Under the pieces are notes generated by a model. The model was given only the letters and a program-made list of their open reading frames with translations. It was not told the DNA's origin and ran no database searches. Positions 1 to 64,000 of a stretch of 64,000 bases of DNA are shown in pieces (position 1 is the first letter of the stretch; every line of letters starts with the position of its first letter). The stretch spans positions 1 through 64,000 of the forward strand of contig JAKLFY010000028.1 in assembly GCA_022710935.1 (NCBI GenBank), given 5' to 3'. The translations under genes were made by a program, and so were the position numbers. This DNA is from Verrucomicrobiota bacterium (lineage in GTDB: Bacteria > Verrucomicrobiota > Verrucomicrobiia > Limisphaerales > J093).

Positions 1-166
1 TTCCAGTGGGCGGGTCAGGTTTGCGTCCATGCCAATAATGTATCTATACAGATACAATATGGCAATCAAAAAAACACTGCAGAGACAGGCTTTCTCAAAT
101 TCGGTTACTCTTTCGTCCTACACCCTGACCTGACCGATCCCCCGAAGCGACTTAGTCGAACAAGTC

Positions 167-277
167 GGGTCACATCTTCACTTTTGACAATTGCCCGCTG
201 AAATCAGACACCCGACGAACCGCGGCCGAGGAAAAGCCGCCATTCCCGTTCCAATGTGTAATGTGAAGATGTGACCC
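167..277. repeat. Short element bounded by a 15-bp perfect inverted repeat
   Basis: GGGTCACATCTTCAC at 167-181 is matched exactly by its reverse complement at 263-277, with 81 bp between. The interior shows no coding signal. The arrangement resembles a MITE or a REP-type palindrome. No second copy was seen in the window, so mobility is inferred. The rest of 1-485 is spacer. Its first 150 bases are AT-richer than the coding regions and hold no gene I can support. Confidence 0.55.
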
Positions 278-485
278 ATCCGAGGCGGGGTCATGGCCAC
301 GCGCTGGCGCGGGACGGCCCAGTCGCCGGTCATTTCCCGGGGCAATTGGTACACATCGCCGTCGCGATTGCAGAAGTAAAGGGAGGACTCCGAAGGCTTG
401 CGTCCATGCCCGTCGGCCCAAAGAGGCGTTTCCAGCGTTGCTGTGGCTGGCCGGCGGCTGTATGAGCGTCCGAGGCAAAGCACTC

Positions 486-3400
486 ATGAATTACCGACGT
501 TGTTTCTTTCACGGGGGGATGGTTGCGCTGGCCGCGCTCGGAGGGGCACTGCGCGCATCGAATCCCGCGTTTGTCTGGCTCGAAGGCGAATCGGCCAAGA
601 CGACATTCGAGGTCAACATCGCCGGCTGGCGCCGGCCGCATTTTCTCTCCGCAAGCAACTGGGTGCATGTGAGTGTGCATGAGGACAAGGTCGAGAAGGG
701 AATCCCGGACGAGGGCATTCTTCTCGAGTACCCTTTCGAGTGTCCGCAGGCGGGCCGCTACGAGGTGTGGAACCGGATTGGCTTCGAGTTTGTGCGGTCG
801 GTCTTCGAGTGGCGTTTGGACGACGGCGGATGGAGGCGGGTGGACCCGGACGAGCTGACGACTGATTTGATGGAATTGGCGACCTGGTGCGAGGTGGCGT
901 GGCTGAGGATGGGCGAAGCGGATCTGGCGGCGGGCGCGCACCGGCTGCAATTGCGCTTGCCCAAAACCAGGGACGATCAGGGCAAATGGCGACGTGTGCT
1001 TTACGCGTCGGATGCAATCTGTCTGCACCAAGGGCCATTTCAGCCGAACTCGAAATGGAGGCCGGACGAGTCCGGGCGCGATGCCGCGGACGAGGCAGCG
1101 TCGGCGGTGGTCTTTCAACTTCCGGAGACAAAGGCGCCGGAGCGTGCCCGTGTGCGATTGAACGGCGTGTGGGAGATTGCGCGTGACGACGAGCAATTGC
1201 CCGGCGAAGTCGCCGAGCCGATCCGGGAACTGCCAAGGAACCCGATCTGGCGGGCCATTGCGGTCCCAAGCGACAAGAACCGGGCGCGCGAGGATCTTCT
1301 GTTTGCGCATCGGGTGTGGTATCGGACGCGCGTCCGGGTTGAGGCTTCGATGGCGAGGCGGACGTTCCACCTCCAGTTTCCCTGCAACAACCTCAACACC
1401 ACGGTTTACGTAAATGGGGTCTATTGCGGCTTCGGGAAGAACCCGTTTGCGCCGTTCCAGGTCGACGTGACGAAGGGGATCAAGGCTGGCCGGGTGAACG
1501 AAATCTGGGTAGGCATCCGTGATGCCTGGTATGGCCGCTCGACCGACCCGCAGCGGCCCCTGAAATTGCGGAAGACCTTCAACTACCCCATCGGTTTGTT
1601 CAGCCAGGGATTTCAGGACCTCGATTACCCTGTGTGGAACTGTCCGCAATCGGGGATTCTCGCGACGCCGACCTTGGAGGCTGCGGGTGGCGGGGTGTGC
1701 GTGGCGGATGTCTTTGTCAAACCGTCTGTGGCGCGGAAACGGCTGGAAGCCGACGTCGTGCTGGGCAACGCCACGGCGCAGGCCGCCTCCGGCGAGATTC
1801 ACTGGGAAGCCGTCAATGACGATACCGGCCAGGTGGGCCGCGTGTTCGCGCCGCAGCCGTTCGAGGTCGCCGCCGGCCAGACTCGAACGATCTCCCTTGG
1901 CGAGGCATGGAGCGATCCGGAGCTTTGGTGGCCCGACGCGCCGCATCTGTACCGGCTTCGGCTGACTCTGAGCGTCGGCGGCGAATCGGCGGATGTGAGC
2001 GAGACGCGGTTTGGGTTTCGCGAATGGCGTTGTGAAGGAACGAAGTTCACGCTGAACGGCGTAGTCTGGCGTCTGTGGGCCGATCTGGTGGGCGAGCGGC
2101 GTTCGCCCGAGGATTGGCTCGAGTCCTATCGGCGGACGCATCAGCGCGTCATGCGGCTGAGCACGGCCGGCCAGGGCGGTCAGGACTCGCGCTGGCTCGG
2201 GCTCGAACCGCAGGAGGCCCTCGAGTTTTGCGACCGCAACGGCGTTGTGGTGCGCCGCAACACCACGCTCGATGGCGAGGCCATTGGGTACCATTTCAGC
2301 GAGCCCGACCCCGAGACCCGCAAGCGGCAGGGCGGCTCCGAACTCAAACTCGCCCTGATGAGGAACTGGCGCGACCAATGCGTCGCGCAGGTCCGCGGCG
2401 AGCGCAACCACCCGTCGATCCAGATCTGGTCGATCGAGAACGAGTTTGCCTTCATCAACCTGATCAACCTGTTGGGCAATTCGGAGACGATGGATCGGTA
2501 CGAGGAGGAAATCGCCAGGACGCACGAGGCCGTGATGGCCGTCGATCCGACCCGTTCGGTCATGATCGACGGCGGCGGTGCGCTCAAGGACAACAGGCTG
2601 GGAGTCGCGGGCGATCACTACGTCGCCACCCTTGACGGCCGCTATCCCGATCTTGCGTATGAGCCGTTTGTCGAGGGGGGCGGGCGCGGGCGTTGGCGTT
2701 GGGACCAGGCGCGTCCGCGGTTCATCGGCGAGGACTTTTACGCCACGGGCATCAGCCCTGCGGATTACGCGATGTGGGGGGGCGAGGTTGCTTTCCAGGG
2801 GAAAGCGGCGACGCGGGACGCGATTGCACTCTGCTACCGCATGTTGACCGAGGGCTACCGTTGGGGCGGTCACTTTGCCGCCTGGCACTTCTGGGTCGGC
2901 GCCGACGGCGGCCCAGCACAGTGGGGTGCGAGCCCGCCACGCGTCGCCCTGGTGCGCCAGTGGGACTGGACATTTGGCGCAGCGCAGAAGGTGAAGCGCA
3001 CATTCGGGTTGTTCAACGACACCCAGTATGCGAAGCCGATGACATTCATGCGCAGGCTCACGGTGGGCGGCCGGGAGATCCTTGCAAGGTCGTCGATTCA
3101 CAACGTGGCTCCGGGCATGGCGGAGAAGTTCGATGAGGAAATCGTTCTGCCCCCGGTCGCGTCGAGGCAGGAAGGGGAGTTGAGTCTGACCTTGAGCGTC
3201 GGGGGGAAGGAGGTCTATCGCGACACGAAGGCGGTTTCCGTGCTTCCGGCTCCAGTCTCCATCGATCTCGAAGCCGGGGCGGTTGCGGTCTTCGATCCCG
3301 GCGGCGAGAGCGCGGCGTTTCTCGAACGCGTGGGCCAGCCGTTTACGGCGGTCCGATCGCTCGATGCGGTTCCCGCCGGCGCAAAGGTCTTGGTCGTGGG

Positions 3401-5570
3401 GCGCGACGCCATTGACGCGGGAGACAGCGCGTCGACGCGTCTGGCGGTCCTGGCATTCGACGGGCGCGCGGTGATTGTGCTCGACCAGACAAACCCGCTG
3501 AAGTTCCAGGCGATCCCGGCGGAGATGGACTTGGCGCCCCGTCTGAAGAAGGACGAGTTCGGGAGCGCGATTCCTGCAGCCGAGGGCCGCACGGCGTTCA
3601 TCGAGGATGCTTCGCATCCGGCGTTGCGAGGACTCGAGGACAAGGACTTTTTCACCTGGGGACCGGACCATCGGGTTTTCCGATGCGCCTACGTCAAGCC
3701 GACGCGCGGGGCCAAGAGCCTGGTCCAGTGCGGTCCGCGGCTCCAGTATTCAGCACTGGTCGAGGTGCCGGTCGGCCAGGGCGTCCTCTGCCTGAGTCAA
3801 CTCGATCTGGGCCGCAAGCTTGAGTCGAATCCCGTGGCCCAACACCTCCTGCTGAATCTGATTCGGTGGGGTGCGGCCTACAGGCTCGAGTTTGCGGGCG
3901 TGGCGGTGGCGATCGACGACGCGGAACTGGGCAGCGCTCTCGATGGAGTGGGTCTTCAATCGACGAAGGTCAGCGACGCCCTGGCGGCGATTCAGGCCCC
4001 CGACAAGACAATCGCGGTCGTATCGGCCACGCCCGCGCATCTGAAAACGCTCGCCGGGCATCTCGATGCGCTCGATCGCTTCTGGCAGCGGGGCGGCACA
4101 GTCGTGTTGTGCGGGCTTACCCCGGAAGGGCTTGGAGACTTCAACCGGATCGTGGGTGTCGAGCACACGATCCGGCCCTTCAAACGCGAGCGCATCACCT
4201 TCCCGCCCGTGCGCCATCCGCTCACCGCCGGACTGACCACGGGCGACATTGTGATGCTTTCGGGCAATCGGATTTTTGGCTGGACCGCCGACGAGTATGT
4301 CGCTTCGGACGTGTTCAGCCATGTTGTGGACCTGGAGGATATCGCGTCTTTTGCGAAGAGCGATTTCCCCAGCTACGACAACATCGTCAATGGGTTCGTC
4401 GGATCCGATGGCTGGCCTTTGATCATCGACTTCGAGTTTCCGAAAGACGGGCAACCGTACGCGATCAACCTCGATTTGCCCCGGGAGGAGACCATCGTCG
4501 AGTACACGCACGACGCGTCGTTGAACTACAACGCGACGACGAAGATCGCACTTCTTTTCGATGGCAAGGATCGCGTCGAGTACGAGATCGATTCCAGCGG
4601 CGCCGCACAGACCTTTCGCGTCGAGCCGCCGCGTCGGGCGCGTCGGGTGACGCTGCAACTGGTGAGTTGGCTCTCCGACCCGGGCAAGCGCCCGCTGATC
4701 GGAATCGACAATATCGGTCTGAAGGCGCAGCGCTCGGAGGCCTGGCGCGCCACGGTGAAGCCGATGCTCAATCTGGGCGGCTTGGTCCACTATGCCAAGG
4801 GCGAGGGCGGAGTCGTGTTGTGCAACCTGAAGTTCCAGGAGAGCGAGTCGGTGCCTGCGAACCGGGCCAAGAAGCGCGCGATCCTGGCCGCTGTTTTGCG
4901 CAATCTGAAAGCGCCCTTTGCCGGCGGCAAGGCCGTGATTGCCGGCGCAAAGGTGGTGTGCGCGCCTATCGACATCCACACCAAGGCGACCACGTACAAG
5001 GACGAACGCGGCTGGTTCGGCGACCGGCGACACACGCTCAAGGCCCTGCCGGCGGGAGAGCATGAGTTTTGCGGGGTGAGATTCAACATCCATGAGATGC
5101 CGACGTCGCCGGTGCCCCAGGTGCTCATGCTGGGGGGCGAGGGTGTGCCGGGCAACCTGCCAAATGCAATCACCGGAATCCCCGTGCATGCGAAGGCCGA
5201 CGCGCTCTTCTTCCTCCACGCCGCCCGGCTGGACCGCCGCCTGAACGATCGCGAGCGGGAGGAGAAACGGCGGTTTGAACTGTGTCGGTACGTGATTCGT
5301 TACGAGGACGGTGAAACCGCCGTGGTGCCCGTGCACGCCGAGGTGGATGTCGACCATTTTGTGCAGCGCGAGCCCAGGGCGATCCCCGGCGCGCACATTG
5401 CGTGGACGGCGCGGTTCGATGACTCCGATGACAGTGCGGTCCTCTACGCGAAGCAGTGGAACAACCCGCGCGCGGAGGTCGGGATCGCATCGGTGGATTT
5501 GGTCTACGGCGACGACCGGGGCCGGGGTGTGCCTGTCCTGATTGCGCTCACGGCTGTGACGGCGGACTAG
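486..5570 (+). CDS. Secreted multidomain glycoside hydrolase family 2 protein
   Basis: Predicted exported retaining beta-glycosidase of 1694 residues. The ATG at 486 gives a typical signal peptide (basic MNYRR, then a hydrophobic stretch ending near ALRAS); the frame is open back to 438. Order: an N-terminal carbohydrate-binding-like region (about 25-220), a GH2 sugar-binding jelly roll with WYRTRVRV (about 230-400), a GH2 Ig-like domain (about 420-520), then the TIM barrel. NHPSIQIWSIENE gives the acid/base Glu653, and FIGEDF gives the likely nucleophile Glu749. The C-terminal half holds two regions resembling glutamine-amidotransferase-like folds (about 930-1050 and 1160-1260) and a galactose-binding-like domain (about 1300-1420). 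It is far longer than a typical beta-galactosidase or beta-mannosidase (about 600-1050 residues). Substrate cannot be told from sequence; a plant or algal polysaccharide side chain is plausible. Confidence 0.85.
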   Translation: MNYRRCFFHGGMVALAALGGALRASNPAFVWLEGESAKTTFEVNIAGWRRPHFLSASNWVHVSVHEDKVEKGIPDEGILLEYPFECPQAGRYEVWNRIGFEFVRSVFEWRLDDGGWRRVDPDELTTDLMELATWCEVAWLRMGEADLAAGAHRLQLRLPKTRDDQGKWRRVLYASDAICLHQGPFQPNSKWRPDESGRDAADEAASAVVFQLPETKAPERARVRLNGVWEIARDDEQLPGEVAEPIRELPRNPIWRAIAVPSDKNRAREDLLFAHRVWYRTRVRVEASMARRTFHLQFPCNNLNTTVYVNGVYCGFGKNPFAPFQVDVTKGIKAGRVNEIWVGIRDAWYGRSTDPQRPLKLRKTFNYPIGLFSQGFQDLDYPVWNCPQSGILATPTLEAAGGGVCVADVFVKPSVARKRLEADVVLGNATAQAASGEIHWEAVNDDTGQVGRVFAPQPFEVAAGQTRTISLGEAWSDPELWWPDAPHLYRLRLTLSVGGESADVSETRFGFREWRCEGTKFTLNGVVWRLWADLVGERRSPEDWLESYRRTHQRVMRLSTAGQGGQDSRWLGLEPQEALEFCDRNGVVVRRNTTLDGEAIGYHFSEPDPETRKRQGGSELKLALMRNWRDQCVAQVRGERNHPSIQIWSIENEFAFINLINLLGNSETMDRYEEEIARTHEAVMAVDPTRSVMIDGGGALKDNRLGVAGDHYVATLDGRYPDLAYEPFVEGGGRGRWRWDQARPRFIGEDFYATGISPADYAMWGGEVAFQGKAATRDAIALCYRMLTEGYRWGGHFAAWHFWVGADGGPAQWGASPPRVALVRQWDWTFGAAQKVKRTFGLFNDTQYAKPMTFMRRLTVGGREILARSSIHNVAPGMAEKFDEEIVLPPVASRQEGELSLTLSVGGKEVYRDTKAVSVLPAPVSIDLEAGAVAVFDPGGESAAFLERVGQPFTAVRSLDAVPAGAKVLVVGRDAIDAGDSASTRLAVLAFDGRAVIVLDQTNPLKFQAIPAEMDLAPRLKKDEFGSAIPAAEGRTAFIEDASHPALRGLEDKDFFTWGPDHRVFRCAYVKPTRGAKSLVQCGPRLQYSALVEVPVGQGVLCLSQLDLGRKLESNPVAQHLLLNLIRWGAAYRLEFAGVAVAIDDAELGSALDGVGLQSTKVSDALAAIQAPDKTIAVVSATPAHLKTLAGHLDALDRFWQRGGTVVLCGLTPEGLGDFNRIVGVEHTIRPFKRERITFPPVRHPLTAGLTTGDIVMLSGNRIFGWTADEYVASDVFSHVVDLEDIASFAKSDFPSYDNIVNGFVGSDGWPLIIDFEFPKDGQPYAINLDLPREETIVEYTHDASLNYNATTKIALLFDGKDRVEYEIDSSGAAQTFRVEPPRRARRVTLQLVSWLSDPGKRPLIGIDNIGLKAQRSEAWRATVKPMLNLGGLVHYAKGEGGVVLCNLKFQESESVPANRAKKRAILAAVLRNLKAPFAGGKAVIAGAKVVCAPIDIHTKATTYKDERGWFGDRRHTLKALPAGEHEFCGVRFNIHEMPTSPVPQVLMLGGEGVPGNLPNAITGIPVHAKADALFFLHAARLDRRLNDREREEKRRFELCRYVIRYEDGETAVVPVHAEVDVDHFVQREPRAIPGAHIAWTARFDDSDDSAVLYAKQWNNPRAEVGIASVDLVYGDDRGRGVPVLIALTAVTAD

Positions 5571-5827
5571 CCGTCAGTTTCATGGACTCGAGACGACCAT
5601 CGTCATCAATCAGGGCCTCTCCCGCGACTGCGGGATGGGCTCTCCGAGAAGGATCGGCTCTCCGGGAGATGAGGTTCATGCGGAGGAGAACTGGATTTGG
5701 TCCGGGGCGCGCCTGGCTGGGGGAGCGAAGAACCCGAGGATTGAACTCGGGCTGTCTTCGGGTTTCTCGAGGCGGTTGTATTGAGGTCTGAGGCCGGGCG
5801 AGGCAACTCGATGGATCTGGCAACAGA

Positions 5828-5858
5828 AAGGCGGCCCCGAGTGTTTCAGGGCCGCCTT
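5828..5858 (-). terminator. Probable intrinsic terminator of the LamG/Ig gene
   Basis: A perfect 10-bp stem (5828-5837 paired with 5849-5858, GC-rich core GGCGGCCC) has an 11-nt loop. On the minus strand it is followed by TTTCTGTT, and it lies 26 nt past the stop of the minus-strand gene ending at 5884. The rest of the 5571-5883 spacer between the two converging genes holds nothing else I can recognise. Confidence 0.6.
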
Positions 5859-5883
5859 GGTTGGAAACGGGAGGGCGAGAGTT

Positions 5884-8800
5884 CTAGCGCTTCACGCGGA
5901 AGAACTTGCCGGTGCCCACGGGCTCGACCATGTAAGGCGAGGTTGCTCCCGGGACCGAGGTCCAGGGGCCGAGGAGGCTGTCCGCCTGCTCGACGGTGCC
6001 GCTGCCTTCCCACGAGATCTGCGGTTTGCCCTCGACGATCCCGATCGCGAGCGTGGCTCCGGTGGCGGAATCGAAGGATGAACCGTGGGTTCGCCCGACG
6101 TAGTGGATGGCGTAGGCATCGTAAGCAGTCAGCGTCCGGCGCCAGACACCGAGATCGTCGACGTCCGCCTCGCCGGTTTCGGCGTACTCGCCCGTGGGAT
6201 CCTGTCCGATGTTGAAGACCCCGCCGGTGGTATCGACACTCCCCAGAGTGGATGCGGAGCGGGTGTCGACCTGCACGCCGTTGAGGTAGGTGACCACGTT
6301 GCCCTTGCGGTTGACGGCGTGGACCAGGTGATGCCAGTTGCCATCATTGATGCTTCCGTCGGGTCCGTAGACCTGGGCGATACCATTCAGGCTGAAGGAC
6401 CAGCCGCCCAGTTCATACGAGGGCGCGAAGGTGAGGCCGGGGTTGCCGTAGGAGTTGGTGGCGCTGCACAGGACCGGGAGGTCCCCAGGGAGCGCCCCCT
6501 GCGGCATTCGCACCCAGTAGGCCACGGAGAAGTCGACGTCCGTGCCAAACCGCAGGTCGGCGGGAGCGCCGAGCTGGACGTAGTTGTACGTGGAGGTGTC
6601 GGTGTCGGTGTTGTAGTGCAAGGCCTGGCCGATCAGGCCGGCCACCATCGCCGGGGCGCCGACGGAGGTTCCGTCGTTGTTGCGGCCGGAAGCGTCCTTG
6701 GTGTCGCCGTCGAACTTCATGTGGAGAACCAGGCCATCGGTGGCGTTCCACGAGGCCGGTTCAGGCGGCAGGACGGTGAGGGTGGCGATTCGGCTGAGGG
6801 CTTCGCCGATCGGGTTGCTGGCGCGGACGTAGTATTCGTCGGGGCCGCTGGGAGTGCCCGATGCGGTGACGGTATAGGCGGCGGTGGTAGCGCCCTCGAT
6901 CGCCGTGCCATTCTTGAACCACTGGTAGGCGATCGGGAAGCTGCCGTCGGCCTGGGCTTCGAAGGTCACGCTGGCGGACGGGAGCACGGCCTCGGTCACC
7001 GGTTCGCGGACAAAGAACGGTTTGGTGCTCGGATAGAGGGCCGCCTGGTAGTGAGCGAGGATGCGCTCCTCGGAGAGGGCCTTGTCGTAAACCGCCACCT
7101 CGTCGATCTCGCCAGTCCAGAACACATTCTCGCCGCCGACGACGGGATCGTAAGCGCCGATGCGCAGGGGGGTATTGCGATTGCGCGAGTGATCGATGTA
7201 CGCGTTGCCGTCCCAAACGCCGTTGAGATAGGTGCGGTGGGCTCCTGCACTCGAGTAGGTGATCACGAAGTGCATCCATTTGCCGGGCTGGGCGCCGCCC
7301 ACGGCGGAGGAACGCACATTGACTCCGACATCGAGGTCGCCGTAGCCATCGCCGCTGCGCCAGTTGGCGGCGTCTTTCCAAAGCACCACTCCGTATTGGC
7401 TCCGGAACGAGGACAACGGGGAAAGGAGGGTGGTTGTGTCATCGGTTCGGACCCAGCATTCATAGGTGTAATCGCCCATGGCGACCGGGGGCGGATAGGC
7501 TTCGCCCCAGGCTTGGTCGGTGTGGAGGAAGGTAGCGGCCTGATTGTCGCTGCCCGCCAGGGCTCCCGGGGCGCCGAGCGTCACCGGTGTCCCGAGCCGA
7601 TTGGTGTAATACCCGTCGAAACGGCCCGTGGCATCGAGCATGAGCTCCGCGTCAGCGGGATCGTCCATGCGGAACCAGGCGCGGGGCGCGTCCGCGGCGA
7701 CCTCAGCCTCGTAGGAGCCGGCCGCCGGGGCGGCGATGGCGATGGTGGTCGAGGCGCTGTCGGTGGTGCCGGCGGCGTTGCTCACCGTGACGAGGTAGGT
7801 GCCGGCGGCGTCCGCGGTGATGTTGGACAGAATCAGCTCGGGGCCGGTGGCGTCGGCGATCGGGGTGCCATTCTTCTTCCAGGTGTAGGTCAGGCCGCCA
7901 CCCATGGCGACCACGCTGAGCTTGATCGATCCGCCCGGGTAGAGCGTGCGGTTGGCAACGGCGATGTCCTTGAAGAGACTCGGCGTTTCCTGGTTGAGGA
8001 CGTAGAGGCTGGCGGGAGCGCTGACGGCCTGGCCGAAGCTGTTATTGACAGCCACGGTGTAGTCGCCGGCGTCCGACGCGGCGAGGCTGGGGATGGTGAG
8101 TGCACTCGAGGTCGCGCCGGGGATGGGCGTGCCGTTCTTGCGCCAGACGAACGTCAGGTCCGGCGTGCCGCCGGCATCCACGGTCAGGGTCACGGAATCA
8201 CCGGCATAGACCGGGTCGACCGGGGCCGCGGGGTCGACGAAGATCTTGGGAGCGAGGCTGCCGACGGCAGCGGCGTACTGGGTGTAGGTCTCGCCGATCG
8301 AGAGGGCGCGGTCGAAGATTGCGACCTCGTCGACTGCGCCGACGAATTTGCGTGCGGTTGTGGTGTTGTCGGTCATGGGGTCCATGCCGATATAGGTGCT
8401 CCCCTCGAATTCGAGCACGGCATGATTGATGTCGTAGCCCTGCCGCGTGATGGGGAGGTAGTTCGGGTTGCTGGGGACGAAGAGAACGGCCTTGCTGGGA
8501 TGGACGATGAGGGCGACGAAGTTCCACTCGCCGTCGGTCAGGGCCAGCTCGCTGTTCCAGTTGTAGGTGGCCATGTCGCCGTCCCAGTTGTAGCTGAGGT
8601 TCAGGCCGGCGACGGCGTCCATCTTGAGGCCGGCTGTGGTGCCGCTGGCGCCAGTGGCCAGGCGGGCGCGGTGGAAGACAATGCCGGCGTGCTCGGCCTG
8701 CGCCCCGTTGGGCTTGGCCCAGCACGTAATGGTCACGCCGTTGGTGTTCAAATCGAGAGGGGGGGCCTGGACAAAACCGCCGGTCGTGAACTGAAAGGCC

Positions 8801-9810
8801 TTGTTGCCCACTTCGAAACCGGGGCCGGTCGGTCCGGCTACGGCGACGGTGGTGGGGGCGATGATTCTGGCGTCGGCGACGCTGCCGAGCGTGCCCGCAT
8901 TGACCGCGAAGGCGTCGCCGGCCTCGCTCAACCGCCAATAGCCTGTGGGCGCGTCACCCTGGACGACCTGCTGGTAGGGTGTGGCGGGGGCGGCGGCGAT
9001 GCCGGCCTCGTAGTGGGCGAGGATTCGTTCCGGGGACAGGGCGGTGGTGTAGACGGCGGCTTCATCGATGCTGCCCCGGTAGTTCCAGTAACCGGCGGCG
9101 CCATCGCCCCGGGCACCGAAGGTCAGGGGGATCTCGGCGTTCGCGTTGCCGCGAGGAGTGGAAGTGAATACAGTGGTCGCGCGCTCGACGCCGTTCACGT
9201 AGATCTTGATATTCGTGCCGTCGTAGACCCCGACGACGTGGTACCACTGGTCGGTGCTCAAATCCATGGTGACGGCCGCGCCGCTGACGCCGGTCAAGCT
9301 GCTGTTATTGTAATAGCGGAAGAGCCAGCCGTTGCCGCCCGTGAGGGTCGTATCGCCTTGGTAAAAGAGCCAGCCGTTGCGCTGGGCCGGTGGGCCCGTG
9401 ATGAACTCGACCGAGGCCGCCGGGCACTGGAGCGCGTTGGTTTGGCCCGGTTTGGCCCAGAACTCGACGGTGATGGCAGTCTCTGAATTCCACGCTTCGT
9501 TCCACGGGATGCGCACACGGTTGCCGTCGGCGCCCGGCATGTGGACGGCGAGGTTCGACGGATCGCTGACAATGGCGCCGGCCACAGCCCGTTCGACGCC
9601 GTTGCGGAACTCGCCGTTGCCGGCGGCACCGACGCTGCCGATGTTCACTGCCTGGAGCGTGAGAGGCGGTGGGGCCGTGGTTTCGTTCAGTCGGTAATAC
9701 GCAGCGGGGCCCTGTGAGAGGACGGTGCCGGGGTAATCCGCGCGGGCGGACACGACGGCCGCCGCGGTCAACAGAGCGGCCCAGGTGATTCTGAGTTTTG
9801 GCAGTTTCAT
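5884..9810 (-). CDS. Secreted LamG / immunoglobulin-domain surface protein
   Basis: Exported 1308-residue protein with a clear signal peptide (MKLPKLRITWAALLTAAAVV, cleavage near SARA). It alternates concanavalin-A-like LamG modules with Ig-like modules. LamG domains lie at about 30-270, 280-520, 700-930 and 1040-1260; each has phrases such as VEFWAKPGQ or YTYECWVRTDD and ends with a DEVAVYDKALS-type strand. Ig-like domains lie at about 525-610, 615-700 and 940-1030 (VTFEAQADGSFPIAYQW and similar). The tail reads SWEGSGTVEQADSL then FFRVKR, a beta-rich ending also seen on the large protein at the right edge. No catalytic motif is visible, so a binding or adhesion role is inferred. It stands alone, with a hairpin terminator just downstream. 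Confidence 0.85.
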   Translation of the reverse strand: MKLPKLRITWAALLTAAAVVSARADYPGTVLSQGPAAYYRLNETTAPPPLTLQAVNIGSVGAAGNGEFRNGVERAVAGAIVSDPSNLAVHMPGADGNRVRIPWNEAWNSETAITVEFWAKPGQTNALQCPAASVEFITGPPAQRNGWLFYQGDTTLTGGNGWLFRYYNNSSLTGVSGAAVTMDLSTDQWYHVVGVYDGTNIKIYVNGVERATTVFTSTPRGNANAEIPLTFGARGDGAAGYWNYRGSIDEAAVYTTALSPERILAHYEAGIAAAPATPYQQVVQGDAPTGYWRLSEAGDAFAVNAGTLGSVADARIIAPTTVAVAGPTGPGFEVGNKAFQFTTGGFVQAPPLDLNTNGVTITCWAKPNGAQAEHAGIVFHRARLATGASGTTAGLKMDAVAGLNLSYNWDGDMATYNWNSELALTDGEWNFVALIVHPSKAVLFVPSNPNYLPITRQGYDINHAVLEFEGSTYIGMDPMTDNTTTARKFVGAVDEVAIFDRALSIGETYTQYAAAVGSLAPKIFVDPAAPVDPVYAGDSVTLTVDAGGTPDLTFVWRKNGTPIPGATSSALTIPSLAASDAGDYTVAVNNSFGQAVSAPASLYVLNQETPSLFKDIAVANRTLYPGGSIKLSVVAMGGGLTYTWKKNGTPIADATGPELILSNITADAAGTYLVTVSNAAGTTDSASTTIAIAAPAAGSYEAEVAADAPRAWFRMDDPADAELMLDATGRFDGYYTNRLGTPVTLGAPGALAGSDNQAATFLHTDQAWGEAYPPPVAMGDYTYECWVRTDDTTTLLSPLSSFRSQYGVVLWKDAANWRSGDGYGDLDVGVNVRSSAVGGAQPGKWMHFVITYSSAGAHRTYLNGVWDGNAYIDHSRNRNTPLRIGAYDPVVGGENVFWTGEIDEVAVYDKALSEERILAHYQAALYPSTKPFFVREPVTEAVLPSASVTFEAQADGSFPIAYQWFKNGTAIEGATTAAYTVTASGTPSGPDEYYVRASNPIGEALSRIATLTVLPPEPASWNATDGLVLHMKFDGDTKDASGRNNDGTSVGAPAMVAGLIGQALHYNTDTDTSTYNYVQLGAPADLRFGTDVDFSVAYWVRMPQGALPGDLPVLCSATNSYGNPGLTFAPSYELGGWSFSLNGIAQVYGPDGSINDGNWHHLVHAVNRKGNVVTYLNGVQVDTRSASTLGSVDTTGGVFNIGQDPTGEYAETGEADVDDLGVWRRTLTAYDAYAIHYVGRTHGSSFDSATGATLAIGIVEGKPQISWEGSGTVEQADSLLGPWTSVPGATSPYMVEPVGTGKFFRVKR

Positions 9811-9965
9811 TGGTTTCAGTACTAAGTGATTGACTCAACAGCCTGCTTCTAGCAGAGGCGAACTGGGCGAATCGAGAGAAAAAGCAGGAAAGGAACGGGC
9901 AGCACGGCCGCTGCCTCTCCCTCCGCGAGTGGTTCGGGGCCGCGCCGGCAAAGGCGCGCTCTCTA

Positions 9966-10034
9966 GCCCGCATTTCAGGTGAAATGTCACGGTGACCGGT
10001 CAGATGACATCAAAAGTTGGTGAGAAATGCGGGC
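9966..10034. repeat. 11-bp inverted repeat upstream of the LamG/Ig gene
   Basis: GCCCGCATTTC at 9966-9976 and GAAATGCGGGC at 10024-10034 are exact reverse complements separated by 47 bp. It lies 156 bp upstream of the LamG gene start and next to the double hairpin at 10057-10112. It could be a dispersed palindromic element or a regulatory site. It is seen once in this window. Confidence 0.4.
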
Positions 10035-10056
10035 TTGGCACAACGTCAGAAGTCGC

Positions 10057-10112
10057 GCCGCGTGTGGGCACGCGGCCTACAAGCCTCTCCAGGCCGGGTC
10101 GCCTGACCCGGC
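10057..10112. repeat. Double-hairpin dispersed repeat, copy 1
   Basis: Two perfect 8-bp stems in tandem. GCCGCGTG pairs with CACGCGGC (57-64 with 69-76), and GCCGGGTC pairs with GACCCGGC (93-100 with 105-112), each with a 4-nt loop. The same two-hairpin plan recurs at 23024-23198 and 38895-39029. The first hairpin is conserved. The second shares its GGCC-GGGT logic but differs in bases. Confidence 0.6.
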
Positions 10113-10167
10113 GTCTGTGCTGTTGCCGATGTCGGATCCGGACCCGGGGGGGGGCGGGGAGCAGAGT

Positions 10168-10971
10168 TCAGGCCGCGGGCGCGAACTGGCGCAGGTACTT
10201 CACGGCGACACGGAGGTCCTTGGGCCAGGGAGAGACAATCTCGATGTTTTCCCCGGTCACAGGATGAGGGAGATTGAGGCTTGCCGCGTGCAGCGCCACG
10301 CGTCCCATGAGCGGACGCTCCTGGCGGCCTGCTTTCAATCGATAGGCGCGCTTGAGGCGCGAGAGCCAGAGCGGTTGGCCGCCGTAGAGTGAATCGCCGA
10401 CGATAGGGAGGCGTTGCGACCGCAGATGCGCGCGGATCTGATGGCTGCGGTGAGTGTGTGGGCGGCACCGCAAGAGAGTGTAACCCGCAAACGATTCCTC
10501 GACCTGGCAGGCCGTGAGCGATTTCTTGCCTCGCTGGGCGTCGACGCGCAACCGCCCCGGCTGGCGAGGATCGGGAGCCAGCTTGGCGACGATATCGAAC
10601 GCCGCCTTCGCTGGGGAGCGCTGCACCAGGGCGAGGAAGCTCTTGGCCGGCGTTCCGCTGCCCAAGTGATTGGCCAGTGTGATCAGAACCTGCTTGCTCT
10701 TCGCGAGGAGCAGAACGCCGGACGTTTCGGCGTCGAGCCGATCCGCCTGGGCGAGGTAGCCGAGGCCGCGCGTTCTTGCCCATGGAGCGCCTGCTCGAAT
10801 GCCTGCATGAAGCAGGGCCATCAGATTGGGGCGGTCCGGTTCACTCCGGTCGGGCGAGGTGAGGAGTCCGGCCGGTTTGTGGAGCGCCAGCAGGGAATCG
10901 TCTTCGAAGAGGACCGGGATTTCCCAGTACCCGTGGGCAGGCCGCGATGAGAGCTTGATTGGACTGGTCAT
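10168..10971 (-). CDS. RluA-family pseudouridine synthase
   Basis: 267-residue RNA-uridine isomerase of the RluA/RluC/RluD type. The signature DRLDAETSGVLLLAKS (catalytic Asp80) and the LHKPAGLL strand near residue 30 are both present. The usual His before RLD is Asp here. Central motifs follow (KSFLALVQ, then HTHRSHQIRAHLRS). There is no N-terminal S4 domain, so it is a catalytic-domain-only member; which rRNA or tRNA site it modifies cannot be told. Only 9 nt separate its ATG from the stop of the upstream PpiD-like gene, so the two are probably co-transcribed. Confidence 0.88.
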   Translation of the reverse strand: MTSPIKLSSRPAHGYWEIPVLFEDDSLLALHKPAGLLTSPDRSEPDRPNLMALLHAGIRAGAPWARTRGLGYLAQADRLDAETSGVLLLAKSKQVLITLANHLGSGTPAKSFLALVQRSPAKAAFDIVAKLAPDPRQPGRLRVDAQRGKKSLTACQVEESFAGYTLLRCRPHTHRSHQIRAHLRSQRLPIVGDSLYGGQPLWLSRLKRAYRLKAGRQERPLMGRVALHAASLNLPHPVTGENIEIVSPWPKDLRVAVKYLRQFAPAA

Positions 10972-10980
10972 GCGAGACGG

Positions 10981-12654
10981 CTAATCCGTCTCCTCTTTGG
11001 CCAAGCCGGTATCGATGCGACTCTGTTCGACCTGTTTGCGGAACCAGTCGTTGAAAGCCTGGTATTCGGAGGTTTGCCGCAGCTTGGCCAGGTATCCGGG
11101 CAGCTCCTCCTTGAGTTCAGCGTCGGTGACTGGCACCCGTTCCTTGACATACAGGACCAGACCGCCATCGCGTGTGCTGATCACGTCGGTTGGCTTGCCG
11201 GCTTCGAGCGTGCGTACCGCCCGGCGCGCCTGGTTCAGATCGACGCGACGGTCCCAATCGGGCACCGGACCCGAGGCGACTCCGAACTTGGGCAGGGCGA
11301 TGGGAGTCAAGCCCGCCTCGGCGTGGATGGCCGCCCAGGTCTTGCCTTGGGCCAACCCATTGGTCAGTTGATTCACGAAATTGGTGCAGGCCTCCCGGGC
11401 GAGCCGCACGGCCTGGTCCTGGCTGAACTCCTGCTCGACGCGTGTCCGAATGTCTTCCAACGCGGGGACCTGGCTCGGCACACGTTGCTTGAGCGCAATC
11501 AGGTAGACGGCGTCTTCGCCGCGGATCGGGGAGAGTGAGACGGGGGCGTCGGATGTCAGCTTGAAAGCCATGCTGACGAAATTCTCGCGCACTCGAAGCC
11601 CTTGCGGGGACTCGGTCTCGGCGAAGGGTTCGGTGACGGCCGTGACCAGCCCCTTTTCGGCCGCCTGGGCGACGAAGATGTCGGCGGTCAGATTGGTCAT
11701 CGTCTCGAACGCGGTGGCAAAGAGGGCGGCGGCCTTGTGGGCCTCAGCGAGGGCTTGCTGGCGCTGGGTCTGGCTGCGGATTCGTTCCTTGGCCGCCTCG
11801 GGTGCCATGACCTGGCCGTTGGTGCCGACGAAGGCGTTAGGATTGCTCGACAGGTAGATGCGCTCGATTTCGGCGGCCAGGTTTGTGCGCCGGGCCAGGG
11901 CGGCATCGGCCTGCGCCAGGTAATTCGTCACGTCGAAGCGGAGATAGTGCAACTGGACGCGGTCAGGCGTGCGATAGACGCTCAATCGGTTCGAGTAGAA
12001 CTGGCCGATGGCCGCGGGATCCAACTGGACGCTGGCGATGTGATTTGACGCAGGAAAGACCACAGCCTCCGCGACGATCTTCTCGTTTTCCTCCTGAAAC
12101 AGCTCGGTTGCCTGGCGCGGCGTGATGAGTTTGCCCGGGAGTCCTGCAACCTCGGCCAGGTGGTTGATGCCGATGTCGCGGCGGATGAAGCCCTGGAGAG
12201 CCTCTTCGGACACCCCGTGGCGTTGGCGGAGTTCGGCGACGAAGTTGTCGTATTTCGCCTTGGCTGTGGCCGGTTGGTCGCCACCGAAATTGTCGATGAT
12301 CCACTGGGCCACCGCCGATTCGCTCACCTGGATGTTCAGGGCATCGAGCCGGTCGATCAAGACCAGGCGGTTCTGCGTCTCCTGTCCGACGTTGAAGCCC
12401 ATCCGCCGGGCATCCGCATCGTCCGGCCATGAGCCGAACCTGAGGAAGTAGGAGAGGCGGACATCGCCGAAGGCGTCAATGTACTGCTGTCGGGAGATCG
12501 GGCGGCCGTTGAGCGTCCCGAACTGGGATCGCCCGCCGCCTCCCCCGCGGCCCTGTCCGGCTGTGGGCGTGAAATAAATGACAAAGCTGACGATGACTGC
12601 GGCGATAATGAAGCCCCACAGCCAGGTCTGATGTTTACGAATCGTGGCAAACAT
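10981..12654 (-). CDS. Membrane-anchored SurA/PpiD-like peptidyl-prolyl isomerase or chaperone
   Basis: 557-residue protein beginning MFATIRKHQTWLWG, followed by one transmembrane helix (about 13-30), the usual N-anchor of PpiD proteins. A glycine-rich linker (GQGRGGGGG) precedes the SurA-N-type helical domain (LNGRPISRQQYIDAFGD, about 47-180). The middle and C-terminal parts fit a parvulin-like fold (about 340-470: AFKLTSDAPVSLSPI, YLIALKQRVPSQ) and a C-terminal helical segment with EELPGYLAKLRQ. It is expected to act in the periplasm as a folding factor for exported proteins, which suits a genome with many secreted enzymes. Peptidyl-prolyl isomerase activity is not certain, because the parvulin motif is weak. 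Confidence 0.8.
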   Translation of the reverse strand: MFATIRKHQTWLWGFIIAAVIVSFVIYFTPTAGQGRGGGGGRSQFGTLNGRPISRQQYIDAFGDVRLSYFLRFGSWPDDADARRMGFNVGQETQNRLVLIDRLDALNIQVSESAVAQWIIDNFGGDQPATAKAKYDNFVAELRQRHGVSEEALQGFIRRDIGINHLAEVAGLPGKLITPRQATELFQEENEKIVAEAVVFPASNHIASVQLDPAAIGQFYSNRLSVYRTPDRVQLHYLRFDVTNYLAQADAALARRTNLAAEIERIYLSSNPNAFVGTNGQVMAPEAAKERIRSQTQRQQALAEAHKAAALFATAFETMTNLTADIFVAQAAEKGLVTAVTEPFAETESPQGLRVRENFVSMAFKLTSDAPVSLSPIRGEDAVYLIALKQRVPSQVPALEDIRTRVEQEFSQDQAVRLAREACTNFVNQLTNGLAQGKTWAAIHAEAGLTPIALPKFGVASGPVPDWDRRVDLNQARRAVRTLEAGKPTDVISTRDGGLVLYVKERVPVTDAELKEELPGYLAKLRQTSEYQAFNDWFRKQVEQSRIDTGLAKEETD

Positions 12655-12798
12655 AGGTCAAAGCAAGGGGGCAACGTACCCGCCGCGCAAGCCGACGGTC
12701 AAACGCAAAAGCAATCGGCGAATCTGCTTGACGCTCCCCGGCGAGCATTCTACCGATGCCGCCGACAATCACCAGCCGTGTTGTTGCCGACTGAATTC

Positions 12799-15210
12799 AT
12801 GAATCCGATCGCTGACCGTTGCTTTCTCGCCTTGTGTGCCGGCCTGATGCTTGCCGGGCCATTGGCCCGGCCGATCGCGGCGGGCGACGCCGTCCCCCTG
12901 CCGAAACTGCGCGCCGTGCCGTTCACCGACGTTGTCATTGCCGACGCGTTCTGGGCGCCGCGGCGTGCGACCAACCGCCTTGCCTCGATCCCCGTCAACC
13001 TGGCCATGCTCGAGAAATCCGGCAATCTCCGGAACTTCGAACTGGCGGGCGCCGGGGCGACGAACGGGTACACGGGCCCCGTGTTCATGGACTCGGACCT
13101 TTACAAGGCACTCGAAGCCGCGTCCTGTTCCCTGGCCACGGACCCCGACCCCGAATTGGCGCGGCGGCTCGACGGCATCATCGCCGCCATTGCCGCGGCC
13201 CAGCAACCGGACGGTTATCTCAACACGTATTTCACGGTGAAGGAGCCGGATCGCCGGTGGGCGAATCTGCGGGATTGGCACGAGTTGTACTGCGCCGGCC
13301 ACCTGTTCGAGGCCGCCGTCGCCCATTTCCAGGCCACCGGCAAGCGCGACCTGCTCGATGTCGCCATCCGATTCGCGGATCACATCGATGGCCTGTTCGG
13401 AGAGGGCCCGGGCAAACGGATGGGATACCCGGGCCATCCTGAAATCGAGCTCGCGCTGGTCAAGCTCTGGCGCGTGACGGGAGAGCGCCGCTATTTCAAT
13501 CTCGCCAGGTTTTTCGTCGAGAACCGCGGACGGCGCTTTTTTGCCGAGGAACATCAGACGCCCCTCGACCGCTATGACGGCACATACTGGCAGGATGACG
13601 TGCCGATCCTCGAACACCGGAACATCAAGGGCCACGCCGTCCGGGCGGCCTACCTCATGAGCGGCGCCACCGATGTGGCCGCCGAGACATCGGATCCGGG
13701 TCTCCTGCGCATGCTGGGGCGCGTCTGGCGCAACACAAGCCAGAAGAACATGTACCTGACCGGCGGCATTGGCCCTTCGAGTCACAACGAAGGGTTCACC
13801 ACCGACTACGACCTGCCCAACGCGACGGCGTACCAGGAGACCTGTGCATCGGTGGCACTGGCGCAGTGGAATCATCGGTTGGCCCTGCTTTATGGCGACG
13901 CCCGCTACGCCGATGTTTTCGAGCGCTCGCTCTACAACGGCGTGTTGGCAGGGGTCTCGCTCGATGGGACCCTCTTTTTCTACGTCAATCCTCTCGCCAG
14001 CTCCGGCGCCCACCACCGATCACCGTGGTTCGGTTGCGCCTGTTGCCCGCCGAATGTGGCCCGGACGTTGGCCTCACTGGGCGGCTATGCCTATGCCGCG
14101 TCCGATCAGTCGCTCTGGGTGAATCTCTACATTCAGGGATCCGCCAAAGCGACCGTCGGGGGCAGCCCGGTCAAACTCGAAGTGGCGACCGAGTATCCGT
14201 GGGAAGGGCGGGTCACGCTGCGTCCGGAGCTCCCTTCGCCCTGCCGCTTCGAGCTGCGGCTGCGGGTCCCAGGATGGTGCGAGGGTGCAACCGTTGCGGT
14301 CAATCAGCAGCCGGTGACGCCCTTGACCATCGAGAGGGGCTATGCCGTTTTGGCGCGCGAGTGGCGGACCGGCGACACGGTCGATCTGAACCTGCCGATG
14401 CCCGTCCAGCGCATGGTGGCGCATCCGCTGGTGAAGGAAAACCGGGGCCTGGTTGCCCTCCAGCGGGGACCGCTGGTCTATTGCTTCGAGGCCTGCGATC
14501 AGACCGAGTCGCTCGCCTCGATTTGCGTCCCCGTCTCCGCCGAACTGGCAACCGCCCGTGCCCCGCACCTCCCGGGGGGGGTTGTCGGGCTGCAGGGCGC
14601 GGGCGAGATCGCCCCGGATCGGGTCTGGACCGGCCAACTCTACCAGCCCTCTGTGCCGACCCGACGTGTGCCGGTCACCGCAATCCCGTACTTCGCCTGG
14701 GACAACCGGGCTGCCGGCGCGATGCGGGTCTGGCTTCCAATCGTCCCGCCCGTGCCTCTCGCCGGCGGACTCGAGACCCAGGCTGCCGTCACCGTCTCGT
14801 TCGCCAACAGCAACAGCCAGCCGCAGGGGATCAATGACGGACTCGAGCCGAAGAAATCCGACGAACAGCCGCCGGCCCTTTGCCATTGGTGGCCCCACAA
14901 AAACCAAACCGAATGGGTCGAGTACACATGGAAACAGCCGGTCAGCGTCGCTGGCGCCCGCGTCTACTGGTTCGACGACACGGGACGCGGCGCCTGCCGG
15001 ATTCCCGCCTCGTGGCGGATCGAACACCTCGATGGCGAGCAGTGGAAGCCTGTGGCCGGGGTCTCGGAATACCCGATCAAACTCGATGCCTGGTGCGCCG
15101 TCAGCTTCACGCCGGTCACGACCACCGCGCTGCGCCTCGTCGTTCAACTCCAGGAACAGTGGGCCGCGGGAGTCCACGAGTGGCAAGTGATCCCCTCCGA
15201 AGAGGACTGA
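12799..15210 (+). CDS. Secreted GH127-type beta-L-arabinofuranosidase (DUF1680)
   Basis: 803-residue exported enzyme. The ATG at 12799 is preferred over the upstream in-frame ATG at 12631 because it gives a signal peptide (MNPIADRCFLALCAGLMLAG) and avoids overlap with the divergent PpiD gene. The all-alpha barrel carries the GH127 zinc-thiolate centre: YQETC gives Glu347 and Cys349, and GCACCPPN gives Cys415 and Cys416, matching the Glu/Cys/Cys/Cys site of Bifidobacterium HypBA1, in which a cysteine is the nucleophile. A beta-sandwich follows (about 450-640). The extra C-terminal domain (about 690-800, with WVEYTWKQPVSVAGARVYWF) resembles F5/8-type discoidin modules and probably binds carbohydrate. 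The likely substrate is arabinose-decorated plant glycans. Confidence 0.88.
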   Translation: MNPIADRCFLALCAGLMLAGPLARPIAAGDAVPLPKLRAVPFTDVVIADAFWAPRRATNRLASIPVNLAMLEKSGNLRNFELAGAGATNGYTGPVFMDSDLYKALEAASCSLATDPDPELARRLDGIIAAIAAAQQPDGYLNTYFTVKEPDRRWANLRDWHELYCAGHLFEAAVAHFQATGKRDLLDVAIRFADHIDGLFGEGPGKRMGYPGHPEIELALVKLWRVTGERRYFNLARFFVENRGRRFFAEEHQTPLDRYDGTYWQDDVPILEHRNIKGHAVRAAYLMSGATDVAAETSDPGLLRMLGRVWRNTSQKNMYLTGGIGPSSHNEGFTTDYDLPNATAYQETCASVALAQWNHRLALLYGDARYADVFERSLYNGVLAGVSLDGTLFFYVNPLASSGAHHRSPWFGCACCPPNVARTLASLGGYAYAASDQSLWVNLYIQGSAKATVGGSPVKLEVATEYPWEGRVTLRPELPSPCRFELRLRVPGWCEGATVAVNQQPVTPLTIERGYAVLAREWRTGDTVDLNLPMPVQRMVAHPLVKENRGLVALQRGPLVYCFEACDQTESLASICVPVSAELATARAPHLPGGVVGLQGAGEIAPDRVWTGQLYQPSVPTRRVPVTAIPYFAWDNRAAGAMRVWLPIVPPVPLAGGLETQAAVTVSFANSNSQPQGINDGLEPKKSDEQPPALCHWWPHKNQTEWVEYTWKQPVSVAGARVYWFDDTGRGACRIPASWRIEHLDGEQWKPVAGVSEYPIKLDAWCAVSFTPVTTTALRLVVQLQEQWAAGVHEWQVIPSEED

Positions 15211-15316
15211 TCGGACCGCATGCGCCATGCTCGTCCTTTCCTTGCGCCGGCGGCAGGGCCGGGCGCGGCTGACTTTCGAGTGGCGGCGGAGACGCTGGTT
15301 CGCCATGATGGCTCCG

Positions 15317-18300
15317 ATGACTCGCCTTCGCTTAGACCTCGAGCGTTCGCTCGTTACTCATGTCCATCGTTTTGCCGGTTGCCTGGCCCTCGGCCTGATG
15401 TTGACCGCCTTGGGCCAACACGATCGCCCCGCGGCCGGCCTCCCCCCGGTCCCGGTTTCTGGCCTGGCTTACACCAACGCCTTTTTCCCCGGCGCGACCT
15501 ACCGGGCTGACGTGCCCACCCAGGAGAGCCTGATTGGTTTTGACGCCGGGGAACGCGCCAGCACCGCCGCTGAAATCGAACGCTGCCTTAAAGCCTGGAA
15601 TGCTGTTGCGCTCGATCGGACGCGCCTGGTCGAGTACGCCCGCAGCCACGAGAACCGCCCGCTCCATTACTTGCTGGTTACGGCCCCCGCCAACCTGGCC
15701 CGGCTCGACCAGATCCAATCGGGCTTGGCTCGTCTTGGCGATCCGCGCGGGCTCAGCGAGGTGGACGCGCGCGCCTTGATCGACGCCCTGCCGGCAGTTG
15801 CCTGGCTCGCGCACACGATTCACGGCGACGAAACCGAGGGCTCGGACGCCGCGTTGGCGCTCGCTTATCACCTGGTGGCGGCGGAGGACTCGAGGACAGC
15901 CCAACTGCTGGCCAACCTGGTGATCATCATCGATCCGCTGATGAATCCGGACGGGCGCGATCGGTTCGTGAAGATGATCGCCGAACACCGCGGCGCCCTG
16001 CCGAACCTCGACGACCAATCGCTGGTCCACGAAGGATACTGGCCCTACGGACGCGGGAACCACTATCTGTTCGACCTGAACCGGGATTGGGCCCTGGGGG
16101 TGCACCCCGAGACCCGCGGACGGATTCGCGAGGTCAGCCGCTGGAATCCCCAGTTGTTTGTGGACGCCCATGGCATGGGATCGCAGGCGACCCACCTGTT
16201 CTCGCCCCCACGCGAGCCCGTCAACCCCAACATCCCCGCGGGCCGGGCGGAATGGGGACTCCTCTTTGCCCGGGAACAAGCCCGCGCGATGGATCGCATT
16301 CCATTCCTCTACTACACGGGCGAGTGGCATGAGGAGTGGTATCCGGGGTATTCCGACGGCTGGAGTTCGTGCCGTGGCGCCGTGGGAATCCTCTACGAAC
16401 AGGCGCGCGTGGCGGAGGACGGGGTGCGTCGCCCCGGCGGACGCCTTCTCAGTTACAGGGAATCCGTTCACCACCACATCGTGGGGGCGATGGCCAACCT
16501 GGGAACCCTCGAACGCAATGGCCGGCAGCTCCGCGAGTACCTTTACCAGACCCGCAAGGCGGCGCTGGATCCCGGCGGCCCGTACGGCCAGCGCACGTTC
16601 GCCATCCTGCCCACCGCCAACCAGAGCCGACTGGCGGCTCTCGTCGATCTGCTCCGGCTCCAAGGCATCGAACTGCACCAGGCGACCGCCGAAATCAGCG
16701 CGCCGCGCGCCCTGGATCAGTTGGGGCGGGAACGGCAGAATTGTGCGCTGCCTGCCGGAACGCTGCTAATCCCCAATCGCCAACCGCTGGCCCATCTTGT
16801 GAGCGCCCTGCTCGAATTCGATCCGCGCTTCAAACCCGAGACCCTCGCCGAGGAGCGCAAGGAGCTTCTGCGTTTTGGCCGGTCCCGTATCTACGACACC
16901 ACGGCGTGGAATCTGACCATGCTGTTCGGGCTCGAAGCGTTCACGCTCCCGACCGACCTGCCCGAAGGCGCGAAGCCATTGGATTCACCATCGAAGCCCG
17001 CCCCCATCCTCGGGGAGGTCGATGCCCCGGTCGCGTTCGTCTTCGACGGGGCCGACGATCACGCGGTGACCGCCGCCGCCCGCCTGATGGAGCGGGGCAT
17101 CGAGGTCCGCGCATCCGACAAGTTGTTTCGCTTGGACGACCGCGATTTCGCCCGCGGTTCGATCGTTCTGACTCGACTGGACAACCGCGACTTCGCTGGC
17201 AACTGGCGCGAGATGATCGAGCGCACGGCCGTGGAACTGGGCCTCCCGGCCGTGGGGCTCACAACCGGCCTGGGCGAGGGCGATCTTCCGGATCTCGGCG
17301 GCCGCCACTTCCGCCGCCTCGAACGGCCGCGCATTGGCGTGCTGGCGCGGGGCCGATTCAGTTCGACCGACTACGGCTCGATCTGGCAGGCGATTGACCA
17401 GCACCTCGGGATTCGCCACAGCCACCTCGAGATCGATGGCAACCCCGGCGACCTCTCCCGCTACAATGTCCTGGTTGTTCCGGAAACGTGGTCCGCCCTG
17501 CCGACGGGTCTGCTCGACGGTCTGAAGGAGTGGGTGCGCGGGGGCGGGACGCTGATCGCCGTCGCGGCCTCGGTCAACGCCTTTGTCGCCCCGAAAGCCG
17601 AGTTCAGCAAAGCCAGACTTTTGGGCGATGTCCTCGACAGGATTCCCGAGTACGAATTGGCGATTCTGCGCGAATGGGAGGGGTGGACCGGCGTTGTCCC
17701 GCCTCTGGACAAGATCTGGCGGCACGTGGCCAAGCCCGATCTCGAGTACCCTTGGCAGACGGTCAACGGGGCGCATCCGGATGAAAAGGAACTGAAGAAA
17801 CGCGAGGCTTGGCAGACGCTCTTCATGCCTCAGGGGGCCTTTCTCGCCGCCAGGGTGGACACCGACCACTGGCTCACAGCCGGTTGCGGCGAGATGCTGC
17901 CGATTCTGGCGGACACACAACCGGTCCTGATGGCAGCCGAGGGCGTCGAAGCCCCCGTGCGGTACGGTCACTGGGTGGCGGCCAGCCCTGTGAAGAACGC
18001 GTCCGCGGCCGCCGGGGCTGGGGAGAGACGGAGTCGGTCTGATCCGTCTGATCCGTCTGATCCGCAAGCCAGCGCAACGAAAGACATCGACAAAAAAGAC
18101 AAGAAAGAGCCGGCCCGACTCGGCTGGTGCGCGCCACCGCCCGACACGGAGACCTATCTCCGCATGAGCGGCTTGCTCTGGCCCGAGGCGGCCCATCGCC
18201 TCGCCAACTCCGCCTGCGTCACCCGGGAGCGTCTTGGGCGCGGCCAGGTGATTCTGTTCTCGACTTCGCCGACTTTCCGCGGCGCGACCCGCGGCCCGCT

Positions 18301-18367
18301 GAGGATCTTCCTCAACGCTGTGGTCTGCGGACCCGGTTGGGGCGCGAGCCAGCCGATCGTCCCTTAG
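15317..18367 (+). CDS. Secreted M14-family zinc carboxypeptidase-like protein
   Basis: About 1016 residues from the ATG at 15317. Other in-frame starts lie at 15227, 15305 and 15308, and the true start is uncertain; a hydrophobic export segment (RFAGCLALGLMLTALG) follows any of them. The M14 catalytic site is visible: HGDE (zinc ligands His169 and Glu172), NPDGRDRF, LNRDW and DAHGMG (third zinc ligand). The fold domain ends near residue 430. The remaining ~580 residues include a GATase-like region with VLVVPETW and GGGTLIAVA (about 720-800) found in large members of this family. Near residues 905-935 a low-complexity, charged insert contains three SDP units encoded by a perfect 9-bp tandem repeat. 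Its stop codon abuts the mobile element at 18367. Confidence 0.85.
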   Translation: MTRLRLDLERSLVTHVHRFAGCLALGLMLTALGQHDRPAAGLPPVPVSGLAYTNAFFPGATYRADVPTQESLIGFDAGERASTAAEIERCLKAWNAVALDRTRLVEYARSHENRPLHYLLVTAPANLARLDQIQSGLARLGDPRGLSEVDARALIDALPAVAWLAHTIHGDETEGSDAALALAYHLVAAEDSRTAQLLANLVIIIDPLMNPDGRDRFVKMIAEHRGALPNLDDQSLVHEGYWPYGRGNHYLFDLNRDWALGVHPETRGRIREVSRWNPQLFVDAHGMGSQATHLFSPPREPVNPNIPAGRAEWGLLFAREQARAMDRIPFLYYTGEWHEEWYPGYSDGWSSCRGAVGILYEQARVAEDGVRRPGGRLLSYRESVHHHIVGAMANLGTLERNGRQLREYLYQTRKAALDPGGPYGQRTFAILPTANQSRLAALVDLLRLQGIELHQATAEISAPRALDQLGRERQNCALPAGTLLIPNRQPLAHLVSALLEFDPRFKPETLAEERKELLRFGRSRIYDTTAWNLTMLFGLEAFTLPTDLPEGAKPLDSPSKPAPILGEVDAPVAFVFDGADDHAVTAAARLMERGIEVRASDKLFRLDDRDFARGSIVLTRLDNRDFAGNWREMIERTAVELGLPAVGLTTGLGEGDLPDLGGRHFRRLERPRIGVLARGRFSSTDYGSIWQAIDQHLGIRHSHLEIDGNPGDLSRYNVLVVPETWSALPTGLLDGLKEWVRGGGTLIAVAASVNAFVAPKAEFSKARLLGDVLDRIPEYELAILREWEGWTGVVPPLDKIWRHVAKPDLEYPWQTVNGAHPDEKELKKREAWQTLFMPQGAFLAARVDTDHWLTAGCGEMLPILADTQPVLMAAEGVEAPVRYGHWVAASPVKNASAAAGAGERRSRSDPSDPSDPQASATKDIDKKDKKEPARLGWCAPPPDTETYLRMSGLLWPEAAHRLANSACVTRERLGRGQVILFSTSPTFRGATRGPLRIFLNAVVCGPGWGASQPIVP
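18038..18064. repeat. In-frame 9-bp tandem repeat inside the carboxypeptidase gene
   Basis: TCTGATCCG occurs three times without mismatch and encodes Ser-Asp-Pro three times. It lies in a hydrophilic, lysine-rich linker unlike the surrounding sequence. The rest of the linker (about 17995-18115) is also A-rich compared with its flanks, suggesting a short insertion kept in frame. Confidence 0.7.
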
Positions 18368-18639
18368 GGTCTGTGCAAAAATTACTTCCGGTTTTGGCGG
18401 GAGTGCCACCGGGCCAGATGCGAGGCTCGAGGGAGGGAGTGTATCCGCAGAGATACTCGACTGACCGAGGAACGAAGCAGATGGCCCGGTGCCGCCCCGC
18501 CCCGCAGGGCTGGGGGGCTTTGGCTCGCTGGCTTCGTTGCTCCTCGGTCACAGACCGCTTCGGGTATGCTCCCTCGTCGCGCCTCGCCAGCGAGCCAAAT
18601 CCCCTCCAGCAAAACCGGAATTAATTTTTGCACAGACCC
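18367..18639. mobile_element. 273-bp foldback MITE-like element with 30-bp terminal repeats
   Basis: The left end GGGTCTGTGCAAAAATTA followed by CTTCCGGTTTTG is matched at the right end (18610-18639, reverse complement) with one mismatch in 30 bp. Both ends are flanked by TTA (18364-18366 and 18640-18642), consistent with a 3-bp target duplication of TNA type as made by some IS5-group transposases. Inside, the two halves are also imperfect reverse complements (for example ACCGAGGA followed by ACGAAGC on the left, mirrored on the right), so the whole element can fold into one long hairpin. No transposase is encoded; it would need one in trans. The insertion site overlaps the carboxypeptidase stop codon (TAG at 18365-18367). 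Confidence 0.75.
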
Positions 18640-18694
18640 TTAGTGCGATTCTTTCACACGCTGCGCGAGGAACCGTAACCGGGCTGGTTGGCAG

Positions 18695-19768
18695 TCATCT
18701 TGCGAAGTCTGACTGCCGTGTGAATAGACGGGGTGTCTGGCGTTGTTGGATGCGCGTGAGGGCCCAGGAGGCGTGTTCGGCGATGAGAGGTTCGGGATCG
18801 CGCGCGGCGCATTCGAGTGCGGGGAGAGCAACTGCGGTTCCAATGTTGCCAAGGGCGACGCAGACGTTGCGCAGAAGGCCGCGCCGCTTCGTTCGCGCGA
18901 GAGGCGTGTCGGCGAAGCGGCATCGGAATTCGGAGTCATCGAGCCGGAGCAACTCGAGGAGATCGGGTTCAGCCAGATCGGGGCGAGCGTGCTTGCGCAT
19001 CAGACATCCGGCTTGGGCAAAGCGGTTCCAGGGACACACCGACAGGCAGTCGTCGCAGCCGAAGATGCGGTTCCCGACGGCGGGACGCAGCTCGACGGGA
19101 ATCGGGCCTTTGAGTTCGATGGTCAAATACGCGATACAGAGCCGGGCATCGACCTCGAACGGGGCGATCAAGGCGCGCGTGGGGCAGGCTTCGAGACAGC
19201 GCGCGCAGGAACCGCAGCGATTGGCCTGGGGCGGGTCCGGCTCGAGTTCAAGCGTGGTGAGAATCTCGGCCAGAAAGAACCAGTTGCCGAGCTGGCGGCT
19301 GACGAGGTTGGTGTGCTTGCCAACGAAGCCGATTCCAGCCCGCTGCGCCAGATCCCGTTCGAGCACGGGGCCGGCATCGATGCAGCCCATCGAGCGGGGA
19401 GCGGGGTCGTCGAGCGTGGCGATGAAGGCCGCCAGTTGCTCGATGCGTTGGACGAGGACGCCATGGTAATCGGCGTAGCGCGCGTAGCGGGCGACGAAGC
19501 CGCGGAGTTGCGATGGCGGCTGGGCGGGTGGCGGGTCCGGGGCCTGCCAGTAACTCGCCGCGAGTGTGACGACGCTGCGGGCTCCGGGCAGGAGGATCCG
19601 GGGATCGGCGCGTTGGGGGGCGGTCCGGACCAGATAGGCCATCGTCCCGTGCCGACCGGCCTCGAGCCAGGCTTTGAATCGGGGGGCATACGGGGGCGGA
19701 TCGGCGCCGGTGACGCGGCAGGCGTCGAACCCGAGCTGGCGGGCACGCTGGCGGAGAGCAACCTTCAT
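18695..19768 (-). CDS. queG: Epoxyqueuosine reductase
   Basis: 357-residue iron-sulfur, cobalamin-dependent enzyme that reduces epoxyqueuosine to queuosine in tRNA. Two 4Fe-4S motifs are visible: CGSCARCLEACPTRAL, and CDDCLSVCPWNRFAQ with its neighbouring Cys. The N-terminal half carries the QueG-type substrate domain (TMAYL, ADPRILLPGARSVVTLAASY), and the C-terminus has a HEAT-like repeat (RNVCVALGNIGTAVALPALE). Its start overlaps the aroK stop by 4 nt, the last junction of a five-gene cofactor operon. No other queuosine gene is in the window. Confidence 0.92.
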   Translation of the reverse strand: MKVALRQRARQLGFDACRVTGADPPPYAPRFKAWLEAGRHGTMAYLVRTAPQRADPRILLPGARSVVTLAASYWQAPDPPPAQPPSQLRGFVARYARYADYHGVLVQRIEQLAAFIATLDDPAPRSMGCIDAGPVLERDLAQRAGIGFVGKHTNLVSRQLGNWFFLAEILTTLELEPDPPQANRCGSCARCLEACPTRALIAPFEVDARLCIAYLTIELKGPIPVELRPAVGNRIFGCDDCLSVCPWNRFAQAGCLMRKHARPDLAEPDLLELLRLDDSEFRCRFADTPLARTKRRGLLRNVCVALGNIGTAVALPALECAARDPEPLIAEHASWALTRIQQRQTPRLFTRQSDFAR

Positions 19769-20310
19769 CTGCGCCGGGCCGAGCGCCTGGCTGAGGCGAA
19801 TTCGCGGAGGACGTGGCGGATCACGTCACGGAGCTGACGCGGGCCGGTGTTCACGAGGACGTCGGCCTGCCGGTAGAACGGCTCGCGTCGGGCGAGGAGT
19901 TCGCGGATATGCGCCCGGGGATTGGGGACTTGGAGGAGCGGGCGATGGGAATGGTGGCGGACGCGTTCCCAGATCACGTCGGCGGTTGTCCAGAGGCAGA
20001 CGACAAGGGCGTGGCGTTTGAGGCTGGCCAGGTGATCGAGATTGGCTCCGAGGCCGCCCCCCGTGGCAATCACGGTCCGGTCGCACCGGGCGAGATCCTC
20101 GACCACCTCGCGCTCGAGTTCGCGAAAAACCTCCTCGCCCTCCTGCGCGAAGATGTCCGCGATGGACTTGTGCGCGCGCGCCTCGATGAGCCGATCCGTG
20201 TCGACGAAGTCGAAGCCGAGCTGATATGCGGCGGCGTGGCCGACGGTCGACTTGCCCGTGCCCATGAAACCGATGAGCGCCAGATTCCGGATCGTGCGAT
20301 CAGGGTTCAT
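19765..20310 (-). CDS. aroK: Shikimate kinase
   Basis: 181 residues, the normal size for AroK. It phosphorylates shikimate at the 3-hydroxyl with ATP in aromatic amino acid synthesis. The P-loop GFMGTGKST lies near residue 15-23. The shikimate-binding region FVDTDRLIE, the ATGGG loop (VIATGGGLGANL) and the lid (RPLL) follow in the family order. It sits between coaX and queG with 4-nt overlaps at both ends, so it is translationally coupled. Confidence 0.93.
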   Translation of the reverse strand: MNPDRTIRNLALIGFMGTGKSTVGHAAAYQLGFDFVDTDRLIEARAHKSIADIFAQEGEEVFRELEREVVEDLARCDRTVIATGGGLGANLDHLASLKRHALVVCLWTTADVIWERVRHHSHRPLLQVPNPRAHIRELLARREPFYRQADVLVNTGPRQLRDVIRHVLREFASARRSARRR

Positions 20311-21101
20311 CGGCGCGGCAACGCGGCACCACGCGCCTGTCGGGTGCGAGGCGTGAGGCGGGCCTGCCAGACTTGCAGCACGCCTTCGAGCGTCAGGCGA
20401 GGCGCGACCGCCATGATCTCCGGCAGGCTGCGCGCCATGAGCCGGGCGTAGCCGCCGGTGGCCACGACTGGCAGGCGGGAGCAGCCCAATTCGCGCCGCA
20501 CTTCGGCGACCAGCGTGCGGATCAGACCGCGGTAACCGATCACGGCACCGATGCGCATGGCCTCGGCGGTGCTGCGTCCGATAGCCTTGCGCACCTCGCG
20601 AATCCGAACGCGCGGCAGCAAGGCGGTCTTCTCGTGGAGGTAATCGGTGAGGGCAGCCAACCCCGGGGCGATGACGCCGCCGACGTAGTCGCCGGCCTCA
20701 TTGACAACATCGAGGGTGACCGCCGTGCCGAAATCGAGAATCAGCACCGGGGCGCCATATCGGCGGCGCGCAGCCACCGCGTTGGCGAGGCGGTCCGGCC
20801 CGACCGATGCGGGATGGGGATAGTCGATCCCCAGACCATGCACGGTGCGATGCGTGATCTCGAAGGGTTCGATGCCCCAGGCGGCCGACAGCGCGCGGCG
20901 CACGCGCCGGGTGGCGCGAGGCACGACGCTGCAGAGAGCGGCCCCTTCGAGTGGGCGGGCCCCGACCCACCGGGCGGCAGCCCTGGCCGCAGTGCCGTCA
21001 AACCACCCGGATGTCGCCACGTCAAGACTTCGGTCGATGCGCCGCGGTGTGGCGAGCCCCAGGTGCGTGTGGGTGTTCCCGATGTCGAGGAGGAGGATCA
21101 T
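20307..21101 (-). CDS. coaX: Type III pantothenate kinase
   Basis: 264-residue cytosolic kinase for the first step of coenzyme A synthesis. The start at 21101 is chosen because MILLLDIGNTHTHLG is the conserved N-terminal phosphate-binding strand; the frame stays open further upstream, but only inside birA. Other family landmarks are DRLANAVAARRRYG, LILDFGTAVTLDVV (acidic catalytic segment), GGVIAPGL and VVATGGYA. It overlaps birA by 4 nt (ATGA) upstream and aroK by 4 nt downstream. As type III enzymes are not feedback-inhibited by CoA, control is probably at the operon level. Confidence 0.93.
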   Translation of the reverse strand: MILLLDIGNTHTHLGLATPRRIDRSLDVATSGWFDGTAARAAARWVGARPLEGAALCSVVPRATRRVRRALSAAWGIEPFEITHRTVHGLGIDYPHPASVGPDRLANAVAARRRYGAPVLILDFGTAVTLDVVNEAGDYVGGVIAPGLAALTDYLHEKTALLPRVRIREVRKAIGRSTAEAMRIGAVIGYRGLIRTLVAEVRRELGCSRLPVVATGGYARLMARSLPEIMAVAPRLTLEGVLQVWQARLTPRTRQARGAALPRR

Positions 21102-22078
21102 TTGGCGAGCGTGACGTCGCCGCCCGTAATCCGTTCGAGGCGGCCGTGCTCGGTCCGCACCAACAGCGCGCCTTCGGAGTCGAGCGATTCGGCGCGTCCG
21201 CGAATGCGCCGGGAGCCGAGCAGGACGGTGACATCGCGGCCCAGGGTGGTGCAGAGCTGCTCCCATTCGGCGGCGAGCGCTTCGAATTGCCCCTCCTTGA
21301 GCCGGAGGTAATCGCGATCGAGCGCGCGCAGGATGGCGACGGCCAATTCGGCCCGGTCGAAGGGGCGGCCGGCTTCGGCGCGCAACGACGTGGCGATGCG
21401 CCGCAGGTCCGGCGGAAAGTCGCCAGCCGCCTGGTTCACGTCCAGCCCGATCCCGAGCACGACATGCCGGACGCGATCGAGTTCGGCGGTGAGTTCCGTC
21501 AGGATGCCGGCCACTTTGCGTCCGCGCACGAGGATGTCGTTGGGCCATTTCACTTCCGGCGTGAAATCGGTCTGCTCCCGAATCGCGCGCGCCAGCGCGG
21601 TGGCCGCCATGATCGTGAGCTGAGTGGCCTCCTGCGGACGAAGCACGGGACGGAGCAGGATCGAGAACCAGAGTCCGGCCCCGCGGGGCGAGACCCAACG
21701 GCGCCCGAGGCGACCGCGCCCTTTGGTTTGAGACTCGGCGAACACCACGACGCCTTCCTTGACGCCGTCGCGGGCGAGCTTTTCGATGATGTCGTTGGTC
21801 GATGTGGTCTCGCGGAAGACACGGATGTCGCGACCGATCACTCGAGGCTTGCCGAGGCGCGACAGCAGATCATCCGCGTGCAAAACGTCGGGCGTGCTCA
21901 GGAGGCGGTAGCCGCCGTGCGGGCTGGCCGTGATCTCGTAGCCCAACGCCCGCAAATCCTCGATGCGCGCCCACACGGCCGCGCGGCTGACTCCCAGACG
22001 CTGGGCCAGCTCGGCCCCGGACAGGGAACCGGCGCCGGAGCAGCGCAGCGCGGTCAGAATCTCGGCGTCGATGTTCAT
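21098..22078 (-). CDS. birA: Biotin-protein ligase with N-terminal DNA-binding domain (BirA)
   Basis: 326 residues, full-length bifunctional type. The N-terminal winged helix (LSGAELAQRLGVSRAAVWARI, about 18-60) would let it bind DNA. The catalytic core has GRGRLGRRW for biotinyl-5'-AMP binding, KWPNDILVRGRKVAGIL and a C-terminal SH3-like domain (about 270-326). It attaches biotin to carboxylases such as the acetyl-CoA carboxylase carrier protein. Whether it represses a biotin operon here is unknown, as no bio genes are in the window. It overlaps nadC and coaX by 4 nt each. Confidence 0.92.
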   Translation of the reverse strand: MNIDAEILTALRCSGAGSLSGAELAQRLGVSRAAVWARIEDLRALGYEITASPHGGYRLLSTPDVLHADDLLSRLGKPRVIGRDIRVFRETTSTNDIIEKLARDGVKEGVVVFAESQTKGRGRLGRRWVSPRGAGLWFSILLRPVLRPQEATQLTIMAATALARAIREQTDFTPEVKWPNDILVRGRKVAGILTELTAELDRVRHVVLGIGLDVNQAAGDFPPDLRRIATSLRAEAGRPFDRAELAVAILRALDRDYLRLKEGQFEALAAEWEQLCTTLGRDVTVLLGSRRIRGRAESLDSEGALLVRTEHGRLERITGGDVTLAK

Positions 22079-22959
22079 CGGCAGCGCGTCCTCGAATCCC
22101 GATGCGCGCCGGCGAAATCCAGCGCCAGATCGACCGCCCGCGCCGAGTGGGTCAGCGCCCCAACCGAGATGAAGTCGACCCCGGTGGCGGCCACGGCGCG
22201 CACCGACCCCAGGTCGATGCCGCCGCTGGCCTCGGTCAGGGCCCGGCCGGCGACCAGAGTCAGGGCGCGACGCATCTGCCGCGGCGACATGTTATCGAGA
22301 AGGACAATATCGGCGCCGGCATCCACGGCCTGCTTGACCTGGGCAAGGGTGTCGGCTTCGACCTCGACCTTGAGCCGCGGATACCGCCGGCGAGCCCGCA
22401 TGACCGCGGCGGCGATGGGATTGGGTTGTTCGGCGGCCAGAGCGGCAAGGTGGTTGTCCTTGATCAGCACGAGATCGTCGAGTCCCTGGCGATGGTTGAG
22501 TCCGCCTCCGCACGCGACGGCGTATTTCTCGAAGCGGCGCCATCCGGGCGTGGTCTTGCGGGTATCCAGGATGCGCGCGCGTGTGCCGGCGATGGCGGCC
22601 ACGTAGCGGGAGGCAAGCGTCGCCACGCCCGAAAGCCGCTGCAGGAAGTTCAGGGCGACCCGCTCGGCAGTCAGCAGCGCCCGGGCGGGGCCTTCCAGGC
22701 GCATCACCGGCTGGCCTTTCCCGACGCGATCCCCGTCGGCTGCGAGCGGTTCGATGCGAATCCGGCGGGAGAGGCACCGAAAAGTCGCCCCGACGATGCC
22801 CAAGCCGGCGAGCACCAGCGGCTCGCGGGCAACCACATGCGCTTGGGCGCGGGCGCCGGCCGGGACGGTTGCCAGCGTTGTGGCATCGCCTTGCCCAACA
22901 TCTTCGGCCAAGGCCTGCCGCACCGCCGCCCGGATTTCCTGGGATGAAAGCGCGATCAC
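22075..22959 (-). CDS. nadC: Nicotinate-nucleotide pyrophosphorylase (carboxylating)
   Basis: 294-residue quinolinate phosphoribosyltransferase, the step of de novo NAD synthesis that makes nicotinate mononucleotide from quinolinate and PRPP. Family landmarks: EDVGQGDATT at the N-terminus, RILDTRKTTPGWR, ACGGGLNHRQGLDDLVLIKDNH, KVEVEADTL, IVLLDNMSP and EASGGIDL. It is the first gene of the minus-strand cofactor operon. The upstream ~690 bp is repeat-rich spacer and must carry its promoter, which I could not identify. Salvage genes for the same cofactor lie 27 kb away (pncB-nadE-pncA). Confidence 0.94.
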   Translation of the reverse strand: MIALSSQEIRAAVRQALAEDVGQGDATTLATVPAGARAQAHVVAREPLVLAGLGIVGATFRCLSRRIRIEPLAADGDRVGKGQPVMRLEGPARALLTAERVALNFLQRLSGVATLASRYVAAIAGTRARILDTRKTTPGWRRFEKYAVACGGGLNHRQGLDDLVLIKDNHLAALAAEQPNPIAAAVMRARRRYPRLKVEVEADTLAQVKQAVDAGADIVLLDNMSPRQMRRALTLVAGRALTEASGGIDLGSVRAVAATGVDFISVGALTHSARAVDLALDFAGAHRDSRTRCR

Positions 22960-23023
22960 CCGCGCATCATCCCCCAGGACAGGCCCGGGATGAAGGCAAA
23001 AAAGCGGCAGACCGGCGGCACCA

Positions 23024-23198
23024 GTGCATCTGGAAGTTGCCGGTGGGAATCGAGTTTGCGCCGCGTGGGGCCTGCCTACCGCGCCGTTGCGCTTTGCGGC
23101 GCAGGCAAGGCACGCGGCCTACACCAGGAGTCTCGATCCGTTGGAGGCCCGGTGCCCTCACCGGGCGACACAACGCCGACAACGATCCGATGCACCGC
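23024..23198. repeat. Double-hairpin dispersed repeat, copy 2, with a nested hairpin
   Basis: This is the same family as 10057-10112 and, over its whole length, 38895-39029 in inverted orientation (shared flank near GTGCATCTGGAAGTTG and shared end near GATGCACCGC). The first stem, GCCGCGTG with CACGCGGC, is intact, but its loop is enlarged to about 43 bp by a second palindrome (GCCTGCC with nested GCGCCG/CGGCGC). The second stem, GCCCGGTG with CACCGGGC, is perfect. This copy lies in the 22960-23646 spacer upstream of nadC. Confidence 0.65.
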
Positions 23199-23218
23199 CG
23201 CGGCACCCCCGGATCAGC

Positions 23219-23370
23219 GAGTCTTCGGCTTCGCCGTAGTCACAACCCATGGATTATGCGGGCCAGAGGCATTTGCATTTCTCCCGTTTCGAGACACTGT
23301 AGCCCCTACTGGCTCGGGTTTCGAAGTCTTCCGCTTTGCGGCGGTCACGACGTGATGAAGCCTGCGGGCC
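23219..23370. repeat. Degenerate ~47-bp direct repeat in spacer
   Basis: A segment at 23219-23264 (GAGTCTTCGGCTTCGCCG onward, ending TGCGGGCC) is repeated in diverged form at 23323-23370 (GAAGTCTTCCGCTTTGCGG onward, ending TGCGGGCC), about 105 bp apart. Many differences are paired changes in short stems, so this may be two related hairpin units. No gene lies here. Confidence 0.4.
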
Positions 23371-23392
23371 GGGTCTGACGGCCAAACGAGAT

Positions 23393-23479
23393 ATGGACGT
23401 GCTATACTTGATCGGCGTGGTTGCCGCGTGGTTTGTGTTGATGAAGTGGGTGTTGCCGCGATTCGGCCTCCGCACCTGA
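23393..23479 (+). CDS. Possible 28-residue single-pass membrane peptide
   Basis: The ORF begins MDVLYLIGVVAAWFVLMK, a near-perfect membrane helix, followed by WVLPRFGLRT and a TGA stop. The amphipathic ends, Trp at the interface and basic tail fit a genuine inner-membrane micropeptide rather than random GC-rich coding. The start has no strong ribosome site (ACGAG about 5 nt upstream). It lies in repeat-rich spacer with no partner gene. Small proteins of this look occur in PVC bacteria, to my memory, but I cannot name a family or function. Confidence 0.45.
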   Translation: MDVLYLIGVVAAWFVLMKWVLPRFGLRT

Positions 23480-23646
23480 ATGTCGGACAGTTGCTCGGTC
23501 GAGCAACACCGCAAACACACGGAACCCGCCCGCCGCGAATCCGCACCCCCCGAAACGAAGGGAGAGGTTTAAGGCCAGGGCCGCTTCTCAGGTCTCAAAC
23601 CGTCAGTGGAAGCCGATCCGCCCCAAGGCGCGAAGACGGCGTCGCC

Positions 23647-24183
23647 TCACCAGTCCACAGGGATCTTCTTGGTTTTGCCGAAGCGGTCCTTGAAAACCAG
23701 GTGGTGCTGGGTTTGTCCGTATTCGTGGACAAGCTTGGTGATTTTCACGTCGTAGCAGCAGTATTCGGCAATCTCGATCAGCTTGCCTTCCCGAAACCAC
23801 CGGATGGCCTGCATGCCGTCGCTCGTCTTTTCCACGCCCAAAGTGGCCGTAGCGATCGAATCGAGCGAGAGCCGATGCGGCAGGGTCTTCTGAAGCTCGA
23901 CCAGCATATCGAGCGTGGGGATTTGGGATGGATCGAAGAACGGAGAATGGCCGGCGAGGACCTCGTAGTCGAACCGCAAAATATTGAATCCGACCACACG
24001 GTCTGCCCGGCGCAACTCCTCGATCAGGTCGTTGACGCGGGATTCGGGGTAGATCTGGTAGGTCCCCCGGGCGGTGCTGAAGGTGACACCGACGCTCATC
24101 CGCATGTCGCGGATCTTGTTCCAGCCGCCGACCTCCTCGGCGGACTTCTGCGTTTCGAGATCGAAGTAGACGATGTTGCTCAC
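23647..24183 (-). CDS. RNase H-fold DEDD-type 3'-5' exonuclease-like protein (YprB-like)
   Basis: 178 residues forming a minimal ribonuclease H-like domain. The four acidic positions of DEDD exonucleases can be placed: Asp8 and Glu10 in VYFDLET, Asp72 in GFNILRFDYEVL, and Asp145 in YCCYDVKIT. Tyr141 four residues before the last Asp suggests the DEDDy type. It resembles the stand-alone nuclease domain of YprB-like proteins, which are often annotated as helicase-associated. No helicase is attached. It starts 64 nt downstream of lysA on the same strand and may be co-transcribed. Substrate (DNA or RNA) is unknown. Confidence 0.75.
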   Translation of the reverse strand: MSNIVYFDLETQKSAEEVGGWNKIRDMRMSVGVTFSTARGTYQIYPESRVNDLIEELRRADRVVGFNILRFDYEVLAGHSPFFDPSQIPTLDMLVELQKTLPHRLSLDSIATATLGVEKTSDGMQAIRWFREGKLIEIAEYCCYDVKITKLVHEYGQTQHHLVFKDRFGKTKKIPVDW

Positions 24184-24247
24184 AGGCGGGGTCTGGCTTA
24201 GCAGGGAGTGCGTTCCCGCTCAATGCCGGAGTTGAGCGAAGGACTTT

Positions 24248-25576
24248 TCAGCGCGGCCGACGGCGGCCCGAGGCCGGCCGGGCCTGCCAGGACGCGGCCC
24301 GCTCGCCTTCCCAGATGCGTTCGAGAGGCTGACGCCGACGCACGCAATCCGCTCGACGCTCGCTGACGAGGATCTCCGGGGGGAACGGGCGGCTGTTGTA
24401 ATTCGAGCCCATGACCGCGCCGTAGGCCCCGGCGCTGAACAACGCCAGGTATTCGCCCTCGTCCACCGCCGGCAAGAGCCGGTCGCGGCAGAAGAAATCG
24501 CCCGACTCGCAGATCGGTCCCACCACGTCGAACAAGGCCTGCACTCCGCACCGGCAGCGGAGCGGGAGGATCTCGTGATAGGCGTCGTAGAACGCCGGGC
24601 GCACCAGGTCGTTCATGGCGGCGTCGACAATCAGAAACCGTTTCTCGCCTGTCTGCTTCACGTATTCGATGCGAGTGACAAGGATGCCCGCGTTGCCGAC
24701 GAGGAACCGGCCGGGCTCGACCAGGATCTTCAGGCCCAGCGGACGCAACAGGGGGACGAGCTTCGATGCGTAGGTGGCGGGGGTGAGCAGTCCTTTGGCC
24801 GCAGGCGTGGCCCACCAGTCGGGCTGGCCGCTCGCCAGAGCGGATTCGTAGACGATGCCAATCCCGCCGCCGATGCTGAAGAACTCGATTCCGTATTTCT
24901 CCGCCAGCGCGGCGGCCAGAGGCGCGACCCGGCGCACCGCCGACTCGAACGGTTTCACCTCGGTCAGTTGGGATCCGATGTGCATCTGGATGCCCCGGAG
25001 CCGCAGGTGCTTGAGCCGGGCGGCGCGCTGGTAGAGCGGCAAAACGTTCTCGAAAGCGATCCCGAACTTGTTCTCGTAGGTGCCCGTTGTGATTTTGGCA
25101 TGGGTCTGGGCGTCGATATTCGGGTTGACGCGCACGGCCACAGGCGCCTGTTTCCTGAGCCGGGCCGCGACCCGGTCGATCCGCACCAACTCGGCCTCGC
25201 TCTCGACGTTGAACGCGTAAATCCCGCGGCGCAGGGCCAGTGCGATTTCGGCCTCCGTCTTCCCAACACCGGCAAAAACGCATCGCGCCGGGTTGCCGCC
25301 CGCCGCTACGACACGCTCGAGTTCGCCCGCGCTGACGATGTCGAAACCCGATCCGAGCTCGGCGAAGGTCCTCAAGACGGCGAGGTTCGAGTTCGCCTTG
25401 ACGGCATAGCAGATGACGCTGTCCAGTGGGGCCAACGCCGCATCGAGGCGTCCGTAATGGTCTTCGAGAGTCTTCTGGGAGTAGACATAGAGGGGTGTGC
25501 CGTACTTTCGGGCGAGTCTTTCAACCGGCAATCCCTCGCAGTGCAGATGCCCATCCACGTACCTGAAATCATGCAT
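24248..25576 (-). CDS. lysA: Diaminopimelate decarboxylase
   Basis: 442-residue PLP enzyme, fold type III, performing the last step of lysine synthesis (meso-diaminopimelate to L-lysine). Lys60 in ICYAVKANSN is the PLP Schiff-base lysine. GSGFDIVSAGELE, HIGSQLTE, SIGGGIGI and EPGRFLVG follow in order, and CESGDFF supplies the cysteine of the partner active site. Length fits the family. Its start region overlaps that of the divergent gene at 25571, so the two must share or compete for upstream signals. Confidence 0.93.
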   Translation of the reverse strand: MHDFRYVDGHLHCEGLPVERLARKYGTPLYVYSQKTLEDHYGRLDAALAPLDSVICYAVKANSNLAVLRTFAELGSGFDIVSAGELERVVAAGGNPARCVFAGVGKTEAEIALALRRGIYAFNVESEAELVRIDRVAARLRKQAPVAVRVNPNIDAQTHAKITTGTYENKFGIAFENVLPLYQRAARLKHLRLRGIQMHIGSQLTEVKPFESAVRRVAPLAAALAEKYGIEFFSIGGGIGIVYESALASGQPDWWATPAAKGLLTPATYASKLVPLLRPLGLKILVEPGRFLVGNAGILVTRIEYVKQTGEKRFLIVDAAMNDLVRPAFYDAYHEILPLRCRCGVQALFDVVGPICESGDFFCRDRLLPAVDEGEYLALFSAGAYGAVMGSNYNSRPFPPEILVSERRADCVRRRQPLERIWEGERAASWQARPASGRRRPR

Positions 25577-26299
25577 GATCCGTATCTCTGCCAGACTCGA
25601 TGGCTCTTGTCACGACTCGAACACCATAAAGCTTTACCCCTGACCGCGGCCCGCGTAGGTTCGGACGCCGTGGATCCACGCGATTTCACGGTGCGCCGCG
25701 CCACGCTCGATGACCTGCCGACGTTAAAGGGGCTCTGGGATGTGAATCGGCTTCCCGCCCTCGAGCTCGAACGCCATCTGACGGAGTTTCAACTTGTCTT
25801 GCGTGCGGACGGAGTCCTCGCGGGAACAGTAGGATTGCGCGCCTGCGGCGGCCAGGGGCTGGTCCACAGCGAAGCGTTCTATTCCCAGCAGATCGCCGAT
25901 CCGGTCCGGTCCGCGGCCTGGCAGCGCTTGCAGATGCTGGCCCGCAACCAGCGCTTGGGCAGGCTCTGGATTCATGGCGAAGCCGCGCCCGGCTGGCAGG
26001 CGCTCGGATTCAAACGGGCCATGGCCGAGGACCTGAAGAAGCTGCCGCCGACTCTGGCGGGCAAACTGGGGCCATGGTTCACCGTCGCCCTGATCGACGA
26101 GACTGCGTTGGCCGAGGTGGTCGAGCGAGAGTTGACCGTCTTTCAGCAGGAGGCGAGAGCCGAGAATGAGCGGCTGCGGCAGCAGGCCCTCTGGTTCAAG
26201 TGGTTTGCCGGCCTGATCGTGTTCGGCTTCCTGGCTGGCGCCGTCTGGGTCCTCTACCGCGTGTTCTCCTCCCAGAATCGCCGCCGAATCCTCCGCTAG
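25571..26299 (+). CDS. GNAT-like protein with C-terminal membrane anchor
   Basis: Up to 242 residues. Residues 40-150 read like a partial GNAT acetyltransferase domain (VRRATLDDLPTLKGLW, GVLAGTVGLRACG, then GWQALGFKRA near the end). The canonical acetyl-CoA loop (R/Q-x-x-G-x-G/A) is not obvious, so activity is doubtful. A charged coiled segment (about 180-205) leads into one transmembrane helix (210-231, WFAGLIVFGFLAGAVWVLY) and a short basic tail. The ATG at 25571 overlaps the lysA start region; a start around codon 30-36 is also possible. Function unknown. Confidence 0.6.
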   Translation: MHDPYLCQTRWLLSRLEHHKALPLTAARVGSDAVDPRDFTVRRATLDDLPTLKGLWDVNRLPALELERHLTEFQLVLRADGVLAGTVGLRACGGQGLVHSEAFYSQQIADPVRSAAWQRLQMLARNQRLGRLWIHGEAAPGWQALGFKRAMAEDLKKLPPTLAGKLGPWFTVALIDETALAEVVERELTVFQQEARAENERLRQQALWFKWFAGLIVFGFLAGAVWVLYRVFSSQNRRRILR

Positions 26300-26501
26300 C
26301 CCCGATGTTTCACACCCTGCCGGTGCACAGGGCGATCAGATTTCGAATGATGTCCGCTATGCGGGCGAGAGTGGGCGCAACTCGATTCGACCGACCACAG
26401 CCCGGAAAACCGTGCCCTCGTCCCGGCATCAGATTTCCGGGCCAGCCTTCCTTCTCGGATGGCCGAGTCCCACGAGGCCCTGACTGGTGACGGCGACTGT
26501 C

Positions 26502-26741
26502 TCAAGACAGGGCCACGATGCGTCCATCGGGCGTCTTGTTGACCCACAGCTCGCCCGGTTGCGCGATCTCGACTCCGCGACTTCGGTGTCGGTAGTGGCC
26601 GTGGAACTGCAGAGTGCCAGGCAGGTCTTTGCCCGCGGGCAAGGCTTGAGGTGGTTCGCCGGCCAAGGACGCGCCGACGATCGTGACCGCCAGACCACAC
26701 GCAATGAGTGGGGCGACACGGGAACGGGGGTGATTGTTCAT
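26502..26741 (-). CDS. Hypothetical short exported protein, possibly a gene remnant
   Basis: 79 residues with a convincing signal peptide (MNNHPRSRV, then APLIACGLAVTIVGASLAG) and a short mature part with GTLQFHGHYRHRSRGVE and ELWVNKTPDGRIV. It stops abruptly after ALS. Neither the sequence after the stop nor the other frames continue it recognisably, so it may be a truncated larger gene. It lies in a 750-bp region between the GNAT-like gene and the GH116 gene, with no clear ribosome site. Confidence 0.4.
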   Translation of the reverse strand: MNNHPRSRVAPLIACGLAVTIVGASLAGEPPQALPAGKDLPGTLQFHGHYRHRSRGVEIAQPGELWVNKTPDGRIVALS

Positions 26742-26774
26742 AACTTGATACATGAACTCGATACATGCTGAGAT

Positions 26775-26912
26775 GTGAATTTCACTTTGCAATATAAAGG
26801 ACAACAAAAACGCGAATTCTTTAGAAGTTATTTCAAATCCGCAGCCCGCTTTATAATAGATATTTACGATTGTTCTACAAGTTCAGTATATAACTTTATA
26901 ATAACAACTCCT
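26775..26912. promoter_or_regulatory. AT-rich island upstream of the GH116 gene
   Basis: About 140 bp of strongly AT-rich DNA in a GC-rich background. It contains TATAAT at 26897-26902 and a second TTATAATA at about 26851, both -10-like for plus-strand transcription toward 27051. No well-spaced -35 box is evident: the best candidate, TTGTTC at 26870, is 21 bp from the first. The composition suggests a promoter/regulatory region or foreign spacer. No gene is supported here. Confidence 0.35.
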
Positions 26913-27050
26913 CTCCCACATTCTGCTCGCGAACAGGAGCGGAGTGAGTTGTCCCGCGACCGGCGACAGGCTGTGGGCGCGGCAACACGCGCTGCGCATC
27001 GCGAATGCTCTGGTCTTGCGGCCTGAAGTCTGGCACCCTGAGAGCATCCT

Positions 27051-30000
27051 ATGAATCCGATATCGGAATCCTCCTCGAACGGGGGCTGCGCGTGTTCAGG
27101 CGGCTGGCCGCGTCGCGACTTTCTGAAAGCCGTCGGCCTGGGAACGGCCGCGGCCGCGGTGCATCCGTGGCAAGCCATGGCCGGCCCGTTCACCAGGGCC
27201 GATTTCGAGAAACTGGTCCCGCGCAACAAGAAGCTGCGTCCGGAATGGGTAAAGTCGCTGTTCGACCGTGGCGAGCGGACCGTCTACCGGGGCTCGGACC
27301 TGGATCACATCGGGATGCCGATTGGCGGGCTATGCGCGGGCCAGGTGTACCTGAGCGGCGACGGACAGCTTCTGCACTGGGACATCTTCAACCAGCACAT
27401 TGGCACGGGGGCGGAGCATTACGCCAAACCGATGCCAATGACCCGGCCTTTCATGCAGGACTTTCACGTCCGCGTGACCTCGGGCACAACGAACCGGATC
27501 CGCCGCCTCGACCGCGAAGGCTGGCGCGACGTGTCGTTCAACGGGCAGTACCCCATCGGGCGCGTCGAGTATCGTGATCCGGACTGCCCGGTCAGTGTCG
27601 ACCTCGAGGCGTTCTCGCCGTTCATCCCGTTGAACACGGAGGATTCGTCGCTGCCGGCGACGGTGATGCGCTTCAGGGTGCGCAACACGAGCGACGGGGA
27701 GGTTACGGTGCAGGTCGGGGGGGTATTGCAGAATGCCATCTGCCTTCACAGCGCGAAGACCCGGCAGGGATTCCGCTGCAACCGTGTCGTCCGTGAGGGG
27801 AACGTATTGATTCTCGAAGCCTCAGCCGAGGATCTGCCCGCGGGGCCGTCCGCGGCGCGCCCCGACATCCGCTTCGACGATTTCGAGCTCGAGAGCTATG
27901 GCGCATGGCGGGCAGGCGGCGCGGCGTTCGGCAGCGGGCCGATCGAATTGGCGCGCATTCCGCAGTACCAGGGCGACGTGGGGGGACAGGGGCGCCGGGT
28001 GGTCAACAGCCACGCCTCGGCCCCGGGCGGGTCGGTCGAGGAAAAGGACCGGGCGCAGGGGACGCTCACGAGCGCGGTCTTCACCATCGAGCGGGATTAC
28101 ATCACGTTTCTGATCGGCGGGGGGGCGCATGCAGGCCGCACTTGCATAAACTTGCGGGTCGAGGGCGAACCGGTGCTGAGCGCGACCGGCGCCAACGACA
28201 ACCGGATGCGCCCGATGAGCTGGGACGTGCGCCGCTGGATGGGGAAGAAGGCGTCGATGGAGATCGTGGATGCGGAATCGGGCGGCTGGGGCAACGTGGG
28301 GATTGACGATATCGTGTTCAGCGATCGGCCGCGGGAACCGCTCGGCCCGTTGGCGACCGAGCCGGATTTCGGGACGATGTCCCTGGCGCTGCTCGAAGCG
28401 CAGCCTGACGACATCGGCCGAACAGACCTGACGGAGCTGACCGGCTTGTTCGATCCTGAAGCGAAGTCGGAAGCCCCGGCGCGCAAGCCCTTTGGCGACG
28501 ACCCGATTGGCGGTTTGATGCGCACAATCAAGCTGGCGCCCGAGCAGGAAGCCGCCGTGATCTTCCTGCTGACCTGGCACATGCCGAACCTCAAGATGGA
28601 TCGGCTGCCGCCGGGCCGGCATTACGCGACGCGGTTCGATTCTGCGGCGGTCGTGGCGCGGTACGTCGCGCGTCATTTCGGCCGGCTGAGTGGCGAAACG
28701 CGGCTGTGGCACGACACGTGGTACGACTCGACCCTGCCCTATTGGTTCCTCGATCGGACGTTTCTGAACACTTCGATTCTCGCCACCTCGACGTGCCATC
28801 GGCTCGGCAACGGTCGGTTCTGGGCCTGGGAAGGCGTCGGGTGTTGCCATGGCACGTGCGGCCACGTCTGGCAATACGCCCAGGCGATGGCGCGGCTGTT
28901 TCCCGATCTCGAGCGCATCACGCGCGAGGAGGTGGACTTCGGCCTCGCGCAGCAAAAGAACGGCGCGATTTATTTTCGCGGCGAGTTCAACAACATCCCG
29001 GCCATCGACGGTCAGGCCGGCACCATCCTGCGCGCACTGCGCGAGCACCAGATGTCGGCTGATGGCGCTTTTCTGAAGCGCAACTGGCCGCAGATCAGGC
29101 GGGCGACCGAGTGGTTGATCATGAAGGACGAGGACGGCGACGGACTGATCACGGGCAATCAGCACAACACCCTGGATACGGATTGGTACGGCCCGGTGGC
29201 ATGGCTCAGCGGCCTGTACCTTGCGGCGCTTGCCGCCTCGGAGACGATGGCGCGCGAGGTGGGCGATCAGGAGTTCGGCGACACGTGCCATGCGATCCTC
29301 GACGTCGGGCGGGCGAAGATTGTGCGCGAGCTCTTCGACGGCGACTACTTCATCAACAAGCCCGACCCCAAACACGCCGAGGCGATCAACTCCGGGAGCG
29401 GGTGTCACATCGACCAGGTCATGGGGCAAAGCTGGGCGTTTCAGGTGGGACTGCCGCGCATTGTACCCGAGACTGAAACGCGCGCGGCACTGAGGGCCCT
29501 GTGGCGTTACAACTTCACGCCGGACGTGGGACCGTATCGGGCGGCCTACAAGCCGGGCCGCTGGTACGCGATGCCCGGCGAGGCAGGGCTGTTGATGTGC
29601 ACATTCCCGCGGACGGACTGGGATTACGAGCAAGCGAAGGGGAGAGGGGCGGACTGGGCTGCGGGCTATTTCAACGAGTGCATGAACGGGTTCGAATACC
29701 AGGTCGCGGGTCACATGATCTGGGAAGGGATGGTCCAGGAGGGTTTGGCCGTCACGCGGGCGGTGCATGACCGCTACCATGCCTCCCGGCGCAATCCGTG
29801 GAACGAAGTCGAGTGCGGCGACCACTATGCCCGAAGCATGGCGAGCTACGGCGTGTTCCTTGCCGCCTGCGGCTTCACCTATCACGGCCCCCAGGGGCGC
29901 CTGGGCTTTGCGCCGCGCCTAACGCCGGGCGAATTCAGAGCGGCGTTCACGACCGCGGAAGGATGGGGATCCTTCGAGCAGAAGCAGACCCCGGGCAGAT

Positions 30001-30215
30001 TCGAGGCGGCAATTGACCTCAAGTGGGGAACGCTGCGATTGCGCGTCGTGAGGCTGCAACTGGCGGACGGAACCGCGCCGGGGGCGTTGAGGGTGAGAGC
30101 CGCCGGGCGCGATGTGCCTGCGGCCCTCGCGATGCGCGGAGAGCAGGCGGAGATCCGTTTCAGCGAGCTAGTCGAACTGAAAACGGGCGAGAGGCTCGTT
30201 CTAACGCTGGGCTGA
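27051..30215 (+). CDS. Tat-exported GH116 glycosidase (GBA2-like) with inserted beta-sandwich
   Basis: 1054 residues. WPRRDFLKAVGLGTAAAA is a twin-arginine signal, implying folded export. The mature N-terminal domain begins with GMPIGGLCAGQVYLSGDGQL, typical of GH116 (beta-glucosidase/glucosylceramidase type). The C-terminal alpha/alpha barrel includes DRTFLNTSIL, CCHGTCGHVWQYAQA, DEDGDGLITGNQHNTLDTDWYG (probable acid/base Asp) and GSGCHIDQVMGQSW. Between about 271 and 426 the N-terminal domain is interrupted by a module with FLIGGGAHAGRTCINLRV and GGWGNVGIDDIVFSD, resembling the beta-sandwich of GH32 levanases/CBM66. I could not place the nucleophile Glu without an alignment. Substrate unknown. 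Confidence 0.82.
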   Translation: MNPISESSSNGGCACSGGWPRRDFLKAVGLGTAAAAVHPWQAMAGPFTRADFEKLVPRNKKLRPEWVKSLFDRGERTVYRGSDLDHIGMPIGGLCAGQVYLSGDGQLLHWDIFNQHIGTGAEHYAKPMPMTRPFMQDFHVRVTSGTTNRIRRLDREGWRDVSFNGQYPIGRVEYRDPDCPVSVDLEAFSPFIPLNTEDSSLPATVMRFRVRNTSDGEVTVQVGGVLQNAICLHSAKTRQGFRCNRVVREGNVLILEASAEDLPAGPSAARPDIRFDDFELESYGAWRAGGAAFGSGPIELARIPQYQGDVGGQGRRVVNSHASAPGGSVEEKDRAQGTLTSAVFTIERDYITFLIGGGAHAGRTCINLRVEGEPVLSATGANDNRMRPMSWDVRRWMGKKASMEIVDAESGGWGNVGIDDIVFSDRPREPLGPLATEPDFGTMSLALLEAQPDDIGRTDLTELTGLFDPEAKSEAPARKPFGDDPIGGLMRTIKLAPEQEAAVIFLLTWHMPNLKMDRLPPGRHYATRFDSAAVVARYVARHFGRLSGETRLWHDTWYDSTLPYWFLDRTFLNTSILATSTCHRLGNGRFWAWEGVGCCHGTCGHVWQYAQAMARLFPDLERITREEVDFGLAQQKNGAIYFRGEFNNIPAIDGQAGTILRALREHQMSADGAFLKRNWPQIRRATEWLIMKDEDGDGLITGNQHNTLDTDWYGPVAWLSGLYLAALAASETMAREVGDQEFGDTCHAILDVGRAKIVRELFDGDYFINKPDPKHAEAINSGSGCHIDQVMGQSWAFQVGLPRIVPETETRAALRALWRYNFTPDVGPYRAAYKPGRWYAMPGEAGLLMCTFPRTDWDYEQAKGRGADWAAGYFNECMNGFEYQVAGHMIWEGMVQEGLAVTRAVHDRYHASRRNPWNEVECGDHYARSMASYGVFLAACGFTYHGPQGRLGFAPRLTPGEFRAAFTTAEGWGSFEQKQTPGRFEAAIDLKWGTLRLRVVRLQLADGTAPGALRVRAAGRDVPAALAMRGEQAEIRFSELVELKTGERLVLTLG

Positions 30216-30223
30216 CGCCGGAT

Positions 30224-31201
30224 TCACTGCGCGTACTCGGCGTAGCGCTCGGCCACTTTGGCCTCCTGCTCGTCGCCGCGGTGGAAGTAGAAGCGGTAGC
30301 GCCACGTGACGCTCTGGCCTGCCGCCACTTCGAGGTCACCGGTCCCGTCCGGCTTCTTCTCGAAGTCGTGGATCCCGAACGGATTCGCGGCGAACAGACC
30401 GTAGTCGCGCACGTGCCAGTGCGTGGGGTGGCGCGGATTCCGCGGATGATCGAAAATGGCGACACCGACGGTTTGGCCTTCGACGGGCCCATAGTAATCG
30501 ACCCACTTAGCGCGTTTCCCCCAGGTTGCCCCGTCGCGGAGCCCCTCGCTATTCACGATGCGCCCCTCGGCCGGCTTCCGGTTGCGAGTCAGACGCATTG
30601 CCTCGTTCAGGCGCAGGGCCATGGTCCCTTCCTTCGTGTCGCCGAACGTCAGCGGACCTTCGGAGGCATGAATCGTAATCTCGAAATCCACGATCCGATC
30701 GGCGGTGCGGTTGTGAATGCGAATCGTGCGTTCGTCTGTCGCGACGAGCGTGCCATCTTTGGCCACCAGCTTGTTGGCTGCACGGATCACGCCGAACTCC
30801 GGACCGGACTTCACCTCGAGGAACCTGTCATGGAGCGTCCTGCCGGCGTTGGCTCCTTCGGACCAGAAATCGTGACCGTTGACGGCGCCGTGGGCCCACC
30901 AGAACGAACGCTGGTGGGGGTGATCGCGCTCCTCGCCCTCGACTTCCTTCATCGGCCAGTTGCGCGTCATGGGCAGACCGGCCGGGCCGAGGACCGGGTA
31001 AAGGAAGGGACGGGAGAAGCCTCGGTAGTGATACTCGGAGAAGAGCTCTCCCCCGATTTCGATGCGGAGCTTGCCATCGAGATCGGCGATCCGCACTCCC
31101 GAGCTATCCGCGGCGTTTGTTGTGTTTGCGAAAAGGAGAATCACGCCCGCGATGCAGGCGAGGCCTCCAAGACGTCGAAAGGGCATGCTTAGACGGAGCA
31201 T
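30224..31201 (-). CDS. Exported PmoA-like (DUF6807) protein
   Basis: 325 residues from the ATG at 31201; the frame extends to 31252, but this start gives a signal peptide (MLRLSMPFRRLGGLACIAGV, cleavage near TNAA). The body is the all-beta fold annotated as PmoA-like/DUF6807, common in Planctomycetes and Verrucomicrobia: FSEYHYRGFSRPFLYPVLGP, DHPHQRSFWWAHGAVNG and VAIFDHPRNPRHPTHWHVRDYG. It is not a real methane monooxygenase subunit; the name is historical. The HPHQR and HPTHWH histidines look like a conserved active or binding site. It converges on the GH116 gene with only 8 nt between stops. Confidence 0.8.
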   Translation of the reverse strand: MLRLSMPFRRLGGLACIAGVILLFANTTNAADSSGVRIADLDGKLRIEIGGELFSEYHYRGFSRPFLYPVLGPAGLPMTRNWPMKEVEGEERDHPHQRSFWWAHGAVNGHDFWSEGANAGRTLHDRFLEVKSGPEFGVIRAANKLVAKDGTLVATDERTIRIHNRTADRIVDFEITIHASEGPLTFGDTKEGTMALRLNEAMRLTRNRKPAEGRIVNSEGLRDGATWGKRAKWVDYYGPVEGQTVGVAIFDHPRNPRHPTHWHVRDYGLFAANPFGIHDFEKKPDGTGDLEVAAGQSVTWRYRFYFHRGDEQEAKVAERYAEYAQ

Positions 31202-31314
31202 CGAGGCGAGCTTAGGAAGCGGAAGGGGATGGTCAACAAGAAAGCTCGACACACCGAAGCCTGGCGCGCATTCGCGCTTTGCGTCAACCGGCGGTCATGG
31301 TACCACTCACGCGC

Positions 31315-34300
31315 ATGCCCTGCCAACCTGCGACACGGGCGATGTGGGTGGGCACACCCCTGATGGGGGTCGCGCTCTGGCTGGCGATTGCTGCAATCAA
31401 GGTGCAGGCTGCCCCGGATTCGTACGGTCTGACCCGGTACACCGCCGAGCAGGGCCTGCCGGAAAACACCATTCGTGCGCTGCTCCAGACCCGCGACGGC
31501 TATCTGTGGATCGGCACGCTCGCAGGCCTGGCCCGGTTCGACGGCCTGCGGTTCAAGACGTATGACAGAAGCAACACCCCCGAAATGCTCAGTGACGCCA
31601 TCAACGCCCTGGCCGAAGACCGCCAGGACGGGAGTCTGTGGATCAACTCCGGCCGAGGCCTGCTGCGGTACCACGAGCACCGGTTCGAGCGCTTCGACAC
31701 CGAGGATGGATTCCCGCAGCCTTACGGTCCGATGTGGCCTGCGCGTCAGGGCGGCCTGTGGTACTCGCCCCATCCGGGACACCTGGTCCGGCTCGACACG
31801 CGCACCGTCCGGACCTGGGAGCTCCGTCCACGCCGGGTTTCTGGCGATGGGGACGAAATCGTAGGACACCGCATCACTCGTGTCCTCGAGGAGGAGGACG
31901 GCAGTGTGCTTGTCCTGATGCACATCGGTTTGTTCCGCTTTCTGCCGGAGACGGGCGTCTGTGAACGGCTGGGCCTTCGCGGAGCGACCGACACGAGTTG
32001 CCGTCATTTTTACAGGGAGCTCGACGGGACGGTTTACATGGCGGCTCGCGAGGGGCTGTGGCGGCTGGCGGGGAACGCGGGGGAGAGGATCGAAAGCGTT
32101 GCGCCGGACGACCCCCAATGCCCGGCGTTGCTCCACCCGTCGAGGGATGGCGGCTTCTGGGTCGCCTGGAGCGAAGACGGCCCGCCCCGGCTGGCTCGAT
32201 TCCACGATGGGGCGTCGGGTTTTCTCGACTTGTCGGCATTGCCTGATTACCCGCTGCTGTCGTTCTGCGAGGATGCCGAGGGGCATCTCTGGCTGGGGAC
32301 AACGTCCGGCCTCTGTCAGTTGCGGCGCAGGGCCGTCCGGGTCTATGCCCGCGAAGATGGTCTGCGAAACGACTTCGTGCGGGCTGTCACCGAGGGTCCG
32401 GATGGCACGATCTGGCTGGGGACGGTTCAGGGGGCCAGCGGGCTCCGAAATGGGCAGGCGACCAACCTGCCCCCGATCGAGCCACCATCGAACTGGGGAT
32501 GGGCCGAGGGACTCCTGGCCGACCGCCACGGGCGCGTCTGGTACGGAGCCATGAGAAACACAGTGGCCGTGCTCGATCGCGGCGCCTGGATCTCCGTCCC
32601 TTCCTTGAGCCTGGGCGAGAGCTGGGTGCGGACGCTTCGCGAGGATCGGTCGGGCCGGATCTGGGTCGGCTTTGACCGCGGCGTGCTCTGGCTGGACGAG
32701 GAGGGAGCGGTTCGGACGTTGCCCTGCGGGTTGTCTCATCCGGACGTGCGGGTGATTCATCAGGATCGACGGGGTGATGTGTGGTTTGGCACGAGCGGGG
32801 GCGGGCTGAATCGGCTGCGCGACGCCCAGGTCACCTCGTACACAACGGCACGGGGCGAGTACAACAATCGGGTATGGTGCATCCACGAGGACGCCGATGG
32901 CATCTTCTGGATCGCCACGCGCGACGGGCTGAATCGGTTTGTGCCACCGGAGGTTTCCCTGCCCACCCACTCCCCGTCGCAATGGGAGGACGAGGGGGGC
33001 GGGAGCCGCTTCTTCACCTTCACCAAGCAGCACGGTTTGTACGAGAACACGATCCAGAACGTGCAGGAAGACGACTTCGGATATCTCTGGCTAAGCGGGC
33101 TGCAGGGCATCTACCGGGTTGCGCGGCGGGACTTGAACGAGGTGGCGGCAGGGCGCCAGGGGCGCGTGCAGGTGCTCGCCTTTGGCGAAGCGGACGGAAT
33201 GCTTAACAGCCAGTGCACCGGCATGTTCAACCAGGCTTCCGGGTGCAAGGACCGGGAAGGCCGCATCTGGTTTCCGACAGCCCGCGGGGTGGCGATGATT
33301 GATCCGCGCGCGATCCGGCGCAACGAGGTGGCCCCGCTGGTGGTCATCGAGCAGGTGGTGGCGGACGACGAGGTCGTTTTTGGCGACGGCTGCCCATCGA
33401 GCGCCCAAGCCGTAAGCGACGGCGCCGACGCGCAGGCCCAGCGTTCGACGCTTCCCGGCGGCTCGGCACGCCCGACGTTCCAGACATCGCTTGGCGCCGG
33501 ACGGGGGCGAGTCATCGAGATGCGCTACACGGCGGCCAGCTTTGCGGCGCCGAAGCGGGTGCGCTTCAAGTACCGGCTCGAAGGCTCCGATCGCGACTGG
33601 CGTTACGACGAGGACAACCAGCGCGTGGCCTTCTACACCCGGCTTGGGCCGGGCGGGTATGCCTTCCGCGTCGCCGCCTGCAACAACCATGGCGTCTGGA
33701 GCGAGCAACCGGCCGTGTTCGCCTTCACCATCGCCCCGCATTTCTGGCAGACGTGGCTGTTCTATGTCCTGTGCGCCGCGGCTGTGATTGGACTGGCCGG
33801 GGCCATCCAGGCCTACCGTCTGCGCTGGCAGCGGCGCCTGCTCAACCTGGAACAGCAACAGACCCTGGCGGACGAGCGAACACGCATTGCGCGCGACCTG
33901 CATGACGATCTGGGCACAGCGCTGACCGGTCTGGCGCTGCAAATGGATGTGCTCAGTCGCGACGCGCACGGCACTCCGACGTGGGCGAACCGCCTCGCCG
34001 AGTCGGCGGCGGGCATCCGGACGCTGGCCGCACGGATGCGTGAAGTGGTATGGGCCGTCAACCCGCGCTGCGACACCGTGTCCAGCCTGGCCGCCTTCCT
34101 TGAACAGCAGGCGGGGCATTTCCTCAGGTCCGCTCCCCTGCGCTGCCGCCTCGATTTTCCCGACGCCGTGCCGCCGCTGCCCCTGGACGCGGAGACGCGG
34201 CACGCGCTGGCGCTGGCCGTGCGCGAGGCGCTGACGAATGTTGTCCGCCATGCGAATGCCAGCGAGGTTGTTTTGGGCCTCCGGGTCGAATCCGGCCGGC

Positions 34301-34494
34301 TCATTGTCCGGGTGGCGGACAACGGGCAGGGTTTCCTGGTTGCCGAACGCGTCGGCGCGGGCCAGGGTTTGGCGAACATGCGTTCGCGCCTCGAGAAGAT
34401 CAGGGGGGAATGCCGATGGCGGTCGACCCCCGGCGGTGGAACAAGCGTGGAAATGAACGTGCCGCTGCCGGACGGCGGTGGGTCGCAAAGCTGA
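31315..34494 (+). CDS. Propeller-type membrane sensor histidine kinase
   Basis: About 1059 residues from the ATG at 31315 (signal/anchor segment WVGTPLMGVALWLAIAAIKV). The exported sensor is a two-component regulator propeller with repeated blades such as GYLWIGTLAGLARFDG and GHLWLGTTSGLCQL, followed by a Y_Y_Y domain (VRFKYRLEGSDRDWRY). One transmembrane helix (FYVLCAAAVIGLAGAIQAY) leads into the HisKA_3 dimerisation domain with phospho-acceptor His863 in RIARDLHDDLGTALTG, then a HATPase domain (REALTNVVRHA, VADNGQGF, GQGLANMRSRL). It is a classical, not hybrid, kinase, paired with the LuxR-type regulator 5 nt downstream. Such sensors often respond to glycans, so the nearby hydrolases are candidate targets. 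Confidence 0.88.
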   Translation: MPCQPATRAMWVGTPLMGVALWLAIAAIKVQAAPDSYGLTRYTAEQGLPENTIRALLQTRDGYLWIGTLAGLARFDGLRFKTYDRSNTPEMLSDAINALAEDRQDGSLWINSGRGLLRYHEHRFERFDTEDGFPQPYGPMWPARQGGLWYSPHPGHLVRLDTRTVRTWELRPRRVSGDGDEIVGHRITRVLEEEDGSVLVLMHIGLFRFLPETGVCERLGLRGATDTSCRHFYRELDGTVYMAAREGLWRLAGNAGERIESVAPDDPQCPALLHPSRDGGFWVAWSEDGPPRLARFHDGASGFLDLSALPDYPLLSFCEDAEGHLWLGTTSGLCQLRRRAVRVYAREDGLRNDFVRAVTEGPDGTIWLGTVQGASGLRNGQATNLPPIEPPSNWGWAEGLLADRHGRVWYGAMRNTVAVLDRGAWISVPSLSLGESWVRTLREDRSGRIWVGFDRGVLWLDEEGAVRTLPCGLSHPDVRVIHQDRRGDVWFGTSGGGLNRLRDAQVTSYTTARGEYNNRVWCIHEDADGIFWIATRDGLNRFVPPEVSLPTHSPSQWEDEGGGSRFFTFTKQHGLYENTIQNVQEDDFGYLWLSGLQGIYRVARRDLNEVAAGRQGRVQVLAFGEADGMLNSQCTGMFNQASGCKDREGRIWFPTARGVAMIDPRAIRRNEVAPLVVIEQVVADDEVVFGDGCPSSAQAVSDGADAQAQRSTLPGGSARPTFQTSLGAGRGRVIEMRYTAASFAAPKRVRFKYRLEGSDRDWRYDEDNQRVAFYTRLGPGGYAFRVAACNNHGVWSEQPAVFAFTIAPHFWQTWLFYVLCAAAVIGLAGAIQAYRLRWQRRLLNLEQQQTLADERTRIARDLHDDLGTALTGLALQMDVLSRDAHGTPTWANRLAESAAGIRTLAARMREVVWAVNPRCDTVSSLAAFLEQQAGHFLRSAPLRCRLDFPDAVPPLPLDAETRHALALAVREALTNVVRHANASEVVLGLRVESGRLIVRVADNGQGFLVAERVGAGQGLANMRSRLEKIRGECRWRSTPGGGTSVEMNVPLPDGGGSQS

Positions 34495-34499
34495 CACCT

Positions 34500-35126
34500 A
34501 TGAGCATCCGTGTGGGGATTGTGGAGGACGACTCTGGACTGCGGGAGACTCTCGCACTCTTGATTGAGCGCGCGCAGGAGTTTTCCTGCGTGGCGTCGTG
34601 TGCGAGCGCCGAGGACGCCCTGCAGCAGCTCCCCGGTGCCGCTCCCGACGTTGTGCTGATGGACATTCACCTGCCCGGCGCATCCGGCATCGAGTGTGTC
34701 GCCCGGTTGCGGCGGCTCCTGCCGCACACGCAGGTCATCATGCTCACGATCGAGGAAGACATCGACCGGGTGTTCGAATCGCTGAAGGCCGGCGCCACCG
34801 GCTACCTGGTCAAACATGTCAGGCCGGAGGAGATCCTCGAAGCCGTGGCCGAGGTCCAGCGCGGGGGCGCGCCGATGTCCAGCGCCATTGCGCGCCGGGT
34901 GGTGACGGCCTTTCGCCAGCCGCCCTGCGAAGGCGGCGTCGACGAGGCGCTCACGACGCGCGAGGAGGACATACTCCGTTTGTTGGCCAAAGGCTGCCGA
35001 TCCAAGGAAGTCGCCGACCACCTGCAGATAGGGATCGGCACGGTGAATACGCACGTCCGCCACATCTACTGGAAACTACACGTCCGGTCCCGCGCGGAGG
35101 CGGTGGCGCGCTACATGGCGCGGTGA
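34500..35126 (+). CDS. NarL/FixJ-family response regulator
   Basis: 208 residues. The start at 34500 begins MSIRVGIVEDDSGLRETLAL; the open frame upstream of it lies inside the kinase gene. Receiver domain: acidic pocket Glu/Asp/Asp (VEDD), phospho-acceptor Asp55 in VVLMDIHLPG, a Thr in IMLTIEED, and Lys in YLVKHV. The C-terminal LuxR-type helix-turn-helix (LTTREEDILRLLAKGCRSKE, then IGTVNTHVRHIYWKL) spans about 145-205. It is the cognate regulator of the preceding kinase by adjacency. Its DNA targets are not known. Confidence 0.92.
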   Translation: MSIRVGIVEDDSGLRETLALLIERAQEFSCVASCASAEDALQQLPGAAPDVVLMDIHLPGASGIECVARLRRLLPHTQVIMLTIEEDIDRVFESLKAGATGYLVKHVRPEEILEAVAEVQRGGAPMSSAIARRVVTAFRQPPCEGGVDEALTTREEDILRLLAKGCRSKEVADHLQIGIGTVNTHVRHIYWKLHVRSRAEAVARYMAR

Positions 35127-35163
35127 TCGCTGCCACACTGCTTTCGCGTCGCGCGCCGCTCGT

Positions 35164-37491
35164 TCACTGGACCTTCGGGGGCGGAACAGCCCGGCCCTCG
35201 AACTGGGCAAGCTGCTCTTCTTTCGAATAGGTGCCGTAGAAAGGCACGTTGGCATCCAGCCAGAGATAGAGGCGGCGCCGATCCTCGTCTGGCAGCGCCG
35301 CCTTGGCGCGATGCGTCGGGTCCTCGAGAATGCGCGTCAGCGGGCTGGCGTCCGCCCCGATGCGGCCCGGAGGCGTCGAGGCCTCGGCGATCGAGGCGCC
35401 GCCCCACTCGAACCACCGCAAAAACGGCTTCAGGTTCTGGTAGGATCGCGTGAAGGGCGGCGCCGGGTCGCCCGTGAGAATCAGCGCGCTTGCGTCGGCG
35501 CCGGTCGACCCGTCGTGGCAGCGGACGCAATGCCGGTCCAGGACGGGTTGCACCAGCCGCGGATAGCTCAACGGGCGACTGCCGTCAGGACCGGGCTCGA
35601 GGTGTGAAGGCGCGCGTTTCGAGGCCAGGGTCGGACGCGTGGTCGGCGTGTTGCGCTGCGGCTCGTGGCAACCCACGCAGCCCCGGCGTTCTCCCGGCTG
35701 GAGGTAGGTCGCACTGCGCATGCTCTGGATGGCGCGACCGGCGGCGTCGACGGCCTGAAAGTACAGCGGCTTGCGGGCCGGGGCGCGGAAATAGGCCGAT
35801 CCGTCCGACTCCACCGGCACGGTCCCCAGGAGCAGGCGGGCGCTCTCGGCATTTGCATGGCCGATGCGGGGTTGATTGGCGACGTGCGTGTGCGTCTTGG
35901 GGAGGACTTGAAAGACCCGGAGTTGACGGACCGGACGGTCGGCAGGCATCGGGCGGAGGCTCAGGCGGACATCGGTGAGGAGGAATTCGCCCTCGTCGCC
36001 CAACGTCGGATCGAGCGTGCTCGCAAAGGCTGGGGGCGCCGGCCGCGGAGCCAGGGGGATCGGGTACATCGAGGACGCCTCCGGATCGCGATAGAGGAGT
36101 TCGAGGTTCCCCGCGCGATCCAAGTAATAGAGCCCGGTGCGCGTGTCGCGCGATTCGCCCGAACTCATGCCGGGCAGCGGTTCATGGCTGAATGCGACCA
36201 GAAACCAATCTTTCGACAAGGGCCAGGGGCTGTGGAAATAGCTCTTCGGCCATCCCGCCGCCTCGGCGAAACAGACCTCCGGCGTGAGGACTTCGATGTC
36301 CTCGAGCCGGTCTTCGCCCGTCTCCGGATCGAGCGCGGCGCGCTGCGGATCGACAATCACCAGCGAGCCGCCCACGTCGGCATGATGGGCGCCCGCCACG
36401 AAGACAATGCGCTGGGAGCCCGGGATGGCGCGGGGCTGAAAGCACGCGTTGATCCGCGTCGTGTAGTTACCGAACAACGACACCGGGTTCGAGCCGTCGG
36501 GATTGCTGGCCCAGAGGCCATGAAAATTCGCTGCCGAGCGATCGACGTAATCCCAGCGCGTGTACACGATCCGGCCGTCGTGAAGGACAAACGGATGCCA
36601 TTCGTTGGTCTCATGCCACGAGAGCGTTCTCACATCCGATCCGTCCGGGTTCATCCGGTGAAGCGTGTAGGCCGGAAGCGGTTCCCACACACCGTGGCAC
36701 CGGCCAAAGCCGCCGCGCCGGGTCGACATGAACGCCAGGGCGCCATCAGGCAGCGGACAAGGATCGAAGTCGTCGTTGGAACCGTCCGTCAACCGGCGCA
36801 AGCCGGAGCCATCGACCTCGATCGCGTACAACTGGAAACAACGCCGATCAGTCGAGTAGAAGTCGGGCTTACGCGGCGCGCGCTCGGCAAACGCGAAGTA
36901 GAGCGTGCGCGCGTCATAGCCGAGCGCCAGCGTGGTGTAATTGCCTCGGGGCAGCCGACCCGCAACCAGGTCGCGCACCTCGAACGAGACCCCGGGCCGT
37001 TCGAGCACGAAGACGCCGCCACCGGCCACGTCGCCGTAGTCGTAGAAGTACCCGAGGTATTCGTGCAGCATCTGGCAGACAAACCGATGCCGCTTCATGA
37101 ACGCGATCGGCTGCCCTGCAACGGCCGGGTTCCGCAGCGCGAGGTCGCGTCCGCTCCACCGCACTCGATTGTACAAGGCGAGCCGATCAGCAGACGGCAG
37201 CCGTCCGGACGCTCCCGCCTCGGTCCGCAGCGACTCCCAGGCGCGCCTTTCGATGTCCAACTCCGCGGATGGGAGTGCCGACGCCAGAATGTTCAACAGG
37301 CTTTGCCCCCGCGCCACCGCGGCTTCGAGGGCCTCGATGCTCCCGGGCTCGCGGCCCAAACGGCGTTCCTGAGACGCCCAATCCGCCTCGACCGTCGACT
37401 TGAGCTCAGGCTCGACCGGGCCTGGGCGCGCCGGGATGCCGGAGGCCGAGACCCAGAGCGCACAGGCCAAGAAGAGGTGGAACCTGGTCAT
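35164..37491 (-). CDS. Secreted HzsA-related propeller/cytochrome-like protein with two CXXCH motifs
   Basis: 775 residues from the start at 37491, giving a signal peptide (MTRFHLFLACALWVSASG). The central region is a TolB/WD40-like beta-propeller of the type named after hydrazine synthase alpha subunit middle domain (DPCPLPDGALAFMSTRRGG, ASNPDGSNPVSLFGNY, NACFQPRAIPGSQRIVFVAG). Toward the C-terminus two haem-c motifs appear, GCVGCHEPQ (encoded at 35665-35679) and HCVRCHDGS (35515-35529). Families of this kind are widespread in PVC bacteria that have no anammox, so hydrazine chemistry is unlikely. An exported redox or binding role is inferred. It stands alone. Confidence 0.75.
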   Translation of the reverse strand: MTRFHLFLACALWVSASGIPARPGPVEPELKSTVEADWASQERRLGREPGSIEALEAAVARGQSLLNILASALPSAELDIERRAWESLRTEAGASGRLPSADRLALYNRVRWSGRDLALRNPAVAGQPIAFMKRHRFVCQMLHEYLGYFYDYGDVAGGGVFVLERPGVSFEVRDLVAGRLPRGNYTTLALGYDARTLYFAFAERAPRKPDFYSTDRRCFQLYAIEVDGSGLRRLTDGSNDDFDPCPLPDGALAFMSTRRGGFGRCHGVWEPLPAYTLHRMNPDGSDVRTLSWHETNEWHPFVLHDGRIVYTRWDYVDRSAANFHGLWASNPDGSNPVSLFGNYTTRINACFQPRAIPGSQRIVFVAGAHHADVGGSLVIVDPQRAALDPETGEDRLEDIEVLTPEVCFAEAAGWPKSYFHSPWPLSKDWFLVAFSHEPLPGMSSGESRDTRTGLYYLDRAGNLELLYRDPEASSMYPIPLAPRPAPPAFASTLDPTLGDEGEFLLTDVRLSLRPMPADRPVRQLRVFQVLPKTHTHVANQPRIGHANAESARLLLGTVPVESDGSAYFRAPARKPLYFQAVDAAGRAIQSMRSATYLQPGERRGCVGCHEPQRNTPTTRPTLASKRAPSHLEPGPDGSRPLSYPRLVQPVLDRHCVRCHDGSTGADASALILTGDPAPPFTRSYQNLKPFLRWFEWGGASIAEASTPPGRIGADASPLTRILEDPTHRAKAALPDEDRRRLYLWLDANVPFYGTYSKEEQLAQFEGRAVPPPKVQ

Positions 37492-37545
37492 CAAGCATGA
37501 TAAGCCCAAACATTCAATCATGCGCAGCCGTGTACAACGTCCGGG

Positions 37546-38598
37546 CTAAGCCTTCCAACCGTGGTTGTCGCGCACCTGGATCATGGCGGCGAGGATGTCA
37601 TTCCAGGTCTGTTGCTGCGTCATGATGGCGTTGGGGAACATGCATCCATCCCAGCAGATGTGTTTGAACTTCCTGGTCACCTTGCCGGCGCCATCCCGCA
37701 TCCAGTAGCCGGCATCTCGGGCAATGTTGAGCTTGCCGTTCGGATCGGTGGCCATGCAGTGCTTGCCGGTCTTCTCATGGGCGCCCGATCCCTTGACTGT
37801 CGCATCGTTCTGCGCCACATGGAAATCGATTGTCCACGGGCGCAAGGCCGTCGTGAGCTTCTTCATGGCCTTGTGGAAGACCTCCGGTTCCCAGTTGAAT
37901 TTCTCGGGGACCAACCGGTGCTCCAGGGCGTTCGAGCCGAGCAAATAGAGGAGCGTGTGCGCCATGTCCGCCTGGAACCCGAGCACCCGGGGTTGGCCGA
38001 CACCCTCGAGGACCTGAAGCATGTACTTCCAGGAATGCATGCCGCCCCAGCAAATCTCCCCTTCGGCAGCGAGGCGTTCGCCGCAGCCCTTGGCCACTTT
38101 GGCAGCCTCCTTGAACGTCTCGATAATGCGCTTGGTGTTGCCTTTGGGATCCTTGTCCCACTCGGTCACGCCGGCGGACGAATCGATCCGCACGACACCG
38201 CCCGAACGCAAGCCCAGTTTCCGAAATGCGCTTGCGATTCGGCATCCCTTGCGGACTTGCCCGACGAACTTCTTCCGTTCCTCTTCGCCGCCCATGGCCG
38301 ACCCGCCGCCTGTCCCCTCCCAGACCGGGGCGACGACCGACCCGATCGCCAGGCCCTTGCCCGCGATCTTGTCCGCCGCGCGCTTCAAGTCGTCGTCGGT
38401 CGAGTCGATGTCGATGTGGGGGGCGAACAGAAACAGGTCGACGCCGTCGAACTTGACGCCGTTCACTTCGGCCTTGGCCGTCAGCTCGAGCATGGTATCC
38501 AGATCAATGCCGGGCTCGGCGCCGGGGCCGCCTTTGCCGACGAGGCCGGGCCACATGGCATTGTGCAGTTTCGGGTAGTTGTTGGCGGAGTTGCTCAT
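37546..38598 (-). CDS. TIM-barrel sugar phosphate isomerase/epimerase-like protein
   Basis: 350 residues. The start at 38598 is supported by an AAAGGA site 7 nt upstream; the open frame continues to 38823 without such a site. It is an AP-endonuclease-2/xylose-isomerase-like barrel: [50 protein letters not shown] (Glu and His as likely metal ligands), FQADMAHTL and FHVAQND, with late CWDGCMFPN. Cytosolic and presumably metal-dependent. Many verrucomicrobial and planctomycete paralogues exist and the sugar is unknown. Confidence 0.8.
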
Positions 38599-38769
38599 CA
38601 CAGATCCTTTCAAAGCAGGCACTTCGACACACGCTTCAGGCGGCAAGAAAGGTCTTTGGCTTGCTGTTACGCCCCGGTCACATCGAGTGCCCTCTGGATT
38701 TTCCACCGAGCCTACCCGCGCCGGCTTCGGGCAATCAACGCCAAACTGCGGTTCGCCAACCGAAGCCAG

Positions 38770-38883
38770 CGCCAATTCATGAAGACGAAAAGGCTGGAGG
38801 GGGGACGTCTCGTCCCCCGCCATTGCGAGTGAACACGGTGTTTCTCGGCGACGGGCCGTCGCCGCTCCACTTCATGAATTGGC
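38770..38883. repeat. Element with 14-bp perfect inverted ends and internal hairpin
   Basis: GCCAATTCATGAAG at 38770-38783 and CTTCATGAATTGGC at 38870-38883 are perfect reverse complements 86 bp apart. Inside is another palindrome around GGGGGACG and CGTCCCCC (about 38803-38820). It lies directly beside the dispersed double hairpin at 38895. Together they fill most of the 38599-39207 spacer, which otherwise holds nothing I recognise. Confidence 0.6.
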
Positions 38884-38894
38884 CCTGAGCCGAA

Positions 38895-39029
38895 GCGGTG
38901 CATCGGTTTGTCGTCGGTGTGATGTCGCCCGGTGAGGGCACCGGGCCTACAACGGATGGAGATTGCGCGTGTAGGCCGCGTGCCCCCACGCGGCGCATAC
39001 TCGATTCTCAACGACAACCTCCACATGGA
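38895..39029. repeat. Double-hairpin dispersed repeat, copy 3
   Basis: Inverted relative to the copy at 23024-23198 and similar over its whole length apart from the extra nested hairpin there. Stems GCCCGGTG/CACCGGGC and GCCGCGTG/CACGCGGC are perfect, with 4-nt loops. The flanks GCGGTGCATCGG and CCTCCACATGG match the other copy's ends. No coding content. Confidence 0.65.
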
Positions 39030-39207
39030 CTGCAACCGAAGACCCGAAGGCTGGGCGAATTCGCGAAATGGACCGGTGCATCCACGACAGGCCGGCAGAG
39101 CGAGAACGGCGGCCTTGGCTCCGCTCGGTCCACGATCGAAAGACGACATGCGGCACGACATGCGGCATTGCGCCCGACGCCGGGCTGCGGCATAAACTGT
39201 GGCGACA

Positions 39208-40443
39208 ATGGACATTCGCAGAATCGTACTGATGATCTGGGGGCTGCTGGCCACGGGCGTCCATGCCCAGCAACCCGTCACCGAAGCCGAAACCAACGCC
39301 CTGGCGGCGATCCGCGCGCAGCGCACCGACGGGCTGATCGCCCTGCAACCGTGGGTCCAACTCCTCGACTCGAACCGGCTCGGTGTGGGGTGGATCACCT
39401 CGCAACCGTCCGACGGCGCGGTGGAATGGACGCAGTCGGAGAACGGCGACGAATGGCGGCAGGCGTGGTTTTCGGAGGACGGTTTGAGACAGGCGAACAC
39501 GACAGCGCAGCGCGCGGTGATCGACGGCTTCGATCCGGCCAAGCCGATTCGGTTCCGGGCCAGATCCCGGGCCATCGAGTCGTTCAAGCCGTACAGTGTC
39601 GCGTTCGGCCAGCCAACAGTCTCACTGGACCGCAGCCTGCCCGCGCTGTCTCGTCCGAACGGCGCTGTCTCGTTCCTCGTCTTCAACGACATCCACAACC
39701 GCGCGCAGTCGTATCCGCTGCTCGTCGAGAAAGCGGGACCGCCGGTCGATTTCGCGGTCTTCAACGGGGATGTGCTTAACGATCCGCAGACCGAGTCGGA
39801 AGTCGTCGACCACCTGCTGACGCCGATGGCCTGGTTCGCCGCGAAGTCGATCCCCTGCTTCTTCCTGCGCGGCAATCACGAGACCCGCGGCGCGTTCGCG
39901 CGGCGGCTGAAGGACTATCTCATCCTCCCCGGGGGACGATACTACGCCGCGATGACGTTCGGCGCGGCGCGCGTGGTGCTCCTCGACACGGGCGAGGACA
40001 AGCCGGACGCAAGCGAGGAATACAGCGGCCTGGTCGATTTCGATCCGTACATCGAGGCGGAGACGGCCTGGCTCCGACGAGAGATCGCGGGTGAGGACTT
40101 CCGGCAGGCGACCTGGCGCCTGGTCGTGATGCACATCCCGCCCGATTGGCGCAAGGAAGAGGCGAAGCTCTGGCACGGTCAGCGCCGCGTCAATCAGCGG
40201 TTCGCCCCGCTCTTCGACGCGGGCAAAGTCACCGCCGTGCTCAGCGGTCACACCCACGTTCCGGACGTCATCGAGCCGTGCCCTGACGCGAGCCGCGGCT
40301 TCCAGTGGCCGGTGTTTATCGGCGGGGCGCCGTCTCTCGCCAGGGCCACCGTCTTCAGAGTGGATGCGGACGCAACGACGCTCAAGATCACGCGCTTTGC
40401 CGTCGATGGAACGGTGGGCGCGGAGCGAACCTGGAAGAAGTGA
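39208..40443 (+). CDS. Exported calcineurin-like metallophosphoesterase
   Basis: 411 residues. The ATG at 39208 gives a signal peptide (MDIRRIVLMIWGLLATGVHA); a GTG 9 nt earlier is in frame. A fibronectin-like N-terminal region (about 50-135, with GVGWITSQPSDGAVEW) resembles purple-acid-phosphatase N-domains. The catalytic domain shows the metal-binding motifs in order: FNDIHNRAQS, FNGDVLND, LRGNHETRG, VVMHIPPDW and LSGHTHVPD. The first motif reads DIH rather than DxH and still supplies Asp and His. The substrate may be a phosphomonoester or diester; the gene is unlinked to others. Confidence 0.85.
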   Translation: MDIRRIVLMIWGLLATGVHAQQPVTEAETNALAAIRAQRTDGLIALQPWVQLLDSNRLGVGWITSQPSDGAVEWTQSENGDEWRQAWFSEDGLRQANTTAQRAVIDGFDPAKPIRFRARSRAIESFKPYSVAFGQPTVSLDRSLPALSRPNGAVSFLVFNDIHNRAQSYPLLVEKAGPPVDFAVFNGDVLNDPQTESEVVDHLLTPMAWFAAKSIPCFFLRGNHETRGAFARRLKDYLILPGGRYYAAMTFGAARVVLLDTGEDKPDASEEYSGLVDFDPYIEAETAWLRREIAGEDFRQATWRLVVMHIPPDWRKEEAKLWHGQRRVNQRFAPLFDAGKVTAVLSGHTHVPDVIEPCPDASRGFQWPVFIGGAPSLARATVFRVDADATTLKITRFAVDGTVGAERTWKK

Positions 40444-40568
40444 GGCCGCGCGGAGGAAAGGGCGAAGGCGCGGGAGAAAGGCCGACGGAAGATGCCGGGG
40501 CCGCTCCTGCGGTCGAAGGCCTGGGTTTGGCCTGAGACGCGCCGCGCTGGAAACGAAGTCCGGCAACG

Positions 40569-41888
40569 ATGTCTGCCCAAAGACCCCAATCGTCCACGCA
40601 GGTTGTCAGTGTTCCGCAGGAAGTCACGGGGCAGCCCCGTCGCGTCGTTGTGGGCCGGGTGACGTGGCGGGACACGTTCGCCGCGCTTCGGCATCGCAAT
40701 TACAGGCTCTTCTTCGTGGGCCAACTGGTGTCGCTGATCGGGTCGTGGATGCAGAATACGGCTCAGGGGTGGCTCGTGTACCAGTTGACCGGGTCGAAAG
40801 TGCTGCTGGGCACGGTGGCCGCCGTCGGGTCGTTGCCCATGCTGCTGCTGTCCGTGTGGGGCGGTTCGGTGGCCGACCGCCATCCCAAACGCGGCGTCAT
40901 CTACTGCACCCAGATCGCCATGATGCTCCTGGCCTTCGCGTTCGCGGGGCTGGTCTGGTCCGGAAACATCCAGCCGTGGCACATCCTCGTTCTGGCGGCG
41001 CTGGGCGGGGCCGCGATGGCCTTCGACATGCCGGCACGCCAGGCCTTCATGGTCGAGATCACCGGACGCGACGACCTGATGAACGCGGTGTCGCTCAACA
41101 GCTCGATCGTCAACGGCGCGCGCGTCGTCGGCCCCGCCGTCGCGGGATTCCTCATGGCCAAGGCGGGCATGACGCTCTGCTTCGTCCTCAACGGGATCAG
41201 CTACTTCGCCGTCATCGCCGGCCTGCGCATGATGCGCCTGCCCAAGTTCGTCCCTCCCCCGCAGCCCGCTTCGGCTGGACGCCACATCCTCGATGGCTTC
41301 GCCTACGTGGCCGCTCATCGGCGTCTGCGAGCCCTGTTCCTGCTCTTTGGCGTTGTGGGCATTTTCGGGTGGTCGTACTCCGTCCTCTTGCCGGCGTATG
41401 CGACGGACATTCTGCACGTGAGCGAGAGCGGATACGGCGCGCTTCTGAGCGCCAACGGTCTCGGGGCGCTGCTGGGCGCCCTGACGGTGGCGACCTTCGG
41501 CAGCCGGGTGCGGCCCCGCCTGTTGATCCTCGGGGGGCTGTGGACCTTTTCCGCCATGCTGCTGCTGCTGGCGTTTGTGCGCTGGTTGCCGCTCGTCCTG
41601 CTCTGCCTGGCGGTGGGCGGGTGGGGCATGCTGCTCTACTTTGCCACCACGAATACGCTCATCCAGACCAGCGTGTCCGATGCGATGCGGGGACGCGTGA
41701 TGGGCATCTGGGCGCTGGTGTTCGGCGGCATGGTGCCCATCGGGGGACTCGAATCGGGCGTGCTCTCCCAGGCAGTCGGCGTTCCCTGGGCAATCGCAGT
41801 GGGAGCCGCGGTCTGCGCCGGGGCGGGCCTGGTCACATGGTGGCAGGGGCGCCGCCAGCCGGAGGCGTCCGTCAATACGCGCGGGTGA
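40569..41888 (+). CDS. MFS exporter (EntS/MFS_3-like)
   Basis: 439 residues with about 12 hydrophobic helices. The family opening RHRNYRLFFVGQLVSLIGSW followed by WMQNTAQGWLVYQLTGS, the A-motif-like GGSVADRHPKRGV, and the MDLMNAVSLNS-type region (DDLMNAVSLNSSIVNGARVV) are characteristic of EntS/MFS_3 drug or siderophore exporters. It lies 125 nt after the phosphoesterase and may be independent. Substrate unknown. The short C-terminal tail WWQGRRQPEASV is cytosolic. Confidence 0.87.
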   Translation: MSAQRPQSSTQVVSVPQEVTGQPRRVVVGRVTWRDTFAALRHRNYRLFFVGQLVSLIGSWMQNTAQGWLVYQLTGSKVLLGTVAAVGSLPMLLLSVWGGSVADRHPKRGVIYCTQIAMMLLAFAFAGLVWSGNIQPWHILVLAALGGAAMAFDMPARQAFMVEITGRDDLMNAVSLNSSIVNGARVVGPAVAGFLMAKAGMTLCFVLNGISYFAVIAGLRMMRLPKFVPPPQPASAGRHILDGFAYVAAHRRLRALFLLFGVVGIFGWSYSVLLPAYATDILHVSESGYGALLSANGLGALLGALTVATFGSRVRPRLLILGGLWTFSAMLLLLAFVRWLPLVLLCLAVGGWGMLLYFATTNTLIQTSVSDAMRGRVMGIWALVFGGMVPIGGLESGVLSQAVGVPWAIAVGAAVCAGAGLVTWWQGRRQPEASVNTRG

Positions 41889-42011
41889 GTGCTGGCCAGG
41901 ACGCCGATCATCCGGCCGGCATATTTGTGCGCAGCCGCAACCAAAAGTCGGAGGGCCGATGAACGGACCCCATGCTGTTCTCTAGAGAATCGCTGAAGCG
42001 CTCATCCTCAC

Positions 42012-42059
42012 CTTGGTGCTCGCCTTCGTGCTCTTCGTGCTCTTCGTGCTCTTCGTGGT
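42012..42059. repeat. 9-bp tandem repeat in spacer upstream of hypD
   Basis: Four tandem copies of CTTCGTGCT (42024-42059, the last reading CTTCGTGGT) are preceded by a diverged copy at 42012. They sit in the 247-bp spacer before hypD. They have no spacers between units, so this is not a CRISPR. Similar 9-bp tandem runs are common in spacers of PVC genomes, to my memory. Confidence 0.7.
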
Positions 42060-42135
42060 GAGCTTGGGCGAGGATTGAGGTTCCCTCCTCTTCGCTTGAC
42101 GGCACGGCCCCGGGTTCGCGACCGTAGGGGTGCCG

Positions 42136-43242
42136 ATGAAGTTTATCGATGAGTATCGCGATGCCGGTCGCGCGCAGGAATGCGCACGCGCCATTGCACG
42201 CTCGGTGACCCGTCCCTGGACGATCATGGAGGTGTGCGGGGGGCAGACGCACGCCATCGTGAAGTTCGGCATCGACGAACTTCTGCCCCGGGACATCACC
42301 CTCGTCCACGGTCCCGGCTGTCCCGTCTGCGTCACGCCCCTCGAATTGATCGACAAGGCGATCGCCATCGCATCGAAACCCGGCGTCATCTTCTGCTCGT
42401 TCGGCGACATGCTCCGCGTTCCCGGAAGCCACACCGACCTCCTGTCGGTGAAAGCAAACGGCGGCGACGTGCGGATCGTCTACTCCCCCATGGACTCCGT
42501 CCGCCTCGCCCGCGAGCATCCGCACCGGCAGATCGTGTTCTTTGCCGTGGGCTTCGAAACCACGGCTCCCGCCAACGCCATGGCGGCGTTCCAGGCGCGA
42601 CGCGAGCAACTGGGCAACTTCTCGCTGCTCGTCTCGCATGCCCTGGTGCCGCCCGCCATGTCGGCCGTCCTGAGCGCCCCCCACAACCGCGTCCAGGGTT
42701 TCCTGGCGGCCGGCCATGTTTGCGCGGTCATGGGCTACCACGAGTACGAGCCCCTGGCACAGGAATACCGCGTCCCGATCGTGGTGACCGGCTTCGAGCC
42801 GGTCGACATTCTCGAGGGCATCCGGCATTGCGTGCTCCAACTCGAAGCGGGCAAGGCCAAGGTCGAGAACCAGTACGCCCGGGCCGTGAAACGGGAAGGA
42901 AACCTCCCCGCCCAGCACATGGTCCGCGAGGTCTTCCAGGTGATCGACCGCAAGTGGCGCGGGATTGGCGCCATCCCGCGCAGCGGATTCGGGCTGAGTC
43001 CGGCCTATGCCGAGTTCGACGCCGAACGCCGGTTCGGGGTCGCCGACTACCATGCCGAAGAACCGTCCGAGTGCCTGAGCGGGCTCGTGCTCCAGGGCGT
43101 CAGAAAGCCGGTTGATTGCCCCGCCTTCGGCACCCGCTGCACACCGGAGCATCCGCTGGGCGCCACCATGGTTTCAAACGAAGGGGCCTGCGCCGCCTAT
43201 TACCGCTACCGGCGGCAACAGGATAATCGCCGATCTCTATGA
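42136..43242 (+). CDS. hypD: Hydrogenase maturation protein HypD
   Basis: 368 residues. The ATG at 42136 is favoured by AGGGG about 7 nt upstream; the GTG at 42130 is in frame. HypD is the scaffold on which the Fe(CN)2(CO) group of [NiFe] hydrogenases is built, with a 4Fe-4S cluster and redox cysteines. Conserved motifs: [34 protein letters not shown], and [11 protein letters not shown], with late cysteines ([16 protein letters not shown] and [12 protein letters not shown]) that bind the cluster. It overlaps hypE by 4 nt. Neither hypA, hypB, hypC nor hypF, nor a hydrogenase, is in the window. Confidence 0.95.
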
Positions 43243-44288
43243 CCTCTGACGACACCGCCGGTTGCCCCCTGCCCATCAGCCAGTACACGCAGGTCCTCAT
43301 GGCCCATGGAGGCGGCGGACGCCTGATGCAACAGTTGATCGAGCGGGTCTTCGTCTCCGCATTCTCGAATCCGCGCCTGGATGAGCGTCACGACGGCGCG
43401 ATTCTGGACGCCCAGGGACGCCGGCTCGCGTTCACGACCGATTCATACGTCGTGCACCCTCTGTTCTTCCCGGGCGGCGACATCGGCACGCTCGCGGTCA
43501 ACGGCACGGTCAATGACCTGGCCATGTGCGGCGCGCGTCCCCGCTGGCTGAGCGCCGGCTTCATCCTCGAAGAAGGCCTGCCGATCGAGACCCTCGAACG
43601 CGTCGTGGCCTCGATGCGACGAGCCGCCGCAACCGCGGGCGTCGAGATCGTCACAGGCGACACGAAAGTGGTCGAGAAAGGCAAAGGCGACGGTCTGTTC
43701 GTCAACACCGCCGGCGTGGGCACGATCGAGCACGATCTGCCGATTGGTCCGCGGCACGTGAAGCTCGGCGACGCGATCCTGCTCAGCGGCGACCTGGGAC
43801 GTCACGGGATGGCAATCCAGTCCGTGCGCGAGGGGCTCGAGTTCGAGGGCCCGATCGAAAGCGATTGCGCCCCGCTGGCGGACATCGTCATGGGATTGAT
43901 CGAGGCCGGAATCCCAGTGCATTGCCTGCGCGACCTGACCCGCGGCGGCCTCGCCGCCGGACTGAACGAGATCGCGTCGACCGCCCGCATCCAAATCGAC
44001 ATCGCCGAAAACGCCGTCCCCGTGAGCGAGCCGGTCCGGGGCGCATGCGAGATCCTCGGCTTCGATCCGCTCTACGTGGCCAATGAAGGCCGGATGATCG
44101 CCTTTGTGCCGGAATCCGATGCGGAACGGGCGCTGGCGGTCATGCGCGCTTCGCCGGTCGGAGACGGTGCGTGCAGGATCGGGACTGTTCTCTCCGATGC
44201 GCAGGGCCTGGTGACGCTCAAAAGCCGGATTGGCGCCCGCCGGATTCTCGATCTGCTCAGCGGCGAGCAGTTGCCGAGAATCTGTTGA
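43239..44288 (+). CDS. hypE: Hydrogenase maturation protein HypE
   Basis: 349 residues. HypE dehydrates a carbamoyl group on its C-terminal cysteine to a thiocyanate, the cyanide donor for the [NiFe] centre. The essential C-terminal cysteine is present (ends PRIC). The N-terminus has the AIR-synthase-like [12 protein letters not shown], and the [31 protein letters not shown] and [10 protein letters not shown] motifs bind ATP. It is coupled to hypD by a 4-nt overlap and would need HypF (for carbamoylation) and HypC from elsewhere in the genome. Confidence 0.95.
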
Positions 44289-44306
44289 GCCTCACGGGCG
44301 CCTGTA

Positions 44307-44326
44307 GACTGGACCGGTCTCCAGTC
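44307..44326. terminator. Hairpin after hypE, possible terminator or palindromic repeat
   Basis: GACTGGA (44307-44313) pairs with TCCAGTC (44320-44326) across a 6-nt loop, 18 nt after the hypE stop. No T-tract follows, so it may be a palindromic repeat rather than an intrinsic terminator. It lies between the converging hypE and STAND genes. Nothing else is seen in 44327-44420. Confidence 0.35.
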
Positions 44327-44420
44327 CCGCCAGACTCATGGGCGAAAGACGAGCGAACTGCGGCCCACAGGGGAAGTTGTCGGCGAGTATCAAGCTCAGG
44401 CGATGGGGCTAAGTCGGACT

Positions 44421-47400
44421 TCAGAGTTCAGGCGGAGTTTCCAAGTCCAAGCCAATCTCAGGATGAGCATTGGCCCAATCGACGAAGGCCTCCAGGTCTG
44501 GGAATGGCTCCTTCCGGAGCCCGCGCCCGAGGTAGGCGAGAAGAGACCCCATCACAGAAGGTTGATGCCTCGTCTCCGTGGGGTCATCCAAGCGAAGGCG
44601 AAACTGAACCGGCATCACGGCAAGAGGCTGCTTCAGGAGATCCACAACGACTTGCGGGTTCTCAACGGAGTCGACTTGCTTCAAACAAAACAACCCTTCG
44701 GCCAAATACCTCAGCCGGTAAGGATCGCTCGTAGCCTGCATGGCCTTGACGACCTTCTCTGCTAACGGGACGCTGAGTTTTGCATCGATGTTGCCCGCCA
44801 AGCCCGCCAGTCCTTGGGCCAACATACTCAAGTTGTCAGGACCGGCCCTGGCCCGAATGGCCTCAACGATCTCCTCAGCTCCCTGGGCGCTGAGTTCTGC
44901 ATCGACCTTCTCCGCCAAGCCCGCCAGTCCTTCGGCCAAAGCGTGCAACTCGTCTGCACGGCTCGCAGCCCGCATGGCCGTGACGAGCTTTTCGGCTCCC
45001 TGGACAGTGAGTTCCGCATCGACCTTCTCCGCCAAGACCGCCAGCCCTTGGGCCAAGGAACTCAACTGCGCAGGATCGCTCGCGGCTTGCATGGCCGTGA
45101 CGAGCTTTTCGGCTCCCCGGACGATGAGTTCCGCATCGACCTTCTCCGCCAAGACCGCCAGCCCTAGGGCCAAGGAACTCAACTGCGCAGGATCGCTCGC
45201 GGCTTGCATGGCCGTGACGAGCTTTTCGGCTCCCCGGACGATGAGTTCCGCATCGACCTTCTCCGCCAAGACCGCCAGCCCTTGGGCCAAGCACTGCAAC
45301 TGGGCAGGATCGCTCGTGGCGCGCATGGCCTCGACGATCCTCTCGGCTGCCTGAGCGCTGAGTTTGGGATCGATCTTCCCTGCCAAGATCACCAGCCCTC
45401 CGGCCAAGTACCTCAACTGGAAAGGATCACCTGTTGCCCGCATGGCCTCGACGATCCTCTCGGCTGCCTGAGCGCTGAGTTTGGGATCGATCTTCCCTGC
45501 CAAGATCACCAGCCCCTCGGCCAAGTGACTCAACTGGGCAGGATCACCTGTTGGCCGCATAGCCTCCACGAGCTTCTCGGCTAGCGAGGCGCTGAGTCTG
45601 GGATCGATCTTTCCCGCCAAGACCGACAGCGCTTGGGATAAGTACCTCAGCCCGTCAAGATCGCTCATGGTCCGTATGGCCTCGACGATCTTCTCGGCCA
45701 ACGGGACGCAGTCTTCTGCATCGATTCTTGCCGCCAAGACCGCCAGCCCATTGTACGACAGAAACAGCCGGTCGGGATAGCCTGTGGTCCGTATGGCCTC
45801 GACGATCTTCTCGGCTAACAGGGCGCTGAGTTTGAAATCGATCTCGCCGATTACACTCGCCAAGCAATGAGCCAACTGCATCAACGTGTCAGGATCGCTC
45901 GTGGCCTGCATGGCCTCGGCGATCTTCTCGGCTAAAGGGGTGCAAAGTTTGGGATCGATCTTCACCGCCAAAACCGCCAGCCCTTGAGCCAAGTACTCCA
46001 GCCCGTCAAAATCGCTCGTGGTCCGCACGGCCTCGACGATCTCCTCGGCTCCTTGGACGACCAGTTTTGGATCGATTTTCTCCGCCAAGCCCGCCAGCCC
46101 TTGGGCCAAGGCTGGAAACTGGGAAGGATAGGTCGCGGCCCGCATGACCTCGACGACCTTCTCGGCTCCCTGGGCGCTGAGTCTCGTATCGACGTTCTCC
46201 GCCAAGACCGCCAACCCCTCTGCCAGAGGACCTATCTGGTAATAACAGGTTGTGGCCCGCATGGCGTTGACGACCTTCTCGGCTAATGGGACGCTGAGTT
46301 TGGGATCGATCTTCTCCGCTAGGCCTTTCAGCACCGGAACCAATGATCGCAACTCGAAAGAACCGGTCATGGCCATGGCCTGCATGGCCTCCACCAGGTC
46401 TGCGCAAGCCTGCTCGGCCTCGGGAGCGAATCCTGCGGGATCCGATGCGAACACTCGCGCCCGCCACAGTCCCCGTGTGGCTAAGGAATCTGGACCTTTA
46501 CCCAGCGGTGCCGTCGCGAGAACGGTGAGGAATTTCCTCCGTGTTCGCTGGAGGGGGTCTATGCCCACGATGGCGTGGGTCAGGTATTTCTCGCGCTTCA
46601 CAAACCGATCCGGCGTCATCGGAAACTGCAAGAGGTCGCGAATGAACTGCTCCTTCACGGGCCACTTTGCGCGGGCCAGATGCACGATTCGCTCCAACTC
46701 ACCTCCTGCTGGGGGCTGCGACAGGTCGCTAACAGCGCTTATGGCAGAGACGACTTTCTGGGCTTCCGCACGTGCGCGTTGGTCACGAAGGGCAAGTTTA
46801 AACCACGAAGCCAAACAGAGAATCGCAATAGCTGGAAGGAGACGGATCGTGCTGGCAAGCAAGTAGCGCCGATGACCGTGCGTTCGGAGCTGGCGACGCA
46901 CCGCCGCCCAGGCTAGGCGGAGCGATTCCCAGGCTGAAAGGAGCGCAGTCCACCTGGGCCACCAGCCGTTGGCGGAACGAAACGCACCGTGTTTCTGTTC
47001 GAGCAAGGCGTTGGCGAAGTCCAACTGCCGTTGCACCTCCAGAACGATCGGGGCGAGGAAGTCATGGTAAAGCGACCACTCCGGACCGTAGGTGTCCGCC
47101 GCCTCGATGCGCTCCCGAACGAGCCGGAACGCGGGCTTGGCCAGCGCCTGCAACGACTCGACGACCTCCCGCTCTTGGCGTGCCACTTGGCTCGCCAGAA
47201 CGGAGCTGGGAACGGCAATCGTCTTGGGCGGGCTACCGTTATCCACCATGCAGCGAAAGAACGCGCACGCTGTCCTGCGATCGATCCCCAGCAAATGGGC
47301 AAAATGAAGCATGCCTCGCCGAACATGCGCCAGTTGCAGGCCCCGGAGTCCGCCTTTCCGTCGGTAGTGGCGCGGGGTGAGGTAGTCGAGCGACGCCAGC

Positions 47401-48608
47401 CCCTGGAAAGCCAAGGCCGCCTGGATGGGCAAAACGCTACCTTCCCCGTCGGCGAGGTCGTCGAGCAGACACTTCTTCAAGGTCTCCAAATCCAAACCCG
47501 TCAGCCCGGCCCCAGCAAGCAAGTCGCCGAGCAGTGCCCCGATCTCGGTGCTGACGATGCCAGGCAGGGGATAGATGACGGGCCGTACCAAGCGCATGGA
47601 TTCCAGAGAAACGAAGCGATCTTGCCTGGTAACGAGCAAGACCTTGAGGATTCGAGTTTCCAGGGCTTCCCGGATCGCCTTCCAGAAGCGATTCTCCATT
47701 ACCAGGATCTCGGGAGTGATCCACTTCCGATCGCGCAGAAACTGACTCCGATGGAGGTTCTGGTAATCGTCAAACTGGTCGAAGATAAGCAACGGGATGC
47801 GGCCAATCTTCGACTCGCAGGCCCGCAGGAGGTCCATCAACTCTCTTGTAGTCCGCTTCCGTTCGGAGTAACTGAGTCTAGCACGTTCCTCGGCGGTAAG
47901 GCTGTCGAAAAACCTCGAAGCGAGCCGCGCCGCGAGATCGGCGTCCCAATCCTCCGAGGCGCCATAGCTGCTCATGACAATGGGCAGCAAATTCAGGTCG
48001 CGGCGATCGTTCGTGAGACAATCACGCAGGCCCACCTTAACGAGAACGCTCTTGCCTGAGCCAGATTCTCCGGTGAGGAACACGAGCTGCCCCTCGTCCA
48101 GACATTGGGCCAGGGACTCCAGGTCAGCTTTTCGTCCGACGAATTGATCCGGATTCTTCTCGGGGTCGACGACGAGACGCCTGGGGTCCGGCGGACGGAG
48201 TCCGGCGAAGAGGCCCCGCCAAAGCAGAGCAAGCCCGGCTAGCAACAGAATTGCCAGCCCGGCCGCGAGATAGGCCGGCGGGAGGGACTTCAGGAAGGGG
48301 ACGTTCTCGGCGATTGCCTTCAGATGCCCGGTGATCTGTGCCATGACGGCCAGAAGGGAGGCAATCGTCAGCGTGCCGCCAGCACCGATCTGGGTTTTCT
48401 CCCTCAACGAACGCGGCGGACTCGCGGAGCGGCTGTGAGCACGCACATCGAGTTCAGCAATCTTGCGTTTCGCTTCATCGATCTGACGGGCGAGTTTGAA
48501 CTTCTCCGCGGCATCAGTCTCCAGCGCCTCGGCTTCCTGAAGAGCCGCCAGCTTGTCCTTCCATACCTTGGCGGCGGCGTCGGTGTGCTCTGTTTGCGTC
48601 GTGTTTAT
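44421..48608 (-). CDS. Membrane STAND NTPase with adaptor domain and about fourteen 39-residue HEAT-like repeats
   Basis: 1395 residues if it starts at ATA 48608, or 1341 from GTG 48446, the only canonical start. Order, in long numbering: an effector-associated-like helical adaptor (16-53, from WKDKLAALQEAEALETDA to KRKIAEL); hydrophobic segments at about 77-95 and 112-130; a STAND-type NTPase with FVGRKADLESLAQ, Walker A GESGSGKS (180-187), Walker B PLLIFDQFDD and VLLVTRQDRF; a transmembrane helix at about 580-603; then about fourteen tandem 39-residue repeats of the type LAQGLAVLAEKVD...AEKLVTAMQAASDP. The adaptor matches the C-terminus of the CHAT protease just upstream (about 26 of 38 identical). 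GGGAGGGG lies 5 nt before the ATA, which overlaps the protease stop codon as ATAA. The gene is probably a signal-sensing switch for the protease; the repeats are the likely ligand or partner surface. The start codon may be mutated. Confidence 0.8.
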   Translation of the reverse strand: MNTTQTEHTDAAAKVWKDKLAALQEAEALETDAAEKFKLARQIDEAKRKIAELDVRAHSRSASPPRSLREKTQIGAGGTLTIASLLAVMAQITGHLKAIAENVPFLKSLPPAYLAAGLAILLLAGLALLWRGLFAGLRPPDPRRLVVDPEKNPDQFVGRKADLESLAQCLDEGQLVFLTGESGSGKSVLVKVGLRDCLTNDRRDLNLLPIVMSSYGASEDWDADLAARLASRFFDSLTAEERARLSYSERKRTTRELMDLLRACESKIGRIPLLIFDQFDDYQNLHRSQFLRDRKWITPEILVMENRFWKAIREALETRILKVLLVTRQDRFVSLESMRLVRPVIYPLPGIVSTEIGALLGDLLAGAGLTGLDLETLKKCLLDDLADGEGSVLPIQAALAFQGLASLDYLTPRHYRRKGGLRGLQLAHVRRGMLHFAHLLGIDRRTACAFFRCMVDNGSPPKTIAVPSSVLASQVARQEREVVESLQALAKPAFRLVRERIEAADTYGPEWSLYHDFLAPIVLEVQRQLDFANALLEQKHGAFRSANGWWPRWTALLSAWESLRLAWAAVRRQLRTHGHRRYLLASTIRLLPAIAILCLASWFKLALRDQRARAEAQKVVSAISAVSDLSQPPAGGELERIVHLARAKWPVKEQFIRDLLQFPMTPDRFVKREKYLTHAIVGIDPLQRTRRKFLTVLATAPLGKGPDSLATRGLWRARVFASDPAGFAPEAEQACADLVEAMQAMAMTGSFELRSLVPVLKGLAEKIDPKLSVPLAEKVVNAMRATTCYYQIGPLAEGLAVLAENVDTRLSAQGAEKVVEVMRAATYPSQFPALAQGLAGLAEKIDPKLVVQGAEEIVEAVRTTSDFDGLEYLAQGLAVLAVKIDPKLCTPLAEKIAEAMQATSDPDTLMQLAHCLASVIGEIDFKLSALLAEKIVEAIRTTGYPDRLFLSYNGLAVLAARIDAEDCVPLAEKIVEAIRTMSDLDGLRYLSQALSVLAGKIDPRLSASLAEKLVEAMRPTGDPAQLSHLAEGLVILAGKIDPKLSAQAAERIVEAMRATGDPFQLRYLAGGLVILAGKIDPKLSAQAAERIVEAMRATSDPAQLQCLAQGLAVLAEKVDAELIVRGAEKLVTAMQAASDPAQLSSLALGLAVLAEKVDAELIVRGAEKLVTAMQAASDPAQLSSLAQGLAVLAEKVDAELTVQGAEKLVTAMRAASRADELHALAEGLAGLAEKVDAELSAQGAEEIVEAIRARAGPDNLSMLAQGLAGLAGNIDAKLSVPLAEKVVKAMQATSDPYRLRYLAEGLFCLKQVDSVENPQVVVDLLKQPLAVMPVQFRLRLDDPTETRHQPSVMGSLLAYLGRGLRKEPFPDLEAFVDWANAHPEIGLDLETPPEL

Positions 48609-49372
48609 GCCGCCCCTCCCAGTTCGCTGATCTTCCTCCGTGCTTCCTCGATCTGCTTCGAGAGTTGGAATTTCCGTGCCGCATCGGTTTCGATGGCCTC
48701 CGCTTCAATGAGCACGGCGAGCTTCTCCTGCCAGAGTGCCACTGCACCGGTGGCGGGCATGGCCAACGATGCCGACTTAGGGACAATGAGTCGCAGCGAC
48801 TTGGCATCGCCTCCCCGCTTCAGCACGAGCTTCGGCGTAGAATCCTCGGGGACACACGCCATTTGCAGCGCTGCAAGTGCCAGATCGAAGGACTCCTGCA
48901 GGGTCCTTCCAAAACCCATTCCCTGATACAGCGCGCCAGCAAAGGCGACGGCGGCTTCGTCCCCGATAGGGCGTTTCATGCCGATGGCCGAATCGAGCAC
49001 TTTGACGGCGGCCTTGGCCAGGGACAGCGAATCGCAGGCGTTGAAGACAGCCAAACGGAGGTTGTCCGGGATCGCCTTCAAAACGGCGAGGATCGCCTTG
49101 GGCGTGACGGTTCTGGATTTGCCTTCATGGTCCTCCAAAACCAGGCCGTTCGTTTGCCCATGACCGCTGAAGTGGACCACGTACGGCCTTTCCTCCAGCA
49201 AGGCCTGGATCACATCGTCTGTTCGCACAGCCCAGCGGGAAACCAACCGGACCGAGTCTCGATGCTCGGCCGAGCGAATGCGCTCACCCACTTGGCGACA
49301 TTCCTTATCGAGCCGCAGGGCAGAAGTGTCGGTTGGGTTGGCGGCCAAAAAGAGGATTGTCACCGTCGCCAT
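48605..49372 (-). CDS. CHAT-domain (caspase-like) protease with C-terminal adaptor
   Basis: 255 residues from the ATG at 49372 (a TTG 15 nt upstream is in frame). The caspase-HetF-associated-with-TPRs (CHAT) peptidase fold is clear: the N-terminal strand VTILFLAANPTDTSALRLD, catalytic His71 in VVHFSGHG, catalytic Cys113 in AVFNACDS, and the late helix FAGALYQGMGFGRTLQESFD. The last ~40 residues (WQEKLAVLIEAEAIETDA to RRKISEL, 214-251) form a charged helical hairpin repeated at the N-terminus of the downstream STAND protein. Its stop overlaps the presumed STAND start, so the two are coupled. It is probably an effector that cleaves host or partner proteins when the NTPase is triggered. Substrate unknown. 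Confidence 0.85.
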   Translation of the reverse strand: MATVTILFLAANPTDTSALRLDKECRQVGERIRSAEHRDSVRLVSRWAVRTDDVIQALLEERPYVVHFSGHGQTNGLVLEDHEGKSRTVTPKAILAVLKAIPDNLRLAVFNACDSLSLAKAAVKVLDSAIGMKRPIGDEAAVAFAGALYQGMGFGRTLQESFDLALAALQMACVPEDSTPKLVLKRGGDAKSLRLIVPKSASLAMPATGAVALWQEKLAVLIEAEAIETDAARKFQLSKQIEEARRKISELGGAA

Positions 49373-49518
49373 AAAGTCGAATCGCAAGTCTGGCAGATAG
49401 GATTCACCGTTTCGTGGACGATTAGGTTACCGCAGAGGAAGAGCCTCCTCAAGGTGAATTGGTGCCGAGGGGCAACCCCGCAACCCCGGCCAGTTCCTGC
49501 CGCCAGCTTGATGATCGG

Positions 49519-50133
49519 CTAATCCACATCCCCGCTTCGGATCACCTGGACGCCGGCGTTCCGCATCTGGTCCAAAGCCCGGTCGGTGTCGTCGGGCGCG
49601 AGGTTCACGCCGCGGCAGGCGTCTTCAATCAAGTGGACGCGGAACCCCTCCTCGATGGCGTCGAGGGCGGTGAACTTGACGCAGTAGTCTGTGGCCAATC
49701 CGACAACGTAGATGCCGGTCACGCCGCGTTCATGCAGCCATTCCGCCAGGCCGGTGGATTGCCGGTGGCCGTTGTCGAACAGCCCGCTGTAGCTGTCGAT
49801 GCGCGGATCGGTGCCTTTGGGAAAGACGCGTGCGACCCGGCGCGTATCGAGTGCCGGGGCCATAAGCGCGCCGCCGGTGTTCTGGACGCAGTGCACCGGC
49901 CAGAGGGTTTGCGGAAGGCCGTCCAGGTCAATCTGCTCGTACGGTTTCCGACCGGGGTGATTTGCGGCAAAGCTGGCGTGTATGGGCGGGTGCCAATCTT
50001 GCGTCGCGACGATCAGCTCGAATCGCGGCAGAAGGCTGTTCACGATCGGAACGATCCGATCCCCCTCGGGCACGGATAGGGCGCCGCCGGGCAGGAAGTC
50101 GTTCTGGATGTCGACAAGGACGAGTGCGGTCAT
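49519..50133 (-). CDS. pncA: Nicotinamidase
   Basis: 204 residues. It hydrolyses nicotinamide to nicotinate for NAD salvage. The isochorismatase-fold triad is visible: Asp8 in VLVDIQNDF, Lys106 in VFPKGTD and Cys151 in GLATDYCVKFTALDA. The metal site is in TQDWHPPIHASFA (Asp and His residues). The start at 50133 lies 5 nt after the nadE stop, so it is the last gene of the pncB-nadE-pncA operon. An upstream in-frame GTG/ATG region lies inside nadE and is not used. Confidence 0.94.
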   Translation of the reverse strand: MTALVLVDIQNDFLPGGALSVPEGDRIVPIVNSLLPRFELIVATQDWHPPIHASFAANHPGRKPYEQIDLDGLPQTLWPVHCVQNTGGALMAPALDTRRVARVFPKGTDPRIDSYSGLFDNGHRQSTGLAEWLHERGVTGIYVVGLATDYCVKFTALDAIEEGFRVHLIEDACRGVNLAPDDTDRALDQMRNAGVQVIRSGDVD

Positions 50134-50138
50134 AGGGA

Positions 50139-52232
50139 CTACTGATGCGGTTGTTGTTTGACGAACTCGCGCAGCTCGGCGAGTTCGACCTCGAATCCGC
50201 CGCTCAGGATCGGCCAGCGACACCATGTCTTGGGATCGAGGTTTTCGTCGTCCAGATGGAACGATGGGGCGTAGCGTTCGCGCTTCCATTGGTTGCGGCT
50301 CCAGAGGCGGAAGAAACGCTCGACCCACACACCAAGCGAAGCGGCTTCAAGGTCGGGAAACCGGGCGCGCATCAGTTGGAACACCTCGATCGGCGACCGC
50401 TTGTCGCGGATGGCGGCTTTCTCGATCGCATCGAGCACCGGATAGGGCATCAGATCGGTCTCGTCGGTCTGGGCCTGCTCGGCTGGACGCAGCTCGGCGG
50501 TCGGCTGTTGAGCGTTGATGGCGGCGAGCACGGGGAACGGATTCAGTCCGCGCGGGCCGTTGGTCTCGAGCCAACGCAGCCACTGGCGGAGGAAGGCCTT
50601 GTCGATGCCGGCGATGGGGGACAAACCGCCGCTGGTGTCGCCGTCCATGGTGGCATAGCCAACCGCGGCCTCACTTCGGTTGCTGGTGCAGAGCAGGAGG
50701 GCATCTTCGAGATTGGCCAGCATCCAGACGCCCGGGGACCGGACGCGGGCCTGGATGTTTTGCAGCGGGATGTCGTCGCAGGACCAGTCCAGGCGGCGCC
50801 CGAGCGTGGCTTCGATCAACCGCACATAGCCCTGGTGCAAGGGGCCCACGTCGAGCTCGTGATGCCGGGCGCCGAGCGCCTTGGCAACCGCCGCGGCCGC
50901 GGCGCGCGTCACGGCCCCGCTGTTCTCGGTCGCCTGGTAAGCCGTTGTCAGAAATCGCCCGGTGAGAGAGCGCGGGGTCATCTCGGCTGGCAGATTCCGC
51001 GCGTGGGCGAGCTTGGCACGAACGCCCTCGGCCCCCAATTCGGCCAAGGCCAGTTCGAACGAGAGCGCCACCAGACAGGAAACCGCGGCGGAGTCTGCCC
51101 CGCCGCTGAGCGACACGACAAAGCCCTGCGACCGGCTCTTGCGCAGGTAATCGAACAGGGCCAGGGCCACGGCCCGGGTGAACTCTTCTTCCTTGAGCGT
51201 CGGGCTCGATTCCCAGGACGCATCCCCGGGATCCGGAGAGACGGGCGCTGCCGACGCGGGCAGAGCCGCCGATCGACTCCGGGCGGCGGACCCTGGCACA
51301 TCGCGGATCCGGGCCTGGTCCGGCGTCAGTGCGGGCCAGTCAAAATCGGTTCGGACCTCGAGGGCATGCCCCCCGGGCAACTCGGGTTGGTAACTGCCGG
51401 TACGGGCCTGGTTCATCCTTGTGGCCTCGACGTCCACTACCCCGAGTGTCAGATCCCGGTCGAGAAAACCGAGCCTTGGCCCCGTGGCAAGCAGGCGCCC
51501 GCCGGATGCGATCAACGCCCCGCCGTCAAAAACCGTGCGTCCAGCCTCATTGCCCACCAGGTTGGCATAGATGTAACTCGCGCCAAAGGCCCGTGAGCCT
51601 TCAAGGACGAAGCGGCGCCGGACTTCGAGTTTGCCGAATGCAAAATGACTGGCGCTCGGGTTGAGGATCAGATCCGCCCCGCGACGCGCAAGGGCCGCGC
51701 CCGGCCGGTTCGCCACCCACGCGTCTTCGCAGATCTCGAATCCCATCCGCACCCCGCCCACGTCGAAAAGCAGGTCCCCGATGGGGAACTGCCGCTGGCC
51801 GCCGCAAGGCTCCGGAGCGACAAAAATGTCGCGGACCTCGGCAGGCCACGGCTTGAACCACCGCGGCTCGTAGTGGATGCCGTCACCGGCCAGAAACCGC
51901 TTTGCGACCAATCCGGCCAGGCGCCCGTCCACAACCAGGGCTGCCGCGTTGAACACGGCGTTCTGGTGCAAGACCGGCAATCCGAACGAGACCACCAGAC
52001 CGCTGGTCTCGGAGACAAGCGCCGCGAGCGCATGCCAGGCGCGCCGGTGGGTATCCGCGGCGTGGAAGGCGTCTTCGCATCCGTACCCGGTCAGGCACAG
52101 CTCGGGCAGGCAGACCACGCTGACGCCCGCGGCGCGCGCGTCTTCGAGGACGGCGCGGACATTGACGAGGTTGTGACGCCAATCGAGCGGCACTTGATTG
52201 AGGACGGCAGCGGCAATCTTCACCAGTTTCAT
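50139..52232 (-). CDS. nadE: Glutamine-dependent NAD+ synthetase
   Basis: 697 residues, the large two-domain form. The N-terminal nitrilase-type glutaminase (about 1-270) has Glu in LPELCLTGYG, Lys in GLVAKRFL, and Cys in GFEICEDAW, giving the Cys-Glu-Lys triad. The C-terminal synthetase (about 350-697) has the PP-loop SLSGGADSAAVS and DDIPLQNIQARVR, with TSNRSEAAVGYATMDGD. It amidates deamido-NAD to NAD+ using glutamine-derived ammonia. The start at 52232 follows the pncB stop with only one base between. Confidence 0.94.
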   Translation of the reverse strand: MKLVKIAAAVLNQVPLDWRHNLVNVRAVLEDARAAGVSVVCLPELCLTGYGCEDAFHAADTHRRAWHALAALVSETSGLVVSFGLPVLHQNAVFNAAALVVDGRLAGLVAKRFLAGDGIHYEPRWFKPWPAEVRDIFVAPEPCGGQRQFPIGDLLFDVGGVRMGFEICEDAWVANRPGAALARRGADLILNPSASHFAFGKLEVRRRFVLEGSRAFGASYIYANLVGNEAGRTVFDGGALIASGGRLLATGPRLGFLDRDLTLGVVDVEATRMNQARTGSYQPELPGGHALEVRTDFDWPALTPDQARIRDVPGSAARSRSAALPASAAPVSPDPGDASWESSPTLKEEEFTRAVALALFDYLRKSRSQGFVVSLSGGADSAAVSCLVALSFELALAELGAEGVRAKLAHARNLPAEMTPRSLTGRFLTTAYQATENSGAVTRAAAAAVAKALGARHHELDVGPLHQGYVRLIEATLGRRLDWSCDDIPLQNIQARVRSPGVWMLANLEDALLLCTSNRSEAAVGYATMDGDTSGGLSPIAGIDKAFLRQWLRWLETNGPRGLNPFPVLAAINAQQPTAELRPAEQAQTDETDLMPYPVLDAIEKAAIRDKRSPIEVFQLMRARFPDLEAASLGVWVERFFRLWSRNQWKRERYAPSFHLDDENLDPKTWCRWPILSGGFEVELAELREFVKQQPHQ

Positions 52233-52233
52233 A

Positions 52234-53679
52234 TCATGACAATCCCCGCGCCTGCATGATGAGCGCGGTCTTTCGCTCGTGCAGGCCCAGTTCCAGCCCG
52301 ACGGGGTAGCGATGCGGATTGGCCAGACGTTTGACGCCTGCCTGGAAGAGAGAGAGCTGGCTGCGGACACGCTCGCGGATTGCCGGCAGTGCCGGCGATG
52401 AATACACACACTCCCCGCGGCGGAACACCGGCACCAGCAGGGTCTCGCGCGCCGTTGTCGGGGCAAACCGATTGCGACGCGTCGGATCCATCGGATGCAC
52501 GATGGTGAAGTCCGGCGGCGCGCCCAGTTCCTCGTCGTAGATGCCGTCCGCCACACACTCCGTGTCGGACCGAAAGCGGCAGACTTGGAGAATCCCCGGC
52601 GTGGAGATCTTCACCGCCTGTTCGGACAGTTTCATCTTGGGTTCCCATGTGCCGTCCGGGCGGCGGATGCCGCCGAGCTTGTAAACCCCGCCCAAAGCCG
52701 GCTGGTCATAAGCCGTGACGAGCTTGGTGCCCACGCCCCAAATGCCGATGGCGGCCCCCTGCCCTTTCAGGCTCTCGATCAAATGCTCGTCCAGATCGTT
52801 GCTGGCGACGATGGCGGTTTGGGAGAAGCCGGCTTCATCGAGCAGTTTGCGGGCTTCGATGCTCAACCAGGCCAGATCCCCCGAATCGAGCCGGATCCCC
52901 GCCAGCGCGTGGCCGCGCTCGCGCAGCCACCCGCCCACGCCGATCGCCTCCCGCACGCCCTGGAGCGTGTCGTAGGTGTCGACCAGGAAGACGCAATTGT
53001 GCGGCATGGCCTCGGCGTACGCCTGGAATGCCTCGCGCTCGGTGTCGAAGCTCATCACCCACGAATGCGCGTGGGTGCCGCGCACGGGAATGCCGTAGCT
53101 CTTTCCGGCCAGCACATTCGATGTGGCGCTGCAACCGCCGATGTAGGCGGCCCGGCTGGCCGTCAGCGCGCCATCCACCCCCTGCGCACGCCGCAATCCA
53201 AACTCGAGCACGGGCTCGCCGCGCGCCGCCAGGCAGACCCGCGCCGCCTTGGTGGCGATCAGGGTCTGAAAGTTGATCTGATTGAGAAGCGCAGTCTCGA
53301 GGATCTGGCCTTCGAGAATCGGGCCGCGCACGCGCACAAGGGGCTCGTGCGGGAACACCACAGTCCCCTCGGGCACGGCGTCGACGTCGCATGTCAGCCG
53401 CAGCCTGGCCAGGTGATCCAGGAAACCGGCTTCGAACAACCCCCGTCCGTCCTGCCCCGTCAGCGATTCGAGATACGCCAGGTCGTCCGGAGCAAACCTC
53501 AGGTTGCACAGGTAATCGACTGCGTCGGCCAGCCCGGCCGCAATCGCAAAACCGCTGTGGAACGGATTGTTCCGGTAGAACAAGTGAAACACGGCCTCGC
53601 GCCGGTCTCGCCCGGTCTTCCAGTAACCGTAGGCCATGGTGAGCTGGTACAAGTCGGTCAGAAGGGCGGTGGCGGGCAT
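52234..53679 (-). CDS. pncB: Nicotinate phosphoribosyltransferase
   Basis: 481 residues from the ATG at 53679, chosen because [16 protein letters not shown] is the family N-terminus. It converts nicotinate and PRPP to nicotinate mononucleotide, with ATP, in NAD salvage. Landmarks: [62 protein letters not shown] (PRPP binding) and a cysteine-rich-free C-terminus. It is the first gene of the salvage operon. The 226-bp spacer to the restriction gene (53680-53905) holds its presumed promoter, but none is recognisable. Confidence 0.93.
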
Positions 53680-53905
53680 AATGGGTGGTTTGGTCGATGC
53701 CACACAGCCCCCTGTCCGCTCATCCCTGCCATGCAACTTGTTAGCGACAGAACAGACGTAGGCAGGCGCCGGATGGTGGCCCCGCGACTCGCGGAGCGGA
53801 TGAGGGTGGCAATGCAGTGCATCCCCGTGATTTCCGTGTATAGATGCGGAGGACGTTAGTCGCTGGATATGCGCTTTGGCAATTCGGAAAGCGAAAGCTG
53901 GAAGC

Positions 53906-54910
53906 TCAACTCAACCGCCGCCTGCGTTTGCGCTTCTGACTGTGTCCGGCTCTGATGCCCACCAACGAGACCAAGCGGTCTCGAAAATCGTGAGAGGCTT
54001 CCGAGCCGGCCTCCTGAAGGTCAAGCAGGCTGTAGAAGCGCGTGGTGGTGGGAGACTTCTCGCGCGCCTTGGTCAGGTCGAGGCTGGAAACGTTGTAGAT
54101 TGTCCAGAATTCGACAAAACCGCGGTGCTTTGCGCTCTGATGACTTGTCTCAGCCTCTCCAAGGCGATTCCAGATATTCGATTTGTCGGTGCCGCCTTTG
54201 ATCTCAATAGCCACCACTCTGTTGACTGACCGCGCGGATATGTCCTCCGTGATACTGATGTCAGGGTCGGCAGCGAACATGATGCGGACGCGCCGATGGG
54301 AGGCGTTGCGCAGCACGATGACGTCTTCGGTTTCATTTTCGGCGGCGTGATGAACGAGTTGTCGGATGATGTTGAATACTGCCTTGTTGGCCTGCTTGCC
54401 GATCCTGGTGTTATTGCTACCTCGGAGTTGCGGGCCCAGAGTCAGCAGCGTGAGCTCGTGCAACAACTCGCGCGTGATTTTCTCATAGCCGATCCGGGCG
54501 GCCATCTCGGAAGCTCGAACAGCCAATGCTCGGCAAAGATCAGGCAGCTCACTTTCAAGGCGCAGCGTGACTTTTCCCTCGAATTCGAGGACCCCAAATC
54601 GGGCCAGTCTGCTCTTGTTGTAGAACTCCTTCTGACTGAAGCCGAGGAGCAGCCGGTAGTAGCCCAACAACCGGGGATTCGCCCGCAGAACTGAAGGGAC
54701 GGCGAACAGGAGTTCCCCACGAATGCCTCGACTGGCCAGCTCGACCAAATCCTTCGCCGGAACTGCGCCATCAAGCTCCGCGTTCAAGACGGCAAGGTCG
54801 AGACGGCGGATCGCGGCAGCCAGTGCTTCTTGCAGGCAGAGCTTACGCGCTTCTTCGAGATCGGACGCGATACGAGCCTGAAGGCTCGATGAGGGCAGGC
54901 TGATTCTCAT
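53906..54910 (-). CDS. Type II restriction endonuclease, XcyI-like
   Basis: 334 residues from the ATG at 54910. The C-terminal half contains a PD-(D/E)XK-like site, Asp217 in DPDISI followed by EIK at 236-238 in [14 protein letters not shown], with [17 protein letters not shown] after it, a stretch I associate with the XcyI/Cfr9I/XmaI group (CCCGGG). The rest is helical with [18 protein letters not shown] and [15 protein letters not shown]. It follows the methyltransferase gene and overlaps it by 68 nt. The recognition sequence is an inference from family memory. Its base composition is less GC-rich than the neighbours, fitting horizontal transfer. Confidence 0.75.
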
Positions 54911-55799
54911 CTTTAGAATTGGCGGGGTGCAGTGCGTCACACCGAGAGTGTCGACTACTTCCTGAAGTGAGTATCTTCTCCGCCTCGTGCATGTACTCGG
55001 GATTCAATTCGACGCCGACAAAACGCCGATTCAGCCGACGGGCAACCAAGCCCACGGTGCCGACGCCAGAGAAGGGATCCAAGACGAAGTCATCGATCTG
55101 GGTGGATGCGAGCAAGCACGGCTCAACGAGTTCAGGGGGGAATGACGCTACGTGAGCACCGAGTGAAGGCGCGGTGTTGATGCTCCACACAGTGCGTCGA
55201 TTTCGGCGGCCCTGTTCCCCTTCCTCCATGATTGCTTCGGGGTAATAGGCATACCGTTCGTTCTTGGACAACATAAACAGGTATTCGTGGGCTCGAGTTG
55301 GGCGGTCTTTGACGCTCTCAGGCGTGACGTTCGGTTTGTGCCAGATGACGTCGCTCCGCAGGAACCAGCCATCGGCCTGGAGGGCGAACGCCAAGCGCCA
55401 CGGCACCCCGAGCAAGTCCTTATCCTTTAACCCAGGCGGATTGTCGGGCCTCACAGACATGGCACGATTCGGGTTCTTCTTGTCCGGAGCCCGCCACCCT
55501 CGATTCCCACTCGTGTAACCGTCGCCGATGTTAAGCCAGAGGATCCCATCGGGGCGGAGCACTCGGCGAACGTCCGAGAAGATGTCCGTGAGTTTGTTAA
55601 TGTAGCCTGCCAGCGTGGCCTCGAGGCCGATTTGTCCGGCGATGCCGTAATCGCGCAGCCCCCAGTACGGAGGCGACGTCACCACGCATTGAACACTCTC
55701 GTCCGGCAAGCGTGGAAGCACATCGCGAACGTCGCCTTCAATAAGAAGCGATTCGATCAACGGCAGCTTGTCTGGCGAAGGAATCTGCGTTCGTTTCAT
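54843..55799 (-). CDS. DNA (cytosine-N4 or adenine-N6) methyltransferase, N4mC type
   Basis: 318 residues, the cognate modification enzyme. Motif IV TSPPYW (41-46) is the beta-class order typical of N4-cytosine methylases such as M.Cfr9I. Motif I DPFSGVGTVGLVA lies at about 240-252, so the target region lies between them. ILWLNIGDGY and DVIWHKPNV support the fold. The C-terminal ~35 residues are rich in Ser/Arg and overlap the restriction gene. No controller (C) protein is encoded next to it. The 217-bp spacer upstream (55800-56016) shows nothing clear. Confidence 0.85.
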   Translation of the reverse strand: MKRTQIPSPDKLPLIESLLIEGDVRDVLPRLPDESVQCVVTSPPYWGLRDYGIAGQIGLEATLAGYINKLTDIFSDVRRVLRPDGILWLNIGDGYTSGNRGWRAPDKKNPNRAMSVRPDNPPGLKDKDLLGVPWRLAFALQADGWFLRSDVIWHKPNVTPESVKDRPTRAHEYLFMLSKNERYAYYPEAIMEEGEQGRRNRRTVWSINTAPSLGAHVASFPPELVEPCLLASTQIDDFVLDPFSGVGTVGLVARRLNRRFVGVELNPEYMHEAEKILTSGSSRHSRCDALHPANSKDENQPALIEPSGSYRVRSRRSA

Positions 55800-56016
55800 T
55801 TCTTGTCCTTACCCTATCGTGATTTGCGAATACCTGGAAGTCGTCATTTCTGTCGGCTGCCCCACAGCCCCATGCGCGACGGCAGGCGAGCGGTTCGACC
55901 ACCTTCTTGAACCTGAGTCCTTGGCAACAATCGCAGTCGACAGCGATTCGGGTGATCGAGGTTCACAGCACTGCCCGTGCCTTGATTGCGGGTTCGCAGA
56001 CACAACGGTAGCCATA

Positions 56017-57018
56017 CTACACGACAAGCACTCCCTTTCGGCTCGCCAGTCCGATGGCGGCGCGCGCGCCGGAATTGAACTCGATATAGTCATGTTCGAT
56101 GCCATCGCTGAAGATGACGCCGTTCTCCGGCATCTGGGACTCGATGCTGAATGACGTGTCGGTGGTGATCCTTCCGAAGGCCAGGGCGCACCCGGTGCGC
56201 CGGCTTGGGAACGGCTCGCGCACGGTGAAATACAGGTAGTCGGCATCCGAGGGGAATTGCCAGCGGGCGCGCGCCTCCGACTGCGCGAGCGGGGCCGGCT
56301 CGCGCGCAGTCGTTTCCGCCCCAACGGCCATGCTCAGTCCGTAGAAGGCCGCCTGGGCGCTGCGACTGATCGCTGTGGCGCCGCCCAACAGGCTTTGCAG
56401 CCAACCGGTCGAGCCCAGGCCGGTCGAGACAATGACGCCACTCGATGAATGATCCTCGACAGCGTCTCCAATCCGGATGCGGTAGCGGGCCGAGCCATGG
56501 GTGCGGAGCCCGACGAAGAGGTCGTTGACGGCACACAGGCTCTGGCCGTTGTTGAGCCTCGCCTCAGCCAGTGTGACGGCGCGCGTCGAGCGGCGTCCGG
56601 CCAGGACCTCGGGCATCAGCGCGCTCAAATCCTCAACGCGGAACGGGAGCAACTGACCGTCCCAGCGCTGGGGATCCGGGTTGACGCCGATCAGGGGTTG
56701 TCCGTCGAGGTACTTGAGTGTGTTGGCCACCAGGCCGTCCTGGCCGAGGGCGACGATCACATCCTGCGGCCCGAAGAGAAAATTGGGCAGGAAACGGCGC
56801 TCGAGCACCTGGATTCGGCCCCAGAGGGCGAGACGCTGCTTGGCCTGGCGCAGCGCCTCCCCGTACCTCTCGTCCTCCCGCTCGTAATCGGTGAAGTCGG
56901 CGCCCAGATGCTCGACGTAGAACCGCGCCTGGGCAACCGTGTTGAACCGCCCCACCAGCTCCGCGAGGCGGCTGGGCCGGATCACCAGGACGATCTTGGT
57001 TTCCGTGCGTGGTTGCAT
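56017..57018 (-). CDS. NAD-kinase-like protein with altered GGDG motif
   Basis: 333 residues with the NAD/diacylglycerol-kinase fold: VIVALGQDGLVANTLKYL (GQDG at 92-95 in place of GGDG), an Asn-Asp pair in CAVNDLFVGLRTH in place of the usual Asn-Glu, and STGLGSTGW with a Thr/Gly-rich loop. The Gln in the first motif makes catalytic activity uncertain. It is much longer at the C-terminus (RTGCALAFGRITTDTSFSIE, then a beta-rich end). Its start is 6 nt after the SPFH gene stop, so the pair is an operon. Confidence 0.72.
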   Translation of the reverse strand: MQPRTETKIVLVIRPSRLAELVGRFNTVAQARFYVEHLGADFTDYEREDERYGEALRQAKQRLALWGRIQVLERRFLPNFLFGPQDVIVALGQDGLVANTLKYLDGQPLIGVNPDPQRWDGQLLPFRVEDLSALMPEVLAGRRSTRAVTLAEARLNNGQSLCAVNDLFVGLRTHGSARYRIRIGDAVEDHSSSGVIVSTGLGSTGWLQSLLGGATAISRSAQAAFYGLSMAVGAETTAREPAPLAQSEARARWQFPSDADYLYFTVREPFPSRRTGCALAFGRITTDTSFSIESQMPENGVIFSDGIEHDYIEFNSGARAAIGLASRKGVLVV

Positions 57019-57024
57019 ATGGAA

Positions 57025-58047
57025 CTAGCGATCGCCTTCTCTGCCCATGAGCTCGCGCAGGAGATCCGGCGAGACGTTGAGTTGGCCGATGCGTTCGGCT
57101 TTGCCGGCCAGATCCTGGAACGCGGCTGCGATCAGTTGCTCAGGCTTCATCCCGGTGCTGGCCAGGGCCTGGATCACGCGCGGATCGGCCGCGGCCAGCG
57201 CCTGCATGGTGGCGGCGATCCCGTAGGCGCGCGCGTCGGCCTCCGTGCGAGCGTTCGCAGTGGCCAGGCCGACGAGGTTCCGCCGCTCCGATTCGAGCTG
57301 GATCTGCGCGGCCATGTCCGATTGCTGCAAAAGGTGCTGCTTCTCGAGCACCGCGCGTTCGGCATCCATCTGGGTCTCGCGAATCTGGCGTTTCTTGTTC
57401 TCGACGGCGATCTCGGTGTTCAACTCGCTTTCCTTGATCGCCCGCTCCTGCTCGACGGCGGCGTTGCGGCGCGCATAGATCGCCTCGTCCGCGGCACGCA
57501 ACAAGCGCTCGCGTGCCTCCGCTTCCAGGGCCCGCGCCGTCTCCGGCGACGGCCGGATGGCGAGAATCGATAAGCCAAGGAACTCGAGCCCGAGGGTCGT
57601 CAGGGCGGGCGAGCCCGCCAAGCCGGCCTGAACAGCCACAACCAGCGTGGCCGAGGCGTTGATGGCTTCACACAGCGGCAGTGTCTGGAGCTGGGCGCGG
57701 ACCAACTCATTCGCGACGTGGAGCACGCGCTGCGGCAACATGCCGGGGTCTTCCGATGTGTAGGTCGACCCATCGCCGGCCAGCGTGAAATTCATCAGAC
57801 CCGCAAGACGCTTCGGGTCGGCCACACGATAGGTGATGTGTCCCTGCACGGTCACGGTCTGGAAATCGGCCGTTCGCTCCTCGAACATGAACGGCACATC
57901 GGCGCTGCCCGACGGCACGGCGACCAGCGACGTGACCGGGGCGTAGTAGAAAAAGGCGAGACCCGGCCCCTCGCGCGCGATCTGGCCCCGGCGATACTGA
58001 AGCAGGTAGGTCGTGGGTGGAACTTTGATATAGCGGATGCCAAACAT
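57025..58047 (-). CDS. SPFH/band-7 domain protein
   Basis: 340 residues. The start at 58047 has an AAGGAG site 5 nt upstream, one of the few clear ribosome sites here. The stomatin/prohibitin-like SPFH domain (about 5-190) runs TTYLLQYRRGQIAREGPGLA and VTVQGHITYRVADPKRLA. It is followed by a long charged coiled coil (about 190-290, with RNAAVEQERAIKESEL and TQMDAERAVLEKQHLL). No N-terminal membrane helix is visible. Such proteins form membrane-associated rings. Its tight pairing with an NAD-kinase-like gene is the notable feature. The spacer 58048-58406 holds no gene. Confidence 0.85.
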   Translation of the reverse strand: MFGIRYIKVPPTTYLLQYRRGQIAREGPGLAFFYYAPVTSLVAVPSGSADVPFMFEERTADFQTVTVQGHITYRVADPKRLAGLMNFTLAGDGSTYTSEDPGMLPQRVLHVANELVRAQLQTLPLCEAINASATLVVAVQAGLAGSPALTTLGLEFLGLSILAIRPSPETARALEAEARERLLRAADEAIYARRNAAVEQERAIKESELNTEIAVENKKRQIRETQMDAERAVLEKQHLLQQSDMAAQIQLESERRNLVGLATANARTEADARAYGIAATMQALAAADPRVIQALASTGMKPEQLIAAAFQDLAGKAERIGQLNVSPDLLRELMGREGDR

Positions 58048-58406
58048 AACAACTCCTTGGTTCGTGTTGCTCTTCCTTTCGTGGACGCGCCCTCCTCGGC
58101 GAACCCGCCTACAGATACGCGAGGTGATCCGGGATGTCAAATCGCAGGCCCCGGAGCCAGATTCCGGCGCTCAGCGATCCGGTGTCGTACCTGGACGCCG
58201 TGCCGCCGGGTATGTGGGCAGACGAGCACAAGACCACGAAGCCGGTCCGCAGCCGCATTCCGACGACGCCCGGCTTCGCGATGGTTTATCGGTCAACGGA
58301 CGACCGCGACGCAACCAAGAGCGGGTTGACGGCCGCTGCGGACGACCGCCTGTTTGAACTCGATCACCGGTTTCGCATGCCGGCGATTTTGGCCACAGAT
58401 CTGCCT

Positions 58407-59492
58407 CTACTTGGCTTTACGTTCCATCAGCCTGGCGAAGTCGGAGGTCGGAATGCTCCGGAAGGACCCGTCGGACTCGCGTATGACAAAGAGGGCGGCC
58501 GCGTTGGTGAACGTCCCGATGAACTTCGGTCCAGCCCGCGGTCCCAGGACGAACAACGTCGTGGCCAGCGCATCGGCGAAGGTGCACGTGTCAGCCACCA
58601 CCGATACGCTCGCGAGATTGTGTTGCACGGGGCTGCCGGTGCGGGGGTCCAAGACATGGCATTGCCTGCGACCCTGGGAGTCCACGAAGTACTTCTGGTA
58701 GTCCCCCGAGGTAGAGACCGCTTGCCCCGACAGCGAGATGACGGCCATCGTCGGGTCGCCTGGCCGCCAATGATCGACAGGCGCCGAGATGGCGACTTGC
58801 CAGTCTGTGCCGCGTGCATTGTGGCCGCTGGCGAACACCTCCCCGCTGATGGACACGTAGAAGTTGGTGTGCCCATGCGCACGCAGGACGTCGGCCATGG
58901 AGTCCACGCCCCAGCCTTTCGCAATGCCGCTGAGGTTGAGCCGCAGGTCAGGCGTGTCCTTCACCAGGCTGTCCTGGTCGGTGATCTGGAGGTGACGAAG
59001 ACCAACTCGGGCCAGTGCGCTCCGAAGCGACTCTTTGTCCGGCGAACGGCGCGGCGGCGACTCCTCGCCGAAGCCCCAGAGGTTGATCAGCGGCCCCAGA
59101 GTGGGATCGAATGCGCCGGCGGACTGTCGAGAGATGTCCTGAGCGGTGCGGAGCACGCGGGCGAAACCGCTTGAGATCGGGAAAGGCTCCCGGCCCGGGG
59201 CGCGGTTAAAGCGGGAGAGCTCGCTGTCCGACTGATAGTGCGACATCTGGCGATTCACTTCTTTGAGGCGGTTGTCCACTGCCTCCCTCAACACCCCGCA
59301 ACCCGAGTCGCCAAGGTTGGTTGCCACAACCTTGACCGTGTAAACGCTCCCCATCGTTTCTCCCTGCCAGGACAGCAGAGGGAATTCGGAGGGCAAGCCG
59401 AGCCGGACCAGAACGACGCCCAACGCGAGGCAGCTCCTCCGCACAATCCTCTCGAACATCGCTCGAGTGACACGGTGTTGTCGCCAGTTCAT
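58407..59492 (-). CDS. apbE: FAD:protein FMN transferase (ApbE)
   Basis: 361 residues from the ATG at 59492; 59459 is an alternative (MFERIVRRS). An N-terminal hydrophobic stretch (CLALGVVLVRLGLP) suggests export. The ApbE domain shows GSVYTVKVVA, HYQSDSELSRFN, DPTLGPLINLWGFGE, LRLNLSGIAKGWGVD, and the metal/FAD site in HVLDPRTGSPV followed by TCTFADALATTLFVLG. It covalently attaches FMN to Thr/Ser of exported redox proteins. The upstream gene (large LVIVD protein) lies 127 nt away on the same strand; no Nqr or Rnf gene is in the window. Confidence 0.9.
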   Translation of the reverse strand: MNWRQHRVTRAMFERIVRRSCLALGVVLVRLGLPSEFPLLSWQGETMGSVYTVKVVATNLGDSGCGVLREAVDNRLKEVNRQMSHYQSDSELSRFNRAPGREPFPISSGFARVLRTAQDISRQSAGAFDPTLGPLINLWGFGEESPPRRSPDKESLRSALARVGLRHLQITDQDSLVKDTPDLRLNLSGIAKGWGVDSMADVLRAHGHTNFYVSISGEVFASGHNARGTDWQVAISAPVDHWRPGDPTMAVISLSGQAVSTSGDYQKYFVDSQGRRQCHVLDPRTGSPVQHNLASVSVVADTCTFADALATTLFVLGPRAGPKFIGTFTNAAALFVIRESDGSFRSIPTSDFARLMERKAK

Positions 59493-59619
59493 GACTGGAA
59501 GGTCCAAAGCCACCCCCCTCACCTGCGCTCCTCGCTCATACGATGGGACAGTGTGGGGCCGCGACTCCGGGGGCGGGTGAGGGCAACCGCGTCGTGCATC
59601 CCACGGATTCATCTGCAAC

Positions 59620-62600
59620 TCAGCGAACACTGATGATGTAAAACGCCGCCTCCTCCGGCGTCGGATCATCGTAGGTGTTCATGGGTGGTGTCGCGAGGAT
59701 GCCCTCCTGGAGCACCGTAAAGCCCGCTTGCAGGTTTGTGGACTTGTGAATCGTGTAGGTCTTGCCAGCCACGCTGCTCCACTGAATCGCCGGCATGCCG
59801 CCAGCCATCGGCGGAGGCAGCAGGACAACGAAGCGCGAGGCTCCGTCGGTGGGGTCGGTCCCGGCGACGTACTCGGCGGCATTGGCCGAGCCGTCGTCGT
59901 CAAAATCATCATAGGGGCTCACGTCCTGGATCGTCCGCAGGTCGTCACTGGGATTCGCGCCAACGATCTCGAGTTCCCATGCGTCAGGCAACCCATCGCG
60001 GTCCACGTCTGCCGGAATCGGCACGATTGCCAATCCGACTTCATCCTCCGCCACATAGACCTGACGATTGCCTATGGCAAGAGACAACGCTTGGACGAGC
60101 GCATCGAAAGACCTCTGGGGCACCGGCGTGAGGGGAGCAGTGACGTCCATCGCTATCGCCCGGTTCAACCCATTTCCCAAGGCGGCCAGGACGCCCTCCA
60201 CGGCCACATCGGTAACCGGCCCCTCCGCTCCGCTTGCCCGCACGAGAACAGGCGAGGCGCCTGAGACGTCCAGGAGGCTCCAACCACCCGGGCCGTCAGC
60301 GAGATAGACCGCGGCACCGGACGCGGCGACGCCGACAGCCAATCCCGGGCTATCGTAAGAGCCGACCTGCGTGAGCGAGTTGGGGCCTATCTCGAACACC
60401 ATGAGGCCAGGGCTCCCGCAGGCCAGATAGATGCGCGAGCCGGCGACAGCCATGTCGAAGGCGAAGGCTGGCGTCGGATGAGTCGCGACCAGCGTCGGAT
60501 GTGCGGGCGCGGAAAGGTCGAATAGGCCCACCGCGCGACCGTCGCAGGCCACGCCGTACGCGCCGCTCAGGCCGACCCTGCGCACACTGGCCAAATCGGG
60601 ACCGCTCCATGAGCCCAGAAGGGCAGGCGCCGCGGGGGTACCGACGTTGAAGACCTTGAGGCCGTATTGGCCGTCGCCCACCAAGGCCGTCTGGCCGGCA
60701 AGTGCGACACAGCGGGCGTTGAGCGCGTTGGTCGACCAGCCGATCCAGGTTGGCGCGGCGGGGTTGGCGATGTTGTACAGGCGCAGGCCATTCTCGCCAG
60801 CGGCGACGCAGGCCAGCGAGTCGGCGATCGCAACGTCGCAGGCGCGGATTGCCAGCGGCCAGTCCGATTGCACGACGGGGCTCCCCGGCGTCGTCACATC
60901 GAGCGCCTGGAATCCCGCCAAACCGTTGGCGAGATAAAGCGTGTCCCCAATCAGGGCAGCCCGTGCCGACTGTCCCGGAGTGGGAACCGGCAAAGATCGA
61001 ATGAGGGTGATGTCTGCCGGGTTCGCGATGTCGAGAACGAGCAGGCCCGCATCGAACGCGGGGACGTACGCGTGGCGTCCGTTGATCAAAATCGAGGAGC
61101 CGACCGCATCCGGCAAAACGCGAGAGCCCGCCAGGCTCGGCGCTGCGGGCACAGTCGCGTCAACGGCAAAGCAGTGGTTGTTGGCGTCGATGACGTAGAC
61201 CCACCCGTTAGCCACAGCGACGGCCTGGCCGGCGTGGAAGGCGCAAGCGCCCAACCGGCGCGGATCGGCCGGACTGGCGATGTCGAGCACGAGGAGCCCA
61301 TGGTGGGCGTCCAGCAGATAGGCACGTGTTCCTTCGACGGCCACCGCACGGGCCGGACCTTCGGTGAAATAGGATCCCACGAGGACGGGCGCGGCGGGTG
61401 CGTCGATGCTGACCATTCGCAGGCCGGCTGCTCCATCGGCGATCAAGAGCATTGTGCCGCTGACGGAGACGCCATAGGCGTGGCCGGAAGTGTCGTAGGT
61501 GGTGACGTGCGTCGGAGCGGTCGGCACCGTGAGGTCAACGAATTGGACACCCGTGCTGCCACACGCGACGAAGGCGAAGTCGCCGGCGGCGGCAATGTCT
61601 TCGATCAGGCCGGGCAACCGCACCTGGCCAAGCCGTGCGAGCGCGAGGGGATTGCTTGCCTCCCAGACTTCGAGCGTGGCCCCGGTACCGACCAACAAGC
61701 GGTTGCCCCAGGCGGCCACCGTGGCGCAACGCCCCCCCAAAGCGCCCGCCAAGCCGGTGGTCTTCACCCCGAAACCGGTGCCGGTGAGGGTGGCTCGACC
61801 TTCCGCCATGCCCGTGGTGTTGGTGACACCGTTGAGCACGGTATACGCCCTGATGGCATGCTGCCCAGGCGACGCGCCGAGGGTGTTCCAGTCCATCGTC
61901 AGAGTGGACTGAGCGCCCACGGGGAGCTGCGTCACGACCGTGCTCGCCACGATGTGACCGGAATTGGCATCCTGCAGAAACAGGGTGAATGTCTCCGAGG
62001 CGTTGCCCCGGTTGGCCACGGTGACCGCCAGCCTGAGCCGATCCCCGATGAGGACAGCCCCGCCGGGTTCGACCGCGAGAACAGCCACGTCGTGGACACG
62101 TGGCGTGACCGGATTGAGGCTGATGAGTTCCGCGTCAAAGGCCAAGTCCGGATCACTGCCACTGACCTGGTGCACTTCGACGGCCAGCAGGTTGGGGCCG
62201 ATCACGGCATTGGTGATCGGGACGTCGCTCTCGAAATAGGCGAGGGTGTTGGTTCCTTCGACCGCAAGACTGGCCCAGGATGAGTACGAAACTGGGTCAT
62301 CCGCGAGGTTGACACGGTGGATTTCTGCGCCGTTGTGATAAACGACCGCGCCATCGTCGCACCGGAGTCGCAGGCGCAACCATGTCGGCGGCACGTCGAT
62401 ATTGAAGGTGGTGCGGTAGTAGTAGGCGGGGTACTTCTGGTTCGCATCCGGGCCGAAGCTGTTCGTGGTCGTGACCTCCGCGCCATAGCCAAACGGTCCG
62501 CGGCCCGTCGGCCACGCATTGTCGAAATACTCGGCATCTCTCCAGGGGGCAAAGCTGAGATCCGAACCTGTGTCGTTGTAGCGCCAGGGGCTGGTTCTCG

Positions 62601-64000
62601 AGACCAGGACGTTAGTCTCCAAAGGGGGCGCAACCAGAACGAGCAACGTGTTGGTGTTGTCGGTGCGGTTGAGTTCGCCGGTGACCGGGCCAGCCACGGC
62701 GCTCAGGAGGCGGTTTCCCCATGGCGTGAGCGGAGGCTCCCAGGTGAAGCCCGCGTGGGCGGCGGCCCCCGCGGCCAAGGCAGTCACCTGTTGGGCGCCG
62801 ATCATAGTTCCACCCGTCAGATCCCTTAGCACGACCGGGAACGACTCGGCAACAACCCCTTGGTTGGTCACCACCACGGTGATGTTGGTCGATACGCCGG
62901 GCAGCGCCTGCATCGGCGCTGCGACCGCCAGCACCCGCACATCGTGTGCGGGCATCGAGGGCAATTCGGCGCCCAGGAGTTCCAGATCGAACGAAAGATC
63001 CGTGCTGTTTGCGGCGCTCTGATGGATCTCGACCGCCACCAGATTGGTGCCGACGACAAGGTTGGTCAGCGCCAGAATGGTCTCGAAATAGGTCGTCTCA
63101 TCGGTCCCGGAAACCGCGTCGAGCGCCAGATCGGTGTAGGTGATCGTTCCGGCGGGCAGGTTGGTCCGGTACGCCTCGGCCCCATTCACATACACGACCG
63201 CGCCGTCGTCGCGCCGCAGGCGCATGGTGACCACCGTCGGCAGCGTGGTCAGGAGGAATGGCGCCCGGAAATAGTAGGTCGGGTATTTCGCGCTGGCGTT
63301 GCCGCCGTAGTTCAAGGCCGTGTTGATTGGAGGATCTTGGTAGCCGAGTGGCCCGCGGCCCTCCGCCCACGCCGCATCGTCGTAATCGGGTTCCCGCCAT
63401 GCCGTCCCCAGATTCACGCCTTGATCGTGGTAGCGCCACACGTCGCTCTTGGTCAGGTAAATGTTGGTCGTCAGTGCGGGGGCGACGATGCTGAGAACCG
63501 TCCGCGTGTTGTCCCCAAGCGACAGTTCTCCTTCAACGGGAAAGGCCACGGCGCGCAGGGAATGCACGCCCCACGAGGCATTCGCGGTGCTCCACGGAAA
63601 AGTCGTGGTCGCCGCTGTCTGTGGCCCGAGGTTTGCGATTTGGTTGGTGCCCAGACTTGTCCCGTCGGTGTCGTCCGACAGGGCCACGGTGACAGTCTCC
63701 GTCCAGGACCCTTTGTTGGTGACGGTGACGGTGACGTTGGTCAGGGCGTCCGGGGACACCAGTTGGGGTGCGGCGATCGCCGCCACCGCCACGTCGTTGG
63801 GGCGTTTCGGTGTGTAAACCAGACGCATGTTGCGCAAGTAGGTCTGATTCGGATAGGTGACATCGACGTTGGCGAGTCCTTTGGCAAAGGGGAGGCCTTC
63901 GCTGGTCCAGGGTCCCTGCCCGTTGCGGTCGGTGAACTCGACGTAGAGCTTGTACGTGCCGTCAGGCACCACGGCTTCGCTGGTGTCGCGGCAATCCCAC
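59620..64000 (-). CDS. Giant secreted protein with CARDB-like domains, jelly rolls and LVIVD propeller (5' end outside window)
   Basis: At least 1459 residues; the frame is open at the right edge, so the N-terminus is missing. First visible is a DUF2271-like segment (DGTYKLYVEFTDRNGQGP). It is followed by three CARDB-like beta-sandwiches (about 58-150, 345-445, 630-720; VTNVTVTVTNKGS type), alternating with two jelly-roll modules of nearly the same sequence (WRYHDQGVNLGTAW and WRYNDTGSDLSFAPW). Then comes a long propeller of LVIVD-type repeats (about 735-1345), such as LLVLDIANPADITLI. A calcium-binding type-3 segment (DVDRDGLPDAWELE, DDFDDDGSANAAEYVAGTD) and a short beta tail end the protein. 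No enzyme motif is seen; it is a surface or matrix protein. DUF2271 and ApbE often occur together in bacteria. Confidence 0.85.
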   Translation of the reverse strand, partial: WDCRDTSEAVVPDGTYKLYVEFTDRNGQGPWTSEGLPFAKGLANVDVTYPNQTYLRNMRLVYTPKRPNDVAVAAIAAPQLVSPDALTNVTVTVTNKGSWTETVTVALSDDTDGTSLGTNQIANLGPQTAATTTFPWSTANASWGVHSLRAVAFPVEGELSLGDNTRTVLSIVAPALTTNIYLTKSDVWRYHDQGVNLGTAWREPDYDDAAWAEGRGPLGYQDPPINTALNYGGNASAKYPTYYFRAPFLLTTLPTVVTMRLRRDDGAVVYVNGAEAYRTNLPAGTITYTDLALDAVSGTDETTYFETILALTNLVVGTNLVAVEIHQSAANSTDLSFDLELLGAELPSMPAHDVRVLAVAAPMQALPGVSTNITVVVTNQGVVAESFPVVLRDLTGGTMIGAQQVTALAAGAAAHAGFTWEPPLTPWGNRLLSAVAGPVTGELNRTDNTNTLLVLVAPPLETNVLVSRTSPWRYNDTGSDLSFAPWRDAEYFDNAWPTGRGPFGYGAEVTTTNSFGPDANQKYPAYYYRTTFNIDVPPTWLRLRLRCDDGAVVYHNGAEIHRVNLADDPVSYSSWASLAVEGTNTLAYFESDVPITNAVIGPNLLAVEVHQVSGSDPDLAFDAELISLNPVTPRVHDVAVLAVEPGGAVLIGDRLRLAVTVANRGNASETFTLFLQDANSGHIVASTVVTQLPVGAQSTLTMDWNTLGASPGQHAIRAYTVLNGVTNTTGMAEGRATLTGTGFGVKTTGLAGALGGRCATVAAWGNRLLVGTGATLEVWEASNPLALARLGQVRLPGLIEDIAAAGDFAFVACGSTGVQFVDLTVPTAPTHVTTYDTSGHAYGVSVSGTMLLIADGAAGLRMVSIDAPAAPVLVGSYFTEGPARAVAVEGTRAYLLDAHHGLLVLDIASPADPRRLGACAFHAGQAVAVANGWVYVIDANNHCFAVDATVPAAPSLAGSRVLPDAVGSSILINGRHAYVPAFDAGLLVLDIANPADITLIRSLPVPTPGQSARAALIGDTLYLANGLAGFQALDVTTPGSPVVQSDWPLAIRACDVAIADSLACVAAGENGLRLYNIANPAAPTWIGWSTNALNARCVALAGQTALVGDGQYGLKVFNVGTPAAPALLGSWSGPDLASVRRVGLSGAYGVACDGRAVGLFDLSAPAHPTLVATHPTPAFAFDMAVAGSRIYLACGSPGLMVFEIGPNSLTQVGSYDSPGLAVGVAASGAAVYLADGPGGWSLLDVSGASPVLVRASGAEGPVTDVAVEGVLAALGNGLNRAIAMDVTAPLTPVPQRSFDALVQALSLAIGNRQVYVAEDEVGLAIVPIPADVDRDGLPDAWELEIVGANPSDDLRTIQDVSPYDDFDDDGSANAAEYVAGTDPTDGASRFVVLLPPPMAGGMPAIQWSSVAGKTYTIHKSTNLQAGFTVLQEGILATPPMNTYDDPTPEEAAFYIISVR

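Follow-up and report, generated by a model that had tools for sequence, protein, structure and literature searches.

Most characterised members of glycoside hydrolase family GH116 are described as beta-glucosidases or glucosylceramidases (PMC10509167). The same paper reports on ExoMA2 from Microbacterium (structures 8ic6 and 8ic7), an exo-beta-D-arabinofuranosidase with the catalytic residues Glu431 and Asp557, for which His446 and Arg483 are stated as the difference from the beta-glucosidase. ExoMA2 is described there without a signal sequence and as intracellular, and together with the GH172 protein ExoMA1 it forms the exo-enzyme pair of the Microbacterium D-arabinan cluster. Alpha-D-arabinofuranosides are substrates of GH172 enzymes (PMC10115798). 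The endo-D-arabinanase EndoMA1 has a domain which held an arabino-oligosaccharide in the crystal but which its authors consider only a putative carbohydrate-binding module (CBM) (PMC10509167). Bacteria described as attacking D-furanose glycans include Microbacterium and Dysgonomonas (PMC10509167, PMC10115798). For levan degradation, the beta-sandwich accessory domain CBM66 is found at the C-terminus of SacC from Bacillus subtilis, and a C-terminal sandwich in the Bacteroides endo-levanase BT1760 was judged to be no CBM (both PMC6560043). The latter is a warning against inferring binding from CBM-like folds.

The window analysed here, a stretch of 64,000 nucleotides, is part of a 7.5-Mb draft assembly of a Verrucomicrobiota bacterium (GCA_022710935.1, contig JAKLFY010000028.1). 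It codes for a GH116 protein with a CBM-like module nested in its N-terminal domain. The following features were annotated, with their basis in brackets.

27051..30215, plus strand: GH116 protein of 1054 residues, complete ORF including the stop codon (Pfam; full model)
27051..27185, plus strand: Tat signal region, residues 1-45, RRDFLK with the twin arginine at 21-22 (TIGR01409)
27273..27830, plus strand: GH116 N-terminal beta-sandwich, part 1, residues 75-260 (GH116N 88-249; model strands)
27858..28331, plus strand: CBM-like jelly-roll insert, residues 270-427 (genome profile match; isolated model; fold matches)
28107..28124, plus strand: FLIGGG motif of the module, residues 353-358 (sequence)
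28281..28292, plus strand: GGWG motif of the module, residues 411-414 (sequence)
28281-28313, plus strand: GGWGNVGIDDI signature of the module (sequence)
28359..28583, plus strand: GH116 N-terminal beta-sandwich, part 2, residues 437-511 (model strands 442-510)
28620..29870, plus strand: GH116 (alpha/alpha)6 catalytic barrel, residues 524-940 (DUF608 653-933; model helices; 8ic6 alignment)
28830..28832, plus strand: Glu594, equivalent of the ExoMA2 nucleophile Glu431 (8ic6 alignment; PMC10509167)
28863..28865, plus strand: His605, equivalent of ExoMA2 His446, arabinofuranose recognition (alignment; PMC10509167)
28977..28979, plus strand: Arg643, equivalent of ExoMA2 Arg483, arabinofuranose recognition (alignment; PMC10509167)
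29175..29177, plus strand: Asp709, equivalent of the ExoMA2 acid/base Asp557 (alignment; PMC10509167)
29877..30212, plus strand: small C-terminal beta domain, residues 943-1054 (model strands; ExoMA2 alignment to residue 1054)

Assignment to GH116 is based on two Pfam matches above their cut-offs and on the catalytic residues Glu594 and Asp709, which align with Glu431 and Asp557 of ExoMA2. The best GH116N stretch covers residues 88-249 (E 1.6e-37, 130.2 bits against a cut-off of 30.2) and that of DUF608, the GH116 catalytic region, residues 653-933 (E 5.9e-37, 128.2 bits against 26.3); a scan of the whole protein yielded no further Pfam domain between them. The full-length model (pLDDT 91.8, pTM 0.89) superimposes on ExoMA2 (8ic6) with Z 43.2 over 743 residues (75-1054, rmsd 2.2, 32% identity), against Z 34.5 and about 20% identity for the beta-glucosidase TxGH116 from Thermoanaerobacterium. 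TxGH116 shares the GH116 fold, the nucleophile and the acid/base, but has Asp and His in place of His605 and Arg643 (PMC10509167). ExoMA2, in turn, shares the GH116 body, the small C-terminal sandwich and the complete Glu/His/Arg/Asp set. It differs in that no such module was found in it, its phmmer match skipping residues 228-492 of the window protein, and in that it is described without a signal sequence.

The four residues are kept together in all 86 module-bearing rows of our alignment. Among 40 module-free rows, including ExoMA2 itself, Glu is present in 40 and His, Arg and Asp in 39 each, with L224 as the exception. In two subfamily-1-like rows the position of His446 is taken by D and that of Arg483 by A or S. 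With His605 and Arg643, the window protein has the two recognition residues of ExoMA2, the GH116 subfamily 4 enzyme. By analogy with ExoMA2, the enzyme is probably an exo-acting GH116 protein of this type ('subfamily 4'), with beta-D-arabinofuranose or a related D-furanose as substrate.

The Tat signal that had been recognized from the letters alone passes the NCBIfam cut-off (TIGR01409, 18.3 bits against 16.7), while the Pfam TAT_signal score of 18.6 bits stays below its cut-off of 22.7. It had been considered unusual for such an enzyme, but a twin-arginine motif occurs in 64 of 88 module-bearing frames, compared with 4.0 expected after shuffling, so that Tat export is apparently normal in module-bearing GH116 proteins. 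For module-free frames the count is 13 of 43 (1.2 expected after shuffling). All these frames extend between stop codons, and part of their sequence may be non-coding.

The module comprises about 158 residues. A profile search of the genome matched positions 27855-28337 (E 1.4e-67), which sets the limits at about 27858-28331; those proposed from the letters alone (27865-28330) were nearly exact. From 156 modules, thinned to 125, 124 were aligned. In this alignment all three glycines of FLIGGG fall into invariant or nearly invariant columns, and the W and the last G of GGWG are nearly invariant (at least 90%). Two more copies (E about 7e-33) occur in the same genome: one, with 48% identity, in another GH116 protein (contig C101), the other, with 47% identity, near the N-terminus of the GH32 protein P0002 (contig C113), which belongs to a different catalytic family. 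By the same search, the third GH116 protein of the genome (contig C255) has no module. Among the best 80 of 159 confirmed matches from other genomes, identity reaches 70%. Given these copies, the module match is not due to chance. An assembly chimera was also considered and ruled out, as the same domain order is found on many contigs of other genomes and module-free relatives exist.

Neither alone nor within the whole protein does the module match a Pfam family, and no NCBIfam model spans the stretch. The sequence-only reading had called it levanase-type and had proposed a profile comparison with GH32 C-terminal domains. This holds insofar as a GH32 protein of the same genome bears a 47%-identical copy, but membership in the GH32 C-terminal family had to be given up: 16 Pfam families are matched by any of the 124 modules at E up to 1, and neither PF08244 (GH32 C-terminal) nor PF16352 (DUF4980) is among them. 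In P0002 the order is module, DUF4980 (residues 205-271), GH32N and GH32C, each as a separate domain, and so both identities were rejected. Seven of the 124 relatives match CBM35 (PF16990) weakly (best E 0.00065); the window module itself has no match to this Pfam family. When PDB sequences were searched, the 124-module profile matched three chains at E 0.014-0.026, none of them named levanase or CBM66 in a set which may hold no CBM66, and even with E values up to 10 admitted, no chain so named appears. Matches of profiles to bean amylase-inhibitor chains and a phage protein (E 0.014-0.054) were taken as chance; the single module matched only an antibody chain (E 1.3).

Modelled alone by AlphaFold2 with the 124-module alignment, the module is predicted to form a jelly roll (pLDDT 97.6, pTM 0.92). 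In the full model it sits between the N-domain strands 252-260 and 442-448. The idea of a separate beta-sandwich interrupting the GH116 N-terminal domain is thereby supported; a structure prediction that made the stretch an integral part of the GH116 fold would have spoken against it, and this possibility was discarded on the basis of the isolated model, the full model and the module-free relatives. On its predicted structure, the module is an independent CBM-type domain attached to a carbohydrate-active enzyme.

CBM titles account for 7 of the first 10 and 13 of the 50 matches listed in the structural comparison. Among these are a porphyran CBM (Z 12.3), CBM61 (11.3), CBM16 (10.9) and CBM11 (9.8), and the EndoMA1 domain that held the arabino-oligosaccharide matches at Z 10.2. 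All five have the same jelly-roll arrangement (Z 9.7 to 12.3, 123-137 residues), but share only 6-15% identity with the module and were not matched by the profile at E up to 10. No CBM66 entry is among the 50 matches listed, which does not speak against a relation to CBM66; CBM66 resembles the module as a beta-sandwich accessory domain, but is C-terminal in SacC (PMC6560043) rather than nested in a GH116 N-domain. MAM, reelin, gingipain adhesin and toxin domains also match, at Z near 10-11, with most differences in Z between CBM and non-CBM matches being ties, and Foldseek has the MAM domain of neuropilin on top. The CBM matches speak for a carbohydrate-binding role of the module; that domains which do not bind sugar share the jelly roll speaks against it.

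We performed a census which was seeded with two GH116 modules and one GH32 module. It yielded 147 module-bearing frames, of which 144 are distinct by module sequence: 87 from GH116, 31 from GH32 and 26 from other proteins, the share of GH116 and GH32 being biased upward because of the seeds. The 87 GH116 proteins come from Verrucomicrobiota, Planctomycetota, Armatimonadota and Actinomycetota among the loci examined, and with such a number the combination can no longer be called unusual, as had been supposed. It is a conserved architecture and no oddity of the window genome. At least 69 of 387 genomes carry the module in some protein, with up to 10 candidates scored per genome in the phylum search; 60 regions were taken from this search and about half, mostly weaker ones, were left out. 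In a sample of 194 genomes from the phylum, 62 have a DUF608 match, and at least 13 of the 88 DUF608 places have a module match close by on the same contig.

For 18 of the 26 other hosts, Pfam domains indicate three GH81 proteins, two GH172 proteins, one sulfatase, DUF1549/DUF1553 and other PSCyt1 cytochrome proteins, two HZS_alpha-like proteins, three DUF7133/HEAT cytochrome proteins, one Mala_s_1-like protein and two cut-off GH116 proteins. A further module-bearing GH172 is found at locus L142. GH81 is a glucanase family. As the module occurs in GH81 and in proteins without known glycan activity, it is not tied to furanosides.

A full-length alignment was made from the window protein, 70 of 75 selected proteins and P0004. 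For the tree of catalytic domains, exact duplicates and frames with less than 400 aligned catalytic residues were removed (the two subfamily-1-like rows were kept), and 128 rows, part of the GH116 frames among them hand-picked, were thinned at 75% identity to 93. The tree is a quick one, computed with no mixture model, and the program issued a long-branch warning. It places the window protein in a clade of 56 rows (SH-aLRT 100) from Verrucomicrobiota, Planctomycetota, Armatimonadota, Actinomycetota and one archaeal bin; 51 of these rows bear the module and five do not. In this quick tree ExoMA2 is a long branch within a neighbouring clade of 27 rows (SH-aLRT 95), which is sister to the 56-row clade (node 84). 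Gain and loss of the module require seven state changes over the tree, compared with a mean of 28.8 after shuffling. The insert is accordingly probably old in the window's clade, with few losses. Elsewhere in GH116, judging from the tree, the module was probably either acquired repeatedly or lost on several branches. One locus assigned to Methanoregulaceae (L091) may be a binning error.

The module occurs in several arrangements. Module-free relatives (for example in L180 compared with L233, or the first compared with the second gene of L164) lack the stretch in the same part of the N-domain, the aligner having scattered 9 to 29 residues over the gap in these pairwise comparisons. Tandem arrays of two or three modules occur in six actinobacterial GH116 proteins. 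According to a profile made from one GH32 protein, the module interrupts the GH32 region itself in L074 and L086. At L165, L179 and L209, the module occupies a different site, after GH116N and before the barrel, and begins at the 'AFG' segment, the first strand (FEGxDYxGW) coming after the last strand. By their order of segments, these three copies look circularly permuted.

Genes for GH172 were found in the flanking DNA of 5 of 89 loci with a module-bearing GH116, with none in the other 84; the 89 loci include two pairs which are the same contig under two names. In L024, L081, L143 and L179 the GH172 gene directly adjoins the GH116 gene on the same strand, while in L084 it is nearby on the opposite strand. 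An additional pair of GH116 and GH172 is present at G101:C20. As a local control, we took 55 loci whose module sits in a protein other than GH116, and one of these (L171) has a module-free GH172, paired with a module-bearing GH32. Compared by Fisher's test, 5 of 89 and 1 of 55 do not differ significantly (p 0.41), and against this control the GH172-neighbour signal is weak. Against the GH172 density of whole genomes it looks strong: by a rough estimate, the chance of five or more GH172 neighbours is 5.5e-8 if genomes average 4 Mb and the flanking DNA amounts to 538 kb; it becomes 0.0019 with the high GH172 density of the window genome. The occurrence of GH172 beside some relatives, as in the Microbacterium D-arabinan cluster, ties a small number of clade members to D-furanose glycans. 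Module-bearing GH32 proteins are found near a module-bearing GH116 in two loci (L053, L055).

The explanation that we favour, and which we consider reasonably probable, is that of an exported exo-beta-D-furanosidase whose nested, putative CBM-type module holds the enzyme on a furanoside-containing glycan. The GH116 enzyme would be exported by Tat and, once outside the cytoplasm, be kept on its substrate by the module, which would capture a furanoside-containing poly- or oligosaccharide. The barrel would act on chain ends and set free beta-D-arabinofuranose or a similar D-furanose by a retaining mechanism; Glu594 would be the nucleophile and Asp709 the acid/base. Glycan binding is most likely the role of the module. 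Fructan is a possible ligand, while the enzyme itself, by its likeness to ExoMA2, points to beta-D-arabinofuranosides or related D-furanosides as its substrate. This assignment could be wrong, and the enzyme a beta-glucosidase or similar pyranosidase like most characterised members of the family, especially as the window's clade is not joined directly with ExoMA2 on the tree. We regard this as distinctly unlikely, as His605 and Arg643 agree with the arabinofuranosidase and not with TxGH116, the structural match to ExoMA2 is much the better one, and some relatives adjoin GH172.

The role of the module can also be seen differently. It may bind no sugar and instead be a structural or oligomerisation domain that makes the N-terminal sandwich more stable, extends a dimer interface or gives the active-site entrance its shape. 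Its position as an insert, and not at a flexible terminus, and its retention in 51 of the 56 clade rows would fit, as would the dimeric state of ExoMA2 (PMC10509167) and the CBM-like sandwich of a GH32 enzyme which was judged to serve folding and stability (PMC6560043). On the other hand, five rows of the same clade do without the module and module-free rows have kept the catalytic residues too; moreover, a part shaped for one enzyme is not expected in unrelated proteins or in tandem, so that we consider such a role unlikely. A surface adhesion domain of the MAM or gingipain type, which ties exported planctomycete and verrucomicrobial proteins to the envelope or to a protein rather than to substrate, is suggested by the structural similarity to MAM and gingipain adhesin domains, with MAM on top in Foldseek, and by the presence of the module in large cytochrome-type proteins without known glycan activity. 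Yet 118 of the 144 distinct frames, in a set biased by its GH116 and GH32 seeds, are GH116 or GH32 proteins, and we hold adhesion to be improbable.

Beyond the favoured reading of a furanosidase held on its glycan, the module might found a CBM family for D-furanosides, shared by GH32, GH116 subfamily 4 and GH172, which would cut beta-D-fructofuranosides, beta-D-arabinofuranosides and alpha-D-furanosides, respectively. It would be a highly insertable module, with two sites in GH116, one inside GH32, tandem copies and circular permutation in one lineage, and would belong to an unrecognised exported pathway for D-arabinan- or fructan-like glycans, operating in Verrucomicrobiota and Planctomycetota. 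Taken as a whole, this is a doubtful proposal. In the literature on GH116, GH172 and CBM66/GH32, no paper describing the module was found among titles and abstract openings, and what appears to be new is a CBM-like family without a name, in three GH families with known furanosidases and with nested and permuted forms. As a candidate CBM family, the module comes with well-defined host enzymes, and its occurrence as nested, tandem and permuted copies amounts to a natural experiment on how binding modules are built into enzymes. With its residues of arabinofuranosidase type, the widespread and apparently exported clade points to an attack on D-furanose glycans by Verrucomicrobiota and Planctomycetota in the environment.

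A D-arabinan locus in the window's own genome could not be established. GH32N is matched five times in this genome and GH172 (DUF2961) twelve times, and the DUF4185 match stays below the cut-off. The whole window contains no GH172, GH32 or second GH116 frame, and no operon partner was seen among the five neighbours scanned. The near ones of these code for a DUF6807 protein, a sensor kinase with a response regulator, and a HZS_alpha-like protein.

The module is also present in a second GH116 protein of the same genome, a paralogue of the window protein encoded on contig C101 (locus L010).

L010, contig C101, 2312-6082, minus strand: GH116 paralogue with module

Here the module is enclosed by an extra region of about 250 residues, which gives a weak DUF4350 match (E 0.12), and the layout is that of a domain within a domain within the GH116 N-terminal domain (GH116N). 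A similar layout occurs in the frames of three fetched loci (L079, L084, L089).

Three GH116 proteins have the module at a second insertion site, where it separates GH116N from the catalytic barrel. Judged from their sequences, these copies look circularly permuted, with the first strand now following the last.

L165, starting at aa 316 of the frame: permuted-looking module
L179, starting at aa 332 of the frame: permuted-looking module
L209, starting at aa 343 of the frame: permuted-looking module

Two modules are found in tandem in GH116 proteins of Jiangella (L069, L072, L075, L077) and three in those of Kribbella (L083, L088). Module-free GH116 proteins from L216, L217 and L219 carry about 250 additional N-terminal residues, which by eye look LamG-like.

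The following features lie near the GH116 gene in the window.

31279-35123, plus strand: sensor kinase (Reg_prop and Y_Y_Y domains) with LuxR-type response regulator alongside
35167-37521, minus strand: HZS_alpha-like protein

The kinase/regulator pair adjoins a DUF6807 gene and may control sugar genes. Outside the window, two proteins with the same HZS_alpha Pfam domain (L146, L155) both bear the module.

Elsewhere in this genome, a possible DUF4185 domain (endo-D-arabinanase family) and GH172 (DUF2961 family) occur on one contig.

C186, about 30267-35846: sub-threshold DUF4185 match and GH172 gene, about 4 kb apart

This proximity, together with twelve GH172 matches in the genome, hints at the use of D-furanose glycans.
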